Assembly: GCA_900104565.1 (NCBI GenBank)
Contig: LT629952.1
Span: forward strand, 558,001 to 622,000
Length of the DNA stretch: 64,000 nt
From: Ruminococcaceae bacterium Marseille-P2935
GTDB lineage: Bacteria > Bacillota > Clostridia > Oscillospirales > Ruminococcaceae
Direction of reading: 5' to 3'
A program made the position numbers and the translations under genes. The notes under the pieces were generated by a model that worked only from the letters and a program-made list of their open reading frames with translations, ran no database searches and was not told the origin of the DNA. The first letter of the stretch is position 1. Each line of letters opens with the position of its first letter. Below are positions 1 to 64,000 of this stretch, piece by piece.

Positions 1-508
1 ATTTTTCATATCCGAAAGGTGCAACAGACCCAATAAAGGCGCCATGTATCCTCTTGGTATCCAGCGCCGAGCGAACTTTTTTCGAAATATCCCGCGCATA
101 CATGTCGTTAATAACTGCCCGAAACGGGGTCATTTCATCCATTTCTCCCCTGCTTTGCTCTCCTGTATCAATACCGTCATTCACCGCAATAAACCGTACC
201 TGATGAAGAGGGAAAAAGCGCTCCATATAATATCCGGTTTCTATGTAGTCCCTTCCCAATCGTGACATATCCTTTGTAACGACAGTATCGATCAATCCAT
301 CCTTAATGTCAGCAATCATTTTTTGAAAAGCCGGACGCTGGAAGTTGGTACCGCTATAGCCGTCATCACAATAGATAATGCCTTCTCCCCAGCCTTTTTT
401 GGAAATAAAGTCCTCCAGATAACAGCGCTGATTTTGAATGCTCTGGGAATCTCCTTCCTTTTCCTGATCCTCTCTAGACAGCCTGAGATATAATGCAGCT
501 TTCAACAA
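1..508 (-). CDS. Large serine recombinase, N-terminal part (gene runs off the left edge)
   Basis: Site-specific DNA recombinase of the large serine family (SpoIVCA/TnpX-like); 169 residues are visible and the C-terminal DNA-binding part lies outside the window. The frame is open without a stop from the start to base 1. It shows the resolvase N-terminal fold: YLRLSRED with catalytic Ser10/11, the DGYSGTNFQRP segment, and KDMSRLGRDYIETG. No ATG is available. The likely start is one of two adjacent TTG codons (508 or 505), with AAAAGGGG just upstream; a GTG at 532 is possible. The upstream 42-aa ORF overlaps it by a few bases. Both follow a truncated dpaA on the same strand, as expected if this is the excisionase of an element interrupting dpaA. 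The family call is firm; the role is inferred. Confidence 0.88.
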   Translation of the reverse strand, partial: MLKAALYLRLSREDQEKEGDSQSIQNQRCYLEDFISKKGWGEGIIYCDDGYSGTNFQRPAFQKMIADIKDGLIDTVVTKDMSRLGRDYIETGYYMERFFPLHQVRFIAVNDGIDTGEQSRGEMDEMTPFRAVINDMYARDISKKVRSALDTKRIHGAFIGSVAPFGYEK

Positions 509-630
509 AAGGGGTTCAACCCCTTTTCGCACTGCTCACGAAGCAAAGTGAAGAATTCTTTGATTAGTACTTCCATCTGCGGGCCATCAGCGGCGTACTC
601 AACCTGGACATCGCTTTCGTCATATTTCAT
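502..630 (-). CDS. 42-aa leader ORF upstream of the recombinase
   Basis: Small ORF beginning MKYDESDVQVEYAADG and ending LNPFC. Its ribosome binding site, GGAGGTGA, is very strong and spaced correctly before ATG at 630. Its stop lies past the recombinase TTG start codons, so the two genes overlap and are probably translationally coupled. The truncated dpaA reading frame ends inside its ribosome binding site. The product is acidic and has no recognised domain. It may be an accessory (directionality or regulatory) protein or only a coupling leader; no function is assigned. Confidence 0.6.
   Translation of the reverse strand: MKYDESDVQVEYAADGPQMEVLIKEFFTLLREQCEKGLNPFC
507..527 (-). promoter_or_regulatory. 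Perfect palindrome at the recombinase translation start
   Basis: The 21-base sequence has arms AAAAGGGG and CCCCTTTT around TTGAA. On the transcript it would fold into an 8-bp hairpin holding the purine-rich ribosome binding site of the recombinase in its 5' arm and running into the TTG start. Ribosomes finishing the 42-aa ORF would have to open it. The hairpin is seen; control of recombinase translation is inferred. Confidence 0.5.
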
Positions 631-635
631 AGAAA

Positions 636-1433
636 TCACCTCCGATCTATAATTATGAAGCTTTTACTATTTTTATCCCAAATCCCACCATCCCCGCCCG
701 GCTTGGAGGCAAGGTCAATCACCAGGCAGTCTTTTTTTAAACCCGAGAGCACCTTTTCATTCAGAATTACCGCTGGAACTGTATTTATTACCAAATCAAA
801 TGGTTTTTCACATGTCTCTATTTCTGACATATGTATTGCTTTACAGCCACTTATTTTAATCCATGCCAGGTCGCTGTACTTTCTGGCGGCAACTGTAATT
901 TTCACTCCTAAACCAGTCAATTGTTTCATTAATACCTTAGAAATTCTGCCATATCCTGTGATCAGGCACTCCAATCCAAATAATGTTGTTGGAAGCTCCT
1001 GCATAGCAATGGCTACTGTTCCCTCCCCGGTAGGAACTGCATTTAATACCGCTAATTCTTCCCGCTTTAGATAGTCGGTTATTTCAATTCCACGTTCAGC
1101 AGCCAATGCCGCAATAGGAGGATCAACCTTTCCTCCAAAAACCTGTGCCTTTGGGTTAATATTGGTAAAACAACGTTTTAATGAAAACTTTTGATCAGAA
1201 AAAAGTGCGTTTACCGTTTCTCCATCTACTGTTATCGGCAAAGGCAAAATAATGACATCATTAGCCTCCAGTGCTTCTTCAATTTGTTTTACCTGGCATA
1301 CCAAATCAGATAATTCCACGTCTTTATCAAACAAAAAACCGGATACGCAGTAACCTTCTTCCGCCAGTCTACCCGCAAGATGGGCCTGACGCAGGTCACC
1401 GCCTATCACCAAAAACTTTTTATTCTGTTTCAT
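636..1433 (-). pseudogene. dpaA: Dipicolinate synthase subunit A, 3' end interrupted (likely by an excisable element)
   Basis: DpaA (SpoVFA) with DpaB converts the lysine-pathway intermediate dihydrodipicolinate to dipicolinic acid, the spore-core solute, in the mother cell. The first ~250 residues look intact: N-terminal FLVIGGDLRQ nucleotide-binding start, LPLPITVDG, and the second Rossmann GYGRISKVL. The protein ends after DLASKPGGDGGIWDKNSK plus ten residues, 265 in all. The family normally continues past ASKPGG for about 35 residues including an SLPG-type segment. Sequence from about base 698 down to 636 therefore looks foreign and leads straight into the 42-aa ORF and recombinase. Start is ATG 1433 behind GGGGG. 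dpaB is not in the window. It could be a dead gene or a gene restored by excision. Confidence 0.85.
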
Positions 1434-1438
1434 GAAAT

Positions 1439-1490
1439 AACCCCCATAGGATTTTTCTTCTACATCCTATGAGGGTTCTGTTCTTTTCGT
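1439..1490 (-). promoter_or_regulatory. dpaA leader: inverted repeat over the ribosome binding site, plus possible sigma-K promoter
   Basis: A near-perfect 14-bp inverted repeat (1439-1452 with 1464-1477, one mismatch) lies between spoVG and dpaA. On the dpaA strand the 3' arm contains the GGGGG ribosome binding site, with no U-run after it, so it looks more like translational blocking than termination. A possible mother-cell promoter (AC at 1490-1489, 17-base spacer, CATAGGATG at 1471-1463) overlaps the 5' arm. Transcripts from it would start inside the repeat and lack the blocking arm. The -10 matches CATAnnnTA at all but its last base. The promoter is a weak call. Confidence 0.4.
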
Positions 1491-1802
1491 TCATTCTTGG
1501 CAAGACAATTCCGGCGGCAATTCCGACTCGGCAGACTCCGAATTCTGACGCAGATATTCGTGATATGCTTTCAGGATCCGCTCCTCTAATATTTTTCTGG
1601 CTTCTGGGGTAATTGGATGGGCAATATCGCGAAAAGTGCCGTTGTCATCTTTGCGGCTGGGCATTGCAACAAACAGCCTTTCCGGCCCTTCAATTACTTT
1701 GATGTCATGCACCGCCAGATCATTGTCAATCGTTACGGATACCAGCGCACGCAGCCTGGCATCCTGATAGGTCCGTCTAATTCGAATATCTGTAATGTTC
1801 AT
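1491..1802 (-). CDS. spoVG: SpoVG regulatory protein
   Basis: Small nucleic-acid-binding regulator of sporulation, division and envelope genes, 103 residues, typical for the family. The family pattern is clear: MNITDIRIRR start, LRALVSVTIDN, FVAMPSRK, FRDIAHPI, and a C-terminal acidic tail. ATG at 1802 follows a good site, GAAGGAGG. It is transcribed away from murC and toward dpaA. The neighbouring inverted repeat suggests that read-through into dpaA is controlled. Confidence 0.95.
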   Translation of the reverse strand: MNITDIRIRRTYQDARLRALVSVTIDNDLAVHDIKVIEGPERLFVAMPSRKDDNGTFRDIAHPITPEARKILEERILKAYHEYLRQNSESAESELPPELSCQE

Positions 1803-1963
1803 TTCGTACTGCCTCCTTCGGTCACCTATATTCTTTCACCTGGTTTGAGGTTTATTCAGTTTTGCTGAGAATAAAGAAAATATTTTAAAAAGCTGTTTAT
1901 TTTAGCGGCCTGATGCAATATAATAGAATGTGGTAATTCTACCCGTTAGGAGTGTCTGATTTT

Positions 1964-3340
1964 ATGATAGCATTTACCGAAGAATTATTAAAAGATAAAA
2001 ATCATATTCATTTTATCGGTGTGGGCGGTTCGGGAATGTTTCCAATCGTCCAAATTTTACTGTCCAAGGGCTATACCATTTCTGGTTCTGATAATAATCC
2101 TGGAGATACCCTGGAGCAGGAAAAGAAAATGGGTGTTACTGTTTATATGGGGCATTCTGCCGAAAACCTGGATGGCGCGGAGCTGGTTGTTTACTCTGCT
2201 GCAATTATGAAGGATAACCCGGAGCTGGTTGCCGCAAGGGAATATGGAATACCGACAATAGAACGTTCGGTTATGCTAGGTATCCTTTCCCGGCATTTTA
2301 ATAATTGTGTCTGTGTTTCAGGTACCCACGGCAAAACCACCACTACTGCTATGCTTACCCAGGTTCTTTTGGGGGCAGGGTTGGACCCCACCGCAGTGAT
2401 TGGAGGGAAGCTACCCAAAATTGGCGGAAGCGGCAGAGCTGGTGATTCTGACATTATGGTGTGTGAGGCCTGTGAATTTGTTGACACCTTTTTAAAGCTC
2501 TCCCCCGATATTTCTATCATTTTAAATATTGACGCTGACCACCTGGACTACTTTGGCACCCTTGAAAATATTATTCAATCATTTCATCGCTTTGCCTGCC
2601 TGACTTCTCGAACAGTTTTGGTCAATGGTGATGATAAAAATTCGATGAAGGCTGTTGAAAATTGCGGTAAGGAAATTATTACATTCGGCCGCAACGAAAC
2701 CAATGACTACTACCCTCAAAATATAGTATCCAAAGGCGGAGTGAAAAGCGGATACGACTTAATGTACAAAGGGGAAAAGCTCACTCATGTTGAACTAAAT
2801 ATTCCCGGTAAACATAATATAATCAATTCGTTAGCTGCCGCTGCTGCTGCACTCCACCTTGGCGTAACGCCCGAACAGTTTGCGCAGCACCTTGCTGAAT
2901 TCCACGGTGCCGGTCGCCGCTTTGAAATTTTGGGCCACGTAAATGGTATTACCATAGCGGATGATTATGCACACCATCCCGCCGAGCTAAAAGTAACATT
3001 GGAAGCTGCAAAGGAGATGGACTTTAAACGTGTCTGGGCAGTTTTTCAGCCCTTTACCTACTCCCGTACCAAACTGCTGTTAAATGATTTTGCAACGGTG
3101 CTTCCAATCGCAGACCATGTTGTTATGTCAGAAATTATGGGATCGCGCGAAGTAAATACCTATGATATTTACACCAAAGACTTAGCCGAAAAGATACCGG
3201 GCTCTGTTTGGTTTAACACCTTTGAAGAAATTGCAGATTATGTTTTAAACCATGCACAGCCTGGAGACCTGGTTATTACATTGGGGTGCGGCGATATCTA
3301 TAAATGTGCAAAGCTGATGTTGAAAAAATCGGAAAACTAA
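1964..3340 (+). CDS. murC: UDP-N-acetylmuramate--L-alanine ligase
   Basis: Cytoplasmic ATP-dependent ligase adding L-Ala to UDP-MurNAc, first step of the peptidoglycan stem peptide. It contains the N-terminal Rossmann motif HFIGVGGSGM, the Mur ligase ATP loop GTHGKTTTTAM, the central DADHLDYF segment, and C-terminal DDYAHHPAE and FQPFTYSR motifs. ATG 1964 is preferred because AGGAG lies 11 bases upstream; an in-frame GTG at 1952 overlaps that site. The protein is 458 residues, normal for MurC. A TATAAT box at 1919-1924 may be the -10; the -35 is weak. A strong terminator follows the stop. Confidence 0.96.
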   Translation: MIAFTEELLKDKNHIHFIGVGGSGMFPIVQILLSKGYTISGSDNNPGDTLEQEKKMGVTVYMGHSAENLDGAELVVYSAAIMKDNPELVAAREYGIPTIERSVMLGILSRHFNNCVCVSGTHGKTTTTAMLTQVLLGAGLDPTAVIGGKLPKIGGSGRAGDSDIMVCEACEFVDTFLKLSPDISIILNIDADHLDYFGTLENIIQSFHRFACLTSRTVLVNGDDKNSMKAVENCGKEIITFGRNETNDYYPQNIVSKGGVKSGYDLMYKGEKLTHVELNIPGKHNIINSLAAAAAALHLGVTPEQFAQHLAEFHGAGRRFEILGHVNGITIADDYAHHPAELKVTLEAAKEMDFKRVWAVFQPFTYSRTKLLLNDFATVLPIADHVVMSEIMGSREVNTYDIYTKDLAEKIPGSVWFNTFEEIADYVLNHAQPGDLVITLGCGDIYKCAKLMLKKSEN

Positions 3341-3368
3341 AAAAGAGGCGGATTTCCGCCTCTTTTTT
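3341..3368 (+). terminator. Intrinsic terminator of murC
   Basis: A 12-bp GC-rich hairpin (AAAAGAGGCGGA with its complement) is followed directly by a T-run, starting at the base after the murC stop codon. Confidence 0.9.
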
Positions 3369-3429
3369 CACATAATACCCTGTTTTTTCATACATTATAA
3401 TAGATCTGAAATATGATCGGACACACGCG

Positions 3430-3458
3430 TTGCTAATCAGTTTTAAAGCTGATATAAT
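3430..3458 (+). promoter_or_regulatory. Sigma-A promoter of glmS
   Basis: TTGCTA at 3430-3435 and TATAAT at 3453-3458 are separated by exactly 17 bases. They lie 85 bases before the ribozyme cleavage site. Confidence 0.8.
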
Positions 3459-3540
3459 AAGTCATACAAAATAAAGGGAGGTGACGGTTAAATTATAATT
3501 TTGAGATTGCTGGAGGTGATACAAAACAGTAAAACATGTA

Positions 3541-3682
3541 AAGCGCCAGTACCGTATTTGATACGGTTGACGAGGTGGGAGGAGTATCGAAAATTCGGCG
3601 GGTGCCTCCCCGTTTCCCCAAGCGTTAGAAGCTGCACAAAGCCACAGGTAACTGTGTAACAAAAGCAGCTTTTGGGGGCAAA
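3541..3682 (+). ncRNA. glmS ribozyme (glucosamine-6-phosphate-activated self-cleaving riboswitch)
   Basis: Conserved ribozyme blocks occur in order upstream of glmS: AAGCGCC with predicted cleavage between 3542 and 3543, GTTGACGAGG near 3566, GGAGTATCGAAAATTCGGCGGG near 3580-3601, TGCCTCCCC, and the downstream ACAGGTAACTGTGT hairpin near 3645-3658. GlcN6P acts as the cofactor for cleavage, and loss of the 5' end destabilises the glmS mRNA. The core matches the family closely. The 3' limit is approximate. Confidence 0.93.
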
Positions 3683-3707
3683 ATATGAATTTAATGGAGA
3701 TTATTAT

Positions 3708-5528
3708 ATGTGTGGAATTATTGGATATATCGGTTACCAAAATGCAGCCGATATTTTACTGGCAGGTTTAAGCAACCTGGAATATCGCGGTTATGATTCC
3801 GCTGGTATTTCTGTCATGACCAATGGGTGTATTCAGACCATAAAATCAAAAGGAAGACTAAAATGTTTGGCCGATAAGATTGAGTCTTATGGTAAACCCC
3901 AAGGTGCCTGTGGTATCGGCCACACCCGATGGGCAACCCATGGCGAGCCGTCCGACATAAACTCTCATCCGCACTATACTGACAATGTAAGCATTGTACA
4001 TAACGGGATTATTGAAAATTATTTAGAACTGCGAAAAGAATTATCTGAAAAGGGATACACCTTTACAACGCAAACCGATACGGAGTCTGTGGCAAAATTG
4101 TTGGATTGCTTATATAATGGTGACCCGGTACAAACGCTTGCTTCCGCAATTCAAAAAATTGACGGCTCCTATGCATTGGGGGTATTGTTTAAAGACCACC
4201 CAGATACGATCTATGCAATCCGAAAGGATAGCCCCCTATTAATTGCCCTTGGAGAAAACGAAAACTTTATCGCCTCTGATATGCCGGCTGTCCTGCAGTA
4301 TACCAAGCGATACATTTTATTGGAGCAAAACGAGATTGCTGTGGTAAAACAAAGCAGCGTTTCGGTCTTTACCAGTGAAGGGGTGCCTGTTATCAAAGAG
4401 GTTCATACCGCTAACTGGGACATTTCAAAAGCACAAAAGGATGGTTTTGACACCTTTATGCTGAAGGAAATTTTTGAACAACCCCGCGCTCTTCATGATA
4501 CGATTTCTCCTAGAATCAAAACGGGAATTCCCACTTTTGAAAATGACGGCATTCCAGCAGATTATTTTTCTAAATTTAACCGAATTAAAATTGTTGCTTG
4601 CGGCACTGCAATGCATGCTGGCATGATTGGAAAGAATATTATTGAGCAGTTGGCCCGAATTCCGGTGGAAGTAGATTTAGCGTCTGAATTCCGCTACCGC
4701 AACCCTATATTATATCCAGATGATCTGGTAATCGTAATTTCTCAGTCTGGAGAAACAGCAGACAGTCTTGCCGCCCTGCGATTGGCAAAATCCCAAGGAA
4801 TTGCTACTTTGGGGGTAGTCAATGTAACTGGTTCCTCTATTTCCCGGGAAACAGACCACTGTATTTACACCTATGCCGGGCCCGAAATTGCTGTTGCCAG
4901 TACAAAAGCCTATTCGGTTCAAATGGCAGTCATGTATCTGCTTGCAATTCATCTGGCATTTATAAAACAGACTGTAACCGCAGTTCAGGCAAAAAATCTT
5001 ACCTCTTCCCTGGTTACCGCTGCCCAATTAACCCGTCAAATGCTTACTTTGGATGAGGCTATGGAGGAGCGTGCCAAAGATTATGTCAACGCCCACAGTC
5101 TGTTTTTTATTGGCCGTGGGTTGGATTACTGCATGTCACTGGAGGGCTCGTTAAAATTAAAAGAGATCTCTTATATTCACTGCGAGGCCTATGCTGCCGG
5201 TGAACTGAAGCATGGTACTATTTCGCTGATTACAGAGCTGACACCAGTTGTGGCGTTAGCTACCCAGGAAGCGCTTATTGCAAAAATGATCAGCAATATT
5301 AAAGAGGTGCATGCGCGCGGCGGTTCTGTCTTTATGCTGGCAAAGGACGGTATGCCAGTAGACACCAGCTGCTGTGACCATGTGGCTACAATTCCCCCAG
5401 TAGAGGATTTGTTTACACCGATTTTAACGGTAATCCCTCTTCAGTTACTTGCTTATCATACGTCACTGCTAAAAGGCTGTGATGTAGATAAACCCCGCAA
5501 CCTTGCAAAATCAGTGACTGTGGAATAA
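3708..5528 (+). CDS. glmS: Glutamine--fructose-6-phosphate aminotransferase (isomerizing)
   Basis: Makes glucosamine-6-phosphate from fructose-6-phosphate and glutamine, feeding UDP-GlcNAc and the cell wall. The N-terminal glutamine amidotransferase domain starts MCGIIGYIG, and Cys2 becomes the nucleophile after Met removal. This fixes the start at ATG 3708, not the longer in-frame start at 3672. GHTRWATHG follows, then two SIS domains (SQSGETADSLAAL; LFFIGRGLDY) and the terminal PRNLAKSVTVE signature. 606 residues, normal length. Expression is controlled by the ribozyme in its leader. Confidence 0.97.
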   Translation: MCGIIGYIGYQNAADILLAGLSNLEYRGYDSAGISVMTNGCIQTIKSKGRLKCLADKIESYGKPQGACGIGHTRWATHGEPSDINSHPHYTDNVSIVHNGIIENYLELRKELSEKGYTFTTQTDTESVAKLLDCLYNGDPVQTLASAIQKIDGSYALGVLFKDHPDTIYAIRKDSPLLIALGENENFIASDMPAVLQYTKRYILLEQNEIAVVKQSSVSVFTSEGVPVIKEVHTANWDISKAQKDGFDTFMLKEIFEQPRALHDTISPRIKTGIPTFENDGIPADYFSKFNRIKIVACGTAMHAGMIGKNIIEQLARIPVEVDLASEFRYRNPILYPDDLVIVISQSGETADSLAALRLAKSQGIATLGVVNVTGSSISRETDHCIYTYAGPEIAVASTKAYSVQMAVMYLLAIHLAFIKQTVTAVQAKNLTSSLVTAAQLTRQMLTLDEAMEERAKDYVNAHSLFFIGRGLDYCMSLEGSLKLKEISYIHCEAYAAGELKHGTISLITELTPVVALATQEALIAKMISNIKEVHARGGSVFMLAKDGMPVDTSCCDHVATIPPVEDLFTPILTVIPLQLLAYHTSLLKGCDVDKPRNLAKSVTVE

Positions 5529-5571
5529 ATAGTTTTATAAGCCCACCTTTTAAAAACTTATTTTTTAAACT

Positions 5572-5614
5572 AAGGCTCCTATAACACCCTTTAGGTATTA
5601 TAGGAGCCTTTTAT
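5572..5614. terminator. Bidirectional terminator between glmS and the isomerase operon
   Basis: A 13-bp inverted repeat (AAGGCTCCTATAA and its complement, 5572-5584 with 5598-5610) is followed by T-rich sequence on the plus strand and sits at the stop codon of the convergent gene. It can serve both transcripts. Confidence 0.82.
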
Positions 5615-6914
5615 TGTATTGTTCAAGGATGTCCCCATGTTGGTCAAACAGAAAGTCAAACGGTCCCTCAATATACTTTACATCGGGATGATCTTTGATT
5701 TGTTCATAAAGTGCCTGCGAAACTTCGATTTTATCCATACACAAGGTATTTTTTATTCTGGCAAGCTTTATGTCTTTACACTCTATACCGTTGCATGTGT
5801 GTATTGCCAATTTTATGGCATCCAAGTCGCTGTTCATATAAATCGGAATACGGCCGCCATGGAGCTGCGTAGAGGTAATAATATTAGTCCAAAGTACATC
5901 CCAATCGATTGACCTTAAACAACGTGCGGTGGTTACGTCTGCAGCACCAATTCCGCAACCATTGTGATGGGTTTCATCAGTCAGCCCCCTAATAAAAAGC
6001 CTTTTTAGTTTTAAAATATCAGAAAACTCCTTACTGTCCGAGTTGCTTCGCCCAACAATATTGGGGTCGTACCCAAAGCCGCTTATGTTTTTACCAATTT
6101 CATCAATAATAAGTACATCCAGTTCCTTAAATTTAAATGTAGCAATTTTCCCCTTTGCTATGGCTAAAAGCTCCATATCTTTTTCAATGATATGCTCTTT
6201 TTTAATAACGTCAATCTTACAAACTTCATCGTAGGCATTTTGTATAATTCCAACACCAAATACAACGGGGGCAACCTGCAAAAACTGCTTTGCAGCTTTG
6301 GGGATTATTTCCGCAAATCTTTCATAACCTAAACTATGAAAAGCTGTTGCCCCTTTATGTTTTGCAAGACCAATGGCAATCATTTTACATAAACCGCTTT
6401 CTACGGTACCGCGAAAATCAGTATGCGGCTTTACTTTATTCAGCAGTACAATTCCGTCTGCATAAAAAGCATTTTTATCACAAAATAAGGGAATCCCTTC
6501 TATTGCACCATACTGTACAACTTCCATAGAGGATATAATCGGGGCACCTACATTTTCCTCCGTAATGCCATATCCTTTTAGAAGTTCCCTCTGCCCCTCT
6601 GCCGTTGCACCGCCATGGCTACCCATTGCCGGAACAATAAAAGGATGCGCACCCCAAGAGGCCAGCATTTCACAAAGGGTTTTCAAAATACAATCGATAT
6701 GGGGTATGCCCCTGCTGGAAGCAGTTATTGCTATTTTTTTGTTACAGAACCAGTCTTTATTTTGAATATTTTCTTCTAGCTGAGCCTGAACATGCGCCCT
6801 TATGTCCCATATCTTTTGCTTGTCATATTTTTGAAGGATTCTGTACATTTTAGGCAGACGTACCTGATCCAGTCCCTGAACTACTACACCAGAGTCAGGA
6901 AAATTTATAAACAT
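5598..6914 (-). CDS. LarA-like nickel-pincer cofactor-dependent isomerase
   Basis: Family of lactate racemase LarA and its relatives, which racemise or epimerise 2-hydroxy acids using a nickel-pincer nucleotide. Visible: MGSHGGATAEGQ near residue 95-107, then KPHTDFRG, GLCKMIAIG and AKHKGA, which supply His/Lys residues matching the LarA cofactor and catalytic positions (alignment by eye). 438 residues, similar to LarA-like proteins. ATG 6914 follows GGGAGGAG. It is the last gene of the 15.5-5.6 kb catabolic block, so a role in epimerising the imported sugar acid is inferred. The substrate is unknown and the enzyme should not be called lactate racemase. The cofactor genes larB, larC and larE are not in the window. 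Confidence 0.75.
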   Translation of the reverse strand: MFINFPDSGVVVQGLDQVRLPKMYRILQKYDKQKIWDIRAHVQAQLEENIQNKDWFCNKKIAITASSRGIPHIDCILKTLCEMLASWGAHPFIVPAMGSHGGATAEGQRELLKGYGITEENVGAPIISSMEVVQYGAIEGIPLFCDKNAFYADGIVLLNKVKPHTDFRGTVESGLCKMIAIGLAKHKGATAFHSLGYERFAEIIPKAAKQFLQVAPVVFGVGIIQNAYDEVCKIDVIKKEHIIEKDMELLAIAKGKIATFKFKELDVLIIDEIGKNISGFGYDPNIVGRSNSDSKEFSDILKLKRLFIRGLTDETHHNGCGIGAADVTTARCLRSIDWDVLWTNIITSTQLHGGRIPIYMNSDLDAIKLAIHTCNGIECKDIKLARIKNTLCMDKIEVSQALYEQIKDHPDVKYIEGPFDFLFDQHGDILEQYNKRLL

Positions 6915-6932
6915 TATACTCCTCCCTGCTTT

Positions 6933-7643
6933 TTAGCCCCCCAAATATGCTTTTTTAATATCATCATCTTCTATCAGCACTGAGGCATCACCCTGCTGCT
7001 TAACTATCCCGAGTTCCAGCACATATGCTCTGCTGCTTGACTCAAGCGCCATATAAGCGTTTTGTTCAACCAGCATAATTGGAATATTTTTTTTGCTGTT
7101 GATATCTAAAATAATTTTAAAAATATCTTCTACAATAATGGGCGCCAACCCCAGCGAGGGTTCGTCCAGCATCAACAGTTTCGGATCGGCCATCAGGCCC
7201 CTGGCTATTGCAAGCATTTGCTGTTCGCCGCCTGAAAGCGATCCCCCAAGCTGATCCATTCGTTCTTTTAACTTTGGAAAAAACTCATATTGTTCTTCAA
7301 TTTTGTCTTCAATTTCTTTTTTTGAGTATTTTTTTGAATATGTACCCATAAACAGGTTTTCATATACAGTCAGGCTTGGAAAAATCCTTCTGCCTTCGGG
7401 AACATAAATAATCCCTTGCTTCACTACATCATGGGCGGCAAGCTTTGTGATGTTTTCCCCTTTAAAGGTTATGCTTCCGGCAGTTGGATGAACTAATCCC
7501 ATAATCGATTTCATAAGGGTGGTTTTCCCGGCTCCGTTTGCACCAATCACTGAAACTATCTCTTTTTCCCCTACACAAACCGACACATTGGTCAGCGCCT
7601 GAGCTTTGCCATAAAATATATCGACGTTATTGATCTCAAGCAT
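6933..7643 (-). CDS. livF: Branched-chain/polar amino acid-type ABC transporter, ATP-binding protein LivF-like
   Basis: Second ATPase of a LIV-type (HAAT family) importer. Walker A GANGAGKTTL, signature LSGGEQQ and Walker B LLMLDEPSLGL are present; 236 residues, typical for LivF. ATG 7643 follows AGGGGGAG. It is the last of the five importer genes. The family was named for leucine/isoleucine/valine uptake, but context here (DgoK-like kinase, aldolase, hydroxyacid dehydrogenase) argues for another substrate, probably a sugar acid. Confidence 0.9.
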   Translation of the reverse strand: MLEINNVDIFYGKAQALTNVSVCVGEKEIVSVIGANGAGKTTLMKSIMGLVHPTAGSITFKGENITKLAAHDVVKQGIIYVPEGRRIFPSLTVYENLFMGTYSKKYSKKEIEDKIEEQYEFFPKLKERMDQLGGSLSGGEQQMLAIARGLMADPKLLMLDEPSLGLAPIIVEDIFKIILDINSKKNIPIMLVEQNAYMALESSSRAYVLELGIVKQQGDASVLIEDDDIKKAYLGG

Positions 7644-7655
7644 TTTTACTCCCCC

Positions 7656-8432
7656 TTATGCCCTCTTATTATACCTTTCTCCAAGGTACGCCTTAATAAC
7701 CTCCGGGTCATTTTGTATGCCTGTCGGATCGTTTTCTGCAATTTTTACCCCAAATGACAGTACCGTAATTTGGTGGCAAAGGTTCATTACAACATCCATG
7801 TTGTGCTCCACCAAAAACAGGTTAACACCCTTAGCAAATATTTTTTCAAGCATGTGCATCAGTTCCATTCTTTCGGTCGGGGTAAGCCCTGCTGCAGGCT
7901 CATCCAAAAGCAATACTTTCGGATCACTCATTAAAGAACGGCCAAGCTCCAGCATTTTTTGCTTTCCATAAGGCATATTTTTCACATTTTCATTTCTGAG
8001 GTCATAAAGGCCTACATAGTTTAAGGCCTCTTCAGCCTTTTCTCTCAGCATTTTTTCTTCTTCCGCTCGCTTCTTAAAGTTTAATAAGCTTTCTGTCATT
8101 TTAACGTTAGTAAAAGCGTGCCCACCGACCATTGCATTTTCTATTACACTTAAAGAGTCAAATAACTTTATATTTTGGAATGTCCTGACAATTCCCATAC
8201 GGGAAATTTCATCGCTAGACTTACCAATTAATGATTGGCCTTTATATAATATTTCCCCGCTGGTTGCCTCAAGTACTCCGCTTATCATGTTGATTGTTGT
8301 GGTTTTTCCAGAACCGTTTGGTCCAATTAAAGCATGTATATTATCATCTGTAACATTCATGGAAAAGTCATTTACAGCAGTCAGGCCACCAAACTTTTTG
8401 GTTAAATGGTTAATTTCAAGTATAACTGCCAT
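7656..8432 (-). CDS. livG: LIV-type ABC transporter, ATP-binding protein LivG-like
   Basis: First ATPase of the importer. Walker A GPNGSGKTT, signature region YGKQKMLELGRSLM, and Walker B VLLLDEPAAGL, which carries the AAGL form common in LivG. 258 residues. The gene is followed 12 bases later by livF and preceded by livM with a 1-base gap, so it is cotranscribed. Start ATG 8432 follows AGGGGG. Confidence 0.9.
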   Translation of the reverse strand: MAVILEINHLTKKFGGLTAVNDFSMNVTDDNIHALIGPNGSGKTTTINMISGVLEATSGEILYKGQSLIGKSSDEISRMGIVRTFQNIKLFDSLSVIENAMVGGHAFTNVKMTESLLNFKKRAEEEKMLREKAEEALNYVGLYDLRNENVKNMPYGKQKMLELGRSLMSDPKVLLLDEPAAGLTPTERMELMHMLEKIFAKGVNLFLVEHNMDVVMNLCHQITVLSFGVKIAENDPTGIQNDPEVIKAYLGERYNKRA

Positions 8433-8433
8433 A

Positions 8434-9396
8434 TTATTTTTCCCCCTTCACTGCAAACCTGCTCACCTTGGAATAGATCATTTTTATAACTGATACCAAT
8501 CCGTTGGGAAGAAGCACAGAACTGACAAGAATTAAGATGCTGAAAATTAACCAGTAGTAGTTTCCTAAAAAACGAAGTGCTTCCGGTAATACGTTTACAA
8601 CTACAGCTCCAATTACATTTCCGGGAATGGAACCAATGCCGCCTATCATCAGCATCATCAGATACCGTATTGTAGTATCTACCGAAAAGTCGGTAGGGCT
8701 AATATAACCAATTAAATGCCCATACAACGCTCCGCCAATACATCCATATACACAGCATAAGGTAAAGGCAAATATTTTTATGGTAGAAAGCTTAATACCG
8801 CAAGCTTCCACGGCAACTTCGTTATCTTTAATTGCCTTTATTGCTCTTCCCCATTTGGAATGAATAATTCTAAGGGCAATCACAATCATAACTACTACAA
8901 ATATAAGTAATAAATAGTAATACGGTACTGCTCCTTTTATCTCGTAGCTGAACAGTTTAAAACAAGGAATATTTCTCACCCCGGTTGGCCCCCCGGTAAT
9001 ATCAACCAGGTTGTTGATGACTAACCGAATAATTTCGCTGAAACCGAGAGTGGTTAAGGCCAGATAAATTCCTTTAATACGTAAGCTTGGGTAGCCCAAT
9101 CCAATCCCCAGGATACACCCCATTAATACTGCAGAAATTAAAGCAACCCACGGTGACATTGACAGTTTTGTAGTCAGTAACGCACTGGTGTAGGCACCCA
9201 TTGCCATAATACCGGCTGTACCTAAGTTCATCTGCCCCATAAGCCCGGTTATAAAATTAAGCCCCATTAACACAATAATGCTAATCAATGTCTGGTTAAT
9301 TACAATAATGGCATATGCATTTGTAATGAATACCGGCAGCGCAGCAAGTAACAGCCCAAGTCCAGTTAATAATAGTACTTTTGTACGCTTTTTCAT
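8434..9396 (-). CDS. livM: LIV-type ABC transporter permease LivM-like
   Basis: Inner-membrane permease with about nine hydrophobic segments over 320 residues. It carries the GLNFITGLMGQMNLG block and the C-terminal EAA-like stretch MLMIGGIGSIPGNVIGA that contacts the ATPase. Start ATG 9396 follows GAGGAAAC. It pairs with LivH to form the translocation pore. Confidence 0.9.
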   Translation of the reverse strand: MKKRTKVLLLTGLGLLLAALPVFITNAYAIIVINQTLISIIVLMGLNFITGLMGQMNLGTAGIMAMGAYTSALLTTKLSMSPWVALISAVLMGCILGIGLGYPSLRIKGIYLALTTLGFSEIIRLVINNLVDITGGPTGVRNIPCFKLFSYEIKGAVPYYYLLLIFVVVMIVIALRIIHSKWGRAIKAIKDNEVAVEACGIKLSTIKIFAFTLCCVYGCIGGALYGHLIGYISPTDFSVDTTIRYLMMLMIGGIGSIPGNVIGAVVVNVLPEALRFLGNYYWLIFSILILVSSVLLPNGLVSVIKMIYSKVSRFAVKGEK

Positions 9397-9422
9397 ATCA
9401 GTTTCCTCGCTTTCTATTGCAG

Positions 9423-10295
9423 TTACTTGCTCGCTTTGCTATTGAGTATACCCTTAGGCTTTACTAACAGAAAACCAATCAAAAGTACAAATGCTACAAC
9501 ATCCCGGTATACGGTTGGCCCAACACCGGAATACAGACTTTCAACAATACCGATTAAAAGCCCGCCTACAATTGCCCCAGGAATAGAACCAAATCCTCCA
9601 ACAATTCCGGCTGCAAACCCCTTAAGTCCGATCATGGTAGACATGCCAAGGCTTACATTAAAAACAGGTATTATGAGAATTCCAACTACACAACAAATCA
9701 TGCCGCTTAAAGCAACAGTAAACGTAATATTCTTATTTACGTTTACCCCCATTAAAGAAGCAGCCGTTTTATCTTCCGCTACACATCTCATGGCAATTCC
9801 AACTTTTGTCTTCTTAAACATAAATTCAATGATAAGAAGTATGGCAATTGTTGCAATCATGATAAGTAAATACACCTTAGAAACCGAAACTTCCCCCAGC
9901 TTATAGGCTCCCTTTACAAAGGACGGGAGATTAAACGGCGCGGGGCCCCAAATTAAACGTGTTGCCTCACCTAAAATTTTGGCCAGCATAATGGTACCCA
10001 TTACCGCATAAATATTTGAATTTAGCCGGCTTAAGGGGTTAAATATTCCCATTGCTGCTACGCTTCCGAAAATAGCCATTAAAAATAGCGCAATGGGAAC
10101 CGCTAAAATAATCGGTAAATTTAGTTTTAGAACCAAAGTTCCTGCAAAAATATAAGCACCTAGCATAATAAATTTGTCATGTGCAAAATTAACCAAACCA
10201 CTTGCATTCCAAATTAATGTATACTCTATTGCAACCAGGCAATAAATACATCCCATACCTATTCCACCTAACAGCAGCTGGAAAAAAGATGTCAT
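9423..10295 (-). CDS. livH: LIV-type ABC transporter permease LivH-like
   Basis: 290-residue permease with multiple transmembrane segments, the N-terminal LLGGIGMGCIYCLVAIEYTLI pattern, and the EAA-like GFAAGIVGGFGSIPGAIVGG motif. ATG 10295 follows GGAAGGAG. It is separated from the binding-protein gene by 136 bases containing a hairpin, which may set the ratio of binding protein to membrane components. Confidence 0.9.
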   Translation of the reverse strand: MTSFFQLLLGGIGMGCIYCLVAIEYTLIWNASGLVNFAHDKFIMLGAYIFAGTLVLKLNLPIILAVPIALFLMAIFGSVAAMGIFNPLSRLNSNIYAVMGTIMLAKILGEATRLIWGPAPFNLPSFVKGAYKLGEVSVSKVYLLIMIATIAILLIIEFMFKKTKVGIAMRCVAEDKTAASLMGVNVNKNITFTVALSGMICCVVGILIIPVFNVSLGMSTMIGLKGFAAGIVGGFGSIPGAIVGGLLIGIVESLYSGVGPTVYRDVVAFVLLIGFLLVKPKGILNSKASK

Positions 10296-10360
10296 AATTC
10301 TCCTTCCTTTCCATGGAGATATAAATTCTCTCTATGACAAACAAAACGATAAAACTATTC

Positions 10361-10400
10361 AGCGGAGAACCTAGGGTGTTTAATACCTATGTTCTCCGCT
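10361..10400 (-). terminator. Hairpin between binding-protein and permease genes (possible partial terminator/processing site)
   Basis: A perfect 10-bp inverted repeat (AGCGGAGAAC at 10361-10370, complement at 10391-10400) has a 20-base interior that can pair further. There is no clean U-run after it on the minus strand. It may attenuate read-through or protect the upstream mRNA end so that more binding protein is made. Confidence 0.5.
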
Positions 10401-10431
10401 TGAATATATCTAGGAGAAATCAGAATTCTGT

Positions 10432-11628
10432 TTATTCATAAACTGTGGTTGAATATACTGGTTTATTGTCTACAATCTCGGCAACTACTGCACTATGTAC
10501 CAGTTCTCCGTCTGCATTTGCATACAGTTTTCCATATACGCTCGGTAAATCTTTGGTTTCCAGCAATGCTTTTTGAATAGCCGCTCGATCTGCGGTACCA
10601 GCCCGTTCAATGGCATCTTTGAGAATGTAAACACTGGTATAATATGCCGAAGCAAACAAATCAGGCTCTACATTATACTTTTCGGTAAATGCTTTTTGAA
10701 AATTTGTAACAACCGGATCCGGGTTACCCGAAACAAAGTCTGCTACACTATAAAAACCCTTGGTTTCTTCCGCAGTAACAAGGCTAAGGAATGTTGGCAA
10801 CGTAAACGTAACAGGGCCTACAACTGGAACATCCAAGCCCATTTCGTTCATCTGCCGGGCAAAAATAGCTGCTTCTGGGTCATGGGTATACATGATTAAG
10901 CAGTCAATACCTGCATCTTTACACTTGGTAATGGCACCGGACATATCTTTATCATCCGTGTTATGTCCTTCCACTACAACAGGCGTTACCCCTTTGCTTT
11001 CTAAATAACTAATAACAACATCTCTTCCGCCGGTGCCATAATCGTCATTGTTAAAAATTACGCCAATCTTTTGCGCTTTAAGCTCATCAAGGGCAAACTT
11101 GGCAATAATCTGCCCTACAAAGCTGTCAGAACCTCTAATACGGAAGAAGTATGGATTATCAACCTGCGTTACCAGCTTCGGAGAGGACGCACCCGTCAAA
11201 AATGGCATTTTGGCATCAGACATAATCTTTTCAGTAGCCATAGCGTTCGCACTTCTATGGGGTCCAATAATTGCAACTATTTTTTCGTTGTTTACCAGTT
11301 TGTTTACAACGTTTACTGCAATGTTGGCAGTGTTCTGGTCATCTTCCGAAATAATTTTAATCTGCCTGCCCATTATGCCCCCTGCCGCATTGATCTCCTC
11401 CACTGCAAGGTTAATTCCCTGCATGGTTCGTTCACCGTCAAACGGAGCAGGTCCTGTAATTGCCGCCGACACTCCAATTAATATTTCTTCCTGCTGTTTG
11501 TTGTCGGGTTTCTGGGTATTGGTACCTCCGTTTGAACTTAAAGAAGGGGTACCTGCACAACCTGTCAAAGACGCCACTAAAATAACTACCATGAATATTG
11601 ATAACCATTTTTTCATTTGCCTTTTCAT
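10432..11628 (-). CDS. livK: LIV-type ABC transporter substrate-binding lipoprotein
   Basis: Lipoprotein receptor of the importer: signal sequence with lipobox LTGC at about residue 20-23, then a type I periplasmic-binding fold (IGVSAAITGPAPFDGE, GGIMGRQIKIISEDDQ, IIGPHRS, GTGGRDVV). 398 residues, normal. ATG 11628 follows GAGGGAG. It is transcribed after the aldolase gene. The ligand cannot be read from the sequence; the enzymes around it suggest an aldonate or related hydroxy acid. Confidence 0.88.
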   Translation of the reverse strand: MKRQMKKWLSIFMVVILVASLTGCAGTPSLSSNGGTNTQKPDNKQQEEILIGVSAAITGPAPFDGERTMQGINLAVEEINAAGGIMGRQIKIISEDDQNTANIAVNVVNKLVNNEKIVAIIGPHRSANAMATEKIMSDAKMPFLTGASSPKLVTQVDNPYFFRIRGSDSFVGQIIAKFALDELKAQKIGVIFNNDDYGTGGRDVVISYLESKGVTPVVVEGHNTDDKDMSGAITKCKDAGIDCLIMYTHDPEAAIFARQMNEMGLDVPVVGPVTFTLPTFLSLVTAEETKGFYSVADFVSGNPDPVVTNFQKAFTEKYNVEPDLFASAYYTSVYILKDAIERAGTADRAAIQKALLETKDLPSVYGKLYANADGELVHSAVVAEIVDNKPVYSTTVYE

Positions 11629-11681
11629 GAACTCCCTCTTTTCTTTTTAATAATTATCGACAGAACTTTTCGTCCATCCAA

Positions 11682-12569
11682 TTACAGCATGTTAATTTCC
11701 ATTAAGCGGTTTTTAATGTTACTTTTTTCTTCCTCTGAGGCTGGTAAAAACGGAGAGCGCGGATAAGCTTTTAAAATTCCTCTGAGCTCCAGCATTGCAT
11801 AAATAGCAAGCTGCGTGGATTTTGCCAGATACATAATGTCACGCATTTCATTTACTTTAAATTGAGTTATCCTTAAACCGTCAAAATCCTTATTCATCCC
11901 CTCGATATACATTTGATGACAAATTTCAGGGAATGCATTCCCCAAACCAGGAATATAACCTTCACAGCCCAGTGCACAGGCTGAAAGCCACATGGCCTCG
12001 GTTCCCAGGGCGATATCAAAGTGGTCATCTTTTAGCACGCGCATATAATTAGCATGAGCCATAATGTCAAAGGTTGCATCTTTTATGCCATGAACCCCCA
12101 GGCCTTTTAACCTTTTCAGCAGGGGAAGATCCATTAAATAGCCCTGAAACTGAGGATTGTTGTAAACATAAACGGGGTAATCCCCACCCGTAGCTTCCAA
12201 TATTTGTCTATAAAAGTCACAGACACTGTCCGCATTGTGCTTGTAATAAAATGGACCAACTGCAGATACTGCATCTGCCCCGATCTCTTTGGCATGGCGA
12301 GATAATTCTGCGGCAGTCTTGCTATCAGCTGTGCCGGTATGTACAACAACCGGTATCTTTCCGGCTACCTCGTTGATTGTAATTTCAGCTACCTTTTTTC
12401 GTTCTTCTATTGACAAAAGGGCCGCGCTTCCATAGGAACCTGTGATAAACATGCCATCAACATTATTTTTCAAATAGCTTGCTAATGTTTTTACTCCTTC
12501 ATAATCCACTTCACCATTTTCTAAAAAGGGAGTTATGACGGGCGGCACGACACCTTTAATTTTAAACAT
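11682..12569 (-). CDS. DapA/N-acetylneuraminate lyase family aldolase (2-keto-3-deoxy acid aldolase candidate)
   Basis: Class I aldolase or dehydratase of the DHDPS/NAL superfamily, 295 residues. The Schiff-base lysine is Lys163 in HGIKDAT and the conserved tyrosine is Tyr136 in VYVYNNP. The usual GGTGE substrate loop reads TGSYGSAALL here, which argues against true DHDPS. It overlaps the kinase gene upstream by 8 bases, and ATG 12569 sits behind AAAGGAGAT. With the DgoK-like kinase it most likely cleaves a (phosphorylated) 2-keto-3-deoxy acid to pyruvate and an aldehyde. The exact substrate is not assigned. Confidence 0.8.
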   Translation of the reverse strand: MFKIKGVVPPVITPFLENGEVDYEGVKTLASYLKNNVDGMFITGSYGSAALLSIEERKKVAEITINEVAGKIPVVVHTGTADSKTAAELSRHAKEIGADAVSAVGPFYYKHNADSVCDFYRQILEATGGDYPVYVYNNPQFQGYLMDLPLLKRLKGLGVHGIKDATFDIMAHANYMRVLKDDHFDIALGTEAMWLSACALGCEGYIPGLGNAFPEICHQMYIEGMNKDFDGLRITQFKVNEMRDIMYLAKSTQLAIYAMLELRGILKAYPRSPFLPASEEEKSNIKNRLMEINML

Positions 12570-13605
12570 ATTCGATCTCCTTTCCTTCTAACAGCTGCTT
12601 ATATTGTTTTGAGATGGATACCGCTCCATTGACTGTTAACTGTCCGAGTTTGTTTTTGTCGGAAATACAAATAACATTTGTACCTTCACCATATTTTTTT
12701 TTCAGAAGATACTTGTATAGGTCACACCTTACTTTATGGCCAAATAGAATATAGGAATTTGCAAGATAGCCCTGTTTTTCAAACTCTGCCATAACCTTCA
12801 TATCGTCCACTGCAATACCAGCATTAATAAACAGGTTCCGTTCCTGATAATCTGTCTGAAGCAGTACCTGCATAAACCTTGGAATCATAATGCAGCGATC
12901 CAGACCAACTTCTTCAACCACTTCAGTGGCAATTTGAATCACCTCCTCATAAGAATAACCACCGCTGGTTTCGGTGTTATTTTCTATAAGGCTTTTGCCA
13001 ATCATGGTTTCTTTCATAATCGCCTCATAAAGCTGACCGCTTAAGGTGGTAAGGCTAGCTTCAATTTTTCTGTCTTTCCCCACATGAATAAGTTTTGTAT
13101 GACTGCTTAAAACTACAATATTGGTTGGATCACATATATTGAATTCGTCAATAATCCCCATTACCTGGGTTTCTTCTCCGCGCATAAAATCTACATTACG
13201 AATGTCCCTGAGTGTTGCATCGTCTCCATAATTATTTCTTACCCCGCGAATAAACATAATGGGAATTTGCAATGGTAGCACTTCTCCCCCAGGAATTATC
13301 TTTATATTTTCTGAGAGTTCCTGAAGGCCAACTGGTGCTATTAAATGTGGAATTTCAATGAGGCCAATTTCGGAAGTAATCATACCGGAAGCAATAGCAA
13401 ATTCAATATTGTCAATTTGAGTTCCTGCATTTGCTGCCGCTTCAAGAATAGCCTCACAAACGCCATTTCGCAGCATTTCTTTGGAACCGGTCATGGAAGT
13501 ATTTCTAACCCCGACTTTTCTTTCGCCTTGGCCAACAATTTCGTTTTTATCATCTAAAAGGTACACCCTTGTATTTGTTGTACCGCAGTCAATAATTGCA
13601 AACAA
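12562..13605 (-). CDS. dgoK: 2-dehydro-3-deoxygalactonokinase-like sugar acid kinase
   Basis: DgoK-family kinase phosphorylating 2-keto-3-deoxy sugar acids; 347 residues. N-terminal phosphate-binding loop IDCGTTNTRVYLLD, then MITSEIGLIEIPH and MRGEETQVMGI, typical of the family. The start is TTG 13605 behind GGGGTGAT, with no better alternative. The gene begins 4 bases after the dehydrogenase stop and overlaps the aldolase gene, so it is in one operon. The family call is good; the sugar acid may differ from KDGal. Confidence 0.85.
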   Translation of the reverse strand: MFAIIDCGTTNTRVYLLDDKNEIVGQGERKVGVRNTSMTGSKEMLRNGVCEAILEAAANAGTQIDNIEFAIASGMITSEIGLIEIPHLIAPVGLQELSENIKIIPGGEVLPLQIPIMFIRGVRNNYGDDATLRDIRNVDFMRGEETQVMGIIDEFNICDPTNIVVLSSHTKLIHVGKDRKIEASLTTLSGQLYEAIMKETMIGKSLIENNTETSGGYSYEEVIQIATEVVEEVGLDRCIMIPRFMQVLLQTDYQERNLFINAGIAVDDMKVMAEFEKQGYLANSYILFGHKVRCDLYKYLLKKKYGEGTNVICISDKNKLGQLTVNGAVSISKQYKQLLEGKEIEYV

Positions 13606-13609
13606 GATA

Positions 13610-14602
13610 TCACCCCTTCATGTGTTCCATATTTTCCAACACTTCTTTATTTACCAAATTTTTGGGTACATTTCCATTTAGCACATATACTATTTCTTCT
13701 GCCAATTTTGTTTTTAGTGACTCAATAGACTCCTCGGTGTACCACGCAATATGCGGGGTCAAGATAACATTTTTCATACCAAGGAGCGGACTGTCATGGG
13801 GTATTGGTTCTGTTTCCATTACATCCAGTGCAGCATAGGCTATTTCACCGTTTTTCAAGGCGTCAATCAGATCTTTTTCATTTACAATTGGCCCTCTGGC
13901 AGTATTCACTAATATAGCTGTTTTTTTCATGCGTTTGAAAACTGATGCGTTAAACATTCCCCTTGTCTCTTCCGTTAGCGGGCAATGTACCGATACATAA
14001 TCACTGGTTGTAACTAATTCTTCAAATGAGACAAGCTCGACCCCTATGCTCTGCGCATAGTCCTTTTTGGCATATGGATCATACGCTACAATATCCATGC
14101 CAAAACCGGACATCTTTTTTGCCACGTCACTAGGTATTCTCCCTAAACCAATAAGCCCCAGTCTTGTATTTAAAGTGCGGTGCAGCGGTTTTACCAAAGC
14201 GTAATTCCATAATTTGCTTTTAACAGTATCAAATGTTTCAGATAATTTGCGCGCACAGGCTAATATCATCGCTACTGTATGGGTGCTTACTTCATCAATA
14301 CCATAATCAGGCACATTGGCAACATATATTCCACACTCGGTGGCAGCTTCTAGGTCAATATTGTCAACACCAATTGCATATCGAATAATCAATTTACAAT
14401 TTTTTAAGCTTTCGATTACTTTTCTGGTAATTGGTGCATACTGAACAACCAGCACGCTGCAATCTTTTGCCGCTTCAATCACCTGATCCTCTGTCTTTAA
14501 ATGGTAGTCGCAAAACTCCACATTCTGCTGAGATAAAATTTTCTTCTCTGTCTCTAGAGATTCATAGGTATAGTCGGTAACGACTATCTTCACTTTGTCC
14601 AT
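13610..14602 (-). CDS. D-2-hydroxyacid dehydrogenase (NAD-dependent, CtBP-like)
   Basis: NAD(P)-dependent D-isomer-specific 2-hydroxyacid dehydrogenase. NAD-binding GLIGLGRIPSDVAKK, the substrate/catalytic Arg in VNTARGPIVNE, a Glu in LDVMETEP, and catalytic His in LTPHIAWYT. 330 residues from ATG 14602, which lies 8 bases after AGGAG; a longer GTG start at 14611 overlaps that site. First structural gene of the catabolic operon. It probably oxidises or reduces the 2-position of the imported acid or a breakdown product; direction and substrate unknown. Confidence 0.85.
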   Translation of the reverse strand: MDKVKIVVTDYTYESLETEKKILSQQNVEFCDYHLKTEDQVIEAAKDCSVLVVQYAPITRKVIESLKNCKLIIRYAIGVDNIDLEAATECGIYVANVPDYGIDEVSTHTVAMILACARKLSETFDTVKSKLWNYALVKPLHRTLNTRLGLIGLGRIPSDVAKKMSGFGMDIVAYDPYAKKDYAQSIGVELVSFEELVTTSDYVSVHCPLTEETRGMFNASVFKRMKKTAILVNTARGPIVNEKDLIDALKNGEIAYAALDVMETEPIPHDSPLLGMKNVILTPHIAWYTEESIESLKTKLAEEIVYVLNGNVPKNLVNKEVLENMEHMKG

Positions 14603-14653
14603 TTCAACCACTCCTACTTTTATCTGCTTGATATATCAGTGTTACTTCGACTG

Positions 14654-14676
14654 TATTTTACATAATTTGTAAAATA
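14654..14676. promoter_or_regulatory. Palindrome in the operon promoter region
   Basis: A perfect 9-bp inverted repeat (TATTTTACA, TAATT spacer, TGTAAAATA) lies 50-75 bases upstream of the dehydrogenase gene. It is a candidate operator, either for the adjacent IclR regulator or for a global regulator. Confidence 0.5.
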
Positions 14677-14687
14677 GTTTCATACTA

Positions 14688-14704
14688 TAAAACTAAGTTT
14701 TATT
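14688..14704. promoter_or_regulatory. Candidate IclR operator, operon side
   Basis: ATAAAAC-TAA-GTTTTAT, a 7-bp inverted repeat with a 3-base centre. The same architecture (ACAAAAC-TTG-GTTTTAT) occurs at 15655-15671 upstream of the iclR gene itself. Shared motif and spacing at both ends of the regulator gene suggest its binding site. Confidence 0.5.
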
Positions 14705-14716
14705 TATTATATAAAA

Positions 14717-15514
14717 TTAATCATAGTAACCAAGGCCTTCTGAAATTAATTTTGCAGCATGCTCAGTAGCTTTTCTTAACGGTTCAAAATCAAGGCGATA
14801 AAATACATCCCTCACACCGCCCAGGCTAATGCCCGCAATGATTCGACGAGTGTAATCATAAACTGGATAGCATATACTAATGATTCCTTCGTCATGTTCC
14901 CCATTGTTAATAAGGTAGCCATCTTTCTTTGCTTTGTGAATACGTTCTATAATTAGATTAACATCTGTTTCGGTGGTGGAGGTGTACTTGATAATTTCAC
15001 ATTTTTCTAAAAATTCTTTAATAAACTCATCGCTTTCCTGCGATAAAAACAATTGTCCAATTCCCGTACAGTAGGTAGGCATAATCCCTCCAATTCTTGA
15101 AGCCAGGCGCATATAGGATAAGGATTTGTTAAGTGGAAAAATTTTTGAAATTACCACCACATTAACACCTTCAAGAATACCAAGATGAGCAATAAGTCCG
15201 GTTTTATCAACCAGATCCCTTAACACTGGGTCTGCAACCTTTGGCAAACTAAGAGACTCTAAAGCAGATAACCCAATTTTTACCGCACTTGAACCAAGCT
15301 TATATTTTTTTGTCAATTCTTCTATCTCAAGGAACCCCTCTTCTCTTAAGGTATAAACCATTCGCAGTGCAGTGCTTTTATTTAAACCCGTTAATCCGCA
15401 GATCTCCATAAGAGAAAGGCTGTTGTTTTGATCAGAAAAAAGTTTTAAAATGGAAAGCGCGCGCTCTACACTTACAATGCCATAGTTGTTTTTTTGTTTA
15501 TAACTTTTATCCAC
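14717..15514 (-). CDS. IclR-family transcriptional regulator
   Basis: 265 residues: N-terminal winged helix (VERALSILKLF, LMEICGLTGLNKSTALRMVYTL) and C-terminal effector-binding domain (LGILEGVNVVVISK, ISICYPVYDYTRRIIAGISLGG). The start is GTG 15514 after GGTGGTGA. It is transcribed in the same direction as the catabolic operon, immediately upstream of it. By position it is the local repressor or activator, with the substrate or an intermediate as probable effector. Confidence 0.9.
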   Translation of the reverse strand: MDKSYKQKNNYGIVSVERALSILKLFSDQNNSLSLMEICGLTGLNKSTALRMVYTLREEGFLEIEELTKKYKLGSSAVKIGLSALESLSLPKVADPVLRDLVDKTGLIAHLGILEGVNVVVISKIFPLNKSLSYMRLASRIGGIMPTYCTGIGQLFLSQESDEFIKEFLEKCEIIKYTSTTETDVNLIIERIHKAKKDGYLINNGEHDEGIISICYPVYDYTRRIIAGISLGGVRDVFYRLDFEPLRKATEHAAKLISEGLGYYD

Positions 15515-15654
15515 GAATTCACCACCAAAAATATTTCTTTACAATTTATATGTATATAATAAATATAAATATTTACATAGTCAAATAATTTTTATCAATA
15601 ATAAATAACTTTGTAGATGCGTTGTAAACAATAAAGTTTTACTTGTCAGAAATT

Positions 15655-15714
15655 ACAAAACTTGGTTTTATAAAACAAACAATTGTTTTACTGTATAAAA
15701 CTTATCTTTTATAA
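15655..15714. promoter_or_regulatory. Candidate IclR operator cluster upstream of the regulator gene
   Basis: Contains ACAAAAC-TTG-GTTTTAT (15655-15671), a palindrome AAACAATTGTTT at 15678-15689, and an ATAAAA/TTTTAT inverted repeat from 15695. The first matches the operon-side site at 14688-14704 in spacing and nearly in sequence. Likely autoregulation; inferred. The rest of 15515-15853 is AT-rich with no convincing ORF. Confidence 0.45.
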
Positions 15715-15853
15715 GACACTTATGATTAATAAAAAAATATCAATCTTAATTTACTTAAAAAATGGACTAAGGGCATACTAGGCCCGCATTTTCATAAAAT
15801 CATTTTCTAAACCGCGGGTATTGACAGTCAGAGTTTTTTTATAAGACAGCCTT

Positions 15854-15893
15854 AAAAAATGAGAGCCGCAAAATACGGCCCTCATTTTTATTT
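15854..15893 (-). terminator. Terminator downstream of the LysM gene
   Basis: A 14-base inverted repeat with one mismatch (AAAAATGAGAGCCG/CGGCCCTCATTTTT) has T-tracts on both sides. It lies about 75 bases beyond the LysM gene stop on the minus strand. Confidence 0.75.
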
Positions 15894-15965
15894 GTATTTA
15901 AGCGACAAATAAAAAACTTTTTGTCGTGCATTATTAGTTTTTTTCTTTTTAGCCGATCGATCAAT

Positions 15966-16718
15966 CTATCCAAAATATTGGGGAAACTGTCTTACAATAC
16001 CCTGTGTCATCATATCGGCCATTTCCAAAGCTTCTTTCTCAATATTTTCAAACACATTGATGCCGTCCGCATATTTTTGAGTCAGTATATCAACGGCTTC
16101 GGTTTTTGTCATTGCAAGATGATTATACAGCATTTTCTGCCACTCCTGTGCCGACCAGTAGGGATTGATACTGCCGAGAAAAGCTGCTATTTGATCCGCG
16201 TTTGCATACCAGCGCTTTTCAGCATCGGCGGCCGCAGCACTGTCGTTAGCCTTTGCTGCCTTGACAAGCTCCGAGGCAATTGTGAAATGGCTTGTAAACA
16301 GATTAGCAAACTGGCTGGCAATTAATTCCCCGTAAAAGGGCTTTAATGCCGCTTCAAAGTCCTTTGGATTACGAAGAAGCCGGTTTGTAACGAAATTCTC
16401 ATCCGGCAGACTGTAAGCAATGCTGAGAATGGCCATTCTAGTCCAATAAATATGCTGTTCCCACAGCAGCCGCATGAGGTTATTTAATGTTTTTTCCGCT
16501 CTGCTGATTCCAGAATAAAGGGGTGTCGCAGGCACCTGATTAGTACCGTATCCCTGGGGAATACAGATAATCTGCCCAATATGCAGGTTGTACATATCAA
16601 TACCAGGGTTTACCGACATGATTGCCTGTATGGTCGTACGAAAGCGTTGTGCCATCAACCATAACGAATCACCGGATTGTACCGCATATGGATATGTTCC
16701 TGCCGGACATAATTGCAT
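15966..16718 (-). CDS. LysM-domain protein with C-terminal helical domain, probable spore protein
   Basis: 250 residues. One LysM domain (about residues 5-48: PYAVQSGDSLWLMAQRF ... HIGQIICIP) for binding peptidoglycan glycan strands. A proline-rich linker follows, then a conserved helical domain rich in Trp (LWEQHIYWTRM, RWYANADQIAAFL, NPYWSAQEW). Similar C-terminal domains occur in Firmicutes and are sometimes labelled acetylglutamate kinase; I see no amino acid kinase motif supporting that. ATG 16718 is chosen because AGGTAGGA precedes it; the upstream TTG at 16736 has no site. A sigma-K-like promoter lies upstream, which would fit a spore coat or cortex protein. Confidence 0.75.
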   Translation of the reverse strand: MQLCPAGTYPYAVQSGDSLWLMAQRFRTTIQAIMSVNPGIDMYNLHIGQIICIPQGYGTNQVPATPLYSGISRAEKTLNNLMRLLWEQHIYWTRMAILSIAYSLPDENFVTNRLLRNPKDFEAALKPFYGELIASQFANLFTSHFTIASELVKAAKANDSAAAADAEKRWYANADQIAAFLGSINPYWSAQEWQKMLYNHLAMTKTEAVDILTQKYADGINVFENIEKEALEMADMMTQGIVRQFPQYFG

Positions 16719-16842
16719 ATATATCCTACCTTTCAAATTTTCATTTGCCTTAGAATGCCTTATGGTTCGGCAATAAAATACCGATTTTGTGCGTTTTTTA
16801 CCGGAACATAATAACTATACTTTCTTAGGCGAATCCGTAATA

Positions 16843-16869
16843 TATACTATGATTTAGTAAACAAAATGT
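16843..16869 (-). promoter_or_regulatory. Candidate sigma-K promoter of the LysM gene
   Basis: On the minus strand, AC is followed after 16 bases by CATAGTATA, a full match to the mother-cell pattern AC-N16/17-CATAnnnTA. It is about 125 bases upstream of the start codon. A pattern this short occurs a few times by chance in 64 kb. Otherwise 16719-17038 shows nothing but AT-rich spacer. Confidence 0.4.
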
Positions 16870-17038
16870 ACCTTGCTGGCTATGTACTGCATTAAAAATA
16901 AAACAAAAGTTTGATACATCATCTGTTACCTTATTTTTCGTTTGTTTTCGAGATCATGAGAACTATTTTTCTTCTCACTTAATACTATGTAATGTAACAA
17001 AATGGTACTTACTAATTAAAAATATTGGAGGAAATATT

Positions 17039-17509
17039 GTGAATCAAAATACTGTTCTGGGCAACCAGGGAATATCCCCTCAGCCTCCCCCAAACATGAA
17101 AAATAATCCTTGTATAAATCCACTCGCCTGTAATATTTCGGAAATGAATGATCTGATGAAATATCGAATGGCTTATCCGGAAATATATTATAAATGTCAG
17201 CCATTTATTATGATGGCATGCGATCAAATAGATGCTTTTACCTGTGAAATGCCTACACAGGAAATGATTGAAAAAATGTCAGATACTATTTATGATGATA
17301 TATGCCGAATGTATCCCGATATGGCTGAATATGTCAGATGCACTGAACCAAAAATAAATGCAGATCCCCCCCCAATCCCGCTTATTTTTGATCCTGATCG
17401 GGAAAGAGATATGTCTGGACGCCGTTTTAGACGAAGAGGGCTATTTAGAGACTTTCTTGATGTTCTCTTATTCTCCGAGCTCTTCAGGCGCAGAAGAAGA
17501 TTTTTTTGA
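17039..17509 (+). CDS. Uncharacterised small protein with Pro-rich and Arg-rich segments
   Basis: 156 residues from GTG 17039, preceded by GGAGGAAA. The N-terminus is Asn/Pro/Gln-rich. A central conserved-looking block holds several Met, Tyr and Cys residues (YRMAYPEIYYKCQPFIMMACDQ). The C-terminus is a run of Arg and Phe (FRRRGLFRDF ... ELFRRRRRFF). No known domain recognised. The composition resembles small proteins encoded by spore-formers that may associate with the spore surface; this is an impression, not a match. Monocistronic, ending at a strong terminator. Confidence 0.65.
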   Translation: MNQNTVLGNQGISPQPPPNMKNNPCINPLACNISEMNDLMKYRMAYPEIYYKCQPFIMMACDQIDAFTCEMPTQEMIEKMSDTIYDDICRMYPDMAEYVRCTEPKINADPPPIPLIFDPDRERDMSGRRFRRRGLFRDFLDVLLFSELFRRRRRFF

Positions 17510-17645
17510 ATAGTTGCCGGAAAATCATTTAACACCGTTTAAAAGATATCATCAAGACTCGGTCGATACCTTTTTGTATTCGCAGAGTAAATGGATAGTG
17601 TACAAATTGTGGTTACCGGAAGATAATAGCATTCAGCGAATGCAC

Positions 17646-17693
17646 AAGAGGGACACTATCCCTTAATACGAGATAGTGCCCCTCTTATTTTTT
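17646..17693. terminator. Bidirectional terminator
   Basis: A 15-bp near-perfect inverted repeat (AAGAGGGACACTATC ... GATAGTGCCCCTCTT) is followed by a T-run on the plus strand. It lies between convergent genes. Confidence 0.85.
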
Positions 17694-17772
17694 GTATTGA
17701 TTTAAAGTATGGTGGGATAGTTTCCCATTGAACCGCACCTTTTGTACCCTCTGTTTTTGGCTCACCAGTTGT

Positions 17773-18405
17773 TTATTTCATAACAGAAATATTTTTTTCC
17801 AGCTCATCAATGAATCCGCGGTTATTCTCTGCATAATTGAACATGATAAATGCCATGTAGTTATCAATTCGGCGAATATTATATTCCGAAATTACCTTTG
17901 TGCCAATTCCATAATCGAATGCTATTTTAACACAGAGATACTCGCCGCCTGCTATTTGTTTCGTCTCACGGGATATTTCTGTAGCATTAATCCCGGCATC
18001 CACCATATTCGTTAACATGGCATCCGCATATTGGTTTACATCATAACCAGTGCCGTTGCTCAACTCCAGGTTTTCATAATAAACACTAACCTGCGAAACG
18101 CCCTGAGGCTCTCTCCTTTGCGCACTCATGGCAAAGATGGTCATCAGTTCTTCTTGCTTTTTTAATATGGCATCTTTTATATCAGTTGCGCCTTCCTCTG
18201 TTTGAAGGCCAGCCATCTGTGCTATTTCTTCATCGCTAAAAATTTTCCAATCATTGCTGAGGGTAAACTTTAAGTTAAGATACTCATTTGAGTAAGTGTT
18301 ATTTTTCCACTCGCCCAGGGTCATCCCTTCCTTTTTTTCGCTGCAACCTACCAAGGCAAGGCACAAAACAACAGCTGACATAATCAGCGCAATTACTTTT
18401 TTCAT
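17773..18405 (-). CDS. Putative lipoprotein of unknown function
   Basis: 210 residues with a signal peptide and lipobox (LALVGC, Cys at about 21), so predicted to be anchored on the outer face of the membrane. The mature part begins acidic and Lys-rich, then WKNNTYSNEYLNLKFTLSNDWKIFSDEEI, a pattern seen in many clostridial secreted proteins where an alpha/beta domain begins with a Tyr-Leu-Asn strand. No catalytic motif is visible. ATG 18405 follows AGAGGAGA. Single-gene transcript. Confidence 0.8.
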   Translation of the reverse strand: MKKVIALIMSAVVLCLALVGCSEKKEGMTLGEWKNNTYSNEYLNLKFTLSNDWKIFSDEEIAQMAGLQTEEGATDIKDAILKKQEELMTIFAMSAQRREPQGVSQVSVYYENLELSNGTGYDVNQYADAMLTNMVDAGINATEISRETKQIAGGEYLCVKIAFDYGIGTKVISEYNIRRIDNYMAFIMFNYAENNRGFIDELEKNISVMK

Positions 18406-18501
18406 AGGTATCTCCTCTTTTTAAGTTCTTGTGCAGCGATTAAAAACCGCTGTTTTTTAGTATATCGTATTTTGATCTAAAAAACAACAAAAAGCCTGTT
18501 T

Positions 18502-19722
18502 TTATTTTGTGAAATTATTTGGCCGATGAAATGCCCCATGCCATACAATATCCTGATAGCGCTGTGGGTCAGTATTCCCTTCCGTACTGAAAAAAAGTAT
18601 TTTTGAATGTTCATTTAAACCAATTTTTTTTCTGAATGTCCCCCATTGCCGGTTTTGCATCAATTCTTCCAGCAGACCGATTCCTACCGCAGCCGATTCT
18701 CCGGATATAATCGGTTCGTCGCCCTTAACAGGCGCTGCTAAAATACGCATTCCATTTGCACTGACCCAATCAGGGCAAGAGAAAAATGTACTGCTGTAGC
18801 TTTTTAAAATCTTCCATGCGGCTGGATTCGGCTCACCACAGGCAAGACCAGCCATTATCGTATTCATCTGCTGTGTTATGCAATGCGCTTTACCGTCCGG
18901 CTCCTGTGCACTGCGGAACATACAATCAGCAGTTTTCGGTTCCACAACAAAAAATTGAATTTCTTTTCCATATTTTGAAACAAAATATGCCACAACAGCC
19001 GCTGCCATTGATCCTACTCCGGCCTGTAAAAAAATATGGGTAGGGCGCTCCCCTATTCTTTCCATCTGTTCATCCGCTTCCAACGCCATGGTAGTATATC
19101 CCTGCATAATCCAGTTTGGAATCTCTTCATACCCTGGGAAGCTGGTATCCTGCACTAAAATCCATTCGTTTTGTTTGGCCTGCATAGCTGCCCGCCTGAC
19201 ACAATCGTCATAGCTGCAATCTAAAATCTCAGCAGCAGACCCCAACTCTCGAATATGGTCCAACCTTGTCAAACTACTCCCCTTTGGCATATATACGACC
19301 GATTTTTGCCCCAATTGCGCGGCGGTCCACGCAACACCCCGGCCATGGTTGCCATCTGTAGCAGTCACAAAAGTAATCTCACCTATTTTATTTTTTACCT
19401 CTTTAGATATGATCTGACTATATTGTAATGATTCCAGCGGCAGCCCACAGAGATCTGCTAAGTATCGCCCAATTGCATAGGAACCTCCCAGTACCTTAAA
19501 CGCATTTAATCCAAACCTCTCCGATTCATCCTTTACAAAAATCCCGCCAACCTTCCAATGCCAAGCAAGGCCGCTAAGCGGTTTAAGAGACGTTTCTCTA
19601 TATTGTGGGAAACTGCGATGGAACTGCCGGGTACGGCGAGCTGTTTCAGCACTAAAAGCCTCTACACTGGCAAAATGATCGGTCTTACTACAAACAGATG
19701 TCCATTGAATTTGATGATGCAT
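18502..19722 (-). CDS. dpaL: Diaminopropionate ammonia-lyase
   Basis: PLP-dependent fold-type II enzyme converting 2,3-diaminopropionate to pyruvate and ammonia. 406 residues, the usual size. PLP-binding lysine is Lys76 in RFGLNAFKVLGGSYA, close to the position known in the E. coli enzyme. TATDGNHGRGVAW and the Gly-rich phosphate-cup segment QAGVGSMAAAV follow, then GEPNPAAW. No partner genes (transporter, peptidase) adjoin it. The symbol is shared in spelling with dipicolinate genes but unrelated to dpaA. Confidence 0.9.
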   Translation of the reverse strand: MHHQIQWTSVCSKTDHFASVEAFSAETARRTRQFHRSFPQYRETSLKPLSGLAWHWKVGGIFVKDESERFGLNAFKVLGGSYAIGRYLADLCGLPLESLQYSQIISKEVKNKIGEITFVTATDGNHGRGVAWTAAQLGQKSVVYMPKGSSLTRLDHIRELGSAAEILDCSYDDCVRRAAMQAKQNEWILVQDTSFPGYEEIPNWIMQGYTTMALEADEQMERIGERPTHIFLQAGVGSMAAAVVAYFVSKYGKEIQFFVVEPKTADCMFRSAQEPDGKAHCITQQMNTIMAGLACGEPNPAAWKILKSYSSTFFSCPDWVSANGMRILAAPVKGDEPIISGESAAVGIGLLEELMQNRQWGTFRKKIGLNEHSKILFFSTEGNTDPQRYQDIVWHGAFHRPNNFTK

Positions 19723-19787
19723 CCGCCCTTTTCTCCCCTTTTCTGCAAAAATTTCTTCTATCTAATAAAAAACTGAAAATTTTTGTC

Positions 19788-21356
19788 TTAGCGGTTATTT
19801 AACTCAGCATAACTTAAAATATTGCGGCAAAGAAATGTAATGAGTGCTGAAATTCCAACATTGCATATTGTCATAACCAGTAATGCTGTTGGAAGTGCAT
19901 CGCCCCCCAACGGCAAAAATATTCCAGCAATAATTCCAAGAATGATTCCTGGAATACAAAGGATAATCATCATAATAAAATAAAGCGTCAGTATCAAAGC
20001 TTTGCTTCCCATGGAACCGAACAATCTCTCTGCTAGAATATTTCCAGCCATAAACAAAAGCCCAAACCCAACTCTGCCTATTATACAAATCAAAGTGGTA
20101 AGCGGCGAAAGCTGAAGCAGAAAACCAATCGGAACAAAAAGCAGCATACACTCTACCACCAATTTTATTATGCTCTCGCAGGATATCATAACCAGCTTTT
20201 TAAACGGAGAAACCGGTACCATATACACATATGGCAGCAGCAGCTCTTTCAGCCAGCGTCCGGCTGCTGTGGTAAATAATAAAATGTAAATGGAAAAAAC
20301 AAAAACCGGAATAATACCTGCATCTTTTAAGAAATAGGAAAAAACAATACACATAATGATAAATAAGAGTGAATTAAAATCTAAAATAAAAAACCTGGAG
20401 CGGCGGTTTTCTACCAAATGCTTATAGTAAAAAGAAGATGCTCCTTTTCCGTGACCCAATCCAATCTTTCCAACCTTTACATTTTTAGGAACGACTTCCG
20501 CTACCTTCCCCTCTTTTTTTGCTGTAATCGCTGTAAAAGATACTTCCGTTGCTTGCAATACATCTTCGTAAAAATCAGAACGATTATAAGTCAGCAGCAT
20601 TACAAGCAGAACAATTAAGCCAACAGTGGACAAAAGTCCTAAAATTGTCGGCAGAAAATTCCCCGACAAAAACCCTGCAACTACAGCCTTCATCCAGCCA
20701 ACAACAGGAATCAGGTCTATAAACAGCGTATTCGCTCTGGCTGTAATGGTACCAAGCAAATCAGAACGGTTAAAAAATAACGGGTAAACTAAATAACCAG
20801 CTACTAAAACACACAAGGCAATAAACAAAGCTTTCGATATATTTCTGCGTCGATCGTCACAGCTGGTAAAGGAATAAATTATCATTGCTGTTACCTGAGA
20901 AGAAAAAACAACAATGCAATAGCCAAGTAATACGATAACAAGGCCGCCCATCGTGAGCCCATACTGCATATTTAACCAGGAATACTGAAAAATCAAAAAA
21001 ATTCCCAGCAACAGTGACATGCCCATTTGTTTGATTAAGCCATACATTAAAATTCTGCGTGGTGTAACCGGTAATCCAAATAACAAATTAACGTCAGCCA
21101 TGGAATAGAAACTGGCGCCAGATGAAAAGCCCTTGTAGGCACCTAATAAAAATACCGCGGCATATAAAGCAAAAATAATTGCAAATAACTCCTTTAAGCT
21201 ACGGGTGTCCATCACATTCGAATGACCGCCAGACAAACCGGCAATTACCAGCATAATCCCTAAAAAGATGATATAGATCAGCTTACCGGGGTTATTTTTT
21301 AAATCCTTAATTTGATTTTTAATGATTGTAAAAAATAAATAGCGGATTCCTTTCAT
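19788..21356 (-). CDS. ABC exporter permease (putative ABC-2-like)
   Basis: 522-residue membrane protein with about 12 hydrophobic segments and two charged loops. It begins MKGIRYLFFTIIKNQIKDLKNNPGK, typical of putative ABC exporter permeases in Firmicutes. Start ATG 21356 overlaps the stop of the ATPase gene by 4 bases (ATGA), showing translational coupling. Substrate unknown. Confidence 0.8.
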   Translation of the reverse strand: MKGIRYLFFTIIKNQIKDLKNNPGKLIYIIFLGIMLVIAGLSGGHSNVMDTRSLKELFAIIFALYAAVFLLGAYKGFSSGASFYSMADVNLLFGLPVTPRRILMYGLIKQMGMSLLLGIFLIFQYSWLNMQYGLTMGGLVIVLLGYCIVVFSSQVTAMIIYSFTSCDDRRRNISKALFIALCVLVAGYLVYPLFFNRSDLLGTITARANTLFIDLIPVVGWMKAVVAGFLSGNFLPTILGLLSTVGLIVLLVMLLTYNRSDFYEDVLQATEVSFTAITAKKEGKVAEVVPKNVKVGKIGLGHGKGASSFYYKHLVENRRSRFFILDFNSLLFIIMCIVFSYFLKDAGIIPVFVFSIYILLFTTAAGRWLKELLLPYVYMVPVSPFKKLVMISCESIIKLVVECMLLFVPIGFLLQLSPLTTLICIIGRVGFGLLFMAGNILAERLFGSMGSKALILTLYFIMMIILCIPGIILGIIAGIFLPLGGDALPTALLVMTICNVGISALITFLCRNILSYAELNNR

Positions 21357-22063
21357 GATTCGTTTCCTTTCCGCTCAGTAATTTCAAAGAAGAGCTGCTC
21401 CAGGGTTTCATTTTGGTTCTGTTCTTCCTGGTTATATTTTGTAGCGGCAAATTCACCATTCATCATAATATGAGCCACATCCCAGTAATTTTCCACACTG
21501 TCCAGCATATGCGTACTGATCAGCAGAGAGGCACCATCCTCCTTTAATTCCTGGAAGAGCGCTTTCAACTCTTTAATTGCATGGGGATCAAGTCCTACCA
21601 TTGGTTCGTCAAAAATAAGCACTTTAGGACGATGCAGCACGGCACAGCAAATACTCAGTTTTTGCTGCATTCCTTTAGAAAGCTGTTTGCCAAGCTTGTC
21701 TTTTTTATCTGCAAGTTCAAACCGATCCATCAGCTGCTGCGCCGTTGAATGCCAATTTTCCAATTCATAGGCGCGCGCAATAAACTCCAGGTGCTCCCCT
21801 ACTGTCAGCATATCATATACTGCTGGCATCTCAGGTATATACCCAAGCTGCCGCTTTGCTTCTAACGATTTGTTTGGGTATCCACAAATGGTTATCTCCC
21901 CGTTAAAACGGAGCAGACCGGCAATACATTTAATAATTGTAGATTTTCCTGCCCCATTCGGCCCCAGCAAAACCGCTATTTGGCCATCTTGTACTTCAAA
22001 ACTGATATCCCGGTTCGCCACTACACTGCCATAACGTTTTGTTACATTTTTAACCTGAAACAT
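21353..22063 (-). CDS. ABC exporter ATP-binding protein
   Basis: 236 residues. Walker A GPNGAGKST, signature LSKGMQQKLS, Walker B VLIFDEPMVGLDPHAIKEL, and switch His in STHMLDSVE. The LSKGM signature and single-domain form are typical of ABC-2 exporters of the drug/lantibiotic/cell-surface type. ATG 22063 follows GGAGGATAA. Forms a two-gene operon with the permease. Confidence 0.9.
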   Translation of the reverse strand: MFQVKNVTKRYGSVVANRDISFEVQDGQIAVLLGPNGAGKSTIIKCIAGLLRFNGEITICGYPNKSLEAKRQLGYIPEMPAVYDMLTVGEHLEFIARAYELENWHSTAQQLMDRFELADKKDKLGKQLSKGMQQKLSICCAVLHRPKVLIFDEPMVGLDPHAIKELKALFQELKEDGASLLISTHMLDSVENYWDVAHIMMNGEFAATKYNQEEQNQNETLEQLFFEITERKGNES

Positions 22064-22265
22064 CTTTATCCTCCATGTCGTTCATACAAAATAATTGAAT
22101 CAATTTTCTTCCAGCAACCCCGCTGGGCCATCTTGTCCTATCAAAAACAAAATTCTTTTTCCCAAAGATTATCAAAGCGTCTTATTTCACCAGCTGTCAT
22201 AATATCCCGACCACATTACGGGTGTCTATCTTAGTATAAAGAATTTTACATACTGGTGCAACCAA

Positions 22266-22309
22266 CAAAAAAAGAAAAGAGGATTTTGCAACAAATTTGG
22301 CAAAATCCT
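22266..22309 (-). terminator. Terminator of the oadB operon
   Basis: A 10-bp stem (AGGATTTTGC and complement) with a 10-base loop, followed on the minus strand by CTTTTCTTTTTTT. It directly follows the 47-aa gene. Confidence 0.88.
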
Positions 22310-22315
22310 CCTCTT

Positions 22316-22459
22316 TTACATTTTCTTCTTATCTTCCGGAAAAACAGCGTTCAGCAGTTTTATGAGAACAGCCATAGTAACAATCACCATAAAAATTCCC
22401 AGCATTCCATAGCCCATAACCGGAAGTGAATCTAATAGCGCCTGTATATTAAAAGTCAT
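22316..22459 (-). CDS. 47-aa membrane protein, OadG-like gamma subunit of a sodium pump decarboxylase
   Basis: Short ORF with one transmembrane helix (GMLGIFMVIVTMAVLIKLL) and a charged C-terminus ending EDKKKM. Size, topology and position 12 bases after oadB fit the small gamma/delta subunit that stabilises Na+-pumping decarboxylase complexes. It starts at ATG 22459 behind AGGAGGTAA, a strong site, which supports real translation. The assignment rests mostly on context. Confidence 0.7.
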   Translation of the reverse strand: MTFNIQALLDSLPVMGYGMLGIFMVIVTMAVLIKLLNAVFPEDKKKM

Positions 22460-22471
22460 AATTGTTACCTC

Positions 22472-23596
22472 CTAACGTCCAATCAGCCCAAGCATTAATC
22501 CACCAGCTATTACAGAAGCAATTTGACCTGCAACATTAGCGCCGGCAGCATGCATTAACAAGAAATTCTGAGGATCTTCTTTTAACCCCATTTTGTGAAT
22601 AACACGTGCAGACATGGGGAATGCCGAAATACCCGCGGCTCCTACCATAGGATTAATTTTGTTCTTACTGAACAGGTTCAGCAGCTTTGCAAACAGAACA
22701 CCGCCAACTGTATCAAATACAAACGCAAATAATCCTAAAAACATTATTAATAAAGTTTGCGGACTTAAGAAGGATTCATAATGCATTTTCGTAGCAACGG
22801 TAATTCCTAATAATAAGGTAATTAAATTTGCAAGCTCATTTTGGGCACTTTCAGAAAGCCCATTTAATACGCCACATTCACGAACCAGGTTGCCAAACAT
22901 CAAAAAGCCTACCAACGCTACCGAGCGTGGTGCAACGATACCTGCAATGATGGTAATGAGGATTGGAAAAAGAATACGGGTAGTTTTTGATACTGACTTT
23001 GGATTATAGGGCATTCTAATCTGGCGTTCTTTCTTTGTTGTAATCAAGCGGATAACCGGAGGCTGGATAATTGGAACTAACGCCATATAGGAATATGCCG
23101 CAACAATAATAGCTCCTAAATAATTGGATTGCAGAAAGTTAGCAATAAAAATAGAGGTTGGTCCATCTGCCGCACCAATGATGGCAATAGACGCCGCATC
23201 TTTCAATTCAAAATCAAAAAGTGAAGCCAAGCTGAAGGTAAAGAAAATACCGAACTGTGCCGCTGCACCAAACAACATCATTTTGGGATTGCTAAGCAAT
23301 GGACCAAAATCGATCATGGCACCAATGCCAATAAATAATAACAGTGGAAACAGTTCATTGGCAATGCCAGCATTGAATAGGGTGTCCAGAGGCCCCTGTT
23401 CCATTACCCCATCAATCATCTGGTTAATCGCACCAGACATAGGTAAATTAACTAAAATAGCACCAAAACCCATTGGCAACAGTAAAGCCGGTTCCATATT
23501 CTTTTTAATCGCCAGCCAAATTAAGATTCCGCCCAGCAGCCACATAACTGCCATCTGCCAATGGAAATTAAAAAAGTTTTCAAATAATGCTTCCAT
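22472..23596 (-). CDS. oadB: Sodium ion-translocating decarboxylase subunit beta
   Basis: Integral membrane carboxybiotin decarboxylase subunit that couples decarboxylation (oxaloacetate, methylmalonyl-CoA or glutaconyl-CoA) to Na+ export. 374 residues. Characteristic segments: LFIGIGAMIDFGPLL, the ADGPTSIFIAN motif containing the Na+-binding Asp region, and GAAGISAFPMSARVI near the C-terminus. The alpha (carboxyltransferase) and biotin-carrier subunits are not in the window, so the substrate cannot be named. Operon with the 47-aa gene only. Confidence 0.93.
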   Translation of the reverse strand: MEALFENFFNFHWQMAVMWLLGGILIWLAIKKNMEPALLLPMGFGAILVNLPMSGAINQMIDGVMEQGPLDTLFNAGIANELFPLLLFIGIGAMIDFGPLLSNPKMMLFGAAAQFGIFFTFSLASLFDFELKDAASIAIIGAADGPTSIFIANFLQSNYLGAIIVAAYSYMALVPIIQPPVIRLITTKKERQIRMPYNPKSVSKTTRILFPILITIIAGIVAPRSVALVGFLMFGNLVRECGVLNGLSESAQNELANLITLLLGITVATKMHYESFLSPQTLLIMFLGLFAFVFDTVGGVLFAKLLNLFSKNKINPMVGAAGISAFPMSARVIHKMGLKEDPQNFLLMHAAGANVAGQIASVIAGGLMLGLIGR

Positions 23597-23767
23597 CCGG
23601 TACCCACCATCTCTTTCAATTTTATGTTCTTTGGTATTTTGCTAAAATACAAAATTCAATTTTAAAAAACGTAAAAAGCGGCCTGAAACAACAATCAATA
23701 ACCGCCTATGTCACATACAGACAGCGTTTTGAAACGACAAACTTTTGTCTATTGTTTAAAATTTTTA

Positions 23768-23812
23768 CAAAAAAAAGACTTTTATTGCGCAAACAGCCAC
23801 AATAAAAGTCTT
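23768..23812 (-). terminator. Terminator of the kinase-regulator-CNNM operon
   Basis: A perfect 13-bp stem (AAGACTTTTATTG) with a 12-base loop, followed on the minus strand by eight or more T. It lies about 90 bases past the CNNM stop. Confidence 0.9.
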
Positions 23813-23903
23813 GCTATTTCAAGCATGTGCGGATTTACATCGGCTTGACGCAACATGCTACAGCTAAAAAGCTGCAAGCTACTCCCTTTTATGTTAAAAA
23901 TTA

Positions 23904-25223
23904 TTATTCAGTTCCTGTAGAATCTAATGGTTTTATTAACACTTTTTTTATTCTTCGTTCACTGACTTCTCTTATGATAACCTGAAAGCCACTGTTTTGC
24001 AACAAAAATTTTTCATTTTTTACAGGGAAACGCTCAAGTTTTTCCAAAATGTATCCCCCGATTGTATCTGCTTCACAGTGGTCAAAAAGATGAATTCCCA
24101 TCCGTTTTTCAATATCCCATAAAAATGCACTGCCATCGATCAAATAAGCCCTATCCCCAATTTGCTGAAATTCTTCTGGTTCGTGGTCAAATTCGTCCTG
24201 AATGTTACCAACAATAATCTCCAAAAGGTCCTCTAAGGTCACCAGCCCAGCCGTTCCGCCCCGTTCGTCTATGGCTACGGCAATATGCACCTTACGTTCC
24301 TGAAATTCTTTTAACAGACTGCTGCAGGACTTACTTTTCGGCACATACAGAGGTGCACGCATGAACTGCCTTAGCGAGAGATTTTTATTTTCGGTGCCAA
24401 CTGCAGATATTAAATCTTTCACATAAATAATACCAACAATATGATCCAAGTTGCCTTCGTAAACCGGTATTCTGGAATATCCTTCTTTAGCGGCCAAGTC
24501 CAGTACCGCCATAGTGGTGGAATGAATATCAACCGCAGCTATTTCGGTGCGATGCACCATGACTTTCCCCACATCTTTATCGTCAAACTCAAAAATATTT
24601 TCGATCATATTTTTTTCGTTTTCTTCCAAAATTCCGCCTTCTTCGCCAGCATCCACTAAAGATAAAATATCTTCTTCCGTTACCTTCTGCTCTTCTTCCG
24701 AAATATGAAGCAGCCGCAACATTCCGTTAGTGCTGGCTGCCAAAAGGCGAACAAAAGGCTTTGCCACTCGGTAAAAAGCCCAAAGAATACCGGAAACCGA
24801 AAGAGAAATCTTTTCGGCATGGTTCATGCCAACCCTCTTAGGTACCAATTCGCCAAAAATGAGTGTTACATAAGAAAGCAAAATTGTTATTACTACAATC
24901 GAAATTCCATTCAGCAATTCCCTGTTTACGGGCAAAAACGCCAAAGCTTCCACCAGTATTCCTGCAAAATTTTCAGCTGCAACAGCTGATGCAAGGAACC
25001 CTGAAAGCGTTACTCCGACCTGTATGGTTGCCAAAAAATCCGAAGGTTCTTTGGTAACTTTCAGCAAGGTTTTTGCTTTTTTATTTCCATTATCTGCCAA
25101 ACGTTTTATCCGGTTTTCCTGTACCGATAAAACAGCAATTTCACTCATGGCAAAAAAGGCATTCGTTCCAATTAAAAAAACTAACAAAAGAATGCTGGGC
25201 AACAGACCCGGGTCCGGGTTCAT
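23904..25223 (-). CDS. CNNM/CBS-domain membrane protein (hemolysin C / CorC family)
   Basis: 439 residues. N-terminal CNNM (DUF21) transmembrane domain (FFAMSEIAVLSVQENRIKRL, with three or four helices), two CBS domains (about residues 205-325: MVHRTEIAAVDI, RGGTAGLVTLEDLLEIIVG) and a C-terminal CorC/HlyC transporter-associated domain. The family includes Mg2+ or Co2+ transporters; most members are not haemolysins despite the name. Start ATG 25223 overlaps the response regulator stop by 4 bases. Sharing an operon with a two-component system is unusual. Confidence 0.9.
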   Translation of the reverse strand: MNPDPGLLPSILLLVFLIGTNAFFAMSEIAVLSVQENRIKRLADNGNKKAKTLLKVTKEPSDFLATIQVGVTLSGFLASAVAAENFAGILVEALAFLPVNRELLNGISIVVITILLSYVTLIFGELVPKRVGMNHAEKISLSVSGILWAFYRVAKPFVRLLAASTNGMLRLLHISEEEQKVTEEDILSLVDAGEEGGILEENEKNMIENIFEFDDKDVGKVMVHRTEIAAVDIHSTTMAVLDLAAKEGYSRIPVYEGNLDHIVGIIYVKDLISAVGTENKNLSLRQFMRAPLYVPKSKSCSSLLKEFQERKVHIAVAIDERGGTAGLVTLEDLLEIIVGNIQDEFDHEPEEFQQIGDRAYLIDGSAFLWDIEKRMGIHLFDHCEADTIGGYILEKLERFPVKNEKFLLQNSGFQVIIREVSERRIKKVLIKPLDSTGTE

Positions 25224-25816
25224 AAATCACTTCTCCTTTTTTTGTTTTTTTGTAAGGTTTCAAACAGTGCGCTGTATTGTTCCGCAGCAACTTGATCTCC
25301 CAACATGCCGCTGCCCTTTGACAGCAATCGATAAATTTCCGGCTCTAATGGTGTTTGTGACAGATGGCTTTTTAGCCTTTCTAAAGATTCTAAAATATTT
25401 CCCTGCTCCATGGCTCTTTCCAACTGAGCCAGTTGCTCCTCGGGAGTAATTAATATATTCTGCTGTTTCATATCTTCCAATAATTTCCTTAGTTTTTCTA
25501 CAGTAAATGGTTTTTGCAGGTAAGCGCGTGCGCCCAAATTGGTGGTTTCCACTGCATTTTTTATGGTTCCATAAGCAGTCATAACAATAACTGGCGTCTG
25601 TATTCCACGCTCCCGAATCATCCTTAATACCTGAGTTCCCGAAATTTCCGGCATTTTAATATCCAGCAGGATTAAGTCGAACGGCTTGCTGTAAAGTAAT
25701 TCCAAGGCAGAGTTACCGTTATCTGCTAAAGAAACGGTATAGCCTTCCATTTCGAAATATCTTGCGAGCATAAGGCGAATATTTTTGGTGTCATCAGCAA
25801 TTAGTACTCTGCTCAC
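25220..25816 (-). CDS. Response regulator without a recognisable DNA-binding domain
   Basis: 198 residues from GTG 25816, which has AAGGAGGGG 6-7 bases upstream; the longer in-frame ATG at 25867 lies inside the kinase gene without a site. The receiver domain is complete: VLIADDTKN acidic pair, phosphoacceptor Asp in LILLDIKMPE, Thr in VIVMTAYG, and Lys in LQKPFTVE. After about residue 115 comes a ~80-residue helical tail that looks TPR-like (LEQGNILESLERLKSHLSQ type) rather than winged helix. The output is therefore probably protein-protein contact. Confidence 0.88.
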   Translation of the reverse strand: MSRVLIADDTKNIRLMLARYFEMEGYTVSLADNGNSALELLYSKPFDLILLDIKMPEISGTQVLRMIRERGIQTPVIVMTAYGTIKNAVETTNLGARAYLQKPFTVEKLRKLLEDMKQQNILITPEEQLAQLERAMEQGNILESLERLKSHLSQTPLEPEIYRLLSKGSGMLGDQVAAEQYSALFETLQKNKKRRSDL

Positions 25817-27650
25817 AGGCAACCCCTCCTTCTCCAGTTGGCAAGGTAAAAATAAATTTACTGCCACGGTTGGGTTCGCTTTCTACCCAAATGGTACCCC
25901 TATGTGCGGTAATAATGTTTTTAGAAAGATAGAGCCCAATTCCGCTTCCACGGAACTCGATGTCATTTTCACTGTAGTGAAAGTTGTTTTCAAAAATTTT
26001 ATTCAAATTTTCTTTCGTTATTCCTAAGCCGCTGTCCGATATAGAAATCTCTACAAAATTATCGGTAACCTTTCCGTCCAGTTCAATTCGATCTCCTGTT
26101 TTTGTATACTGAAAAGCATTATTTAAAATATTATTAAATACCCAAATTAATTTTTCAGGATCTGCAGTAACCATAGGCAAATCCTCCGGGATATGACTGA
26201 TCAAGCTGACACCACTGTATTTTGACCTTTCTGCGAACTGCTCCATAGACTGATTTGCTACGGCCGAAATCGAAATAGGGTGCAGCTGGTAAGAAACAGC
26301 CCCAGCCTGTACTTTTGATAACTCCAATAAATCGTCAATTAATCTGGAAAGACGTTCTACATCATCCTGTATGGCATTTACAATTTCAAGCTGTCCCTGA
26401 TCCAGCGGTTTCGCCTGGGGGGACGAGAGCATTCCAGCTCCCATTTGAATGGTTGTCAATGGCGTTTTTAGCTCGTGAGAAATGGTCGCAATAAAATCAC
26501 TGCGCATCCGTTCAGCACTTTTAAGCGAGGTAATATTTTGTATCAGAAGCATAAAATGCCCTGGGTCTCCATCACCGTTAAAAAAATGACTAACTGAAAC
26601 CCGGTAGACCTGCTCGTCATCCCCTAGGGTAATAATCCCTTCACTGTGCGTTGCAGCTTCTGTACCTGCTCTTCTTAAAATGCGGTATAGCTCATCGTTA
26701 GAGATCAGTTCCAAAATATGCCTGTCTTCAATTTGGTCTGCTTTTTCCAACAGTTTTTTTGCTGCAGGGTTTGCCGACTCAACCATTAAATTTTTATTTA
26801 AAATAAAAAATGCATCCTCCATATTGTCAAGAATCAGCTCAAACTTTTTCTTTTCGGACAATAGCTCCCCCACATTGCTTCGGTCGTACTCTTCCAATCG
26901 GGAAATCATGTTATTAAATTCCAGCTCTAAAAGCCTTATCTCACCCGACGTATGAATGTCCAGCTGCTGGTGAAATCCATCTGCGGACACTGATTTGATA
27001 GCATCTGTTAACTGATAAAGAGGGGTCAGCAGCCGCTTTGTTTGCCAAATAGAAATGATAATTCCAGCGCCAGAAAGTATAATAGTAGCCGTAAGTATCA
27101 CCCAGCCCTGTATTTGCGCTTGGCTTTTCACCTGGGTTTGTGTCTGTTGAATTAAATCATTATTATAGGCTCTTAAGTTTCTAAGTGCTGTTTTAATCTC
27201 TTCAAAAGCCGGGGTCATCTTGGTATTGTAATATTCAACCGCCTGCCCTGTTCCTGATGATCCTACCTCTTCCTGTAATAAGGAAAAGTCTTTGCAGTAC
27301 TGATCATACCAGCTGCGCATATTGTTCACCAATTCAGCATGGTCAGTACCTTGCATATTATTGTTTAAAACAACCTGCCATTTAATAAAAGTCTGCATTC
27401 CCTCGGTAAATAGGTTAATCCCCTGGTTTTTGTCAATACTCAGATAGGTTAGCACCGCACTATCCTGCCGGTCTATTGTTTCCAGCATTTCGTCCACAGC
27501 CTGAATGCTCACATAATCCTGTTCAATCATTTTGTCTACATTCCGATTAATCACATGCAACGAAACAGCAGCAGTTCCTCCCACCAAAATAACACATGCC
27601 ACTAAAGCTAAATAGATTGCTGTAAATTTCTGCCGCAAAGTATGCAACAT
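25794..27650 (-). CDS. Membrane sensor histidine kinase (4-helix sensor, HAMP, PAS, HisKA, HATPase)
   Basis: 618 residues from ATG 27650, which has AAGGAGCC upstream; the longer frame to 27758 has no site. TM1 is near residues 8-28, followed by an extracellular helical-bundle sensor of ~160 residues. Then TM2 (WVILTATIILSGAGIIISIW), a HAMP linker, and a PAS domain (LILDNMEDAFFILNKN). Phosphoacceptor His sits in FIATISHELKTPL; N box NNILNNAFQYT, G1 DSGLGI and G2 GSGIGLYLSK. The stop overlaps the regulator start by 23 bases. The helical-bundle plus HAMP layout is common in envelope and nutrient sensors; the signal is unknown. Confidence 0.92.
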   Translation of the reverse strand: MLHTLRQKFTAIYLALVACVILVGGTAAVSLHVINRNVDKMIEQDYVSIQAVDEMLETIDRQDSAVLTYLSIDKNQGINLFTEGMQTFIKWQVVLNNNMQGTDHAELVNNMRSWYDQYCKDFSLLQEEVGSSGTGQAVEYYNTKMTPAFEEIKTALRNLRAYNNDLIQQTQTQVKSQAQIQGWVILTATIILSGAGIIISIWQTKRLLTPLYQLTDAIKSVSADGFHQQLDIHTSGEIRLLELEFNNMISRLEEYDRSNVGELLSEKKKFELILDNMEDAFFILNKNLMVESANPAAKKLLEKADQIEDRHILELISNDELYRILRRAGTEAATHSEGIITLGDDEQVYRVSVSHFFNGDGDPGHFMLLIQNITSLKSAERMRSDFIATISHELKTPLTTIQMGAGMLSSPQAKPLDQGQLEIVNAIQDDVERLSRLIDDLLELSKVQAGAVSYQLHPISISAVANQSMEQFAERSKYSGVSLISHIPEDLPMVTADPEKLIWVFNNILNNAFQYTKTGDRIELDGKVTDNFVEISISDSGLGITKENLNKIFENNFHYSENDIEFRGSGIGLYLSKNIITAHRGTIWVESEPNRGSKFIFTLPTGEGGVACEQSTNC

Positions 27651-28021
27651 TTCCAGGCTCCTTTTCGTATGTTTGTCTGAATATATACTAAGGAAACGCT
27701 CCCTCAATATGCAGCTGGTATTGTTAAGATATATAAATGAGAAAAAACCTGCAGACATTTAGTCAAAAAGTTGTTTCGGTATCGCTACTAAGCTGTTTCA
27801 TAAGCGAATTTCCACGATAAAATCATTATATCGTAACCACAATGAGTTGCAATTTTAATAACGCACACTAAATCGTCGAAAATCGGCGTAAATAAAACCA
27901 TGGGCAATCTCCTTTATTATAATAGCCATTACGAGGTCTGCAAATCACTTAACCGCCATTTGTGGTTAATTTCTGTTATTGTGTAAAATATCTATAGTAA
28001 TATGATTCTGGAGGGATCCTT
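27651..28021. other. Divergent intergenic region, kinase operon / acetylation operon
   Basis: About 370 bases between divergent operons. AT-rich, with no convincing ORF and no clear paired -35/-10 that I would defend. AGGG just before 28022 is the site for the TTG start of the MBOAT gene. Confidence 0.6.
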
Positions 28022-29425
28022 TTGGTATTTTCCAGCCTTACCTTTCTTTTTACCTTTCTACCCATATCTTTATTGCTGTACTATCTGGTTCCCTATCGGT
28101 TCAAGAATTTCATACTGCTCATAACCGGGCTTATCTTTTATGGATGGGGCGAACCGATCTATATCGTTGTCATGATCCTCTCAATTCTTATTGACTATTG
28201 CTGTGGTCTTGCGATGGATCGTTATGATAAACACCCGACTGCCAGACGGGTAATTCTGATCGTCTCGGTAGTAATGAATTTAACTTTACTGGGAATTTTT
28301 AAATATAGCTCTTTCTTTATCGACAATATTAACTGGATTTTTGGCTCCAGCTTGCAAAACCCCAACCTGCCTTTACCCATTGGCATCTCATTTTACACCT
28401 TTCAAAGTATGAGCTATACCATTGATTTATATCGCAGGCAAATACCTGTACAAAAAAGTTTTATTAATTTCGGCGCATATGTCTCTATGTTCCCACAGTT
28501 GGTGGCGGGACCTATTGTCCGTTATGATGATGTGCGCAAAGAGCTGGAAACACGAACAATTAACATGCCTGAAATTCATGATGGCGTCGCTATTTTTATA
28601 CGTGGACTGGGAAAAAAGGTACTGCTTGCCAACAGCTTGGGTTATTTATGGACAACCATTAAGGCCATGGAAATATCAGAGCTTTCGGCTGCAACCGCAT
28701 GGCTTGGTATTTTAGCTTTTTCTTTACAGATTCTTTTTGACTTCAGTGGTTATTCTGATATGGCTGTTGGAATGGGGCATATGCTTGGGTTCCATTTTCC
28801 CGAAAACTTTAACCAGCCTTATAACGCCCAAAGCATCAGCGATTTTTGGCGGCGCTGGCACATTACACTTGGTACCTGGTTCAGAGAATATGTGTACATT
28901 CCATTGGGCGGCAACCGGGGTGGAACAGGCAAAACCATACGGAATTTGTTAATTGTATGGGTATTAACCGGTTTTTGGCATGGCGCCAGCTGGAACTTTA
29001 TTCTTTGGGGATTATATTTTGGCTTATTAATTATTTTAGAACGGCTATTTTTAGGTAAGCTGCTGCAAAAAATACCCGTATTTTTTCGTATTGCATATAC
29101 CTTTTTAGCAGTTGTTCTTGGCTGGGTCTTGTTTGAATTTGACCAGTTGCCTCGTGTATGGAGCTACCTTGGTGCTATGTTCGGTGCTACCGGTAGGGGG
29201 ATTGACTCTCTTTTCAATTACTACGGCCGTTCTTATCTGCTATTGTTCCTTATTGGCTCTGTCGTTGCTTTTGGTTTTTCCAAAAAAGCAATTTCTCGTC
29301 TTTCTTCCCGTTTTCCCAAATCAATGGCAATTGCAACCCCCTGCTGCAGTATTCTATTATTTTTATTATCTATCGCTTACCTGGTGGATTCTACCTATAA
29401 TCCGTTTTTATATTTCCGCTTTTAA
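28022..29425 (+). CDS. MBOAT O-acyltransferase (AlgI/DltB-like)
   Basis: Multi-pass membrane acyltransferase moving acyl groups (usually acetyl) across the membrane to extracellular polysaccharide. 467 residues with ~10 transmembrane helices. AlgI-type motifs: MVFSSLTFLFTFLP start, FYTFQSMSYTID, PQLVAGPIVRYDD, FWRRWHITLGTWFREYVYIPLGG, and catalytic His near residue 319 in GFWHGASWNF. The start is TTG 28022 behind GGAGGGAT. Followed by its partner DHHW gene, as in alginate and cell-wall acetylation loci. Confidence 0.93.
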   Translation: MVFSSLTFLFTFLPISLLLYYLVPYRFKNFILLITGLIFYGWGEPIYIVVMILSILIDYCCGLAMDRYDKHPTARRVILIVSVVMNLTLLGIFKYSSFFIDNINWIFGSSLQNPNLPLPIGISFYTFQSMSYTIDLYRRQIPVQKSFINFGAYVSMFPQLVAGPIVRYDDVRKELETRTINMPEIHDGVAIFIRGLGKKVLLANSLGYLWTTIKAMEISELSAATAWLGILAFSLQILFDFSGYSDMAVGMGHMLGFHFPENFNQPYNAQSISDFWRRWHITLGTWFREYVYIPLGGNRGGTGKTIRNLLIVWVLTGFWHGASWNFILWGLYFGLLIILERLFLGKLLQKIPVFFRIAYTFLAVVLGWVLFEFDQLPRVWSYLGAMFGATGRGIDSLFNYYGRSYLLLFLIGSVVAFGFSKKAISRLSSRFPKSMAIATPCCSILLFLLSIAYLVDSTYNPFLYFRF

Positions 29426-29592
29426 TACTGTTCTGCAGCCAATACCACTCCTGTTTTTCTTTAACAGGCAAAGGTTTGCCGCTACGGTAAAACCCACAGG
29501 CAGAATGTATGAAAAAGCCGCATGCGCAAGTTGCTGCTGTCGTATAACGACGGGAAAACTTTCCATGCAGGTTTGTACAAGGAGGATGTTGT

Positions 29593-30708
29593 TTGAAGAT
29601 AAAATGGATCTATCCCACCCTGTTTTTTGCTATGCTGCTTTGTTTTCCCCTTGCAACCTTTTTACTTCCTGCAAAAGAGTTTTCTTCCATTGAAAACCGC
29701 TACCTTGAAAAATTTCCTCAATTTAATTTAACCTCTGTTTTGGACCGCAGTTTTATGAATGGCTTTGAAAATTATGTTTCGGACCATTTTGTGGGAAGAG
29801 ACCAGTGGGTAGCTGTAAAGGGATATAGCGAATATGCCGTTGGCAAACGGGAAAACAATAAAATATTTCTCTGCGAGAACCGGCTGATTGAGCATTTGGA
29901 TAAACCCAATGAAGATTATATTGCTGCAAACATTCAAGGGATTAATCAGTTGGCCGAAAACACCAGCAATGCAAATATCTATTTTTCGGTAATTCCATCT
30001 GCCAGCAGCATACAAAAACAATATCTGCCTGTCAATGCTCCCGGTTGGGACCAATTAGCGGTTATTGAAAAGGTATATGCGCAGGTGGACGGTCGGGTCA
30101 ATACGATAGACCTTGCCTCAGTTTTAAAAGAACATAAAGATGAAGAAATTTATTATCGTACCGACCATCACTGGACAACCTACGGTGCTGGCCTGGCTTA
30201 CCAGAAATTATCTCAAGAGATGAACTTAACCGGCAATTCTCTATTAACGCAAAAAGTTTCCGAAAATTTCTATGGTACTCTTTATTCCAAGGCTGGCTAT
30301 CGCAGCATTACTCCCGATACGATCGAGGCCTGCCCTGTAAACATTGAAGAATGTTTGGTAAATAACGGCACACAGACAGTATCTTACCCTTCTATCTATT
30401 TTGATGAATATTTATCCCAAAAGGATCAATACTCGTATTTTCTTGGTTCTAACCAACCCAGAATCACCATTAAAACCGGGTCTTCTTCTGACCGTAAGCT
30501 ATTACTTTGTAAAGATTCCTATGCACATGCTCTTGCTCCATACCTTCTTCAGGATTATGGCGAAATTACCTTATTGGATCTTCGATACATTAATACAGAT
30601 TTTAGTGATCAAATTGCATTATCAGAATATGACGATATTTTATTGCTATACAGTATTGATGTTTTTACCCATCAAAAAAACCCAGCAAAACTAAGTTTTC
30701 TCCTTTGA
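29593..30708 (+). CDS. DHHW family protein (AlgJ/AlgX-like O-acetylation partner)
   Basis: 371 residues with one N-terminal membrane anchor and an extracellular SGNH-like domain. The family motif DHHWTTYGA is near residue 190, with a KDSYAHALAPYL block near 305 matching the Ser/His region of AlgJ/AlgX. The start is TTG 29593, with AAGGAGGA upstream. Acts with the MBOAT protein to transfer acetyl groups to a surface polymer. The polymer genes are not adjacent. The 167-base gap to the MBOAT gene holds nothing recognisable. Confidence 0.88.
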   Translation: MKIKWIYPTLFFAMLLCFPLATFLLPAKEFSSIENRYLEKFPQFNLTSVLDRSFMNGFENYVSDHFVGRDQWVAVKGYSEYAVGKRENNKIFLCENRLIEHLDKPNEDYIAANIQGINQLAENTSNANIYFSVIPSASSIQKQYLPVNAPGWDQLAVIEKVYAQVDGRVNTIDLASVLKEHKDEEIYYRTDHHWTTYGAGLAYQKLSQEMNLTGNSLLTQKVSENFYGTLYSKAGYRSITPDTIEACPVNIEECLVNNGTQTVSYPSIYFDEYLSQKDQYSYFLGSNQPRITIKTGSSSDRKLLLCKDSYAHALAPYLLQDYGEITLLDLRYINTDFSDQIALSEYDDILLLYSIDVFTHQKNPAKLSFLL

Positions 30709-30741
30709 TAATCACCCTCCAATGAATATCATTTCACAAAC

Positions 30742-30784
30742 AACACCAAGAGGCTGGTCACTGGGATCAGCCTCTTGGTGTTTC
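30742..30784. terminator. Bidirectional terminator
   Basis: A 15-bp perfect inverted repeat (AACACCAAGAGGCTG and complement) lies between the convergent DHHW and TetM-like genes. It overlaps the 3' end of the latter. Confidence 0.88.
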
Positions 30785-32743
30785 ATCTTTACAATGAATA
30801 AATAGTGGAACATCCTGCCATTTTACAGGATACCCAGCACCTTTTGCACAAAAAATAGAACTGGAAGTATTTTCTGTATCTCGGGTTTTATCATAACCAA
30901 TTTGTTCTATTACCTCTTTCTGATTATGGCATGGTTCATATCCGTCAAAACTGGTTTGCATACTGCCGTACCCTTTTGTGAAGGATTCCAGCTCCGCTGC
31001 ATAATTCATAAATGCTGCCACAGGTCCCCTGCCCTTTATTACTGCCTGATATTCTCCAACAGCTGGCGGTTCAAAACTGCCACTCCTGGCCTGAATATCG
31101 CTAAGCACCCGGCCGATGCACTCTGGGGGAAAAAATATGGTAAAAGAATAATACGGTTCCAGTAAAATATTTTGGGCCTGTTCCAGTCCCTGGCGTATTG
31201 CACGGTAAACCGCCTCTCTAAAATCTCCGCCCTCTGTGTGCTTTAAATGAGCTTTCCCATTTGTTAAAACAATGCGTACATCCGTGAGAGGCATACAGGT
31301 TAAAATCCCTTTATGCTCTTTTTCAAACACATGAGTGCGGACCAGATGCTGATAAGAAGCATCCAGCTGTTCAAGAGGGCACCTGCTTTCAAACTGTATC
31401 CCGCTTCCCCGTGGGAGTGGTTCTAAAAGCAAATGTACCTCGGCATAATGCCGCAGCGGTTCAAAATGTCCATACCCCATGACAGGCTTGGTAATTGTTT
31501 CATAATACAAAATCTGGCAGCTTCCAAAGCTTACCTGAAAACCAAAACGCCGGCTGATCAGTTCTTTTAATATCTCAAGTTGAATTTTCCCCATTACATG
31601 GAGCTGAATCTCTTGCAGCGTTTCGTTCCAAATTACTTTTAAAGATGGGTCCTCTTCCTCCAGAATACGCATACATTGTAAAATAGTTTTGGCCGGCAGA
31701 TGGGAATCAAACTCTACTTTGGCGGTCAATAAGGGAACCAGCTTTGGCAGTAAGGAAGGCGTCATTTTTCCCAGGCTGTCTCCTGGGCGCACTGACTTCA
31801 TTCCCGTTACAGCACATATGCCGCCTTTTTCTACACAAGATGCCGGCTGAAATTTTGAACCGTTATAAATTCTGATTTCATTTATTTTTTCTATATGCAT
31901 TTTTCCGTTACAATCAAAAGCCTTTACTTCCTGTTTTACCTTTAAAGTTCCTCCGCATACTTTTAGAAACACCAGCCGGGTGCCCTGCGGATCATAGCGT
32001 ATTTTAAATACCCGTCCGCTAAACTCCTCTTCTCTGAAGGGCCGCTGCCCTGGGGACAAAAAGCGGATTCCCTGCAACAGGCTATCTATACCAGTGCCCT
32101 GTAGCGCCGAGCCCATAAAACACGGATATAATTCCTGCTGCTGAAACAGCTCCCTCATGTGATTCAGCCAATTTTCTTTTTCAAACTGCTCCTGCACAAA
32201 CCAATCCAAAAAGGACTCGTCCAGCTCTGCAAGCACTTCTAATTCTTCAGTGCTCATTGAATTTTGTGAAAAGAAACTGTCAACCGAAGCAATTTTAGAA
32301 GAAAAGCGGTTTTTTAACGCCGCCATGATTGCAGCAATGTCTACTCCTTCCCGATCAACTTTATTGATGAAAATAACAGTAGGCACCCGATAACGCCTAA
32401 GCAGCCGCCAAATCGTCTCTGTATGGCTTTGAATTCCGTCTGCCGCACTTACTACCAATACTGCAATATCCATACTCTGAACGGCACGTTCCATCTCTGC
32501 ACCAAAATCCGCATGCCCCGGTGTATCTATTAGATAGTACTGGTTGCCATGATATTCAAAAACCGCCTGTTCGGAAAATATTGTAATACCCCGGTTTCGT
32601 TCTAAGGGGTCTAAGTCTAAAAACGTGTTTTTATGATCCACCCTTCCTGGATGCCGGATTGTACCACTCCGGTATAGAATTTGTTCCGACAGTGTGGTTT
32701 TTCCGGCATCAACGTGAGCGAGAATACCAATTGTCTGATTCAT
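30767..32743 (-). CDS. TetM/TetO-like ribosomal protection GTPase (chromosomal homologue)
   Basis: 658-residue translation-factor GTPase related to EF-G. G1 AHVDAGKTTL (residues 8-17), G3 DTPGHADF, G4 FINKVD; then domains II-V, including the GYGHFEPLRHYAE stretch typical of Tet proteins. Compared with TetM (about 639 residues) the C-terminus carries an extra tail ending in FIHCKDETPRG. No mobile genes, leader peptide or attenuator of the tetM type is visible, so it is probably a resident gene. Whether it confers tetracycline protection cannot be told. Confidence 0.85.
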   Translation of the reverse strand: MNQTIGILAHVDAGKTTLSEQILYRSGTIRHPGRVDHKNTFLDLDPLERNRGITIFSEQAVFEYHGNQYYLIDTPGHADFGAEMERAVQSMDIAVLVVSAADGIQSHTETIWRLLRRYRVPTVIFINKVDREGVDIAAIMAALKNRFSSKIASVDSFFSQNSMSTEELEVLAELDESFLDWFVQEQFEKENWLNHMRELFQQQELYPCFMGSALQGTGIDSLLQGIRFLSPGQRPFREEEFSGRVFKIRYDPQGTRLVFLKVCGGTLKVKQEVKAFDCNGKMHIEKINEIRIYNGSKFQPASCVEKGGICAVTGMKSVRPGDSLGKMTPSLLPKLVPLLTAKVEFDSHLPAKTILQCMRILEEEDPSLKVIWNETLQEIQLHVMGKIQLEILKELISRRFGFQVSFGSCQILYYETITKPVMGYGHFEPLRHYAEVHLLLEPLPRGSGIQFESRCPLEQLDASYQHLVRTHVFEKEHKGILTCMPLTDVRIVLTNGKAHLKHTEGGDFREAVYRAIRQGLEQAQNILLEPYYSFTIFFPPECIGRVLSDIQARSGSFEPPAVGEYQAVIKGRGPVAAFMNYAAELESFTKGYGSMQTSFDGYEPCHNQKEVIEQIGYDKTRDTENTSSSIFCAKGAGYPVKWQDVPLFIHCKDETPRG

Positions 32744-32780
32744 TGCACCACCGTCCTTTTATGCAAACAAATTGTAACAT

Positions 32781-32817
32781 ACAAAAAGCCCGCTGTAAAA
32801 CACAGCAGGCTTTTTTA
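32781..32817 (-). terminator. Terminator of the GT8 gene cluster
   Basis: Stem AAAAAGCCCGCTGT/ACAGCAGGCTTTTTT with a short loop and a T-run on the minus strand, directly after the GT8 stop codon. Confidence 0.88.
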
Positions 32818-33624
32818 TAGTAAGTTTAAGGAACAAGTCACCTCATGAAAAAACTCTCCAAATTTCCCATGATAATTGGGCAGCCATGGTTTGTTTTTTC
32901 CACAATAATGAATGATAACCGTATTCTCCCGAACCCAATCCAAATCTTTTTTGGGATTTGCAGGGTTTAGGTTATAAAAACGAAAATACTTTTCGTTTAA
33001 ATTATAAGTAAATGGATCAACCGTTAGGGTGCGGTCACCGTACAATCCGCTCAGCACGTCCTGATCTGGAAGCAGCAAGCGGTTTTTATATTCTTCAATA
33101 TACTGCAATACCTCATCAACCTTCTGCTCCTGACGCAATGCATCAAGATTCATCATCATAACTCCAGAATTGATATAGGGCCCGTCTTGCGGCATATTCA
33201 GTCTCAGTTCATTCAGCTTGCGAAATTGTTCATGAACATGAGAGGTGGCAATATAAAAATTCCCCTTAAACGCCATTTGATACAAAGCATCAACCGGCTT
33301 GCGCACTACTAAATCCGGATCCAGGTAAAGGATTCGATCCAAATTCTGCGGCAGATATTGAGCCGCAAAAATACGGTAGTACATCTCTTTTGGGTAACGA
33401 TACGAAATGGGTGCAGATGACAGCATAGTATCCGAAACCTTAATTTCACATATTCTCATCTGCTCCGCCGTATATTGTTCCAATTGGTCAAAATCCATCC
33501 TGCTCAATGAAGAATGTGCTACGTAAACGTCGATGTTTGCATGAGGGTTTGATTTATGCAAGGAAGTAAGCATTATAATCAGCGGTTTTAGGTAGCTGGA
33601 ATTTATAGTTACCAGGATATTCAC
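32815..33624 (-). CDS. Glycosyltransferase family 8 protein
   Basis: 269 residues, retaining GT-A glycosyltransferase. It carries VTINSSYLKPLIIMLTSL at the N-terminus, the DxD metal/nucleotide-sugar motif in ILYLDPDLVV, GPYINSGVMMMN, and the C-terminal VIIHYCGKNKPW, where His binds the metal. Start GTG 33624 follows GGTGGTG. Cytoplasmic; acceptor unknown, likely a cell-surface glycan. Downstream of the zinc-ribbon gene by 12 bases. Confidence 0.9.
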   Translation of the reverse strand: MNILVTINSSYLKPLIIMLTSLHKSNPHANIDVYVAHSSLSRMDFDQLEQYTAEQMRICEIKVSDTMLSSAPISYRYPKEMYYRIFAAQYLPQNLDRILYLDPDLVVRKPVDALYQMAFKGNFYIATSHVHEQFRKLNELRLNMPQDGPYINSGVMMMNLDALRQEQKVDEVLQYIEEYKNRLLLPDQDVLSGLYGDRTLTVDPFTYNLNEKYFRFYNLNPANPKKDLDWVRENTVIIHYCGKNKPWLPNYHGKFGEFFHEVTCSLNLL

Positions 33625-33636
33625 AAGTACACCACC

Positions 33637-34029
33637 TTAGGTTTTCTTCTGAAATACCGTTTTGCATCGTTGGCAGGTTACACTAATTTTACCGCGTCCT
33701 CTTGGAGCGCGCAGCTTCATTTTACAGTTTGGGCACTTAAAGTATTTATAATGCTGATAATCATGGAAACGGTTCATCCAGCTGCGTACTTTGTAGGCAA
33801 CAGGATTATACAGAGCCATAAATTTTTGGTTTTCCGCCTGCCTGCGAACAATATTCCGCGAAAGCATACGGTAAATACAGTACACCAGCACTGCATAAGA
33901 TAAAATTGATAAAACAGATAGATATTTTATTCTGGAAAAGATCGATAATAGCATACTAAGTAAAAGCAATGCAAAGGACAATGGGTCCGGCCCATTCCGC
34001 CCAATCATGATGCGCTGTAACCAGTTCAT
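33637..34029 (-). CDS. Two-TM protein with C-terminal zinc ribbon
   Basis: 130 residues. Two hydrophobic helices near residues 17-55 are followed by a basic, aromatic segment and a C-terminal zinc ribbon with CPNC and CQRC pairs (about residues 98-122, separated by a basic APRGRGK loop). Similar small membrane zinc-ribbon proteins are common in clostridia without known function. ATG 34029 follows ATGGGGG. Lies between ftsH and the GT8 gene, likely cotranscribed. Confidence 0.8.
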   Translation of the reverse strand: MNWLQRIMIGRNGPDPLSFALLLLSMLLSIFSRIKYLSVLSILSYAVLVYCIYRMLSRNIVRRQAENQKFMALYNPVAYKVRSWMNRFHDYQHYKYFKCPNCKMKLRAPRGRGKISVTCQRCKTVFQKKT

Positions 34030-34043
34030 TTTATACCCCCATC

Positions 34044-35879
34044 TTAATTTCCAGCTTCTAAGCTGGCAGAAGCATTCAATATCTGCATAAATTCCTCGCC
34101 AGTAATCGTTTCTTTTTCAAGCAAATATTGGGCTAATTCATGCAGCTTTTCCAAATTCTCTTTTAAAATTGAAATTGCTTTTTGGTGGCTGTCTTTTATA
34201 ATCTGCAAAACCTGTTCGTCCACTTTTGAAGCTGTTTGAGCAGAGCAGGCCAGTGAAGCATCTTCACTTAAATACTGATTGGAGACCGTTTCCAAAGCCA
34301 TCATGTCAAAGTTTTCACTCATACCGTACCTGGTTACCATGGCGCGGGCAATTCTGGTTGCCTGTTCTATATCATTGGATGCACCGGTAGTAATGGAACC
34401 GAAAATAATCTCTTCCGCCGCCCGTCCGCCGGTAAAGGTCGCAATCTTTTCCAATGCCTCTTCTTTGGTCATAAGCAGTTTTTCCTCTTCGTCTACCTGC
34501 ATAGTATAGCCAAGTGCACCAGACGTGCGGGGTACTATGGTAATTTTATGCACAGGCGCAGAATTCTTCTGTTTTGCCGCAACCAACGCATGGCCAATTT
34601 CATGATACGCCACTATAAGTTTTTCTTTTTCAGAAATAACAGCACCTTTACGCTGATAACCGGCAATTACTGTTTCGACCGATTCTTCCAAATCCTGCTG
34701 AATAACCTCCTGCCGCTTAGATTTTACCGCCAATAATGCCGCTTCGTTTACAATATTGGCAAGCTCGGCGCCAGAAGCACCGGAGGTTGCCCTGGCAATT
34801 GCATTAAAGTCCACATTTTCAGAAATTTTAATCTTTGCAGCATGAACTCTTAAAATGGCTTCCCTTCCCTGTAAATCCGGAAGTTCTACCGGAATCCTGC
34901 GATCAAACCGGCCGGGACGCAATAGAGCTTTATCCAAAGTCTCGGGGCGGTTGGTCGCAGCCAAAATGACAACGCCGCTGCTTCCATCAAAACCATCCAT
35001 CTCGGTTAAAAGCTGATTCAGCGTTTGCTCCCTCTCATCGTTTCCGCCCATGCCAGAATTATCTCTCTTTTTGCCAATTGCATCAATTTCATCAATAAAA
35101 ACGATACACGGTGCTTTTTCCTGGGCCTGTTTAAATAGGTCGCGTACCCGTGCTGCGCCCATACCAACAAACATCTCAACGAATTCCGAGCCTGAAATCG
35201 AAAAGAATGGCACCTGGGCTTCACCAGCCACAGCCTGGGCCAGCAGTGTTTTCCCGGTTCCCGGAGGGCCCACCAGCAACGCGCCCTTAGGCAGCCGTGC
35301 ACCGATTTCCCGGTATTTTTGAGGGTTATGCAAAAAATCTACAATTTCACTCAGTGCTTCCTTCGCTTCGTTCTGCCCGGCTACATCTGCAAAGGTTTTT
35401 CCTGTTTGTGCCGCAACATAAACCTTTGCATTACTTTTTCCAAAGGTCATTGCATTGGAACCGCCCATCTTATTCTGAAGCATACGCATAAAGAGCTGAC
35501 CAATTAAAATAAAAAAGAGAATTGGCATGATCCAGGTAAGCAGCACACTAAGCAAACCGTCTTGTTGCGGTTTTATCGCGCCATATTTTACATTGGCTTC
35601 CTGCAGTCTGTCCACCAGCTTATAATCGTCCATTCGTACTGTGGAATAAAGAACATCCTTTTCCCCATCTTTAACCAGAAAAGCAATCTGGTCCTCCTGC
35701 ACCTCCACAGTATCAACCTTTTTTTCATTTAACAATGTTAAAAATTCACTGTAATCTACCTTAATAATTTGACTTTCTAAAATCATTGGGTAGATCAAAG
35801 CATTAAAAACAAACAAGATTAAAAGCGCAATAACATAATAAAAAATAAGTGGCTTTTTCGGTGTCTTAATATCTTTCAT
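34044..35879 (-). CDS. ftsH: ATP-dependent zinc metalloprotease FtsH
   Basis: Membrane AAA+ protease degrading misassembled membrane and regulatory proteins. 611 residues: two N-terminal transmembrane helices around a ~75-residue extracytoplasmic domain, AAA domain with GPPGTGKT and [10 protein letters not shown], second region of homology with RPGRFDR, and the peptidase zinc site HEIGH near residue 425 (the usual form is HEAGH). ATG 35879 follows AAAGGATG. It is separated by 14 bases from a marR gene, whose product may regulate it. Confidence 0.96.
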
Positions 35880-35893
35880 AATATCATCCTTTT

Positions 35894-36346
35894 TTATAGC
35901 AATGAAACATCTCCCATACGTTGGAGCAATTCATTTAGATTTTTAAGCCCACATTCAATTTGAGATAGTTGATCTTTTGGTACATCTTCTAATATCTCGG
36001 CATATCGGTCAAATAGCGTATGATCCATTTCCAGAATCGTTTGGTTTCCCCTTTCAGACAAACCTACCCGTACGATGCGTTCATCCTGCTGGTCCCTCAA
36101 CCTCTTTAAAAAACCACTTTTTTCCAACCGTTTACACATGGCCGAAGTATTGCCGGCTGCCATACATAATTTTTTGCTCAATGCTCCCACCGTTTGTTCA
36201 CCATGCAGGCGCAGCTCTAAAAGAGCACGCATCTGCACCGGAGTTAACCCGTATGTATCGCACAGGGGCCGAAAAAGGCTTTCCATTCGTTCACTTAGAT
36301 TGTGGAGCATATCCCAAACGTGATTATGAAAGATTGTAATCTCCAT
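35894..36346 (-). CDS. MarR-family transcriptional regulator
   Basis: 150 residues. Winged helix with LTPVQMRALLELRLHGEQTVGALSKKL, AGNTSAMCKRLEKSGFLKRLRD and the wing DERIVRVGLSERG. Sits first in the marR-ftsH transcript. Ligand unknown. The upstream region 36347-36496 is strongly AT-rich; a palindromic ATATATTATATATAATAT run near 36453 could hold its operator. Confidence 0.88.
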   Translation of the reverse strand: MEITIFHNHVWDMLHNLSERMESLFRPLCDTYGLTPVQMRALLELRLHGEQTVGALSKKLCMAAGNTSAMCKRLEKSGFLKRLRDQQDERIVRVGLSERGNQTILEMDHTLFDRYAEILEDVPKDQLSQIECGLKNLNELLQRMGDVSLL

Positions 36347-36496
36347 ATCTCCTCCTATGTTCAGTCAAAGACGTAGTACTTTCAATGGTGACTTTTCTCC
36401 CACTGAAAACTTTCTGCACCCTGCCGGATTTTTTAGCGGGATATTTTTATTTATATATTATATATAATATCACACATAACTATTATTGTAAATAAT

Positions 36497-36528
36497 AAAA
36501 AAGGTACCGTTTAACGGTACCTTTTTTA
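36497..36528. terminator. Terminator downstream of the Asn/Thr-rich gene
   Basis: A 14-base inverted repeat (AAAAAAGGTACCGT) with a 3-base loop and T-runs on both sides. Confidence 0.85.
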
Positions 36529-36576
36529 TGCACTCTGAAGCAACGTGGCAAATACTTCATTTATATTTTCGCCAAT

Positions 36577-36771
36577 TTACTTGCAATCGGATGCGCGATT
36601 GTTTGCTTTATTGGTAGCATTCGTTTTATTAGTTTTATTGGTTTTATTTGTTCTTTCATTGGCTGCATTGGAATTATACTCATTTTCATTCGTAACAGAG
36701 TTATTCGTGCGATTGTTTTGTCTATTGGTGTTATCCATGCGATTGTTTTGTTTATCAGTATTATTGCTCAT
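36577..36771 (-). CDS. Asn/Thr-rich low-complexity 64-aa protein
   Basis: The product is almost entirely Asn, Thr, Lys, Arg, Gln and Ser, with tandem NKT units (TNKTNKTNKTNATNK) and NNR repeats, ending DCK with a single Cys. ATG 36771 follows AAAGAGGTGAAAA, and a strong terminator follows, so it is a genuine transcription and translation unit. Such hydrophilic Asn-rich small proteins are known from spore-formers, often spore-associated, but no family was recognised. The plus-strand ORF over the same bases is a mirror artefact. Confidence 0.7.
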   Translation of the reverse strand: MSNNTDKQNNRMDNTNRQNNRTNNSVTNENEYNSNAANERTNKTNKTNKTNATNKANNRASDCK

Positions 36772-36895
36772 TTCTTTTCACCTCTTTTCATAAGTATTTT
36801 TCCTGTTCTGACCGCTTTTATACAATCAACCGCGATTTCGATAGAATAAACAAATAAGATTTTACAAATATGAGCAAAAATTTTCTTTTTAGCTA

Positions 36896-36924
36896 TTGCA
36901 AAACACATACCAATATGGTATACT
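36896..36924 (+). promoter_or_regulatory. Sigma-A promoter of the rubrerythrin gene
   Basis: TTGCAA and TATACT with an exact 17-base spacer, about 50 bases upstream of the start codon. Confidence 0.78.
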
Positions 36925-36972
36925 TTTAAGCAATCTAAAAATTACTACATAATATTTAGGAGGAAAATAAAA

Positions 36973-37515
36973 ATGAAAAAATTTGTATGCTCTATTTGCG
37001 GATACGTACATGAAGGTGACAGTGCTCCAGAATTTTGCCCTCAGTGCAAAGCACCAGCTTCAAAATTTACAGAACAAAAAGAGGGGCTTTCTTGGGCTGA
37101 CGAGCACAGAATTGGCGTGGCTGCTGATGTAGATGCAGAAATTTTAGAAGGTTTAAGAATGAATTTCACCGGTGAATGCACCGAAGTTGGTATGTATTTG
37201 GCAATGGCACGTCAAGCAGACCGCGAAGGTTATCCGGAAGTTGCTGCTTTTTACACCAAAGCTGCTTTTGAGGAAGCAGAACATGCTGCTAAATTTGCAG
37301 AACTGCTGGGTGAGGTTGTTACCACCTCTACCAAAAAGAATTTGGAGCTTCGTGTTGCTGCTGAAAATGGAGCCTGCGCAGGCAAAATGGAGATTGCTAA
37401 AAAAGCTAAAGCTCTTGGTTTGGATGCAATCCACGATACCGTACATGAAATGGCCAAAGACGAGGCCCGTCATGGATGTGGCTTTGAAGGTCTGCTGAAC
37501 CGTTATTTCAAGTAA
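36973..37515 (+). CDS. Reverse rubrerythrin (NADH peroxidase-type)
   Basis: Peroxide- and oxygen-detoxifying diiron protein of anaerobes. The rubredoxin domain comes first ([10 protein letters not shown] ... CPQCKAP, residues 6-26) and the four-helix ferritin-like diiron domain second ([28 protein letters not shown]), the reverse order of classical rubrerythrin. 180 residues, as usual. ATG 36973 follows TAGGAGG. Own promoter, monocistronic. Confidence 0.95.
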
Positions 37516-37560
37516 AAAACGTCTTTCACAATAGAATTCCAATACATTTAACTACGGAAG

Positions 37561-37725
37561 GATTTTTGCAGTCGAACTTACTATTGCACCACAGGAATAC
37601 AGACTGCTGAGGAAATCAGGTAGCTGCTGAATACCTTTACCTTCAAACCAGAAACCGTTTTGAAACTGTTGGAATATGCACAAAAATATACCCAATCAGA
37701 TATTTTAAAGGCTGGTATTGGTTAA
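37561..37725 (+). pseudogene. Possible decayed gene fragment
   Basis: One frame reads YYCTTGIQTAEEIR, then an in-frame TAG at 37621, then LLNTFTFKPETVLKLLEYA and IL-KAGIG to a stop at 37723. The amphipathic, protein-like character on both sides of the stop suggests a remnant C-terminus rather than spacer. No family recognised and no start codon. Otherwise 37516-37908 holds only the terminator. Confidence 0.3.
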
Positions 37726-37746
37726 ACCAATACCAGCCTTTTTTCT
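37707..37746 (+). terminator. Strong terminator after the rubrerythrin region
   Basis: A 17-bp perfect stem (AAAGGCTGGTATTGGTT and complement) with a 1-base centre in the repeat, followed by a T-run. Confidence 0.88.
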
Positions 37747-37908
37747 TTTAAACCAAATCTTTTGGGTACATATTTTTAGGTCTATCATTCAGGAAAGAAT
37801 TCCAAGCATCAGCTGCAAAACACTTACAAATTCTAAAACAAAGGTTAATAGCTCAATTGATTTTGAATGGAACATTTTAAACCGGCTATGCCAACAAGTT
37901 TTTTGCTG

Positions 37909-38787
37909 TTAATTTAGTTCTGCCTTTTTAAAACCTTCTCCAATAACTTCTCCGGTTTCAGTTACAATTAAAAACGCATCGGGATCAATCGAATATACAA
38001 TACTCTTGACCCGGTAAAATTGATTCTTACGCACCGCACACAGAAGCACATCCTTTTTTTCACCAGAAAAGGCGCCGGTTCCATCTAAAAAGGTGGCTCC
38101 ACGGTCTAACTGCTTTAAAATCTGTTCGGCTATTTGGGCATTGTTTGGAGAAATTATAAACAAAAGTTTTCCTGTATCCCACCCGTAAAGGATTGCATCC
38201 ACCATCTTTGCGTTGGCATAAATGGCAATGATTCCATAAAGCATAGCCTCTAAGTTTTTAAAGGTTATAGCCGAAAGAATAAGAACAACAAAATCAATTG
38301 AAAGCAGGATCTTTCCCATTTGTACATGAGGAAGCTTTTGTTGAATGAGTCGAGACAAAATATCGGTACCGCCAGTTGTGGAATCCCGCATAAAAATTAC
38401 CGCAAGGCCTATTCCCATCATAATTCCGCCAAATAAAGACGCCAATATCATGTTGCCTTGATAGGTGGGCAAAATCGGCTCCATAAAATCTAACATAACC
38501 GAAAGAATTACGACCGATTTTAACGTGCGAACAGTAAACTTTTTACCAATAAATTTAAATCCCAAAATCAGTAGTGGAATATTAATTAAAAAAGAAGCTA
38601 AACCGATAGGAAAACCTGTAAGATAATTGATAATAATGCAGATTCCGCTAACTCCTCCAGGTGCAATCTGATTTGGTGCGGTAAACATATGAATCGATAT
38701 GGCAAAAAGGAACGAGCCTAAAAAATCTGCCAAGATATCCAGTAAAACTTCTATTGACTTTTTATGACTTTCCAAAAAAGAATTCAT
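37909..38787 (-). CDS. YitT family membrane protein
   Basis: 292 residues: six or so transmembrane helices (DUF161/YitT: PNQIAPGGVSGICIIINYLTG, IFMRDSTTGGTDILSRL) and a C-terminal soluble DUF2179 domain with TFLDGTGAFSGEKKDVLLCAV. A very common Firmicute family, suggested in some members to be transport-related; function unproven. ATG 38787 follows GAGTGAGG. Nine bases separate it from the mini-RNase III gene, so it is cotranscribed with obgE-mrnC. Confidence 0.9.
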   Translation of the reverse strand: MNSFLESHKKSIEVLLDILADFLGSFLFAISIHMFTAPNQIAPGGVSGICIIINYLTGFPIGLASFLINIPLLILGFKFIGKKFTVRTLKSVVILSVMLDFMEPILPTYQGNMILASLFGGIMMGIGLAVIFMRDSTTGGTDILSRLIQQKLPHVQMGKILLSIDFVVLILSAITFKNLEAMLYGIIAIYANAKMVDAILYGWDTGKLLFIISPNNAQIAEQILKQLDRGATFLDGTGAFSGEKKDVLLCAVRKNQFYRVKSIVYSIDPDAFLIVTETGEVIGEGFKKAELN

Positions 38788-38796
38788 GCTTTCGCC

Positions 38797-39240
38797 TCAC
38801 TCAAAGGAAATTTTATCCCGATTCGACTCAAAAATCATCTCAAACAGTTGATAAATCCGTTCTGTGCTGCCGCATAAATAAAGATAGCCAAATAAAGTTT
38901 CCAACCCGGTTGCCCGCCGGTATTCCGACAGTTCACAGTGGCGGGATTTGGTAGAGTTGGCGTTTCGGCCACGTCTTAGCATCGCCTCCTCCTCTTCGCT
39001 GCACTGGCCCAATATCAAATCATAAGCCTGGGCCTGCGCTTTGGCACTGACAAACTGAATGGTAAGCTTATGCAGGCGGTTGGCCGACATACTGCCAATT
39101 GCCACCAGTTTTTCGCGTACTAATAGTTCGTAAACGCCATCCCCAATAAATGCCAGTGTTAACGGGCTTAGCAGCTTGGGGTTCTGCTCTTTTTCTTTCA
39201 CAAAAAGCGTAAGCGCTCCCCCCTTACCGGATATAGTCAA
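38797..39240 (-). CDS. mrnC: Mini-ribonuclease III
   Basis: RNase III-fold nuclease lacking the dsRNA-binding domain; matures 23S rRNA ends in B. subtilis. Conserved LAFIGDGVYELLVRE (catalytic Asp), RHCELSEYRRATGLETLFGYLYL (acidic residues). 147 residues. The start codon is uncertain: TTG 39240 gives a 17-base overlap with obgE, while GTG 39201 would give a shorter protein; neither has ideal spacing to its purine tract. Confidence 0.9.
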   Translation of the reverse strand: MTISGKGGALTLFVKEKEQNPKLLSPLTLAFIGDGVYELLVREKLVAIGSMSANRLHKLTIQFVSAKAQAQAYDLILGQCSEEEEAMLRRGRNANSTKSRHCELSEYRRATGLETLFGYLYLCGSTERIYQLFEMIFESNRDKISFE

Positions 39241-40492
39241 ACTCCAAATTAAAGATGCTTACCGTATCCCCTTCATTGATACCCATCTCTTCCAGCTTAT
39301 CAATAATCCCGCTGGAACGCAGTACTCTCTGAAAGTATTGCAACGATTCATAATCGTCCATATTAACCGTGCTAAGAATTGCCCCCAGCCAGTCCGCATC
39401 CACTATATAAACCCCATCTTCAACCGTAACGGAAAATTTACGGTTATCCTGCTCAGGCAATACTACCGGCAAAGCTTCGGGCTCATATTGTTTTATGGGA
39501 GGTAATGTGTCTAATTGACGGGCTACCGCATGAATAAGCTCGTCCACTCCTTTTCGGGCAGCTGCACTAATGGCATAGAATTCATATCCTTTTTCCCGAA
39601 TATATTCTTCAAATTTTGCAATTTGCTCTTCCGAAGCTAAGTCGACCTTGTTTGCTGCCACAATTTGCGGTCGGGAATAAATCTCTTCGCTAAAATTTTT
39701 AAGCTCACGGTTAATTGCTTCAAAATCTTCAATGGGATCACGCCCCTCAATACCAGAGACATCCACAACATGAACAATTAACCGGCAACGGTCGACATGG
39801 CGAAGGAACTCGTGCCCCAGACCAACTCCCTCGCTGGCTCCTTCAATTAATCCGGGAATATCCGCCATTACAAAGCTTTTCCCTTCTTCAACCCGAACCA
39901 TACCCAGCACAGGGGTCAACGTTGTAAAATGGTAGTTCGCAATTTTCGGTTTTGCTTCGCTGACAACAGAGATTAAGGTGGATTTTCCTACATTGGGGAA
40001 CCCTACCAAACCGACGTCAGCTAATAATTTAAGTTCTAAGGTCAGCTCATACTGCTGGCCGGGGAGCCCCGGTTTAGAAAAGCGCGGAATCTGACGGGTG
40101 GGTGTAGCAAAATGAGTATTTCCCCACCCTCCACGACCGCCTTTCGCAATGACCACCGGCTGATCATCGGAAAGATCGGCAATTACTCTGCCGGTTTGTG
40201 CGTCTGTTACTAAGGTGCCTTTTGGCACTTTTATTACCAAATCCTGCCCATTCTTACCGGTACAGCGGCGTTTTGAACCCGGTTCGCCATTCTGGGCAAA
40301 ATAGCGCTTTTTATATTTAAAATCTAATAAAGTGGAAAGATTGGTATCCACCTGAAAAATTATATCTCCACCCTTGCCGCCGTCTCCTCCATCAGGGCCA
40401 CCGGCAGCAACGTATTTTTCTCTGTGAAAACTTACAGCACCAGCGCCGCCATCCCCTGCTTTAATACTAATTTTTGCAATATCTACAAACAT
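39224..40492 (-). CDS. obgE: GTPase ObgE/CgtA
   Basis: Ribosome-assembly and stress GTPase. 422 residues: glycine-rich Obg fold (GDGGAGAVSFHREKYVAAGGPDGGDGGKGG), GTPase domain with GFPNVGKSTL, DIPGLIEGA, NKVD, and the C-terminal OCT domain found in Gram-positives (TVEDGVYIVDADWLGAIL). ATG 40492 follows CAGGTGAAA. Transcribed leftward into mrnC and yitT. Confidence 0.96.
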   Translation of the reverse strand: MFVDIAKISIKAGDGGAGAVSFHREKYVAAGGPDGGDGGKGGDIIFQVDTNLSTLLDFKYKKRYFAQNGEPGSKRRCTGKNGQDLVIKVPKGTLVTDAQTGRVIADLSDDQPVVIAKGGRGGWGNTHFATPTRQIPRFSKPGLPGQQYELTLELKLLADVGLVGFPNVGKSTLISVVSEAKPKIANYHFTTLTPVLGMVRVEEGKSFVMADIPGLIEGASEGVGLGHEFLRHVDRCRLIVHVVDVSGIEGRDPIEDFEAINRELKNFSEEIYSRPQIVAANKVDLASEEQIAKFEEYIREKGYEFYAISAAARKGVDELIHAVARQLDTLPPIKQYEPEALPVVLPEQDNRKFSVTVEDGVYIVDADWLGAILSTVNMDDYESLQYFQRVLRSSGIIDKLEEMGINEGDTVSIFNLEFDYIR

Positions 40493-40643
40493 GGTTTCAC
40501 CTGCCTAATTCTCTTATTTTGTGCTTTTATTCTGGTAGGAACTAAAATTAAGAAAAAATAGCTGAAAAGTTGTGTGTTGTAATGCTGAATCAAATTACAA
40601 ACTTATGCAGACCATTTCTCCCTTTATAAAAAGCAAGCTGCTG

Positions 40644-40753
40644 ATTATTATACCCTGAACACAAGGTGTAAGTGGTATAAATTGGCCATTGGGCCGCTGG
40701 TCGGCTTGGCCATGAAAGTATCATAGCCGCTTTGGGGTTATTATACCATATCC
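40644..40753 (-). repeat. Copy A of a dispersed structured element, upstream of obgE
   Basis: About 105 bases similar to 60846-60951. Shared blocks: ACAAGGTGTAA, TTGGCCATTG, GCTTTG and TTATTATACCATAT. On both copies the element is upstream of a leftward gene in the same orientation. Its TTATACC/GGTATAA hairpin (40649-40680) changes in the other copy to TTATACTA/TAGTATAA, keeping pairing. It may be a promoter with structured leader or a miniature repeat. Confidence 0.55.
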
Positions 40754-40844
40754 GTAAGGTGCCATAATTTTATGTATATCAGGCAAAAACTTAAAAACAA
40801 GCTTGCTCTTATTGCATACACACTTTGTCCCAATATATGCGCCT

Positions 40845-41094
40845 AGCGTGTTGGGGACTTTGCGTCGTCGACCTGTTTTAAAGAGTATAGTAACCCTAAT
40901 GCATTTTATACGAAGAACACAAAGTAAGAATGGTTAATAACACAAACTATGGCAAGACTGTAAAGACGCCATTGTGCACTAAACTGACAGACAAATACAG
41001 GTGTTCCCGCAAGTTAGCCGTCCAACACCCTCTTGCCTCATGCCTTAGGTAGGGAAAGACCATTCTCCTTTTAGCTACTTTATTCTTATTATAC
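40845..41094 (-). ncRNA. Unassigned structured RNA between rpmA and obgE
   Basis: About 240 bases without an ORF behind an extended -10 promoter (TGGTATAATAAG; TATAAT at 41094-41089). Nested long-range pairings are visible: AGAATGG (about 41070) with CCATTCT (about 40931), GGCAAGA (about 41034) with TCTTGCC (about 40954), GGTGTT with AACACC around 41000-41027. A possible alternative is GTGTTGG with CCAACAC near 40850. I could not match tmRNA, SRP RNA or RNase P. 6S RNA or the clostridial raiA RNA are candidates to test. The 3' end is not defined. Confidence 0.5.
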
Positions 41095-41125
41095 CAAATT
41101 TTTGTAAAAAAATCGATTTAAAACG

Positions 41126-41157
41126 AAAAAATCCCGAGCAAACTGCCCGGGATTTTT
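41126..41157 (-). terminator. Terminator of the rplU-prp-rpmA operon
   Basis: Stem AAAAATCCCGAGC/GCCCGGGATTTTT with a T-run on the minus strand, 13 bases after the rpmA stop. Confidence 0.9.
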
Positions 41158-41169
41158 ACTTCAGTTAAC

Positions 41170-41451
41170 TTACTGAGCAGGATAGATCGAAACTTTTTTA
41201 CGGTCACGACCCACGCGCTCAAATTTCACCCTGCCATCAGTTAAAGCAAACAGAGTGTCATCCGAACCGATCCCTACATTGGTACCCGGATGGATGTGGG
41301 TACCTCTCTGGCGAACCAGAATATTACCAGCCAGAACCATCTGACCGTCTGCCCTTTTCACACCAAGGCGTTTGGACTCAGAGTCACGGCCGTTCTTGGT
41401 GGAACCAACACCCTTTTTATGAGCAAAATACTGCATGCTAATGCGGATCAT
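41170..41451 (-). CDS. rpmA: 50S ribosomal protein L27 (precursor with Prp-cleaved N-terminus)
   Basis: 93 residues beginning [24 protein letters not shown]. The nine-residue extension ending in FA before HKKG is the Firmicute-type pro-sequence removed by the Prp protease, whose gene directly precedes this one. ATG 41451 is chosen on that homology; the longer in-frame ORF to 41502 runs back into prp. Overlaps prp by 14 bases. Confidence 0.95.
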
Positions 41452-41773
41452 AATGCTGCACCTCCAATATCGAAAGTTGAATCGTTCCTGGGTAATCCTC
41501 ACTGAGGATACTCATTTGAAGCTCAAACGCCTCTAAAAAATCATACGCACTTGGCATAGAACCTTCAGGGAGATTGATTTCTATGAGATTTTCGTCCACG
41601 CACACCTTGGCTGCAACCTGCAATACCTCGGTGATTCCGTTGGCGATTGTCTGAAGCGAAGAAGAAACACTGGCACAGACAATATCCATCCCTTCGTCAG
41701 AATAGTCTGCATGCCCGTAAACACTTACGGCCCGGATTCTGTCCCCATCCTTCAAAAATTTAGCAGTAATCAT
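41438..41773 (-). CDS. prp: Ribosomal-processing cysteine protease Prp
   Basis: 111 residues. Cleaves the N-terminal extension of L27 in Firmicutes. Catalytic His in [11 protein letters not shown] and Cys in [13 protein letters not shown] are both present. Located between rplU and rpmA, the standard gene order. ATG 41773 has only a weak ribosome binding site, suggesting coupling to rplU translation. Confidence 0.93.
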
Positions 41774-41785
41774 CTGCTTTGATCG

Positions 41786-42097
41786 TTATGCGTTGATAGA
41801 CTGGATAGTAAGCTTGGTGTAGGGCTGTCTGTGGCCCATTTTACGCTTAGAATCCTTTTTAGAACGGTAAGTGAAAACTGTAACTTTCTTAGCTTTTCCG
41901 CTCTTTTCAACCTTAGCGACAACCTTAGCTCCTGCAACATAAGGAGCACCGACTACAAGGCCGTCATCCTTGCCCAAAGCTACAACCTTGTCCAGATCGA
42001 TGGTGGAGTCAGCCTCGGCACAGAGTTTTTCCACATAGATGGTATCGCCTTCTTGAACACGATACTGCTTGCCACCAGTTTCAATAACTGCGTACAT
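41786..42097 (-). CDS. rplU: 50S ribosomal protein L21
   Basis: 103 residues from ATG 42097 ([18 protein letters not shown]), with [21 protein letters not shown] near the C-terminus. The longer frame to 42193 covers the leader RNA and is not protein. First gene of the rplU-prp-rpmA operon. Confidence 0.96.
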
Positions 42098-42178
42098 TTT
42101 TAGGCACCTGCCTCTTTCTATAGACTCGCTGATGGAGGGCGGCGATTTGACGCACTTATAGCCCAGATCATGCGGCAG
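42098..42178 (-). promoter_or_regulatory. Candidate L21 autoregulatory leader RNA
   Basis: About 80 bases between promoter and rplU start, with conserved-looking GTCTGCCGC, GGGCTATAAGTGCG and AGGCAGGTGCCT segments. Firmicute rplU genes commonly carry an L21-binding leader of this size and place. The specific match is from memory of the motif only. Confidence 0.5.
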
Positions 42179-42183
42179 ACATA

Positions 42184-42212
42184 ATTTTACCATACTAATT
42201 GTCCCATGTCAA
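42184..42212 (-). promoter_or_regulatory. Sigma-A promoter of rplU operon
   Basis: On the minus strand: perfect -35 TTGACA (42212-42207), 17-base spacer, -10 TAAAAT (42189-42184). Confidence 0.85.
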
Positions 42213-42245
42213 CAAAAGCTAGAAATAAACTTACTGCAAAACAGC

Positions 42246-43085
42246 TTATTTTGCAGCCTCAATCGTATTTTTTAGCAGCATGGTAATGGTCATAGGGCCA
42301 ACTCCTCCGGGAACCGGAGTTAGGTAGCCCGCAACCTCTTTAACACTGTCAAAATCAACATCACCGCAAAGCTTGTTGTTCTCATCCCGGTCCATTCCCA
42401 CGTCAATGACGACCGCTCCAGGCTTGACCATATCGGCCGTTACAAACTTTGCCTTACCAATGGCAACGACCAATATATCAGCACGGCGGGTCACTTCGCC
42501 AAGGTCCCTAGTACGGGAATGGCATACCGTTACGGTACCGTTCTTATGCAGAAGCAGCATTGCCATGGGTTTCCCGACAATATTGCTTCTTCCAATTACC
42601 ACGCACTCTTTTCCGCTCACATCAATTCCTTCATAGGCCAAAAGCTCCATAATACCCGCTGGGGTACAAGGCAGAAAGCGGTAATCACCAATCATAATAT
42701 GCCCTACATTTTGTGCGTGAAAAGCGTCAACATCTTTTTCAGGGAGAATTGCGGCGATTACTGCCTCTTCATCAATCTGCTTTGGCAGCGGAAGCTGTAC
42801 CAAAATGCCATGAATATCTTCCTTACCATTCAGTGTTTCTACCAGCTCCAGCAGTTCCTGCTGGGTGGTTTCCTCTGGCAGTGCATATTCCTCAGAGTGG
42901 ATGCCCACCTGTTCGCATGCTTTCTTCTTATTATTCACATATACACGGGACGCCTGATTATTTCCAACAATTACAACCGCAAGACCAGGCACAATACCGG
43001 AAGCCTTTAAAACTTCCACTTGCTGTTTCAGCTCTTGCCGAACACTTTGCGAAATTTGTTTTCCATCAATAATCTTTGCCGGCAC
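42246..43085 (-). CDS. folD: Bifunctional methylenetetrahydrofolate dehydrogenase / cyclohydrolase
   Basis: Interconverts 5,10-methylene- and 10-formyl-THF using NADP. 279 residues from GTG 43085, preceded by GGAAGAGGA; the start overlaps the lgt 3' end by 20 bases. The catalytic Lys of the family lies in the [11 protein letters not shown] stretch. [23 protein letters not shown] and the final [12 protein letters not shown] are diagnostic. Confidence 0.95.
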
Positions 43086-44253
43086 TGTCCTCTTCCCCCT
43101 CTGTCTGTTCCGCCTCAAAGCCAGGTTCATCGCTATTATCTGATTCAGCCGCATTGTTCTCTGTTTCCGGTGCACCCATTAAGGTATCATTTGTTTGCGC
43201 TGACAGCTCCGCTGTGTCCTTCAGCTCGGTTTCGTCTGCCGGCTGGTTTAAAGTAGCTTCTTCATTTGCTACACCTGTGTCCTCTTTCTCTTCCGGTTGA
43301 TTCTCTTCACCTTTTTTATGATAGAAGGTACCGTTAATCACGGCCTGTCCTTCTTCGGTATTGATATAGAGAGGCATAAAATCCGGATCATTCTTTTCAC
43401 GAATTTTGATACGAATTGCAACAATCAGCGCGGTGGCACCCAGAAAACAGATAAGCGCCACCAGTTGGGAAACACGCAGATTACCAATAAGAAGGCTGTC
43501 AGTTCTTAACCCTTCAATTACAAAGCGGCCGGCTCCATACCATGCGGAATATGCCAGGAAAACCTCGCCGTCAAATTTGCGGTGCTTAGACAGGATCAGA
43601 AGGAAGAAAAAGCCCAGTAAGCACCAGATAGATTCATAAAAAAAAGTTGGATGAACTGGAATGTTGGGGTCAACATGAACGCCGAGCTGTTCCAGGCTGG
43701 AGGAAGCAAATTTTAAGTCGTTGACAATTTTAGGCCCGGTCATACCCCAGGGAAGCGCCGTATTGGAGCCATATGCTTCAATATTGACAAAATTGCCCCA
43801 GCGGCCTATGGCCTGGCCCAGAATCAAGCCTCCTGCTACCAGGTCCAAAGTGGGAAGCAGCTTTACACGGCGCAGTTTGCACATGAGGGCGCCAAAAATA
43901 AGCGCACCAATTAGCCCGCCATAAATTGCAAGCCCGCCTTCCCAAATTTTAAAAATACTGCCTAGGTTATCTTTATACTGATCCCAAGAGAATACCACAT
44001 AATAAAGCCTTGCACAAATGACTGCGCCAATTGTGCCAACAAAAATTACATCAATCAAACGGTCAGAGTCCACGCCGAATTTTTTAGCTCTAGCCAAAAC
44101 ATATACAATACCGGCCAGGAATGCAGCTGCAATGATGATTCCGTACCAGTATATGTAGATTGGCCCAAAGCTTCCAAAGGGACCAATCTGAAAGGCTACG
44201 CGGTTTAGAGTAAATTCCCATCCCAACCCGGGAAAGCTTAATACCTCAGACAT
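43066..44253 (-). CDS. lgt: Prolipoprotein diacylglyceryl transferase with acidic C-terminal tail
   Basis: Transfers diacylglycerol from phosphatidylglycerol to the lipobox Cys of prelipoproteins; about seven transmembrane segments. The Lgt signature [13 protein letters not shown] is present, with PTFFYESIW downstream. 395 residues, against about 270-290 for most: from about residue 285 there is a ~110-residue hydrophilic tail very rich in Glu, Asp, Asn and Thr. ATG 44253 follows AAAGGAGG. Between the M16 pair and folD in one operon. Confidence 0.95.
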
Positions 44254-44269
44254 GTGTTGTCATCCTCCT

Positions 44270-45547
44270 TTATTCCTTTGCAGATACTATGGAAAGAGCG
44301 CCCTTCTCCGTATCAAAGTCCTCTTTTAAGCGCTGCGTTAGCTGCTCCACGGTAGCGTCTGCAACAATATCCAGCAGTTCATACATATTGTCCAGTCCTG
44401 CAAAATGGGTCAGCATCATCAGGCTCGAAACTGCCTCCACCTTACCGTACATTCCAATATACCTGCCATAGGTGGCTTTTTTGCAGCGTGCAAACATCTC
44501 AGGGTCAATTCCTTCAGCCTGTATCCGTTTAATCTCCTTGCAAAGCTCCTCATACACCCTTTTGGGGTCCTTCGATTCTCCGGAATAGATCACTGCCAGA
44601 TAATCGCGGCTTACCATGACCTCGCCCATAAAGGTTTGGTTAATAAAACCTCCGTCGTATAAACGACGGTAAAGAGGGGTGCATTCTCCAGCCACAATAT
44701 CCAGAAGAATTTCATCCAGTACCTGGTTGCGGATATTCTGGGCGGAATTGTAAGACTTTCCTTTGAATCCCAATTGGAATAACGGCGTTGCTACCGGCAG
44801 ATTCTGTATCACCTCTTTTTGAAAAACACCTTCAGGCTCCTCTACCGGGGCACGTTCTACCGTAACATTCTTGGAAGGCTTTAATATTTTATCCGCCAGT
44901 TCCAAAACAGTATCCACATCAAAATTTCCTGCTATGGTGAGTACCATATTGTTCAGGTTGTAAAAAGTATCATAACACTTGTAAAGCAATTCTGCATTAA
45001 TTTTTGCAATGGTTTCTTTTGTGCCTGCAATATCAATACGAACCGGATTATTTTGATACAATGCACCCAACAGATTAAAATATACCCGCCAATCGGGGTT
45101 ATCATCATACATGGAAATTTCCTGCCCAATAATCCCCTGCTCTTTTTCTACCGTTTCTTTTGTAAAGTAAGGATGGGTTACAAAATCAAGCAAAATCTCC
45201 AAAGATTCTCTAAACTGGTCGGTGCAGGAAAACAGATACGCGGTGCGGTCAAAAGAGGTAAACGCGTTGGCTGATGCACCCGTAGCAGCATAACGTGCAA
45301 ATGCATCACCATCTTCACTTTCAAACAATTTATGCTCTAAATAATGAGCAATTCCCTCTGGCACTGTAATAAAGTCTTTTTCTTCACTTGTTTTAAAACT
45401 GGTATCAATTGAGCCATATTTAGTGCCAAACATGGCATAGGCGGTGGAATAGCCATCCATTGGGCACAAAAGCAATGTCAAACCGCTTTTGTGCTGAATA
45501 CGCAGGTAGTTTTCTCCCAACCGTTTTGAGCTAATTGTTTCCTTCAT
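44270..45547 (-). CDS. M16 family metallopeptidase-like protein (YfmH type)
   Basis: 425 residues. Carries the inverted zinc motif HXXEH as HYLEH (about residue 68) followed by LFESEDGDAFARYAA, so it is the active partner of the pair. ATG 45547 overlaps the upstream gene by 17 bases. In B. subtilis this pair is linked to modification of EF-P; the link here is by gene order and family only. Confidence 0.88.
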   Translation of the reverse strand: MKETISSKRLGENYLRIQHKSGLTLLLCPMDGYSTAYAMFGTKYGSIDTSFKTSEEKDFITVPEGIAHYLEHKLFESEDGDAFARYAATGASANAFTSFDRTAYLFSCTDQFRESLEILLDFVTHPYFTKETVEKEQGIIGQEISMYDDNPDWRVYFNLLGALYQNNPVRIDIAGTKETIAKINAELLYKCYDTFYNLNNMVLTIAGNFDVDTVLELADKILKPSKNVTVERAPVEEPEGVFQKEVIQNLPVATPLFQLGFKGKSYNSAQNIRNQVLDEILLDIVAGECTPLYRRLYDGGFINQTFMGEVMVSRDYLAVIYSGESKDPKRVYEELCKEIKRIQAEGIDPEMFARCKKATYGRYIGMYGKVEAVSSLMMLTHFAGLDNMYELLDIVADATVEQLTQRLKEDFDTEKGALSIVSAKE

Positions 45548-46889
45548 TGGAATTCTCCTTTCTGCCGGTCAGAAAATATACCGTATCCAGCGAAACCTGG
45601 TTAGCAGCTTCTACAATTTGCTGTTTAGTCAGGGCTGCCATGCTTTTTGCGTCCTGCATGGGGGAAATATCTGTCCCGTTCATAATTTGAGTGAGGTACC
45701 AGCTTTCCAGTGATTCCAAGGAATCACTGACCGAATTAAGACTATTTTGTACTGTAATACGGGCAGATTCCAGCTCCTCGTCGGTAAATTCACCGCGCTT
45801 CATCACATCCAGCTGGTTTAATATCTCTTCCCTCGCTTTTTGACAGTTCTTTTCCTCTACGCCGCTGTCAACCATTAAAATACCAGTCGCACGGTCAAAG
45901 CGGGCTGCGCAATAATAGCATAAACTGTATTTTTCACGAACATTGGTAAACAGGCGTGAAAAAGGTGTGCCTCCATATAGGGCAACCATCAAACGCATGG
46001 CACTGCGCTGAACTTCGTCCTGTATCTCTCCTGTACGAAAGCCCATAACCAGTTTGCCTTGGCTGACGTCCAGCTCTTCCCTTTCTTCTTTTACCTGGTC
46101 TGCCTTTGTACGTATCTTTTCATTATCCGCTTTTTGATAATTACGTTTAATCGGCCGGAAAGCCCTTTCAAACTCTTTTTTTGCGGTATCAGGGTTACCT
46201 GAACCAGCGAAAAAAACTTCGATTTTGGCAGAGTTTAACAGGTTGTGGTAAGCGTTGACTGCATCTCCGTTAGTAAGAGAGCTGGCGCTTTCCTTAGTGC
46301 CATACTTTCGAATCGCAATAGCTTCACCTTCACACATAATGCCCCGGCAACGGTTTATGGCATAGATGCGCTTATCGTTAATCTCAGATTCTATGGTATC
46401 AATTAAAAACTGTTTTTCTACTTCAAAGCTTGCAGGATCAAAAAAACCATCCGGCAGCTCCTGATTTAAAACGATACCCGCTAACAAATGAGCACATTCC
46501 TTTAAGGCCGGTTCCCCATCTATGGTGTACCGGTCATCCAAACCATAAATAGAGATGCTCATGATTTGGTACTGCCCATACTTGACCACATCTGCATCCA
46601 AAGACGCCCCATACAGTTCGTATAAACGCTGGTTAAGCTTTGTAAAATCAGGGCAATCACGATAACCCTTACGCAGTAAAAAAGGTACAACCGCATTGGC
46701 AGAAACGGTTTTCCAATCCAGCGGTAGCACAAAATTTACCGAAATCCGGTTGTTTTTAAACTTCACATCTCGAATACTGCTAAAGAATATTTCGTCTCCT
46801 ATTTTCACCCTATCTAACTGATAATCCATTTGGCCATCTCCTGCATTCAATTTTCCACCTGCGGCTATAAAAATATGCTGGTCATCCAT
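45531..46889 (-). CDS. M16 family protein lacking the zinc motif (YfmF type)
   Basis: 452 residues. M16 fold features such as VALYGGTPFSRLFTNVREKYSLCYY, but no HXXEH, as in the inactive half of two-subunit M16 enzymes. It is the first gene of the operon M16-M16-lgt-folD. A sigma-A promoter lies about 125 bases upstream. Confidence 0.87.
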   Translation of the reverse strand: MDDQHIFIAAGGKLNAGDGQMDYQLDRVKIGDEIFFSSIRDVKFKNNRISVNFVLPLDWKTVSANAVVPFLLRKGYRDCPDFTKLNQRLYELYGASLDADVVKYGQYQIMSISIYGLDDRYTIDGEPALKECAHLLAGIVLNQELPDGFFDPASFEVEKQFLIDTIESEINDKRIYAINRCRGIMCEGEAIAIRKYGTKESASSLTNGDAVNAYHNLLNSAKIEVFFAGSGNPDTAKKEFERAFRPIKRNYQKADNEKIRTKADQVKEEREELDVSQGKLVMGFRTGEIQDEVQRSAMRLMVALYGGTPFSRLFTNVREKYSLCYYCAARFDRATGILMVDSGVEEKNCQKAREEILNQLDVMKRGEFTDEELESARITVQNSLNSVSDSLESLESWYLTQIMNGTDISPMQDAKSMAALTKQQIVEAANQVSLDTVYFLTGRKENSNEGNN

Positions 46890-47014
46890 TTACCCGCAGC
46901 TATTCAAGCTTTTTATCATGATACAAATACTAGCTATTATTGTTTCAAGATATACGAGTTAATGAATGCTCCTGCGGATATTCCAAATCTGTGATTTGGA
47001 AACAATACGAGGTT

Positions 47015-47043
47015 ATTATAACACAACGGGTTTCCTTTTCCAA
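47015..47043 (-). promoter_or_regulatory. Sigma-A promoter of the M16-lgt-folD operon
   Basis: Minus strand -35 TTGGAA (47043-47038), 17-base spacer, -10 TATAAT (47020-47015). A small 9-bp hairpin (46981-47001) follows in the leader. Confidence 0.72.
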
Positions 47044-47060
47044 TAAACGGTAAGAAATGT

Positions 47061-50000
47061 TTACACTGTTGCCTTAATTTTTTTCTTTTTTCCATCCAGT
47101 AAAATATAGTTTTCCAGCTGCCCATCACATAAAATAGTATGCTTTCCTGTTTTGGACACCTCTATTTCCAGGTGGGTTCCGGCTATTTTAGCCTCCATAA
47201 TAAAGCCTGACCATTCTGTTGGCAAATTGGGATGAAAATATAACTTATCGCCCTGACGTTTAAGCCCCAGCAGCTGTTCTACTGCCACACGGTAATACCA
47301 GGATGCGGCACCGGTGTAAATACTCCACCCCCCGTGGCCATAAGCAGCCGGATTCGTATAAATATCTGCAGCCATATAATACGGCTCCAGTTTATAACGT
47401 TCGCTTAGTTCTGTATCCATAGACCGGTGTACCGGGTTGAGAATTTTTAGAAGCCTATACCCGTCATCGCTTCGCTCCTGCAGAAACATGGCGTAGGAAA
47501 GCCATACTCCGGCGTGGGTGTATTGCCCACCATTTTCCCGAATGCCTTTTGGATATGCTTTAATATAGCCGGGGTCTTTTGCCATATGGTCAAATGGCTG
47601 GTCAAATAATTTGATCACCTGCATTTTTTCATCTACCAATTTTTTCAGCGCATTGTTCAACGCCTGTTCCACCCTGCCCGAATCAGGCATTTGACAGATT
47701 GCCGAAAAGCTTTGCGGCAGGGAATCCATCCTGCATTCTAAAGAATCTTTGCTTCCCACCGGAGTGCCATCGTCAAAAAATGCTCGGCGGTACCATTCTC
47801 CGTCCCAGGCTTCACGGTCAAGGCTCTCTTTTAATTTGCCTGCACATTGTTTTAAGCTGGTAGCAGTAACAATATCTTCTTTTTGTGTGCTGATTTGGGC
47901 AAAATCCTCACAAACCCTGGCTAAGAACATCCCCAGCCAAACGCTGGTTCCTCTACCTTCATCACCAATTCGGTTCATGCCATCGTTCCAGTCACCACAC
48001 CCCATTAACGGCAGTCCATTTTCGCCCAGCCTGCATGCCCGGCGCAATGCCCTAATACAGTGGTCATAAACACTTTCACGATACGTGGTAAACCCTGGTG
48101 AAAGATAATGCTCCTGCTGGTCCTGCTCTAGCTCCGGTGCGGTAAGATACCGCACCGGTACAGATAATATTTCATCATCTCCGGTAACTTTTACATAACG
48201 TGCCACCGTATAAGGCAACCAAAGAAGATCATCAGAATATCGGGTTCTTACTCCCCGCAGGCCGCCCCCGCTTTGGGGCAGGTTATGCCACCAGTGCAGT
48301 ACATCCCCCTGTTCAAACTGAACGGCACAGCAGCGTAATATTTGAATTCTGGCTGTTTTGGGGTGAATTAACAAATAAGCCGCAACATCCTGCAGCTGAT
48401 CACGAAAACCGTACGCCCCACCACATTGATAAAAAGCACACCTGCCCCAGATTCGGGAAGCGGCAATTTGATGTGAGGCAAAGTTGTTCATATACTGATT
48501 GAATGCTTCATCCGGCGTATGAATACAGTACTGGTTTTCTTGCCTTGCGGCGCTTCGGGGGGCAATTTGTGTCATCTGAACCGCACTTTTCTGATTGGCA
48601 CCATAAGTTAGAATAAAACGAATGGTTTCGCTTCGTTTCGCAGGCAGTTTTTTAGGAATAATTAATACACCGCATGGATCGTTATACGGTTTTTCAACCT
48701 CTTCTGTCCAATGCCCTGAAAAGAAAGCACCTCGATTCAGTATTATTTTGCCGCCAGGGTGATCACTTGCCAGAACACTGCTGCACAAAACCGCAGTGTT
48801 GTAAGGATTTGTCATTACCAACGCCCCCTTCTCGACCTGAAAATGAATAAACCGTGCGGTTTCACGCGTTACTCCCAGTACCGGCTCGGTATAATAGGCC
48901 GTTTCCAATTCTACGGGGTAACCGGTAGTATTTTCCAGAGTAACATCAGTATACTTGGCACATCCGGTTTCCGATATCGTTACTCTTACCGTTGTTTTTA
49001 TTCCATCCGCTAATCCGACATAGCTTGCATCCTGCTTGGAAAAAGATGCAGCCGATCCCTGTATTAAATTAAAATACCGGTCCCCCACCCGCAGTAACAA
49101 CATCTCGCCGTTGTTGTCGGTAGCTATATCGTTGTACCAGGGGGTCAGGCGGTTTTCTCGGGCATTTACCGCCCAGGTAAACCCCATTGCCCGGTCAGAA
49201 ACCAGCGTACCAAACGAAGGATTGGCTAATATATGGCTGTAGGGTAATGGCGAATTTTTATCCACATAAAACCGTCCTTCTGCGAATTCCCCTCCGCCGA
49301 CTGCAAAACCATCCAATTTTGCCTGCTGGAACGGCAAAACAGAGTGGATTACAACAGGGGTGTAAGGGCTGTGGGCCACAGCATCTATCAGCATCGTCCT
49401 TGGACTGATATGCCGGGCGGCCGCTTTCAGCAGGGTAATTTGTTCCTTGGGGTAGCTTTGCTCATCTACCAAATAAATCTGCCCTAAAGAACCAGCCGGC
49501 GAGGAAATCCGTATTTCTGTCAGCATCGCTTTAATTTTGGAAGCTATCTGTTCATTTTTACTACTGTCAAAAAGTAAAACTAGGTCATAACGGATTCCCA
49601 GCAAATTCAGCATATCCTGCAGGCGAATATAGGCGGCAATCCGTTCACGGCCAATATCCTGGCTGTCAATTGGCATCAGCACAATCGGGTCATCTCCTGA
49701 AATTCCCATTGGCCACAAACCGGATTGTCCAAGTGTGTTATGCTGGCGGGCTGTTCTATTTTCTTCTCCTGTTTCAGCTCCAAATAATAATTGGCCCAAT
49801 ATACTGATAGAAAGCCGCCCCTCAATGGTATCTCTTAAAATTGGCGATGCTGCGGCAGAAGCCGTTTTCAGTTTTCCGCCTCGCTTGGACATTACAACGG
49901 CTGCTATTGCCTCTTCCTTACTGTTGGCACAGCCAATCAGTAAGGTGTGTTCTGTCTTTCCGCCTGCAGGAATTGTTGTTTGAAGACGGATGGCACAGAT

Positions 50001-53000
50001 GGCATCTGGCGTACCATTTCCGTTATGAAAAGGCAGTTTATGAAAATGAAGCAGGTTGTTCGGCCAACTGTCACAGGTAATCAAATTTTCCTTTTTCGTC
50101 TGCAGCTCAAAGGCGGTATCCTTTAAAAAAGATACCACCATACAGGGGCTGGGGGAACCACCACGCATCCTGCGGGTAAAGACAGCCATTTGGTTCGCCT
50201 TGTCCCACTCACTTTCTACAAACAGCTTGGAAAAAGCCGGATGTGCCTGATATTCCCGGTCTTTTTCCAATGTCGGTTCCAGATAAAAAAACAATTCAAC
50301 CTTTTTTTCTTTGATCGAATTATTTTTTATAATGATCCGCCGTTGTTCGCAGGGTACTGTTTCATGCAGCATACACTTCATAGAAATTTCTAAATGATCC
50401 TTCTGCGCAGAGTAATTGACTGCCCGAGAACGGAATCTGACCGAGTAGTTTGCTTTTGCATCATACCATGGCGCTTTCGTCGGCGAAAGAACGGTTCCCC
50501 CTGATTTTACCAGTACAAAAACACCTTGTGCCCGGCGCAAAACATCACTGCTGCGGCGCGTATAATCAATTCCGCTTGCTGTAAGAAAACCCGCGCCCAG
50601 GTCGGTAAGAAAATCACTAAGCTGGCCGTTGGTAAGCACTGCAACCCTGGGGCGCTGCGGTTCGGGAAGATCCAGCTTTTCATCAATTTCTGTACTAACC
50701 GGTTTTTCGTCTGTAAAATCTTTCATCTTAATATTATCGTACACCACCGTTTCTTTATTGATCTTCTCCTGTAAAAATTGGGAAGCACAGCCCATGGTAG
50801 GATCACGCATAAACCTTTTTACCATTCTCTGCCCCAAAAGTGAATTACAAGCTGCAATTAAGCTCATTCCAATATGGTGAGCCATATAGCTGCGAACAAC
50901 CGCCTGATCCTGCACCCGGTCATCTGTAAAATCAATTGCTTCATAAAAACCATAGCGTCCATACATTCCAAAGTTTGTCAGGTGCTGTAAATTATTCATT
51001 GCCGTGTTGGGAATAAAGGGCAATACAAGAAATGTTGAATAAGGAGAAATAACAAGCTCTTTATTCAGGTTTCGTTTCACTCCTATTTTCTGAATACCAT
51101 GTGCTTTGTACTGATAATTTAGCTGCGGATCAAACGCAAAATAACCGCTTTCACTGATCCCCCATGGAACCCCTAAGCCCCTTACTCTTTTTTGTTGACA
51201 ATAGATGCAGTAGTGCAGCGCCTCATTTAGAAGAGATCCATCATAGGCAGGCAGTAACAAATGCGGCATAAAGTATTCAAACATTGTGCCCGTCCAGGAA
51301 ACCGGGCCAATATAGGCCCCTTCTTTGGACATAGTCCGGTTTAAAGCCGACCAGTGTTTCATTGGAACCTGCCGGGAAGCAACTGCAAAATAACTGGTCA
51401 TTCTTGCTTCGCTCATTAAGAAATCATAATGAGAAGCGCATAACGAATTATTTTCCGCATCATATCCAATGGTAAACAGGTTTCTGTTTGACTGGTAGAA
51501 AACAGAAAGATCCGTTTCAGCAATTAATGTTTGTATTCTGCTAATCAGGCCAAACAATTCCGTACACTCGTTTTGGTATTCCTTTATACCTTGTTTTAAA
51601 GTAACTAAACAACAAACGAAATTGCCGCTGTCAACCGTTGAAACAAAGCTGGGATGCAGCCCCTCTAATGTTCTGGTATCATACCAGTTATACAGGTTAC
51701 CATTCCATTTTTCCAACTGCTCTACCGTACTTAGGGTACGGTTTAACCTACTATAAAGTTCTTTTGAAGTGATTAAATTAAAATCCCGTGCCGCAAGGGT
51801 CGAAAGGAGCATCATACCAATATTAGTGGGTGATGTTCTGGCAGCTACGGCATAAACGGGCGACTGCTGAACATTATCCGGAGGCAGGTAATGGTGTTCT
51901 TTGTTTGCATAATCCTCATAATACCGCCACATGGCAGCACAATACGAAATCAGCTTTTCTTTATTCTCTGTTGTTAGCTTGGGCCCAGATCTTCTGGTTG
52001 GTTTTGCGGTGATCAGCACAATTGGAATGAAAAGAGATAAAACCAGCCCATTGAACCGTACAACGGGATATTTGCCAAAGAACAGAAGGAAAAGCGCTGC
52101 CAGCTGCGGGAACCAATACCTCTGCAACGCCTGGACAAACGTAACGCCGCCCCTGTCTCCCTGGGCAGCAGTTGTCCATTGAAGCAAATTTTTTTTGCTG
52201 ATTAGGCAACGATATAAGGTGCGTACAATTGCGTCAGCTGACATGACAGCAGTAGGTAAAATCATCAGGTAAGAAAGCACCGCGCGGCTAAGTTCTTCAA
52301 AAACCTGCGGCATTGTATTGGTAAAAAATTTGCGCGACAGTACGGGCAGCCCGCCAGTCAGAAGCATTTGGAACGCTGATAACACCGGCATGATCCCAAC
52401 TGATAAAAATGCCATGGCATAAAGAATGCACGCGGCATCTTCCCCCATAAAAAACGCCGCTAACATTCCAATAGCAGCTGCAATTTGCGTAACAGGCCGG
52501 CGTAGATTATCGAACAGCTTATAGCGGGAAAGCCCTGAAATCGTGCACTCATACTCTTTATCATAAAACCAGTAACTGCGAAACAGAAAAAAAAGGTTTT
52601 GCCAATCCCCTCGTATCCATCGATGCAGGCGTGACAGCCAGGAATTCATATGGGAGGGCGTACCGTCAGTCATTTCAACGTCGGATAAAAATCCAGTACG
52701 CAGATAGGCACCTTCCAGAATATCATGACTCAGCACCCACTGCTCGGGCAACCGGGAACCTCCCAGAACCCGGGTAAATACCTGTAGGTCTATTAAACCC
52801 TTACCGCAAAAAATACTATCTCCAAATAGGTCCTGATAAACATCCTGCGTAAAAACATCATAAGAAGTTGTTCCACCGCAGCCGGACATTACTCGTGAAA
52901 AGGCAGTTTTTTTAGCACTTTCCAGCTCGGTCCCCATTCTCGGTGTTAAAATGCCATAGCCCGCTGTAACTCTGCCTGTTTCAGGGTTTATGACTGGCTG

Positions 53001-54431
53001 GTTAAGAGGATGAACCGCGGCAGAAATCATTTTTTTAGCGGAATTAAACAATAAATCCGTGTCACTGTCCAAAGCAATCATATACCGTGTTTTTCTTAGA
53101 AGCGACCGATCTCCTTCAAAATGCAGAAGCGAAATGCTTCCGCCCTGTGTCATAGCTGCAAATTGTGATATTGCTCCCCTTTTTCTCTCCCAGCCTGAAA
53201 ATTTATTTTGGGTTTTACTAAAAACCCGGGGGCGAACCAGCAGCATAAACCGCCCCGGGTATTGGGTGTTAAGCCTGCAAACCATTTCTGCTGCTACTTT
53301 AATTTGCGGTTGGTCTTTGGCATCGCTGGGGTAGTCGCTTTCTTTCAGGTCAGCTAAAACACAAAAATAAAGGTCATCCTGGCTGTTTGCCAAATAAAGC
53401 CGTTCCAGGCGTTCCCGCAGAGCGGGAACATTTTGCGCTGACGGCAGTAATGTGGAGATTACCACGGCAGTCTTCCCATAATTTTGAGGAAAGTGCTCCA
53501 GGTCCATGCGGGGAATAAAACGAACTGGCACCCCTTTTAATGCAAAACCTGTTATAATGGGCCGAAAAATTTCAAACAATGGAAACAGCGTCAACATAAA
53601 AACCAAAATACTTTGTGTTGCTGCTGCAAAAATCATCGCGCAGGCAAGTGTTAATCCAACAACTGCTCCCAGGGCAATAAACCCACGGTTTTCCAATTGC
53701 TCTTGTTTCTTGGCATCCTCCAAAAGATAAAATCCAACATGACGTTCTCTTAAACTGGTTGCATGCTGGGCAAGTGCTATGATGCGTTTTGCTGTTTCAA
53801 TCTCATTCTCCCCCTCTTCTCTGGCTTTCTTTTGAATCAGTATACGGTAATATTTTCGCGTTTCTTCTGTCATCTTCCTGTAAGTATCGGCAGGGTCCTG
53901 TGATAAAATCGCATCCACCTGGCAAAACTTTTGGGTAATAGCATCAAAATCAATGGAAGCAACCTCACCCAAACCCTGCACGCAACTTGCCATTAACTGC
54001 TCCGCATGCTCCTCCTGGCGGTCTTCCAGCGCCAGTTTGGCAGATTCCATAAGGGAAAGCCGAAATGCCAAGGGCAGTTTGTCAAACTGGTTAATTGTAA
54101 GTGGTCTTTGCAGGTTTAATTTCTCTACCAGAGTCTCCAGCTCTTGCTGGTTTGCTGAAAACAGCCTCTTGCTGAATTGCTCTACACAGGCCCGATACAT
54201 TCGATTTAAGGCGGCAGCATCCAGTTTTTCACTGAAGGAATGCAGCTCTCGAAACATTTGTTTTGATTCCCGTTCTAAGATATAATAATTATCACAAATC
54301 CACTGTTCCATACCGCTGCGTTTTTTCTGTGCCGCCGCAGCTTGATATCGTTTGCGCAAAGTATGGTGGATTTCCAAAAGCCGTTTACGCACTGCCCGAA
54401 TTGTATGCTCCGAAATTTTTTTCTGTCCCAT
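47061..54431 (-). CDS. Cyclic beta-1,2-glucan synthase-like protein (GT84 + GH94)
   Basis: Giant membrane enzyme, 2456 residues, built like NdvB/Cgs. It has a helical N-terminal region, membrane segments near 255-300, and a GT84-type glycosyltransferase with the acidic pair in IALDSDTDLLF (about 455) and LHRWIRGDWQ (about 602). More membrane segments lie around 640-830, then a glucoamylase-like domain with EGLHPSFVSTVDSGN and SYMAHHIGMSL (about 1180). The C-terminal GH94 glycoside phosphorylase domains carry MGCGDWNDGMN, the catalytic Asp, near 2147. It would make and length-trim beta-1,2-glucan. ATG 54431 follows GGAGGAAC. A single-ORF gene this size is intact, with no frameshift seen. Confidence 0.88.
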   Translation of the reverse strand: MGQKKISEHTIRAVRKRLLEIHHTLRKRYQAAAAQKKRSGMEQWICDNYYILERESKQMFRELHSFSEKLDAAALNRMYRACVEQFSKRLFSANQQELETLVEKLNLQRPLTINQFDKLPLAFRLSLMESAKLALEDRQEEHAEQLMASCVQGLGEVASIDFDAITQKFCQVDAILSQDPADTYRKMTEETRKYYRILIQKKAREEGENEIETAKRIIALAQHATSLRERHVGFYLLEDAKKQEQLENRGFIALGAVVGLTLACAMIFAAATQSILVFMLTLFPLFEIFRPIITGFALKGVPVRFIPRMDLEHFPQNYGKTAVVISTLLPSAQNVPALRERLERLYLANSQDDLYFCVLADLKESDYPSDAKDQPQIKVAAEMVCRLNTQYPGRFMLLVRPRVFSKTQNKFSGWERKRGAISQFAAMTQGGSISLLHFEGDRSLLRKTRYMIALDSDTDLLFNSAKKMISAAVHPLNQPVINPETGRVTAGYGILTPRMGTELESAKKTAFSRVMSGCGGTTSYDVFTQDVYQDLFGDSIFCGKGLIDLQVFTRVLGGSRLPEQWVLSHDILEGAYLRTGFLSDVEMTDGTPSHMNSWLSRLHRWIRGDWQNLFFLFRSYWFYDKEYECTISGLSRYKLFDNLRRPVTQIAAAIGMLAAFFMGEDAACILYAMAFLSVGIMPVLSAFQMLLTGGLPVLSRKFFTNTMPQVFEELSRAVLSYLMILPTAVMSADAIVRTLYRCLISKKNLLQWTTAAQGDRGGVTFVQALQRYWFPQLAALFLLFFGKYPVVRFNGLVLSLFIPIVLITAKPTRRSGPKLTTENKEKLISYCAAMWRYYEDYANKEHHYLPPDNVQQSPVYAVAARTSPTNIGMMLLSTLAARDFNLITSKELYSRLNRTLSTVEQLEKWNGNLYNWYDTRTLEGLHPSFVSTVDSGNFVCCLVTLKQGIKEYQNECTELFGLISRIQTLIAETDLSVFYQSNRNLFTIGYDAENNSLCASHYDFLMSEARMTSYFAVASRQVPMKHWSALNRTMSKEGAYIGPVSWTGTMFEYFMPHLLLPAYDGSLLNEALHYCIYCQQKRVRGLGVPWGISESGYFAFDPQLNYQYKAHGIQKIGVKRNLNKELVISPYSTFLVLPFIPNTAMNNLQHLTNFGMYGRYGFYEAIDFTDDRVQDQAVVRSYMAHHIGMSLIAACNSLLGQRMVKRFMRDPTMGCASQFLQEKINKETVVYDNIKMKDFTDEKPVSTEIDEKLDLPEPQRPRVAVLTNGQLSDFLTDLGAGFLTASGIDYTRRSSDVLRRAQGVFVLVKSGGTVLSPTKAPWYDAKANYSVRFRSRAVNYSAQKDHLEISMKCMLHETVPCEQRRIIIKNNSIKEKKVELFFYLEPTLEKDREYQAHPAFSKLFVESEWDKANQMAVFTRRMRGGSPSPCMVVSFLKDTAFELQTKKENLITCDSWPNNLLHFHKLPFHNGNGTPDAICAIRLQTTIPAGGKTEHTLLIGCANSKEEAIAAVVMSKRGGKLKTASAAASPILRDTIEGRLSISILGQLLFGAETGEENRTARQHNTLGQSGLWPMGISGDDPIVLMPIDSQDIGRERIAAYIRLQDMLNLLGIRYDLVLLFDSSKNEQIASKIKAMLTEIRISSPAGSLGQIYLVDEQSYPKEQITLLKAAARHISPRTMLIDAVAHSPYTPVVIHSVLPFQQAKLDGFAVGGGEFAEGRFYVDKNSPLPYSHILANPSFGTLVSDRAMGFTWAVNARENRLTPWYNDIATDNNGEMLLLRVGDRYFNLIQGSAASFSKQDASYVGLADGIKTTVRVTISETGCAKYTDVTLENTTGYPVELETAYYTEPVLGVTRETARFIHFQVEKGALVMTNPYNTAVLCSSVLASDHPGGKIILNRGAFFSGHWTEEVEKPYNDPCGVLIIPKKLPAKRSETIRFILTYGANQKSAVQMTQIAPRSAARQENQYCIHTPDEAFNQYMNNFASHQIAASRIWGRCAFYQCGGAYGFRDQLQDVAAYLLIHPKTARIQILRCCAVQFEQGDVLHWWHNLPQSGGGLRGVRTRYSDDLLWLPYTVARYVKVTGDDEILSVPVRYLTAPELEQDQQEHYLSPGFTTYRESVYDHCIRALRRACRLGENGLPLMGCGDWNDGMNRIGDEGRGTSVWLGMFLARVCEDFAQISTQKEDIVTATSLKQCAGKLKESLDREAWDGEWYRRAFFDDGTPVGSKDSLECRMDSLPQSFSAICQMPDSGRVEQALNNALKKLVDEKMQVIKLFDQPFDHMAKDPGYIKAYPKGIRENGGQYTHAGVWLSYAMFLQERSDDGYRLLKILNPVHRSMDTELSERYKLEPYYMAADIYTNPAAYGHGGWSIYTGAASWYYRVAVEQLLGLKRQGDKLYFHPNLPTEWSGFIMEAKIAGTHLEIEVSKTGKHTILCDGQLENYILLDGKKKKIKATV

Positions 54432-54496
54432 AGGTTCCTCCAGTAATTTGATACACACTGGTATTTTGACCCGGGTACTGGCAAAAATTCACACAA

Positions 54497-54530
54497 CAAA
54501 AAACCGCCGCAACAAAATGTTGCGGCGGTG
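54497..54530 (-). terminator. Terminator of the potABCD operon
   Basis: Stem CCGCCGCAACA with a 3-base loop, followed on the minus strand by a T-run, 10-40 bases past the potD stop. The glucan synthase start is only ~70 bases further, so it may depend on partial read-through or a promoter overlapping this hairpin. Confidence 0.85.
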
Positions 54531-54538
54531 CATATTTT

Positions 54539-55669
54539 TTAATGCCCGGAAGATGCCAAAATTTCGGTCCAAAGCTTATCGTAAAGTTTATTGGTTGCAT
54601 CCGACAGGTTTTCAAACACCTGGGGATTTTGAATAACATCTTCAGGAGGATAAGCAATCGGATTATTCCTTAAATCTTCGTCCAGCGCTTCCAATGCCTT
54701 CACCTGCGGAGTTGAATAACCAATGGTTTCAATATTCGCTTTGGCTACTTCGGTTTCACACATAAAGTTAATGAAAACCTCGGCCAGTTCTTTGTTTTTG
54801 GCCCCCTTTGGAATACACATGGCGTCAATAAACAGGTTGGTACCTTCCTTGGGTACCGAGAATGCCAGGTCAGGCGCCTCGGCAATCATAGTAATTGCAT
54901 CACCAGCATAATATGGTGCAACGGCTGCTTCCCCGCTCTCCATCTTATCAAAGATTTCATCCATAACATAAGCCTGAATCACCGGTTTTTGTTTTTTCAG
55001 TTCTTCCGCAGCCAGCTTAATCTCACCTTCATCCTCGGTATTCACATTATAACCAAGCTTCATCAACGCAATACCAAAAGCATCGCGGGAATTGGAGAAC
55101 ATTAAAATGTTTCCGGCATATTTTTCATTCCACAGAATATCCCAGGTGTCAACATCCGCTTCATCTACCATTGTTTTGTTATAGATAATTCCTACTGTTC
55201 CCCAAGTATAGGGTACCGAATAGGTGTTGTCCGGGTCGTAACTTTTACTAGTAAACTGAGGGTCAATAAATTTGTAATTTGGAATATTCTCCAGGTTCAA
55301 GGGCTCCAGCATTCCTTCTTTTGCCATTCTTCCAATCATATAATCCGAAGGGATAATGACATCATAAGAAACGGCACCGGTTCGCAGTTTTGCATACAGC
55401 TCCTCATTAGTGGCAAAGTTTGTATAATTCACCTTGATGCCGCTAAGCTTTTCAAACTCTCCAATTACATCCATGGTATCATCGGCACCGGTAGAAATAT
55501 ATTCACCCCAGTTATATACGTTTATTTCATAGCCTTTGTCTTTATACTGAGAATAATACGATTCATCCTCCACTTTTACAGTGACGTTTTCATTTTCTTT
55601 CTGGCATCCGGTAGCAAACAGGCCGAACGCCATACATAAAACAAGCAAAACAGCAGTTAATTTTTTCAA
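54539..55669 (-). CDS. potD: Spermidine/putrescine ABC transporter substrate-binding lipoprotein
   Basis: 376 residues with a signal sequence and lipobox (LFATGC, Cys about 22). Then a PotD-type fold: YEINVYNWGEYI, EKLSGIKVNYTNFATNEELYAKL, DVIIPSDYMI, and PYYAGDA. The start is TTG 55669, with GAGGAGAG upstream, overlapping the potC stop by 4 bases. Polyamine specificity is by family and operon. Confidence 0.93.
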   Translation of the reverse strand: MKKLTAVLLVLCMAFGLFATGCQKENENVTVKVEDESYYSQYKDKGYEINVYNWGEYISTGADDTMDVIGEFEKLSGIKVNYTNFATNEELYAKLRTGAVSYDVIIPSDYMIGRMAKEGMLEPLNLENIPNYKFIDPQFTSKSYDPDNTYSVPYTWGTVGIIYNKTMVDEADVDTWDILWNEKYAGNILMFSNSRDAFGIALMKLGYNVNTEDEGEIKLAAEELKKQKPVIQAYVMDEIFDKMESGEAAVAPYYAGDAITMIAEAPDLAFSVPKEGTNLFIDAMCIPKGAKNKELAEVFINFMCETEVAKANIETIGYSTPQVKALEALDEDLRNNPIAYPPEDVIQNPQVFENLSDATNKLYDKLWTEILASSGH

Positions 55670-56475
55670 ATCTGTTCTCTCCTCTTCAATTTTAATTGCT
55701 TCTCTTTGCGGCTATCATTCCAATTGATGAGCAGCAAAATCACCAGGACAATAACAAAAATAATGGTTGACAGCGCATTAATTTGCGGGTTAACCTTTTT
55801 TCTTGCCATGGAGTAGATATAAATAGGCAGGGTTTGTGTTTTTGCCCCACTTGTAAAATAACTGATAATAAAGTCATCCAGCGAATAGGTAAAGGCCATC
55901 ATAAAGCCCGAAAGGACGCCCGGCATAATTTCGGGAACTACCACCTTGAAAAAGCTGCTGATAGGGCTGCAGCCCAAATCCTGCGCCGCCTCATACAAAT
56001 GAATATCCATCTGCCTAAGCTTTGGCAGCACATTTAAAATAACATAGGGTACGCTGAAGGAAATATGTGCCAGAATAAGCGTTAACATTCCAAATTCCAT
56101 TTTAAAAAGTAAAAACAGCAGCATTAAAGAAACACCAATTACAATTTCAGGATTAATAATTGGAAGGTAGGTTACATTCATAACAAGTGAACGCGCCCAC
56201 TTTTTCAGGCTAAAAATACCTACGGCTGCCATTGTTCCCAGAATGGTTGCAGCTACGGAAGAAACAACTGCAATAATCAGGGTATTCATTAAGGCAGACA
56301 ACAGTTGGTCATTCTGAAAAAGCTGCAGATACCATTTTAGTGAAAACCCTGTAAAGTTAGATCGGGACTTAGATTCGTTGAACGAATAAAAAATCAGAAC
56401 AAAGATTGGCATGTATAAAAAGAACAGCACCAACCCCATATAAAATTTTGAAAGACCGCTCGTTTTTCTTTTCAT
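55666..56475 (-). CDS. potC: Spermidine/putrescine ABC transporter permease
   Basis: 269 residues, six transmembrane helices, EAA loop EAAQDLGCSPISSFFKVVVPEIMPG. Overlaps potB by 4 bases. Partner permease in the PotABCD importer. Confidence 0.92.
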   Translation of the reverse strand: MKRKTSGLSKFYMGLVLFFLYMPIFVLIFYSFNESKSRSNFTGFSLKWYLQLFQNDQLLSALMNTLIIAVVSSVAATILGTMAAVGIFSLKKWARSLVMNVTYLPIINPEIVIGVSLMLLFLLFKMEFGMLTLILAHISFSVPYVILNVLPKLRQMDIHLYEAAQDLGCSPISSFFKVVVPEIMPGVLSGFMMAFTYSLDDFIISYFTSGAKTQTLPIYIYSMARKKVNPQINALSTIIFVIVLVILLLINWNDSRKEKQLKLKRREQI

Positions 56476-57284
56476 ATGAGCATGCCCTCCATTTCTTCGC
56501 TGTCCATCTTATTCAGGAAGGTCATGCAGATTAAAATAAGCACCATCAGCACCATAGAAATGGCAGCACCTAAATTCGGGTTATAAGCATTGCCCAAGAA
56601 CTGAAGCTCGATCAAATCACCAATCAGCATGGTGGTGTTGCCGCCCAGCATACGGGAAATAATAAAAGTACTTACCGCAGGCACAAATACCATAATAATA
56701 CCAGTCGTAATGCCCGGTACAGATAATGGTAAAACAATTTTACTGAACACCTGCCAGTTATTGGAACCTAAATCCTGGGCAGCTTCAATCACGCTACCAT
56801 CAATTTTGGTCATGATGGAATAAAGGGGCAGGATCATAAACGGCAGATAGTTATAAACCATGCCCAATACAACCGCCCCGGCGGTATTGATCATATTCAG
56901 CGGCCCAATTCCAATTATTTTCAGCAAGGAATTGATAATTCCGGTGCCCTCCAGCAAAGTCATCCAGGCATAGGTGCGCAGCAGAAAGTTCATCCACATG
57001 GGAAGCATCACAATCATAACCATCATCCGCTGCCTGTTTTCAGAAATGCGGGAAAGGATATAGGCTAACGGGTATGCTATAATTAGGCAAATAACCGTAG
57101 CCACCACTGCCAGCCAAATAGATTTTATAAAAACATAAGCATAGTCGCTAACCCGTATCAGGTTAGACATGGTCCAATGCCCTGCTTCATCGGTAAGCCC
57201 AAAATACGCAACTAAGCCCAGTGGTACAATAGTGAACAAAAGCATCCAAATTCCATATGGGAGAAAAGCAACCTTTGATTTCAT
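56472..57284 (-). CDS. potB: Spermidine/putrescine ABC transporter permease
   Basis: 270 residues, six transmembrane helices, EAA loop EAAQDLGSNNWQVFSKIVLPLSVPG. Overlaps potA by 1 base and potC by 4, which shows tight coupling. Confidence 0.92.
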   Translation of the reverse strand: MKSKVAFLPYGIWMLLFTIVPLGLVAYFGLTDEAGHWTMSNLIRVSDYAYVFIKSIWLAVVATVICLIIAYPLAYILSRISENRQRMMVMIVMLPMWMNFLLRTYAWMTLLEGTGIINSLLKIIGIGPLNMINTAGAVVLGMVYNYLPFMILPLYSIMTKIDGSVIEAAQDLGSNNWQVFSKIVLPLSVPGITTGIIMVFVPAVSTFIISRMLGGNTTMLIGDLIELQFLGNAYNPNLGAAISMVLMVLILICMTFLNKMDSEEMEGMLI

Positions 57285-58333
57285 TACGCTTCCTCCGATT
57301 TATGCATGATATGGATATCCTCCGGGTTCAACAGCATTCCGATCATTGACCCCGGCTGTTCACTTTGTGTAGAGTGAATCTTCCATTTGGTACCAAATAC
57401 ATCCACAATCATCTCATAATGTACACCCTTAAAGGTAACTGTTTCCACAACACCAGAAAACTGCCCGGCAATCACCGGTACTATTTTAATATCCTCGGGC
57501 CGGATGACAACATCTACCCGTTCGTTAATCTCAAAGCCTTTATCCACACAGGCAAACTCTGTACCTGCAAATTCTACAAAAAAGTCCTTGTGCATAATAC
57601 CGTCTACAATGTTGCTTTCGCCAATAAAGTCAGCCACAAATGCATTAATAGGCTCGTTATAAATGTCTTGCGGTGTACCTTCCTGAAGAATAATGCCATC
57701 CTTCATAACAATAACCCGGTCTGACATTGTAAGAGCTTCTTCCTGATCGTGGGTAACATATACGAAGGTGATACCTGTGCTCTGCTGGATTCGCTTTAGT
57801 TCAATCTGCATATCTTTACGCAGTTTTAAGTCCAATGCACCCAGCGGTTCATCCAAAAGGAGTACCCTCGGTTCGTTTACCAGTGCACGGGCAATTGCTA
57901 CACGCTGCTGCTGGCCACCGGACAATTGGTTTACACCGCGTTTTTCAAACCCCTTCAGGTTTACCAGCTCCAGCATTTCTTTTGCTTTGTGCTTGCGTTC
58001 TTCTGCCGGTACTTTTCGAATTTTCAGCCCAAATTCCACATTTTCCAACACATTTAGGTGCGGAAACAACGCATAACGCTGAAAAACCGTATTCACAGGA
58101 CGTCTGTGCGGTGGCAGGTTGTTAATTTTTTTACCGTCAAAAAAAACGTCACCTTCCGTAGGATCGACAAAACCGCCGATTATCCTCAGTGTTGTGGTTT
58201 TTCCACAACCCGAAGGTCCTAAGAACGTGACAAACTCCTTGTCGCGGATGTCCAGGTCAATTCCCTTGAGCACCCGCTCTCCGTCAAAGTCTACGGAAAT
58301 ATTCCGCAGGCTGACAATCATATTTTCTTTCAA
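57284..58333 (-). CDS. potA: Spermidine/putrescine ABC transporter ATP-binding protein
   Basis: 349 residues. Walker [11 protein letters not shown], signature [10 protein letters not shown], Walker [13 protein letters not shown], and switch His in VTHDQEEAL, then a C-terminal TOBE-type regulatory domain. The start is TTG 58333 behind AAAGGGGG. First gene of potABCD. The 474-base upstream region 58334-58807 is AT-rich; apart from the tRNA promoter near its right end, no regulatory motif is clear. Confidence 0.93.
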
Positions 58334-58765
58334 TCTGCATCCCCCTTTGCGGATTTTAAGTGATTTGAGGCTTTCCCCAAATACCCACAGCGCCTTTTAA
58401 TACCACTCCCCGCAAAAGGTAATTCTAATCGTGGCCGAATCCGACCCGGTTTTAGGTGGTACATACAACCGCCGTGTTTTGTTTTTTTCTGTTTGCACAG
58501 ATGCAAAAAGCAACGTCTTACAATATAACATATTTTTTAGAAATGTCAATAATTTTCCGCTTTTTTCTCTGAAATATTCCTGTATTTCGTGAAATATCTT
58601 CATTCGTTGCAAAAAAATCACTGATTTTCTTTAAAATACTTAATTTTTCTCGTTTTTTCTCAACATACCAAATTTCATTCTACTTTTATATACAAATATA
58701 TTTCTATTCATTTACATTTTTGTAGTAGAAGGCAACAATTATTCAAAACTATTTATTTTATGCTA

Positions 58766-58794
58766 TTGATTTTTTTTTAGTACCATGCTATAAT
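58766..58794 (+). promoter_or_regulatory. Promoter of tRNA-Pro
   Basis: TTGATT at 58766-58771, 17-base spacer, TATAAT at 58789-58794 with an upstream TGC extended -10. It is 14 bases before the tRNA. Confidence 0.78.
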
Positions 58795-58807
58795 AATGAA
58801 GCTGTTT

Positions 58808-58884
58808 CCGGGTGTAGCGCAGTTTGGTAGCGCGCTACCTTGGGGTGGTAGAGGCCGTGGGTTCAAATCCCGCCACTCGGACCA
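58808..58884 (+). tRNA. tRNA-Pro (anticodon GGG)
   Basis: 77 bases with encoded CCA. Acceptor CCGGGTG/CACTCGG with one G-T pair, D arm AGCGCAGTTTGGTAGCGCG, anticodon stem CTACC/GGTAG around loop TTGGGGT, and T arm GTGGGTTCAAATCCCGCC. The anticodon GGG reads CCC/CCU proline codons. Confidence 0.97.
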
Positions 58885-58938
58885 TGCGGAATGTCCTTAT
58901 AGGTTTAAGTATTCTATTAAGGACATTCCGCATTTTTT
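58885..58938 (+). terminator. Terminator of tRNA-Pro
   Basis: A 15-bp perfect stem (TGCGGAATGTCCTTA and complement) with an 18-base loop and T6, starting at the base after CCA. The 350-base stretch from here to 59236 holds only hairpins and no ORF with a usable start. Confidence 0.9.
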
Positions 58939-59174
58939 ATCCCCAAAAATATAGCTGGAGGTAGCTGACTGCTACTTTCTTTTATGGAGATTTTATCCCA
59001 TAAAAGCTTGTTTGTATATCGCTTTGTCAAAATTACAACTTCAAAACAGGCATTGGGTTATTGAGTAGAAAAAGTATTTCAAATAAATGTGGCCTTTTTT
59101 CATTTGTCCGCGAAGTACATATTGATATATATATAAAGAACACTTCAGCGTTCTTTTCTTTTATTGTATATAGA

Positions 59175-59207
59175 AAACAGATCAGTCTATGACTGATCTG
59201 TTTTTTT
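59175..59207. terminator. Terminator after the 86-aa gene
   Basis: Stem AACAGATCAGTC/GACTGATCTGTT with a 3-base loop and T-runs on both sides. A smaller hairpin (AAAGAAC/GTTCTTT, 59135-59156) sits next to it. Confidence 0.8.
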
Positions 59208-59236
59208 ATGTTCAAATAGCTGATGGTGTTAACCCT

Positions 59237-59497
59237 TTACATTTCTTCTGTCAACTGCTGGTATTGGTCACTTAACCATGAAAATAGCTCTTCTAATCCA
59301 TCATGGTTAAGGGGAAATTGTTGTTCTGCAAGGATTTTACTTTTTTCAAAGCAGTAATCCCCAAGCCATACAGTGCCGATCAGAAAATCGTTTTGGGGTT
59401 CTATCTTATATCTAAATTTTTTTAGGCTTCCTGTAAAATTATTTTTACTCTGAAAATAATCCAGGTTTGGAATATCAAATTTTTCTCGGCGAAGCAT
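59237..59497 (-). CDS. Uncharacterised 86-aa protein
   Basis: Begins MLRREKFDIPNLDYFQSKNNFTGS from ATG 59497, with GAAAGGACG upstream; the longer frame to 59527 has no site. It is followed by FRYKIEPQNDFLIGTVWLGDYCFEKSK and an acidic C-terminal helix (LEELFSWLSDQYQQLTEEM). No known domain; the compact alpha/beta pattern looks like a small conserved clostridial protein. Divergent from the Cys-rich gene. Confidence 0.7.
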   Translation of the reverse strand: MLRREKFDIPNLDYFQSKNNFTGSLKKFRYKIEPQNDFLIGTVWLGDYCFEKSKILAEQQFPLNHDGLEELFSWLSDQYQQLTEEM

Positions 59498-59522
59498 AAA
59501 AAACGTCCTTTCTTCTGAATTC

Positions 59523-59550
59523 ACCAAGTGTTTGCAAAAAGCATAATGTA
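59523..59550 (+). promoter_or_regulatory. Candidate sigma-K promoter of the Cys-rich gene
   Basis: AC at 59523-59524, 17-base spacer, CATAATGTA at 59542-59550, an exact match to AC-N16/17-CATAnnnTA. The start codon is 40 bases downstream. A TACGGG/CCCGTA hairpin lies between promoter and ribosome binding site. Confidence 0.5.
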
Positions 59551-59589
59551 TTAGTACGGGTGATATCCCGTAGATATGGAGGATATACT

Positions 59590-59802
59590 ATGTGTTGTAA
59601 TTTATGCAATGGATGTTCCGGTAACCGCAATAACGGTTGTAACAATTGCGGCTGTAACGGTTGCGGTTGTAACGGCTGTAACTGTGACCGAGACCGTGAC
59701 CGCGATCGTTGTGGCTGCAACAACTGCAATGGCTGTGGCTGTAATGGCTGCTCTTGCAGGTCCGGGTCATGCAGCGGCTGTGCATCCTGTTTTAGCTGCT
59801 AA
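59590..59802 (+). CDS. Cys/Gly/Asn-rich 70-aa protein
   Basis: 22 of 70 residues are cysteine, mostly in CNGC, CGC and CNNC units, with a central DRDRDRDR block. Starts at ATG 59590 behind GGAGGATAT; the longer frame to 59560 has no site. With a sigma-K-type promoter it fits a mother-cell spore-coat protein that cross-links by disulfides. Alternatively it could bind metal (metallothionein-like). No hydrophobic core, so it is not a globular enzyme. Confidence 0.75.
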   Translation: MCCNLCNGCSGNRNNGCNNCGCNGCGCNGCNCDRDRDRDRCGCNNCNGCGCNGCSCRSGSCSGCASCFSC

Positions 59803-59859
59803 AAGAATCATTGGCTGCCTTTTAGGCGGCCTACTTACTAACACATATTCTCTATATCT

Positions 59860-59896
59860 GTGCAGGCGGGAAAAATTTCCTTCCTGCACTTTATTT
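59860..59896 (+). terminator. Probable terminator of the Cys-rich gene
   Basis: GTGCAGG/CCTGCAC stem with an inner GGAAA/TTTCC stem, followed by TTTATTTTA. Confidence 0.65.
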
Positions 59897-59986
59897 TATA
59901 CAATAGTTAGCGTGATTGCCTGAAGCATTTTACTAATTCCAACTTTTGTCTGAATCTCAGCATAAAGCTTGCAACACAAAATTGCG

Positions 59987-60763
59987 TTATATTCCCTTTT
60001 CCTTACGAATACGTTCGATAGCCATAATATGACTGCAGGTGTTTTTTCTGCTATAAAAATCGCAGGTACAGCTGTACCCTTTTATTTTGTCGTAATGAAT
60101 AGTCCGTACATCATGCTCAGAATGCATGGTGACGGTAAATTCATCTAAGGTAAAGCGATCCAGCTCAGTACAGTAGCGCTTTGATTTTTGAATTTTTTCA
60201 TTAAACTCGGAATCGATTTCAAAGCTTTCACCTTGCCGCTCTTTTGCTTCTTTCATTGTTTTTACAATATGTGCAGGAAGCCAATCACGGTTTTCTAAAG
60301 ACAATTCTATCAGTTCAACATTTTTATGTTTTTTAAATTCATCTATCCATGGATAAGGACCCTGATAAATGGTACCCACTGCTGTTTTACCACTTTCTGC
60401 AATTTGTATTAACATGTCCTGATAAGCCTTTGAATACATCTGCATTGGGCCAATCTCATCAATAATCAGCACCTCTTTATTTTCCAATGCATCCTTTAAG
60501 GCTGGCAGGCAGATGGATTCAAACTCTTCAAGATTGACTCCAAATTCTGCAACTCTAAGTGGGCTTGACGAATAAATAGAGGATAAAACGCCTTCTTTGC
60601 CGTCAAGCGTAGTAATTTTAAAGCCTGTTCGCTCACCATTTTCGGCTATTTCACCTGCATATACACCACCACACCTGTCTTTTCCAATTAAAGAAATAAT
60701 TTTTTGGATTGCAGTGGATTTTCCAGTTCCAGGTGCCGCTGTCATCAAAATCATATTACCCAA
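59987..60763 (-). CDS. NTPase (THEP1-like) fused to a C-terminal SWIM zinc finger
   Basis: 258 residues. Walker A APGTGKS (residues 10-16), GGVYAGEIAENGERTGFKI resembling nucleoside-triphosphatase THEP1 proteins, and Walker B VLIIDEIGPM. The final ~60 residues hold a SWIM finger: Cys232, Cys234, Cys243 and His245 (CxCx8CxH) in YSCTCDFYSRKNTCSH. The start is TTG 60763 behind GGGAGGAAG. The NTPase-SWIM combination is unusual; SWIM domains usually bind nucleic acid or protein. Function unknown; a role in nucleic acid or RNA-end processing is a guess. Confidence 0.8.
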   Translation of the reverse strand: MGNMILMTAAPGTGKSTAIQKIISLIGKDRCGGVYAGEIAENGERTGFKITTLDGKEGVLSSIYSSSPLRVAEFGVNLEEFESICLPALKDALENKEVLIIDEIGPMQMYSKAYQDMLIQIAESGKTAVGTIYQGPYPWIDEFKKHKNVELIELSLENRDWLPAHIVKTMKEAKERQGESFEIDSEFNEKIQKSKRYCTELDRFTLDEFTVTMHSEHDVRTIHYDKIKGYSCTCDFYSRKNTCSHIMAIERIRKEKGI

Positions 60764-60845
60764 TTTTTCTTCCTCCCAGCTAATTATCTAATAAATTATA
60801 AATATTTGCATCAAAAGATAGTATTTCTATTTTTAATAAGCAAGT

Positions 60846-60951
60846 TATTATACTATGAATACAAGGTGTAAATAGTATAATTGGCCATTGCCGTATGGCA
60901 GGCCGTAGAAATACGTATAATAAGCGCTTTGCCGTTATTATACCATATTTT
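60846..60951 (-). repeat. Copy B of the dispersed structured element, upstream of the NTPase-SWIM gene
   Basis: Matches copy A (40644-40753) over about 105 bases. Its TTATACTA/TAGTATAA hairpin is at 60847-60880, and the terminal TTATTATACCATAT reads as a TATAAT box on the minus strand. Ends about 85 bases before the gene start. Confidence 0.55.
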
Positions 60952-61013
60952 TTTTGAAAAGGGCAGGAATATTATAATACAAAATGAAGAAACTATAGTC
61001 GAGGTGATCGTTT

Positions 61014-61160
61014 GTGTCTTATATTGATCCCAAGCTGCAAAGCCGGTTTGAGTCTTTGCCAATTGAATTAAAAAATGCAATTTTAGAACGTAATGTCCGC
61101 CTTTATACACTAAATGATTTGATTCAAGTCTTGGAACGCATTGTAGAAGAGGGTGAATAA
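61014..61160 (+). CDS. Small conserved-looking 48-aa protein
   Basis: Reads MSYIDPKLQSRFESLPIELK and continues as an amphipathic helix ending VLERIVEEGE. GTG 61014 follows GAGGTGAT with correct spacing, and a strong terminator begins at the next base after the stop. Helical and acidic with no Cys; no domain recognised. Similar tiny ORFs with an LYTLNDLI-type segment occur in clostridia. Confidence 0.65.
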   Translation: MSYIDPKLQSRFESLPIELKNAILERNVRLYTLNDLIQVLERIVEEGE

Positions 61161-61196
61161 AAAGCCGGTATGGCATATGCCATATCGGCTTTTTTC
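61161..61196 (+). terminator. Terminator of the 48-aa gene
   Basis: AAAGCCGGTATGGCA/TGCCATATCGGCTTT stem followed by T6. Confidence 0.9.
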
Positions 61197-61271
61197 AGCA
61201 GCTATTTTCCATATATTTATCATATCATTTGAATGTTTTTAATGTTCAGTAAGAAACGAGGTATTCCAGTA

Positions 61272-62699
61272 ATGCATAACCCACCTATTTTAACTACAGA
61301 TTACCAGCAAAACCGAAAAACGTTAGATACCATGCTCCGACTGGATCAAAATTTTGATTTAATTGGACGCAATATAATAATTGGTTCTAAAAAAGCAGTT
61401 CTTTATTTTGTGGATGGCTTTGCCAAAGATGAAGTAATGGAAAAAATCATGGAATTTTTAATGGGGCTTTCCAGCGAAGAGGTTGCAAAAGTATTTACGG
61501 CGGAAGAGTTTTCAAATAAATTTGTTACCTATGTAGAAGCAGATATTGCAAATGACTGCGAAAAAATAGTAACCGGAATTTTATCGGGTACGATTGGCTT
61601 ATTAGTGGAATCCTTTTCGGAAGTAATTATGATTGACGCGCGTACTTACCCCACCAGAGGAATGAGCGAACCAGAGGATAGCCGGGTTTTACGTGGTTCC
61701 CGAGACGGTTTTGTCGAAACATTGGTACACAATACCGCACTCATACGACGCCGAATTCGTGACCCTAACCTTACTATGGATATTACCCAAATTGGCAGCA
61801 GATCAAAAACGGATGTCGTGCTTTGTTATCTTTCTGGGAAAACAGATTCTCAGATACTGTCAACTGTAAAAGAACGAATAAACAATATTACAATCCCCGC
61901 CCTTACCATGAGCCAGGAAAGCCTGGCGGAATGCTTGGCAAAGCCACAATGGTACAACCCTTTTCCGCGGGTTCGCTATTCGGAACGTCCTGACGCGGCC
62001 ACTGCGAGCATTCTGGAGGGAAATATCGTTATTCTGGTTGACAACTCGCCCTCTGCTATGATTTTACCAACTTCTCTGTTTGACTTTACCCAGGACACCA
62101 ATGATTTTTATTTTCCGCCCTTGGTAGGTACCTATCTTCGTTTTATACGTACTATTGTTTTTTGGCTTACCCTTTTATTGACGCCTGTTTGGTATTTGCT
62201 CATTCAAAATCCACAATATATTCCTTCATGGCTCAGTTTCATTCAGGTGGAAGAGCCTAACCAGGTACCAATCATCTTTCAGTTATTAATCATTGAATTT
62301 GTTGTCGATGGGCTTAAATTAGCCTCTTTAAATACCCCTAGCGTACTCAGCAGCGCATTCAGTGTCGTAGGAGCCTTAATTTTAGGTGAATTTGCAATTA
62401 AAGCACAATGGTTTGTGCCGGAAGTAGTTCTTTATATGGCGTTTGTATCCATCGCTAACTTTACCCAGCCCAGCTTTGAGCTTGGGTATGCATTAAAATT
62501 CTTTCGAATTATCACCTTGATATTAACCGCAATTTTTAACCTTTGGGGGTTTATCTCCGGAATCGTTTTAATGATCGTTATCGCTGCAACTACCAAAACA
62601 ATAACTGGCCGGAACTATCTCTATCCGATTATCCCTTTTAACGGTAGAGCTTTTTTGAATTTAATGCTTCGCCGCAGAATTAACCGTTTCAACAGCTAA
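61272..62699 (+). CDS. Spore germination protein, SpoVAF/GerAA-like
   Basis: GerA-A family membrane protein, 475 residues from ATG 61272, which has GAGG upstream; the frame is open to 61233 without a clear site. The N-terminal cytoplasmic half has FDLIGRNIIIGSKKAVLYFVDG and NLTMDITQIGSRSKTDVVLCYL. The C-terminal half has five or six transmembrane helices and ends in a basic tail. The GSRSKTDV block is closer to SpoVAF than to receptor GerAA subunits. Acts in the spore inner membrane during germination. No gerB or gerC partners adjacent. Confidence 0.88.
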   Translation: MHNPPILTTDYQQNRKTLDTMLRLDQNFDLIGRNIIIGSKKAVLYFVDGFAKDEVMEKIMEFLMGLSSEEVAKVFTAEEFSNKFVTYVEADIANDCEKIVTGILSGTIGLLVESFSEVIMIDARTYPTRGMSEPEDSRVLRGSRDGFVETLVHNTALIRRRIRDPNLTMDITQIGSRSKTDVVLCYLSGKTDSQILSTVKERINNITIPALTMSQESLAECLAKPQWYNPFPRVRYSERPDAATASILEGNIVILVDNSPSAMILPTSLFDFTQDTNDFYFPPLVGTYLRFIRTIVFWLTLLLTPVWYLLIQNPQYIPSWLSFIQVEEPNQVPIIFQLLIIEFVVDGLKLASLNTPSVLSSAFSVVGALILGEFAIKAQWFVPEVVLYMAFVSIANFTQPSFELGYALKFFRIITLILTAIFNLWGFISGIVLMIVIAATTKTITGRNYLYPIIPFNGRAFLNLMLRRRINRFNS

Positions 62700-62804
62700 T
62701 CAAAACCACGCGTTGAACGCGAGGTATGCACCAGCCCTGGAAGGGCATTTTACTGGCGCGCCTCTCAAGAGGCACCGAATAGGTTCGTCAACCGCATAAT
62801 GTTT

Positions 62805-62833
62805 ACAGGCCGCCGCTAAAGCGGCCTGTTTTT
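62805..62833. terminator. Terminator/hairpin near the transposase 3' end
   Basis: ACAGGCCGC/GCGGCCTGT stem followed by T5 on the plus strand. It may terminate the germination gene or be an IS end structure. Confidence 0.6.
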
Positions 62834-63305
62834 ATGCCTTTGTATTCTTGCTACCCGTAAACGGGTCTATGTACTCTTTGATGGATGTTTGGTCTGCCAT
62901 TATATCCTCTTGCAGTTGATTTTTGATATACTCCGCTATTGCAGTTTTATTACGTCCCACTGTGTCGACATAATAACCTCTGCACCAAAAGTGTCTACTC
63001 CCGTATTTATATTTCAGATTAGCATGTCTGTCGAATACCATCAGAGAGCTTTTACCTTTGAGAAAAACCATGAATTGTGCTGCGTTCAAACTTGGCGGAA
63101 TACTTACCAGCTTATGGATGTGGTCTGGGCATACTTCGGCTTCAATAATCTCAACATTCTTTTGCTTGCATAACTCTCTAAGTATTACTCCTATGTCTGC
63201 TTTTATCTTACCGTATATCTCTTTTCTCCGGTATTTTGGTGCAAAAACTATATGGTACTGGCATCTCCACTTGGAATGTGATAAACTTTCTTTGTCATTC
63301 ACGAC
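62832..63305 (-). CDS. tnpA: IS200/IS605 family transposase TnpA (REP-associated/Y1 type)
   Basis: 157 residues from GTG 63305, preceded by AAAGGAGGT; the longer ATG frame lacks a site. HUH motif HIH at residues 61-63 (CPDHIHKLV) and candidate catalytic Tyr125 in AEYIKNQ. KWRCQYHIVFAPKYRRK and FWCRGYYVDTVG are hallmarks. Complete and apparently intact. Confidence 0.93.
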   Translation of the reverse strand, partial: VVNDKESLSHSKWRCQYHIVFAPKYRRKEIYGKIKADIGVILRELCKQKNVEIIEAEVCPDHIHKLVSIPPSLNAAQFMVFLKGKSSLMVFDRHANLKYKYGSRHFWCRGYYVDTVGRNKTAIAEYIKNQLQEDIMADQTSIKEYIDPFTGSKNTKA

Positions 63306-63437
63306 AAAACCTCCTTTTGTTTTCTTTTGCGGTCGGCTAACCTGCATTTACTTTAACAAAAGGAGGTTTTCTTGTATCTAAAAATTTTTCCTCACCGGCA
63401 TAACCGGTGGTTTTTTAACGCTAAAGCTACAAAATAA

Positions 63438-63471
63438 GAAGAGGGTCCGCCATATATGGCGAACCCTCTTC
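63438..63471 (-). terminator. Terminator of the ADP-ribosylglycohydrolase gene
   Basis: A 16-base inverted repeat (GAAGAGGGT... ACCCTCTTC) with one mismatch, just after the stop codon, with TTATTTT following on the minus strand. Confidence 0.85.
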
Positions 63472-63477
63472 AAAAGT

Positions 63478-64000
63478 TTAGTTAAACTTGCAAATATCTT
63501 TAGCCAGCTTAACCAGGTCGAACTTATTTACTTTTTGAATGGTATTCAAATAGGAAGGATCATAGGCATCTGCACCATTCAGTGCACCAGCCAAATAACC
63601 GGCCATAACTGCAACGGTATCGGTATCGTTTCCTACATTAACAGCCGAAAAAATTGTTTCCAGTGGGTGTCCGCCTGTAGAAACAAACAGCCCAAATGCA
63701 CAGGGTACGGCCTCAGATACATGCAGGCCGGCACCAATAACATCGCCCATTTCGAGCATTGCTTTTTCGTAATCGCCATAATATCTCAGACCAATTTCGG
63801 CAGCCAAAGCAATTCTCTTCTCAACAGAAGGCCCTGCCAGCCTATGTGCAAATGCCTGTGCCTTTTCAAACCCTTTTCTTGCACCATAAATACCAGCTTG
63901 CACTATATCCAATACAGTAGCATTTTCAACCAGGGCCTTACTTACAGCCGCAGCTACCGCACAACCGCCCGAAATAGCCAGGTCATTGTCGTGGGTTACC
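63478..64000 (-). CDS. ADP-ribosylglycohydrolase family protein, C-terminal part (runs off the right edge)
   Basis: 174 residues visible, frame open to the window end. Metal-binding signature GNDTDTVA and VTHDNDLAISGGCAVAAAV match the Mg2+-dependent ADP-ribosylglycohydrolase (DraG/ARH) fold. It removes ADP-ribose from proteins or small molecules; the substrate is unknown. The N-terminus lies beyond 64000. Confidence 0.88.
   Translation of the reverse strand, partial: VTHDNDLAISGGCAVAAAVSKALVENATVLDIVQAGIYGARKGFEKAQAFAHRLAGPSVEKRIALAAEIGLRYYGDYEKAMLEMGDVIGAGLHVSEAVPCAFGLFVSTGGHPLETIFSAVNVGNDTDTVAVMAGYLAGALNGADAYDPSYLNTIQKVNKFDLVKLAKDICKFN

Follow-up and report, generated by a model that had tools for sequence, protein, structure and literature searches.

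The window, the whole 64,000-nucleotide stretch that was analysed, corresponds to C7:558001-622000 of the 2.67 Mb, seven-contig genome of Ruminococcaceae bacterium Marseille-P2935. On its minus strand, an open reading frame of the dpaA type (636-1433) follows the DpaA profile up to ...LASKPGG and then runs through 18 unrelated codons (DGGIWDKNSKSFIIIDRR) into a TGA stop. The 5′ part of the gene for dipicolinate synthase subunit A, from codon 1 to the core shared by both junctions, spans 692-1433 (−); it scores 231.4 bits with PRK08306 (profile 2-248) and matches TIGR02853 over profile 3-245. The tail of the interrupted frame (dpaA′) lies within the intervening element at 636-691 (−), with its stop at 638-636. 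Five nucleotides past that stop, and preceded by GGAGGTGA, begins a small ORF of 42 codons plus stop, ORF X (502-630, −); the TTG start codon of a serine recombinase gene overlaps with its TGA. The 5′ part of the recombinase gene occupies 1-532 (−) and continues past the window edge to C7:557279. Counted from GTG 532, it has 417 codons; the start predicted earlier, 130 bases beyond the end of the dpaA frame, agrees with TTG 505, GTG 532 being the alternative. The three frames follow one another in the same direction, separated first by 5 nt and then joined by a stop/start overlap. From this arrangement we infer that the recombinase, too, could be expressed when dpaA′ is transcribed.

The original prediction held that a recombinase-bearing element splits dpaA, with the missing end to the left of the window. 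At the level of sequence, this reading is supported. The profile match does give way to unrelated sequence right after KPGG. A profile search of the whole genome places the N part (profile 3-245) at C7:558693-559418 (−) and a C part, with its SLPG segment, at C7:542700-542831 (−; profile 244-287, E 3.1e-10). Beyond the C part lies dpaB, at C7:542110-542667 (−; 262.6 bits, cut-off 229). Both parts and dpaB share contig and strand, in the order expected of an insertion; only the guessed size of the missing end, some 35 codons, was wrong, the actual piece measuring 45 codons. Either an unbroken second dpaA or the lack of a dpaA C-terminus or dpaB elsewhere would have refuted the prediction. Neither was encountered: no second or intact dpaA was found in the genome, where the other matches of one search have E values of at least 0.1, and those of a further profile search are weak and cover only part of the profile (best 3.4e-5, profile 148-239).

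The two parts share a 5-bp core, CGGGG, found at 692-696 (−) beside the 5′ part, within the range of 688-698 proposed for the junction. Its partner, at C7:542825-542829, is outside the window; the core-to-core distance is 15,867 bp. The 5′ side reads AAG CCG GGC GGG G|AT and the 3′ side ACA GCC GGG G|TA GAC: the core is in frame at both junctions, and a short copy of the break sequence is present at the far one, as had been foreseen. Joining at CGGGG gives a full-length dpaA of 293 codons (...ASKPGGVDFETAKNLG...), whose product scores 301.5 bits against a curated DpsA cut-off of 261 that 49 of 207 genomes pass; the N part alone stays at 231.4. Under the stricter TIGR02853 cut-off the joined protein falls short (231.1 against 319.65), as do all 81 genomes checked. 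Sporulation-gene-intervening elements of the skin, vfbin and gin kind have a short direct repeat at the two junctions, across which recombination restores the frame; the locus shares this feature. The longest exact repeat, the 7-bp AGCCGGG, was rejected as crossover: it lies out of frame, and joining there would produce a stop.

Beyond the recombinase, the interval carries 13 transport and catabolism genes, all on the same strand: in order, a GntR-type regulator, an M24 peptidase, a zinc alcohol dehydrogenase, a sugar-type ABC ATPase, two permeases, a UPF0261 protein, a PEP-hydrolase-like protein, a sugar-binding protein, a cupin, a two-part transketolase and a class II aldolase. Its G+C content is 43.6%, next to 41.6% (left) and 41.5% (right) in the flanks. 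A Pfam scan, which covered the recombinase, the 13 cargo genes and only three of the small ORFs, recognised no phage gene. By the same scan, the recombinase comprises resolvase, recombinase and zinc-ribbon domains. Alignment indicates that it lacks the coiled-coil motif of large serine integrases, about 115 residues being absent before the terminal strand; no frameshifted remnant of its C-terminus was seen past its stop in three frames.

ORF X may encode a partner or directionality factor of the recombinase; this is inferred, and it is a candidate only. The motif [DEN]G-x-[TS]-[LF]-E, a pattern made post hoc, stands upstream of 13 out of 73 recombinases versus 23 out of 5000 random places; for a looser, first pattern the counts are 8/73 versus 156/3000. 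Plain tblastn found no relative. Small ORFs bearing the motif also precede the recombinases of L118, L119, L121, L130, L070 and L107. Near the dpaA 3′ part, an opposite-strand ORF of 72 codons (L006:3026-3244, +) looks like a real small protein (GDHICIQFSGIMTMSLPPQI).

Relatives of the recombinase were sought in 394 genomes of the order, and the best ones pointed to further split dpaA genes. Ten genomes were picked by their recombinase: dpaA is split in five (G318, G137, G252, G300, G402) and not split in the other five (G080, G096, G336, G422, G426). In a sample of 207 genomes of the order, 170 match dpaA with an E value of 1e-20 or lower; in ten of these, Marseille-P2935 included, the gene is split. 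A single-sequence scan of genome contigs returned no recombinase relatives; a scan with the recombinase alignment returned 596, of which 80 were kept as loci, five of them beside a split dpaA. Five named contigs were added: SVJJ01000008.1 (Oscillospiraceae SIG432), JAETRV010000045.1 (Anaerotruncus sp.), CALXRY010000124.1, NZ_CALXGI010000047.1 (Pseudoflavonifractor sp.) and NZ_CALWXV010000012.1 (Flavonifractor sp.). Phage and plasmid records contain recombinase relatives only below 60% identity. The total comes to 19 splits in 18 genomes, 17 of them besides Marseille-P2935; those relatives that carry a name belong to the Oscillospiraceae and similar gut Clostridia. G214, where dpaA ends at a contig edge, was left out of the count.

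The same sporulation gene is thus hit repeatedly at two fixed codons within one bacterial order. Site A (KPGG|VD) accounts for 13 splits, i.e. 12 besides Marseille-P2935, and site B (NAVPT|A) for six; G402 is split at both, leaving dpaA in three pieces. The Flavonifractor and Pseudoflavonifractor genes are probably split twice as well, since a site-B-type recombinase adjoins the dpaA middle piece in the first and the piece in the second begins at the same place. In the 18 splits contained on one contig, the dpaA parts share a strand and are arranged as an insertion would leave them, and every interval (18/18) holds at least one large serine recombinase. In G216, the parts are on two contigs, with no recombinase in the 10,000 bases searched of one of them.

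The site-A core contains GGGG in 13 of 13 cases. The longest shared run differs from the core in 4/19 splits (G000, G252, G300, L124), for which the shared GGGG was located at the homologous codon; the repeat of G219 measures 20 bp. By a second, wider measure, eight of the 19 predicted circle joints have a palindrome near the core that no more than 4 of 2000 shuffles match: G186, L125, L130, G144 and G103, which stand out by the first measure too, and L118, G219 and G216, significant by the wider measure only. G252 (36 of 2000) is significant by the first measure only. The palindrome threshold is not reached in 11/19 joints; the Marseille-P2935 circle joint has no significant palindrome, 1426 of 2000 shuffles being as high.

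We consider it very probable that the 15.9 kb interrupting dpaA form a sporulation-gene-intervening element of the skin type, which would be excised in the mother cell; the excision is inferred, not observed. In favour are the order and strand of the dpaA parts, the in-frame core, the recombinase inside, the failure to find an intact copy, the recurrence of the split, the conservation of both halves in another genus, and the sigK-like, sigE-like and sigG-like genes of Marseille-P2935. Weighing against it are the small size of the 5-bp core, the Marseille-P2935 circle joint without a significant palindrome, the place of its recombinase outside the clade of the other 12, and the unproven activity of the short enzymes. 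It is established that dpaA is expressed in the mother cell, in general and not from Marseille-P2935. During sporulation, the recombinase, perhaps together with ORF X, would recombine the two junctions in the mother cell; the interval would leave as a circle and restore the 293-codon dpaA followed by dpaB. The spore would retain the unrearranged chromosome, so that passing on the split costs nothing. Because it would be removed only in a dying cell, the interval could take up ordinary genes, even essential ones.

It is improbable, though not beyond reach, that dpaA is instead dead, broken by a mobile element in a host whose spores lack dipicolinate or that makes no spores. Excision has never been observed, the absence of a dpaA match with an E value of 1e-20 or lower from 37 of 207 genomes suggests that the loss is tolerated somewhere, and the halves in G144 and L125 are weaker (joint 220 bits; only 29 bits for the L125 C part). 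However, the halves are intact to the same, homologous codon, a shared core allows an in-frame join in all 19 splits of the 18 genomes, and the joined Marseille-P2935 protein passes the curated cut-off. The genus g115 (G137, G252 and G300; 97, 94 and 94% complete) speaks against a dead gene too. The interval order symporter, recombinase, serS is common to its three genomes, so the split predates them and the genus itself. Synonymous differences in dpaA are near saturation (pS 0.67-0.77), yet amino-acid identity amounts to 47-59% in the N part and 56-69% in the 48-codon C part. Where defined, dN/dS is 0.285 (N) and 0.115 and 0.157 (C); saturation leaves it undefined in three of six comparisons. 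Dead fragments would not be expected to show such a pattern. This conservation is the strongest sequence evidence for a working split dpaA, and it comes from relatives only, not from Marseille-P2935.

The genes trapped in the intervals bear on whether the interval is an ordinary mobile element that leaves at random, with no link to sporulation and dpaA merely as its attachment site. Mobile elements commonly carry large serine recombinases, the pair of ORF X and recombinase resembles the usual integrase cassette, and mother-cell expression is unsupported for most relatives. Nevertheless, we find this very unlikely. Among the ORFs scanned in the interval there is no mobility, phage or conjugation gene. 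In all three g115 genomes, the sole seryl-tRNA synthetase match lies inside the interval; SerS is essential, from which we infer that a g115 cell should not survive excision during growth; random loss would kill it. The interval of G318 (98% complete) contains purE, purF, purN, a purH-type gene, purD and the only purL found. The two intervals of G402 include mutS2, uvrC, an asparaginase gene and dapF, for which we state presence only, with no claim of single copy. The site-B interval of L114-L115 (G276:C10:44258-67201) holds, by eye, apparent type IV pilus or type II secretion genes, with prepilin-like, prepilin peptidase-like and ATPase-like ORFs.

The recombinase tree comprises 73 rows, with 42 of the 80 named loci used (L118-L159) and five duplicates or near-duplicates dropped. 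Twelve of the 13 site-A enzymes fall in one clade (96/86), joined by L119 and L123, for which there is no dpaA within the sequence stretch examined. The Marseille-P2935 enzyme sits on a long branch just outside this 12-enzyme clade, with weak support. In a topology test, a clade made up of just the 13 site-A enzymes comes close to being rejected (p-AU 0.052); the 15 that include L119 and L123 give 0.39. The seven site-B enzymes cluster (99/95), with just two near outsiders in that part of the tree.

Nine of the 13 site-A enzymes are short and devoid of the coiled coil, against none of the 60 other tree rows. They measure 295-435 residues from the first aligned residue, and five of the nine also lack the zinc ribbon. 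On the tree, the loss of the coiled coil requires five changes. Short recombinase frames exist elsewhere, outside the tree rows (299 aa in G426, 442 aa in G096:C9 and G360:C50), so the loss is not confined to dpaA splits. In the literature, the coiled coil is described as favouring integration and inhibiting excision; a Listeria integrase that lacks it remains active with impaired control of direction, and phiC31 integrase without it is inactive (PMC10754689). We infer that the short site-A enzymes are biased toward excision and may work in one direction only; their activity is unproven, given that deletion of the coiled coil inactivates phiC31 integrase. Its loss in 9/13 speaks against further integration, and hence against an ordinary mobile element. 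At L077:9395-11135 (G426:C31), a short serine recombinase (about 293 aa) directly precedes an ORF, FeoB-like by eye, that apparently lacks its N-terminal part; dpaA is intact in G426, and the FeoB-like gene is possibly another split gene.

In several relatives the C part could start at a GTG encoding the V of GVD or at start codons further upstream, but that two dpaA polypeptides assemble and make DNA excision unnecessary is scarcely credible: the C part would be a 45-residue piece of what we take to be a Rossmann-type domain, the shared core and the recombinases would be left unexplained, and in Marseille-P2935, for which we reject this reading, the 75-codon open frame of the C part offers no start codon (ATG, GTG or TTG) ahead of codon 65, so that it is not translatable alone.

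Excision of a skin-type element in the mother cell admits a further proposal, on which we judge the evidence to be evenly balanced. The intervals may no longer be mobile at all and may instead belong to the germ-line chromosome, as segments whose elimination is programmed to take place in the doomed mother cell. With host operons and essential genes having moved in, vegetative excision would be lethal and the split irreversible, and repeated loss of the coiled coil would have left the recombinases able to excise only. A split gene can become permanent in this way, as loss of the element is lethal when the only serS is inside. If true, this would be bacterial programmed DNA elimination with a division into germ line and soma, for which the system offers a test case. 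On the practical side, gene callers may score such gut bacteria as dipicolinate-negative while dpaA is present in pieces.

To our knowledge, the known intervening elements are regarded as domesticated prophages or similar dispensable cargo. Split sporulation genes of this kind are known, among them sigK-skin, spoVFB-vfbin, spoVR-vrin, spsM-SPbeta, gerE-gin and yabG-yin (PMC5595907, PMC4191935, PMC6957869, PMC5025042, PMC10747680, PMC10745906). What appears new here is dpaA as target, two recurrent sites, a double split, a trapped single-copy essential gene and shortened enzymes. We found no description of a split dpaA/spoVFA in the literature searched, which mostly does not cover subscription papers and preprints.

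The closest parallels are four. In Bacillus subtilis and Clostridioides difficile, skin, like the dpaA element, splits a mother-cell gene, sigK, in frame and carries a serine recombinase; the joined gene is continuous and the split is passed on through the spore (PMC5025042). Unlike skin, which can be deleted in C. difficile, the dpaA element targets dpaA, has no recognised phage gene and a coiled-coil-free recombinase, and in relatives the dpaA intervals contain the only serS or purL found. In Bacillus weihenstephanensis KBAB4, vfbin splits spoVFB (dpaB), the other subunit of the same enzyme (PMC4191935, PMC6957869); it carries phage-related genes and hits subunit B in Bacillus, whereas the dpaA element hits subunit A at two hot spots, with other hosts and cargo. 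The gin element in gerE of Bacillus cereus ATCC 10987 resembles the dpaA element as a non-phage element with a serine recombinase and a short core (9 bp), and has a small partner protein, GirX, of which ORF X is only a candidate counterpart (PMC5595907). It has three recombinase genes and was apparently exchanged between strains (PMC5595907), in contrast to the dpaA element, with its single recombinase, catabolic operon, 5-bp core and vertical persistence in one genus. Finally, a 22-kb non-prophage insertion of B. cereus biovar anthracis is excised during sporulation; it carries a restriction-modification system and lies in sigK, not dpaA (PMC10745906).

Marseille-P2935 has full-length sigK-like (296.3 bits; cut-off 298.65), sigE-like and sigG-like genes, the sigma names being our interpretation. 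In three of the relatives, sigK itself is apparently split too: G402:C4:133835-141469 has partial matches to profile 1-119 (with one TAG) and 109-226, G186:C1:242257-260159 to profile 21-67 and 66-213, and G318:C46:15942-16241 a single partial match, over profile 15-114. With sigK looking split as well as dpaA, such cells may need two or three DNA excisions for sporulation.
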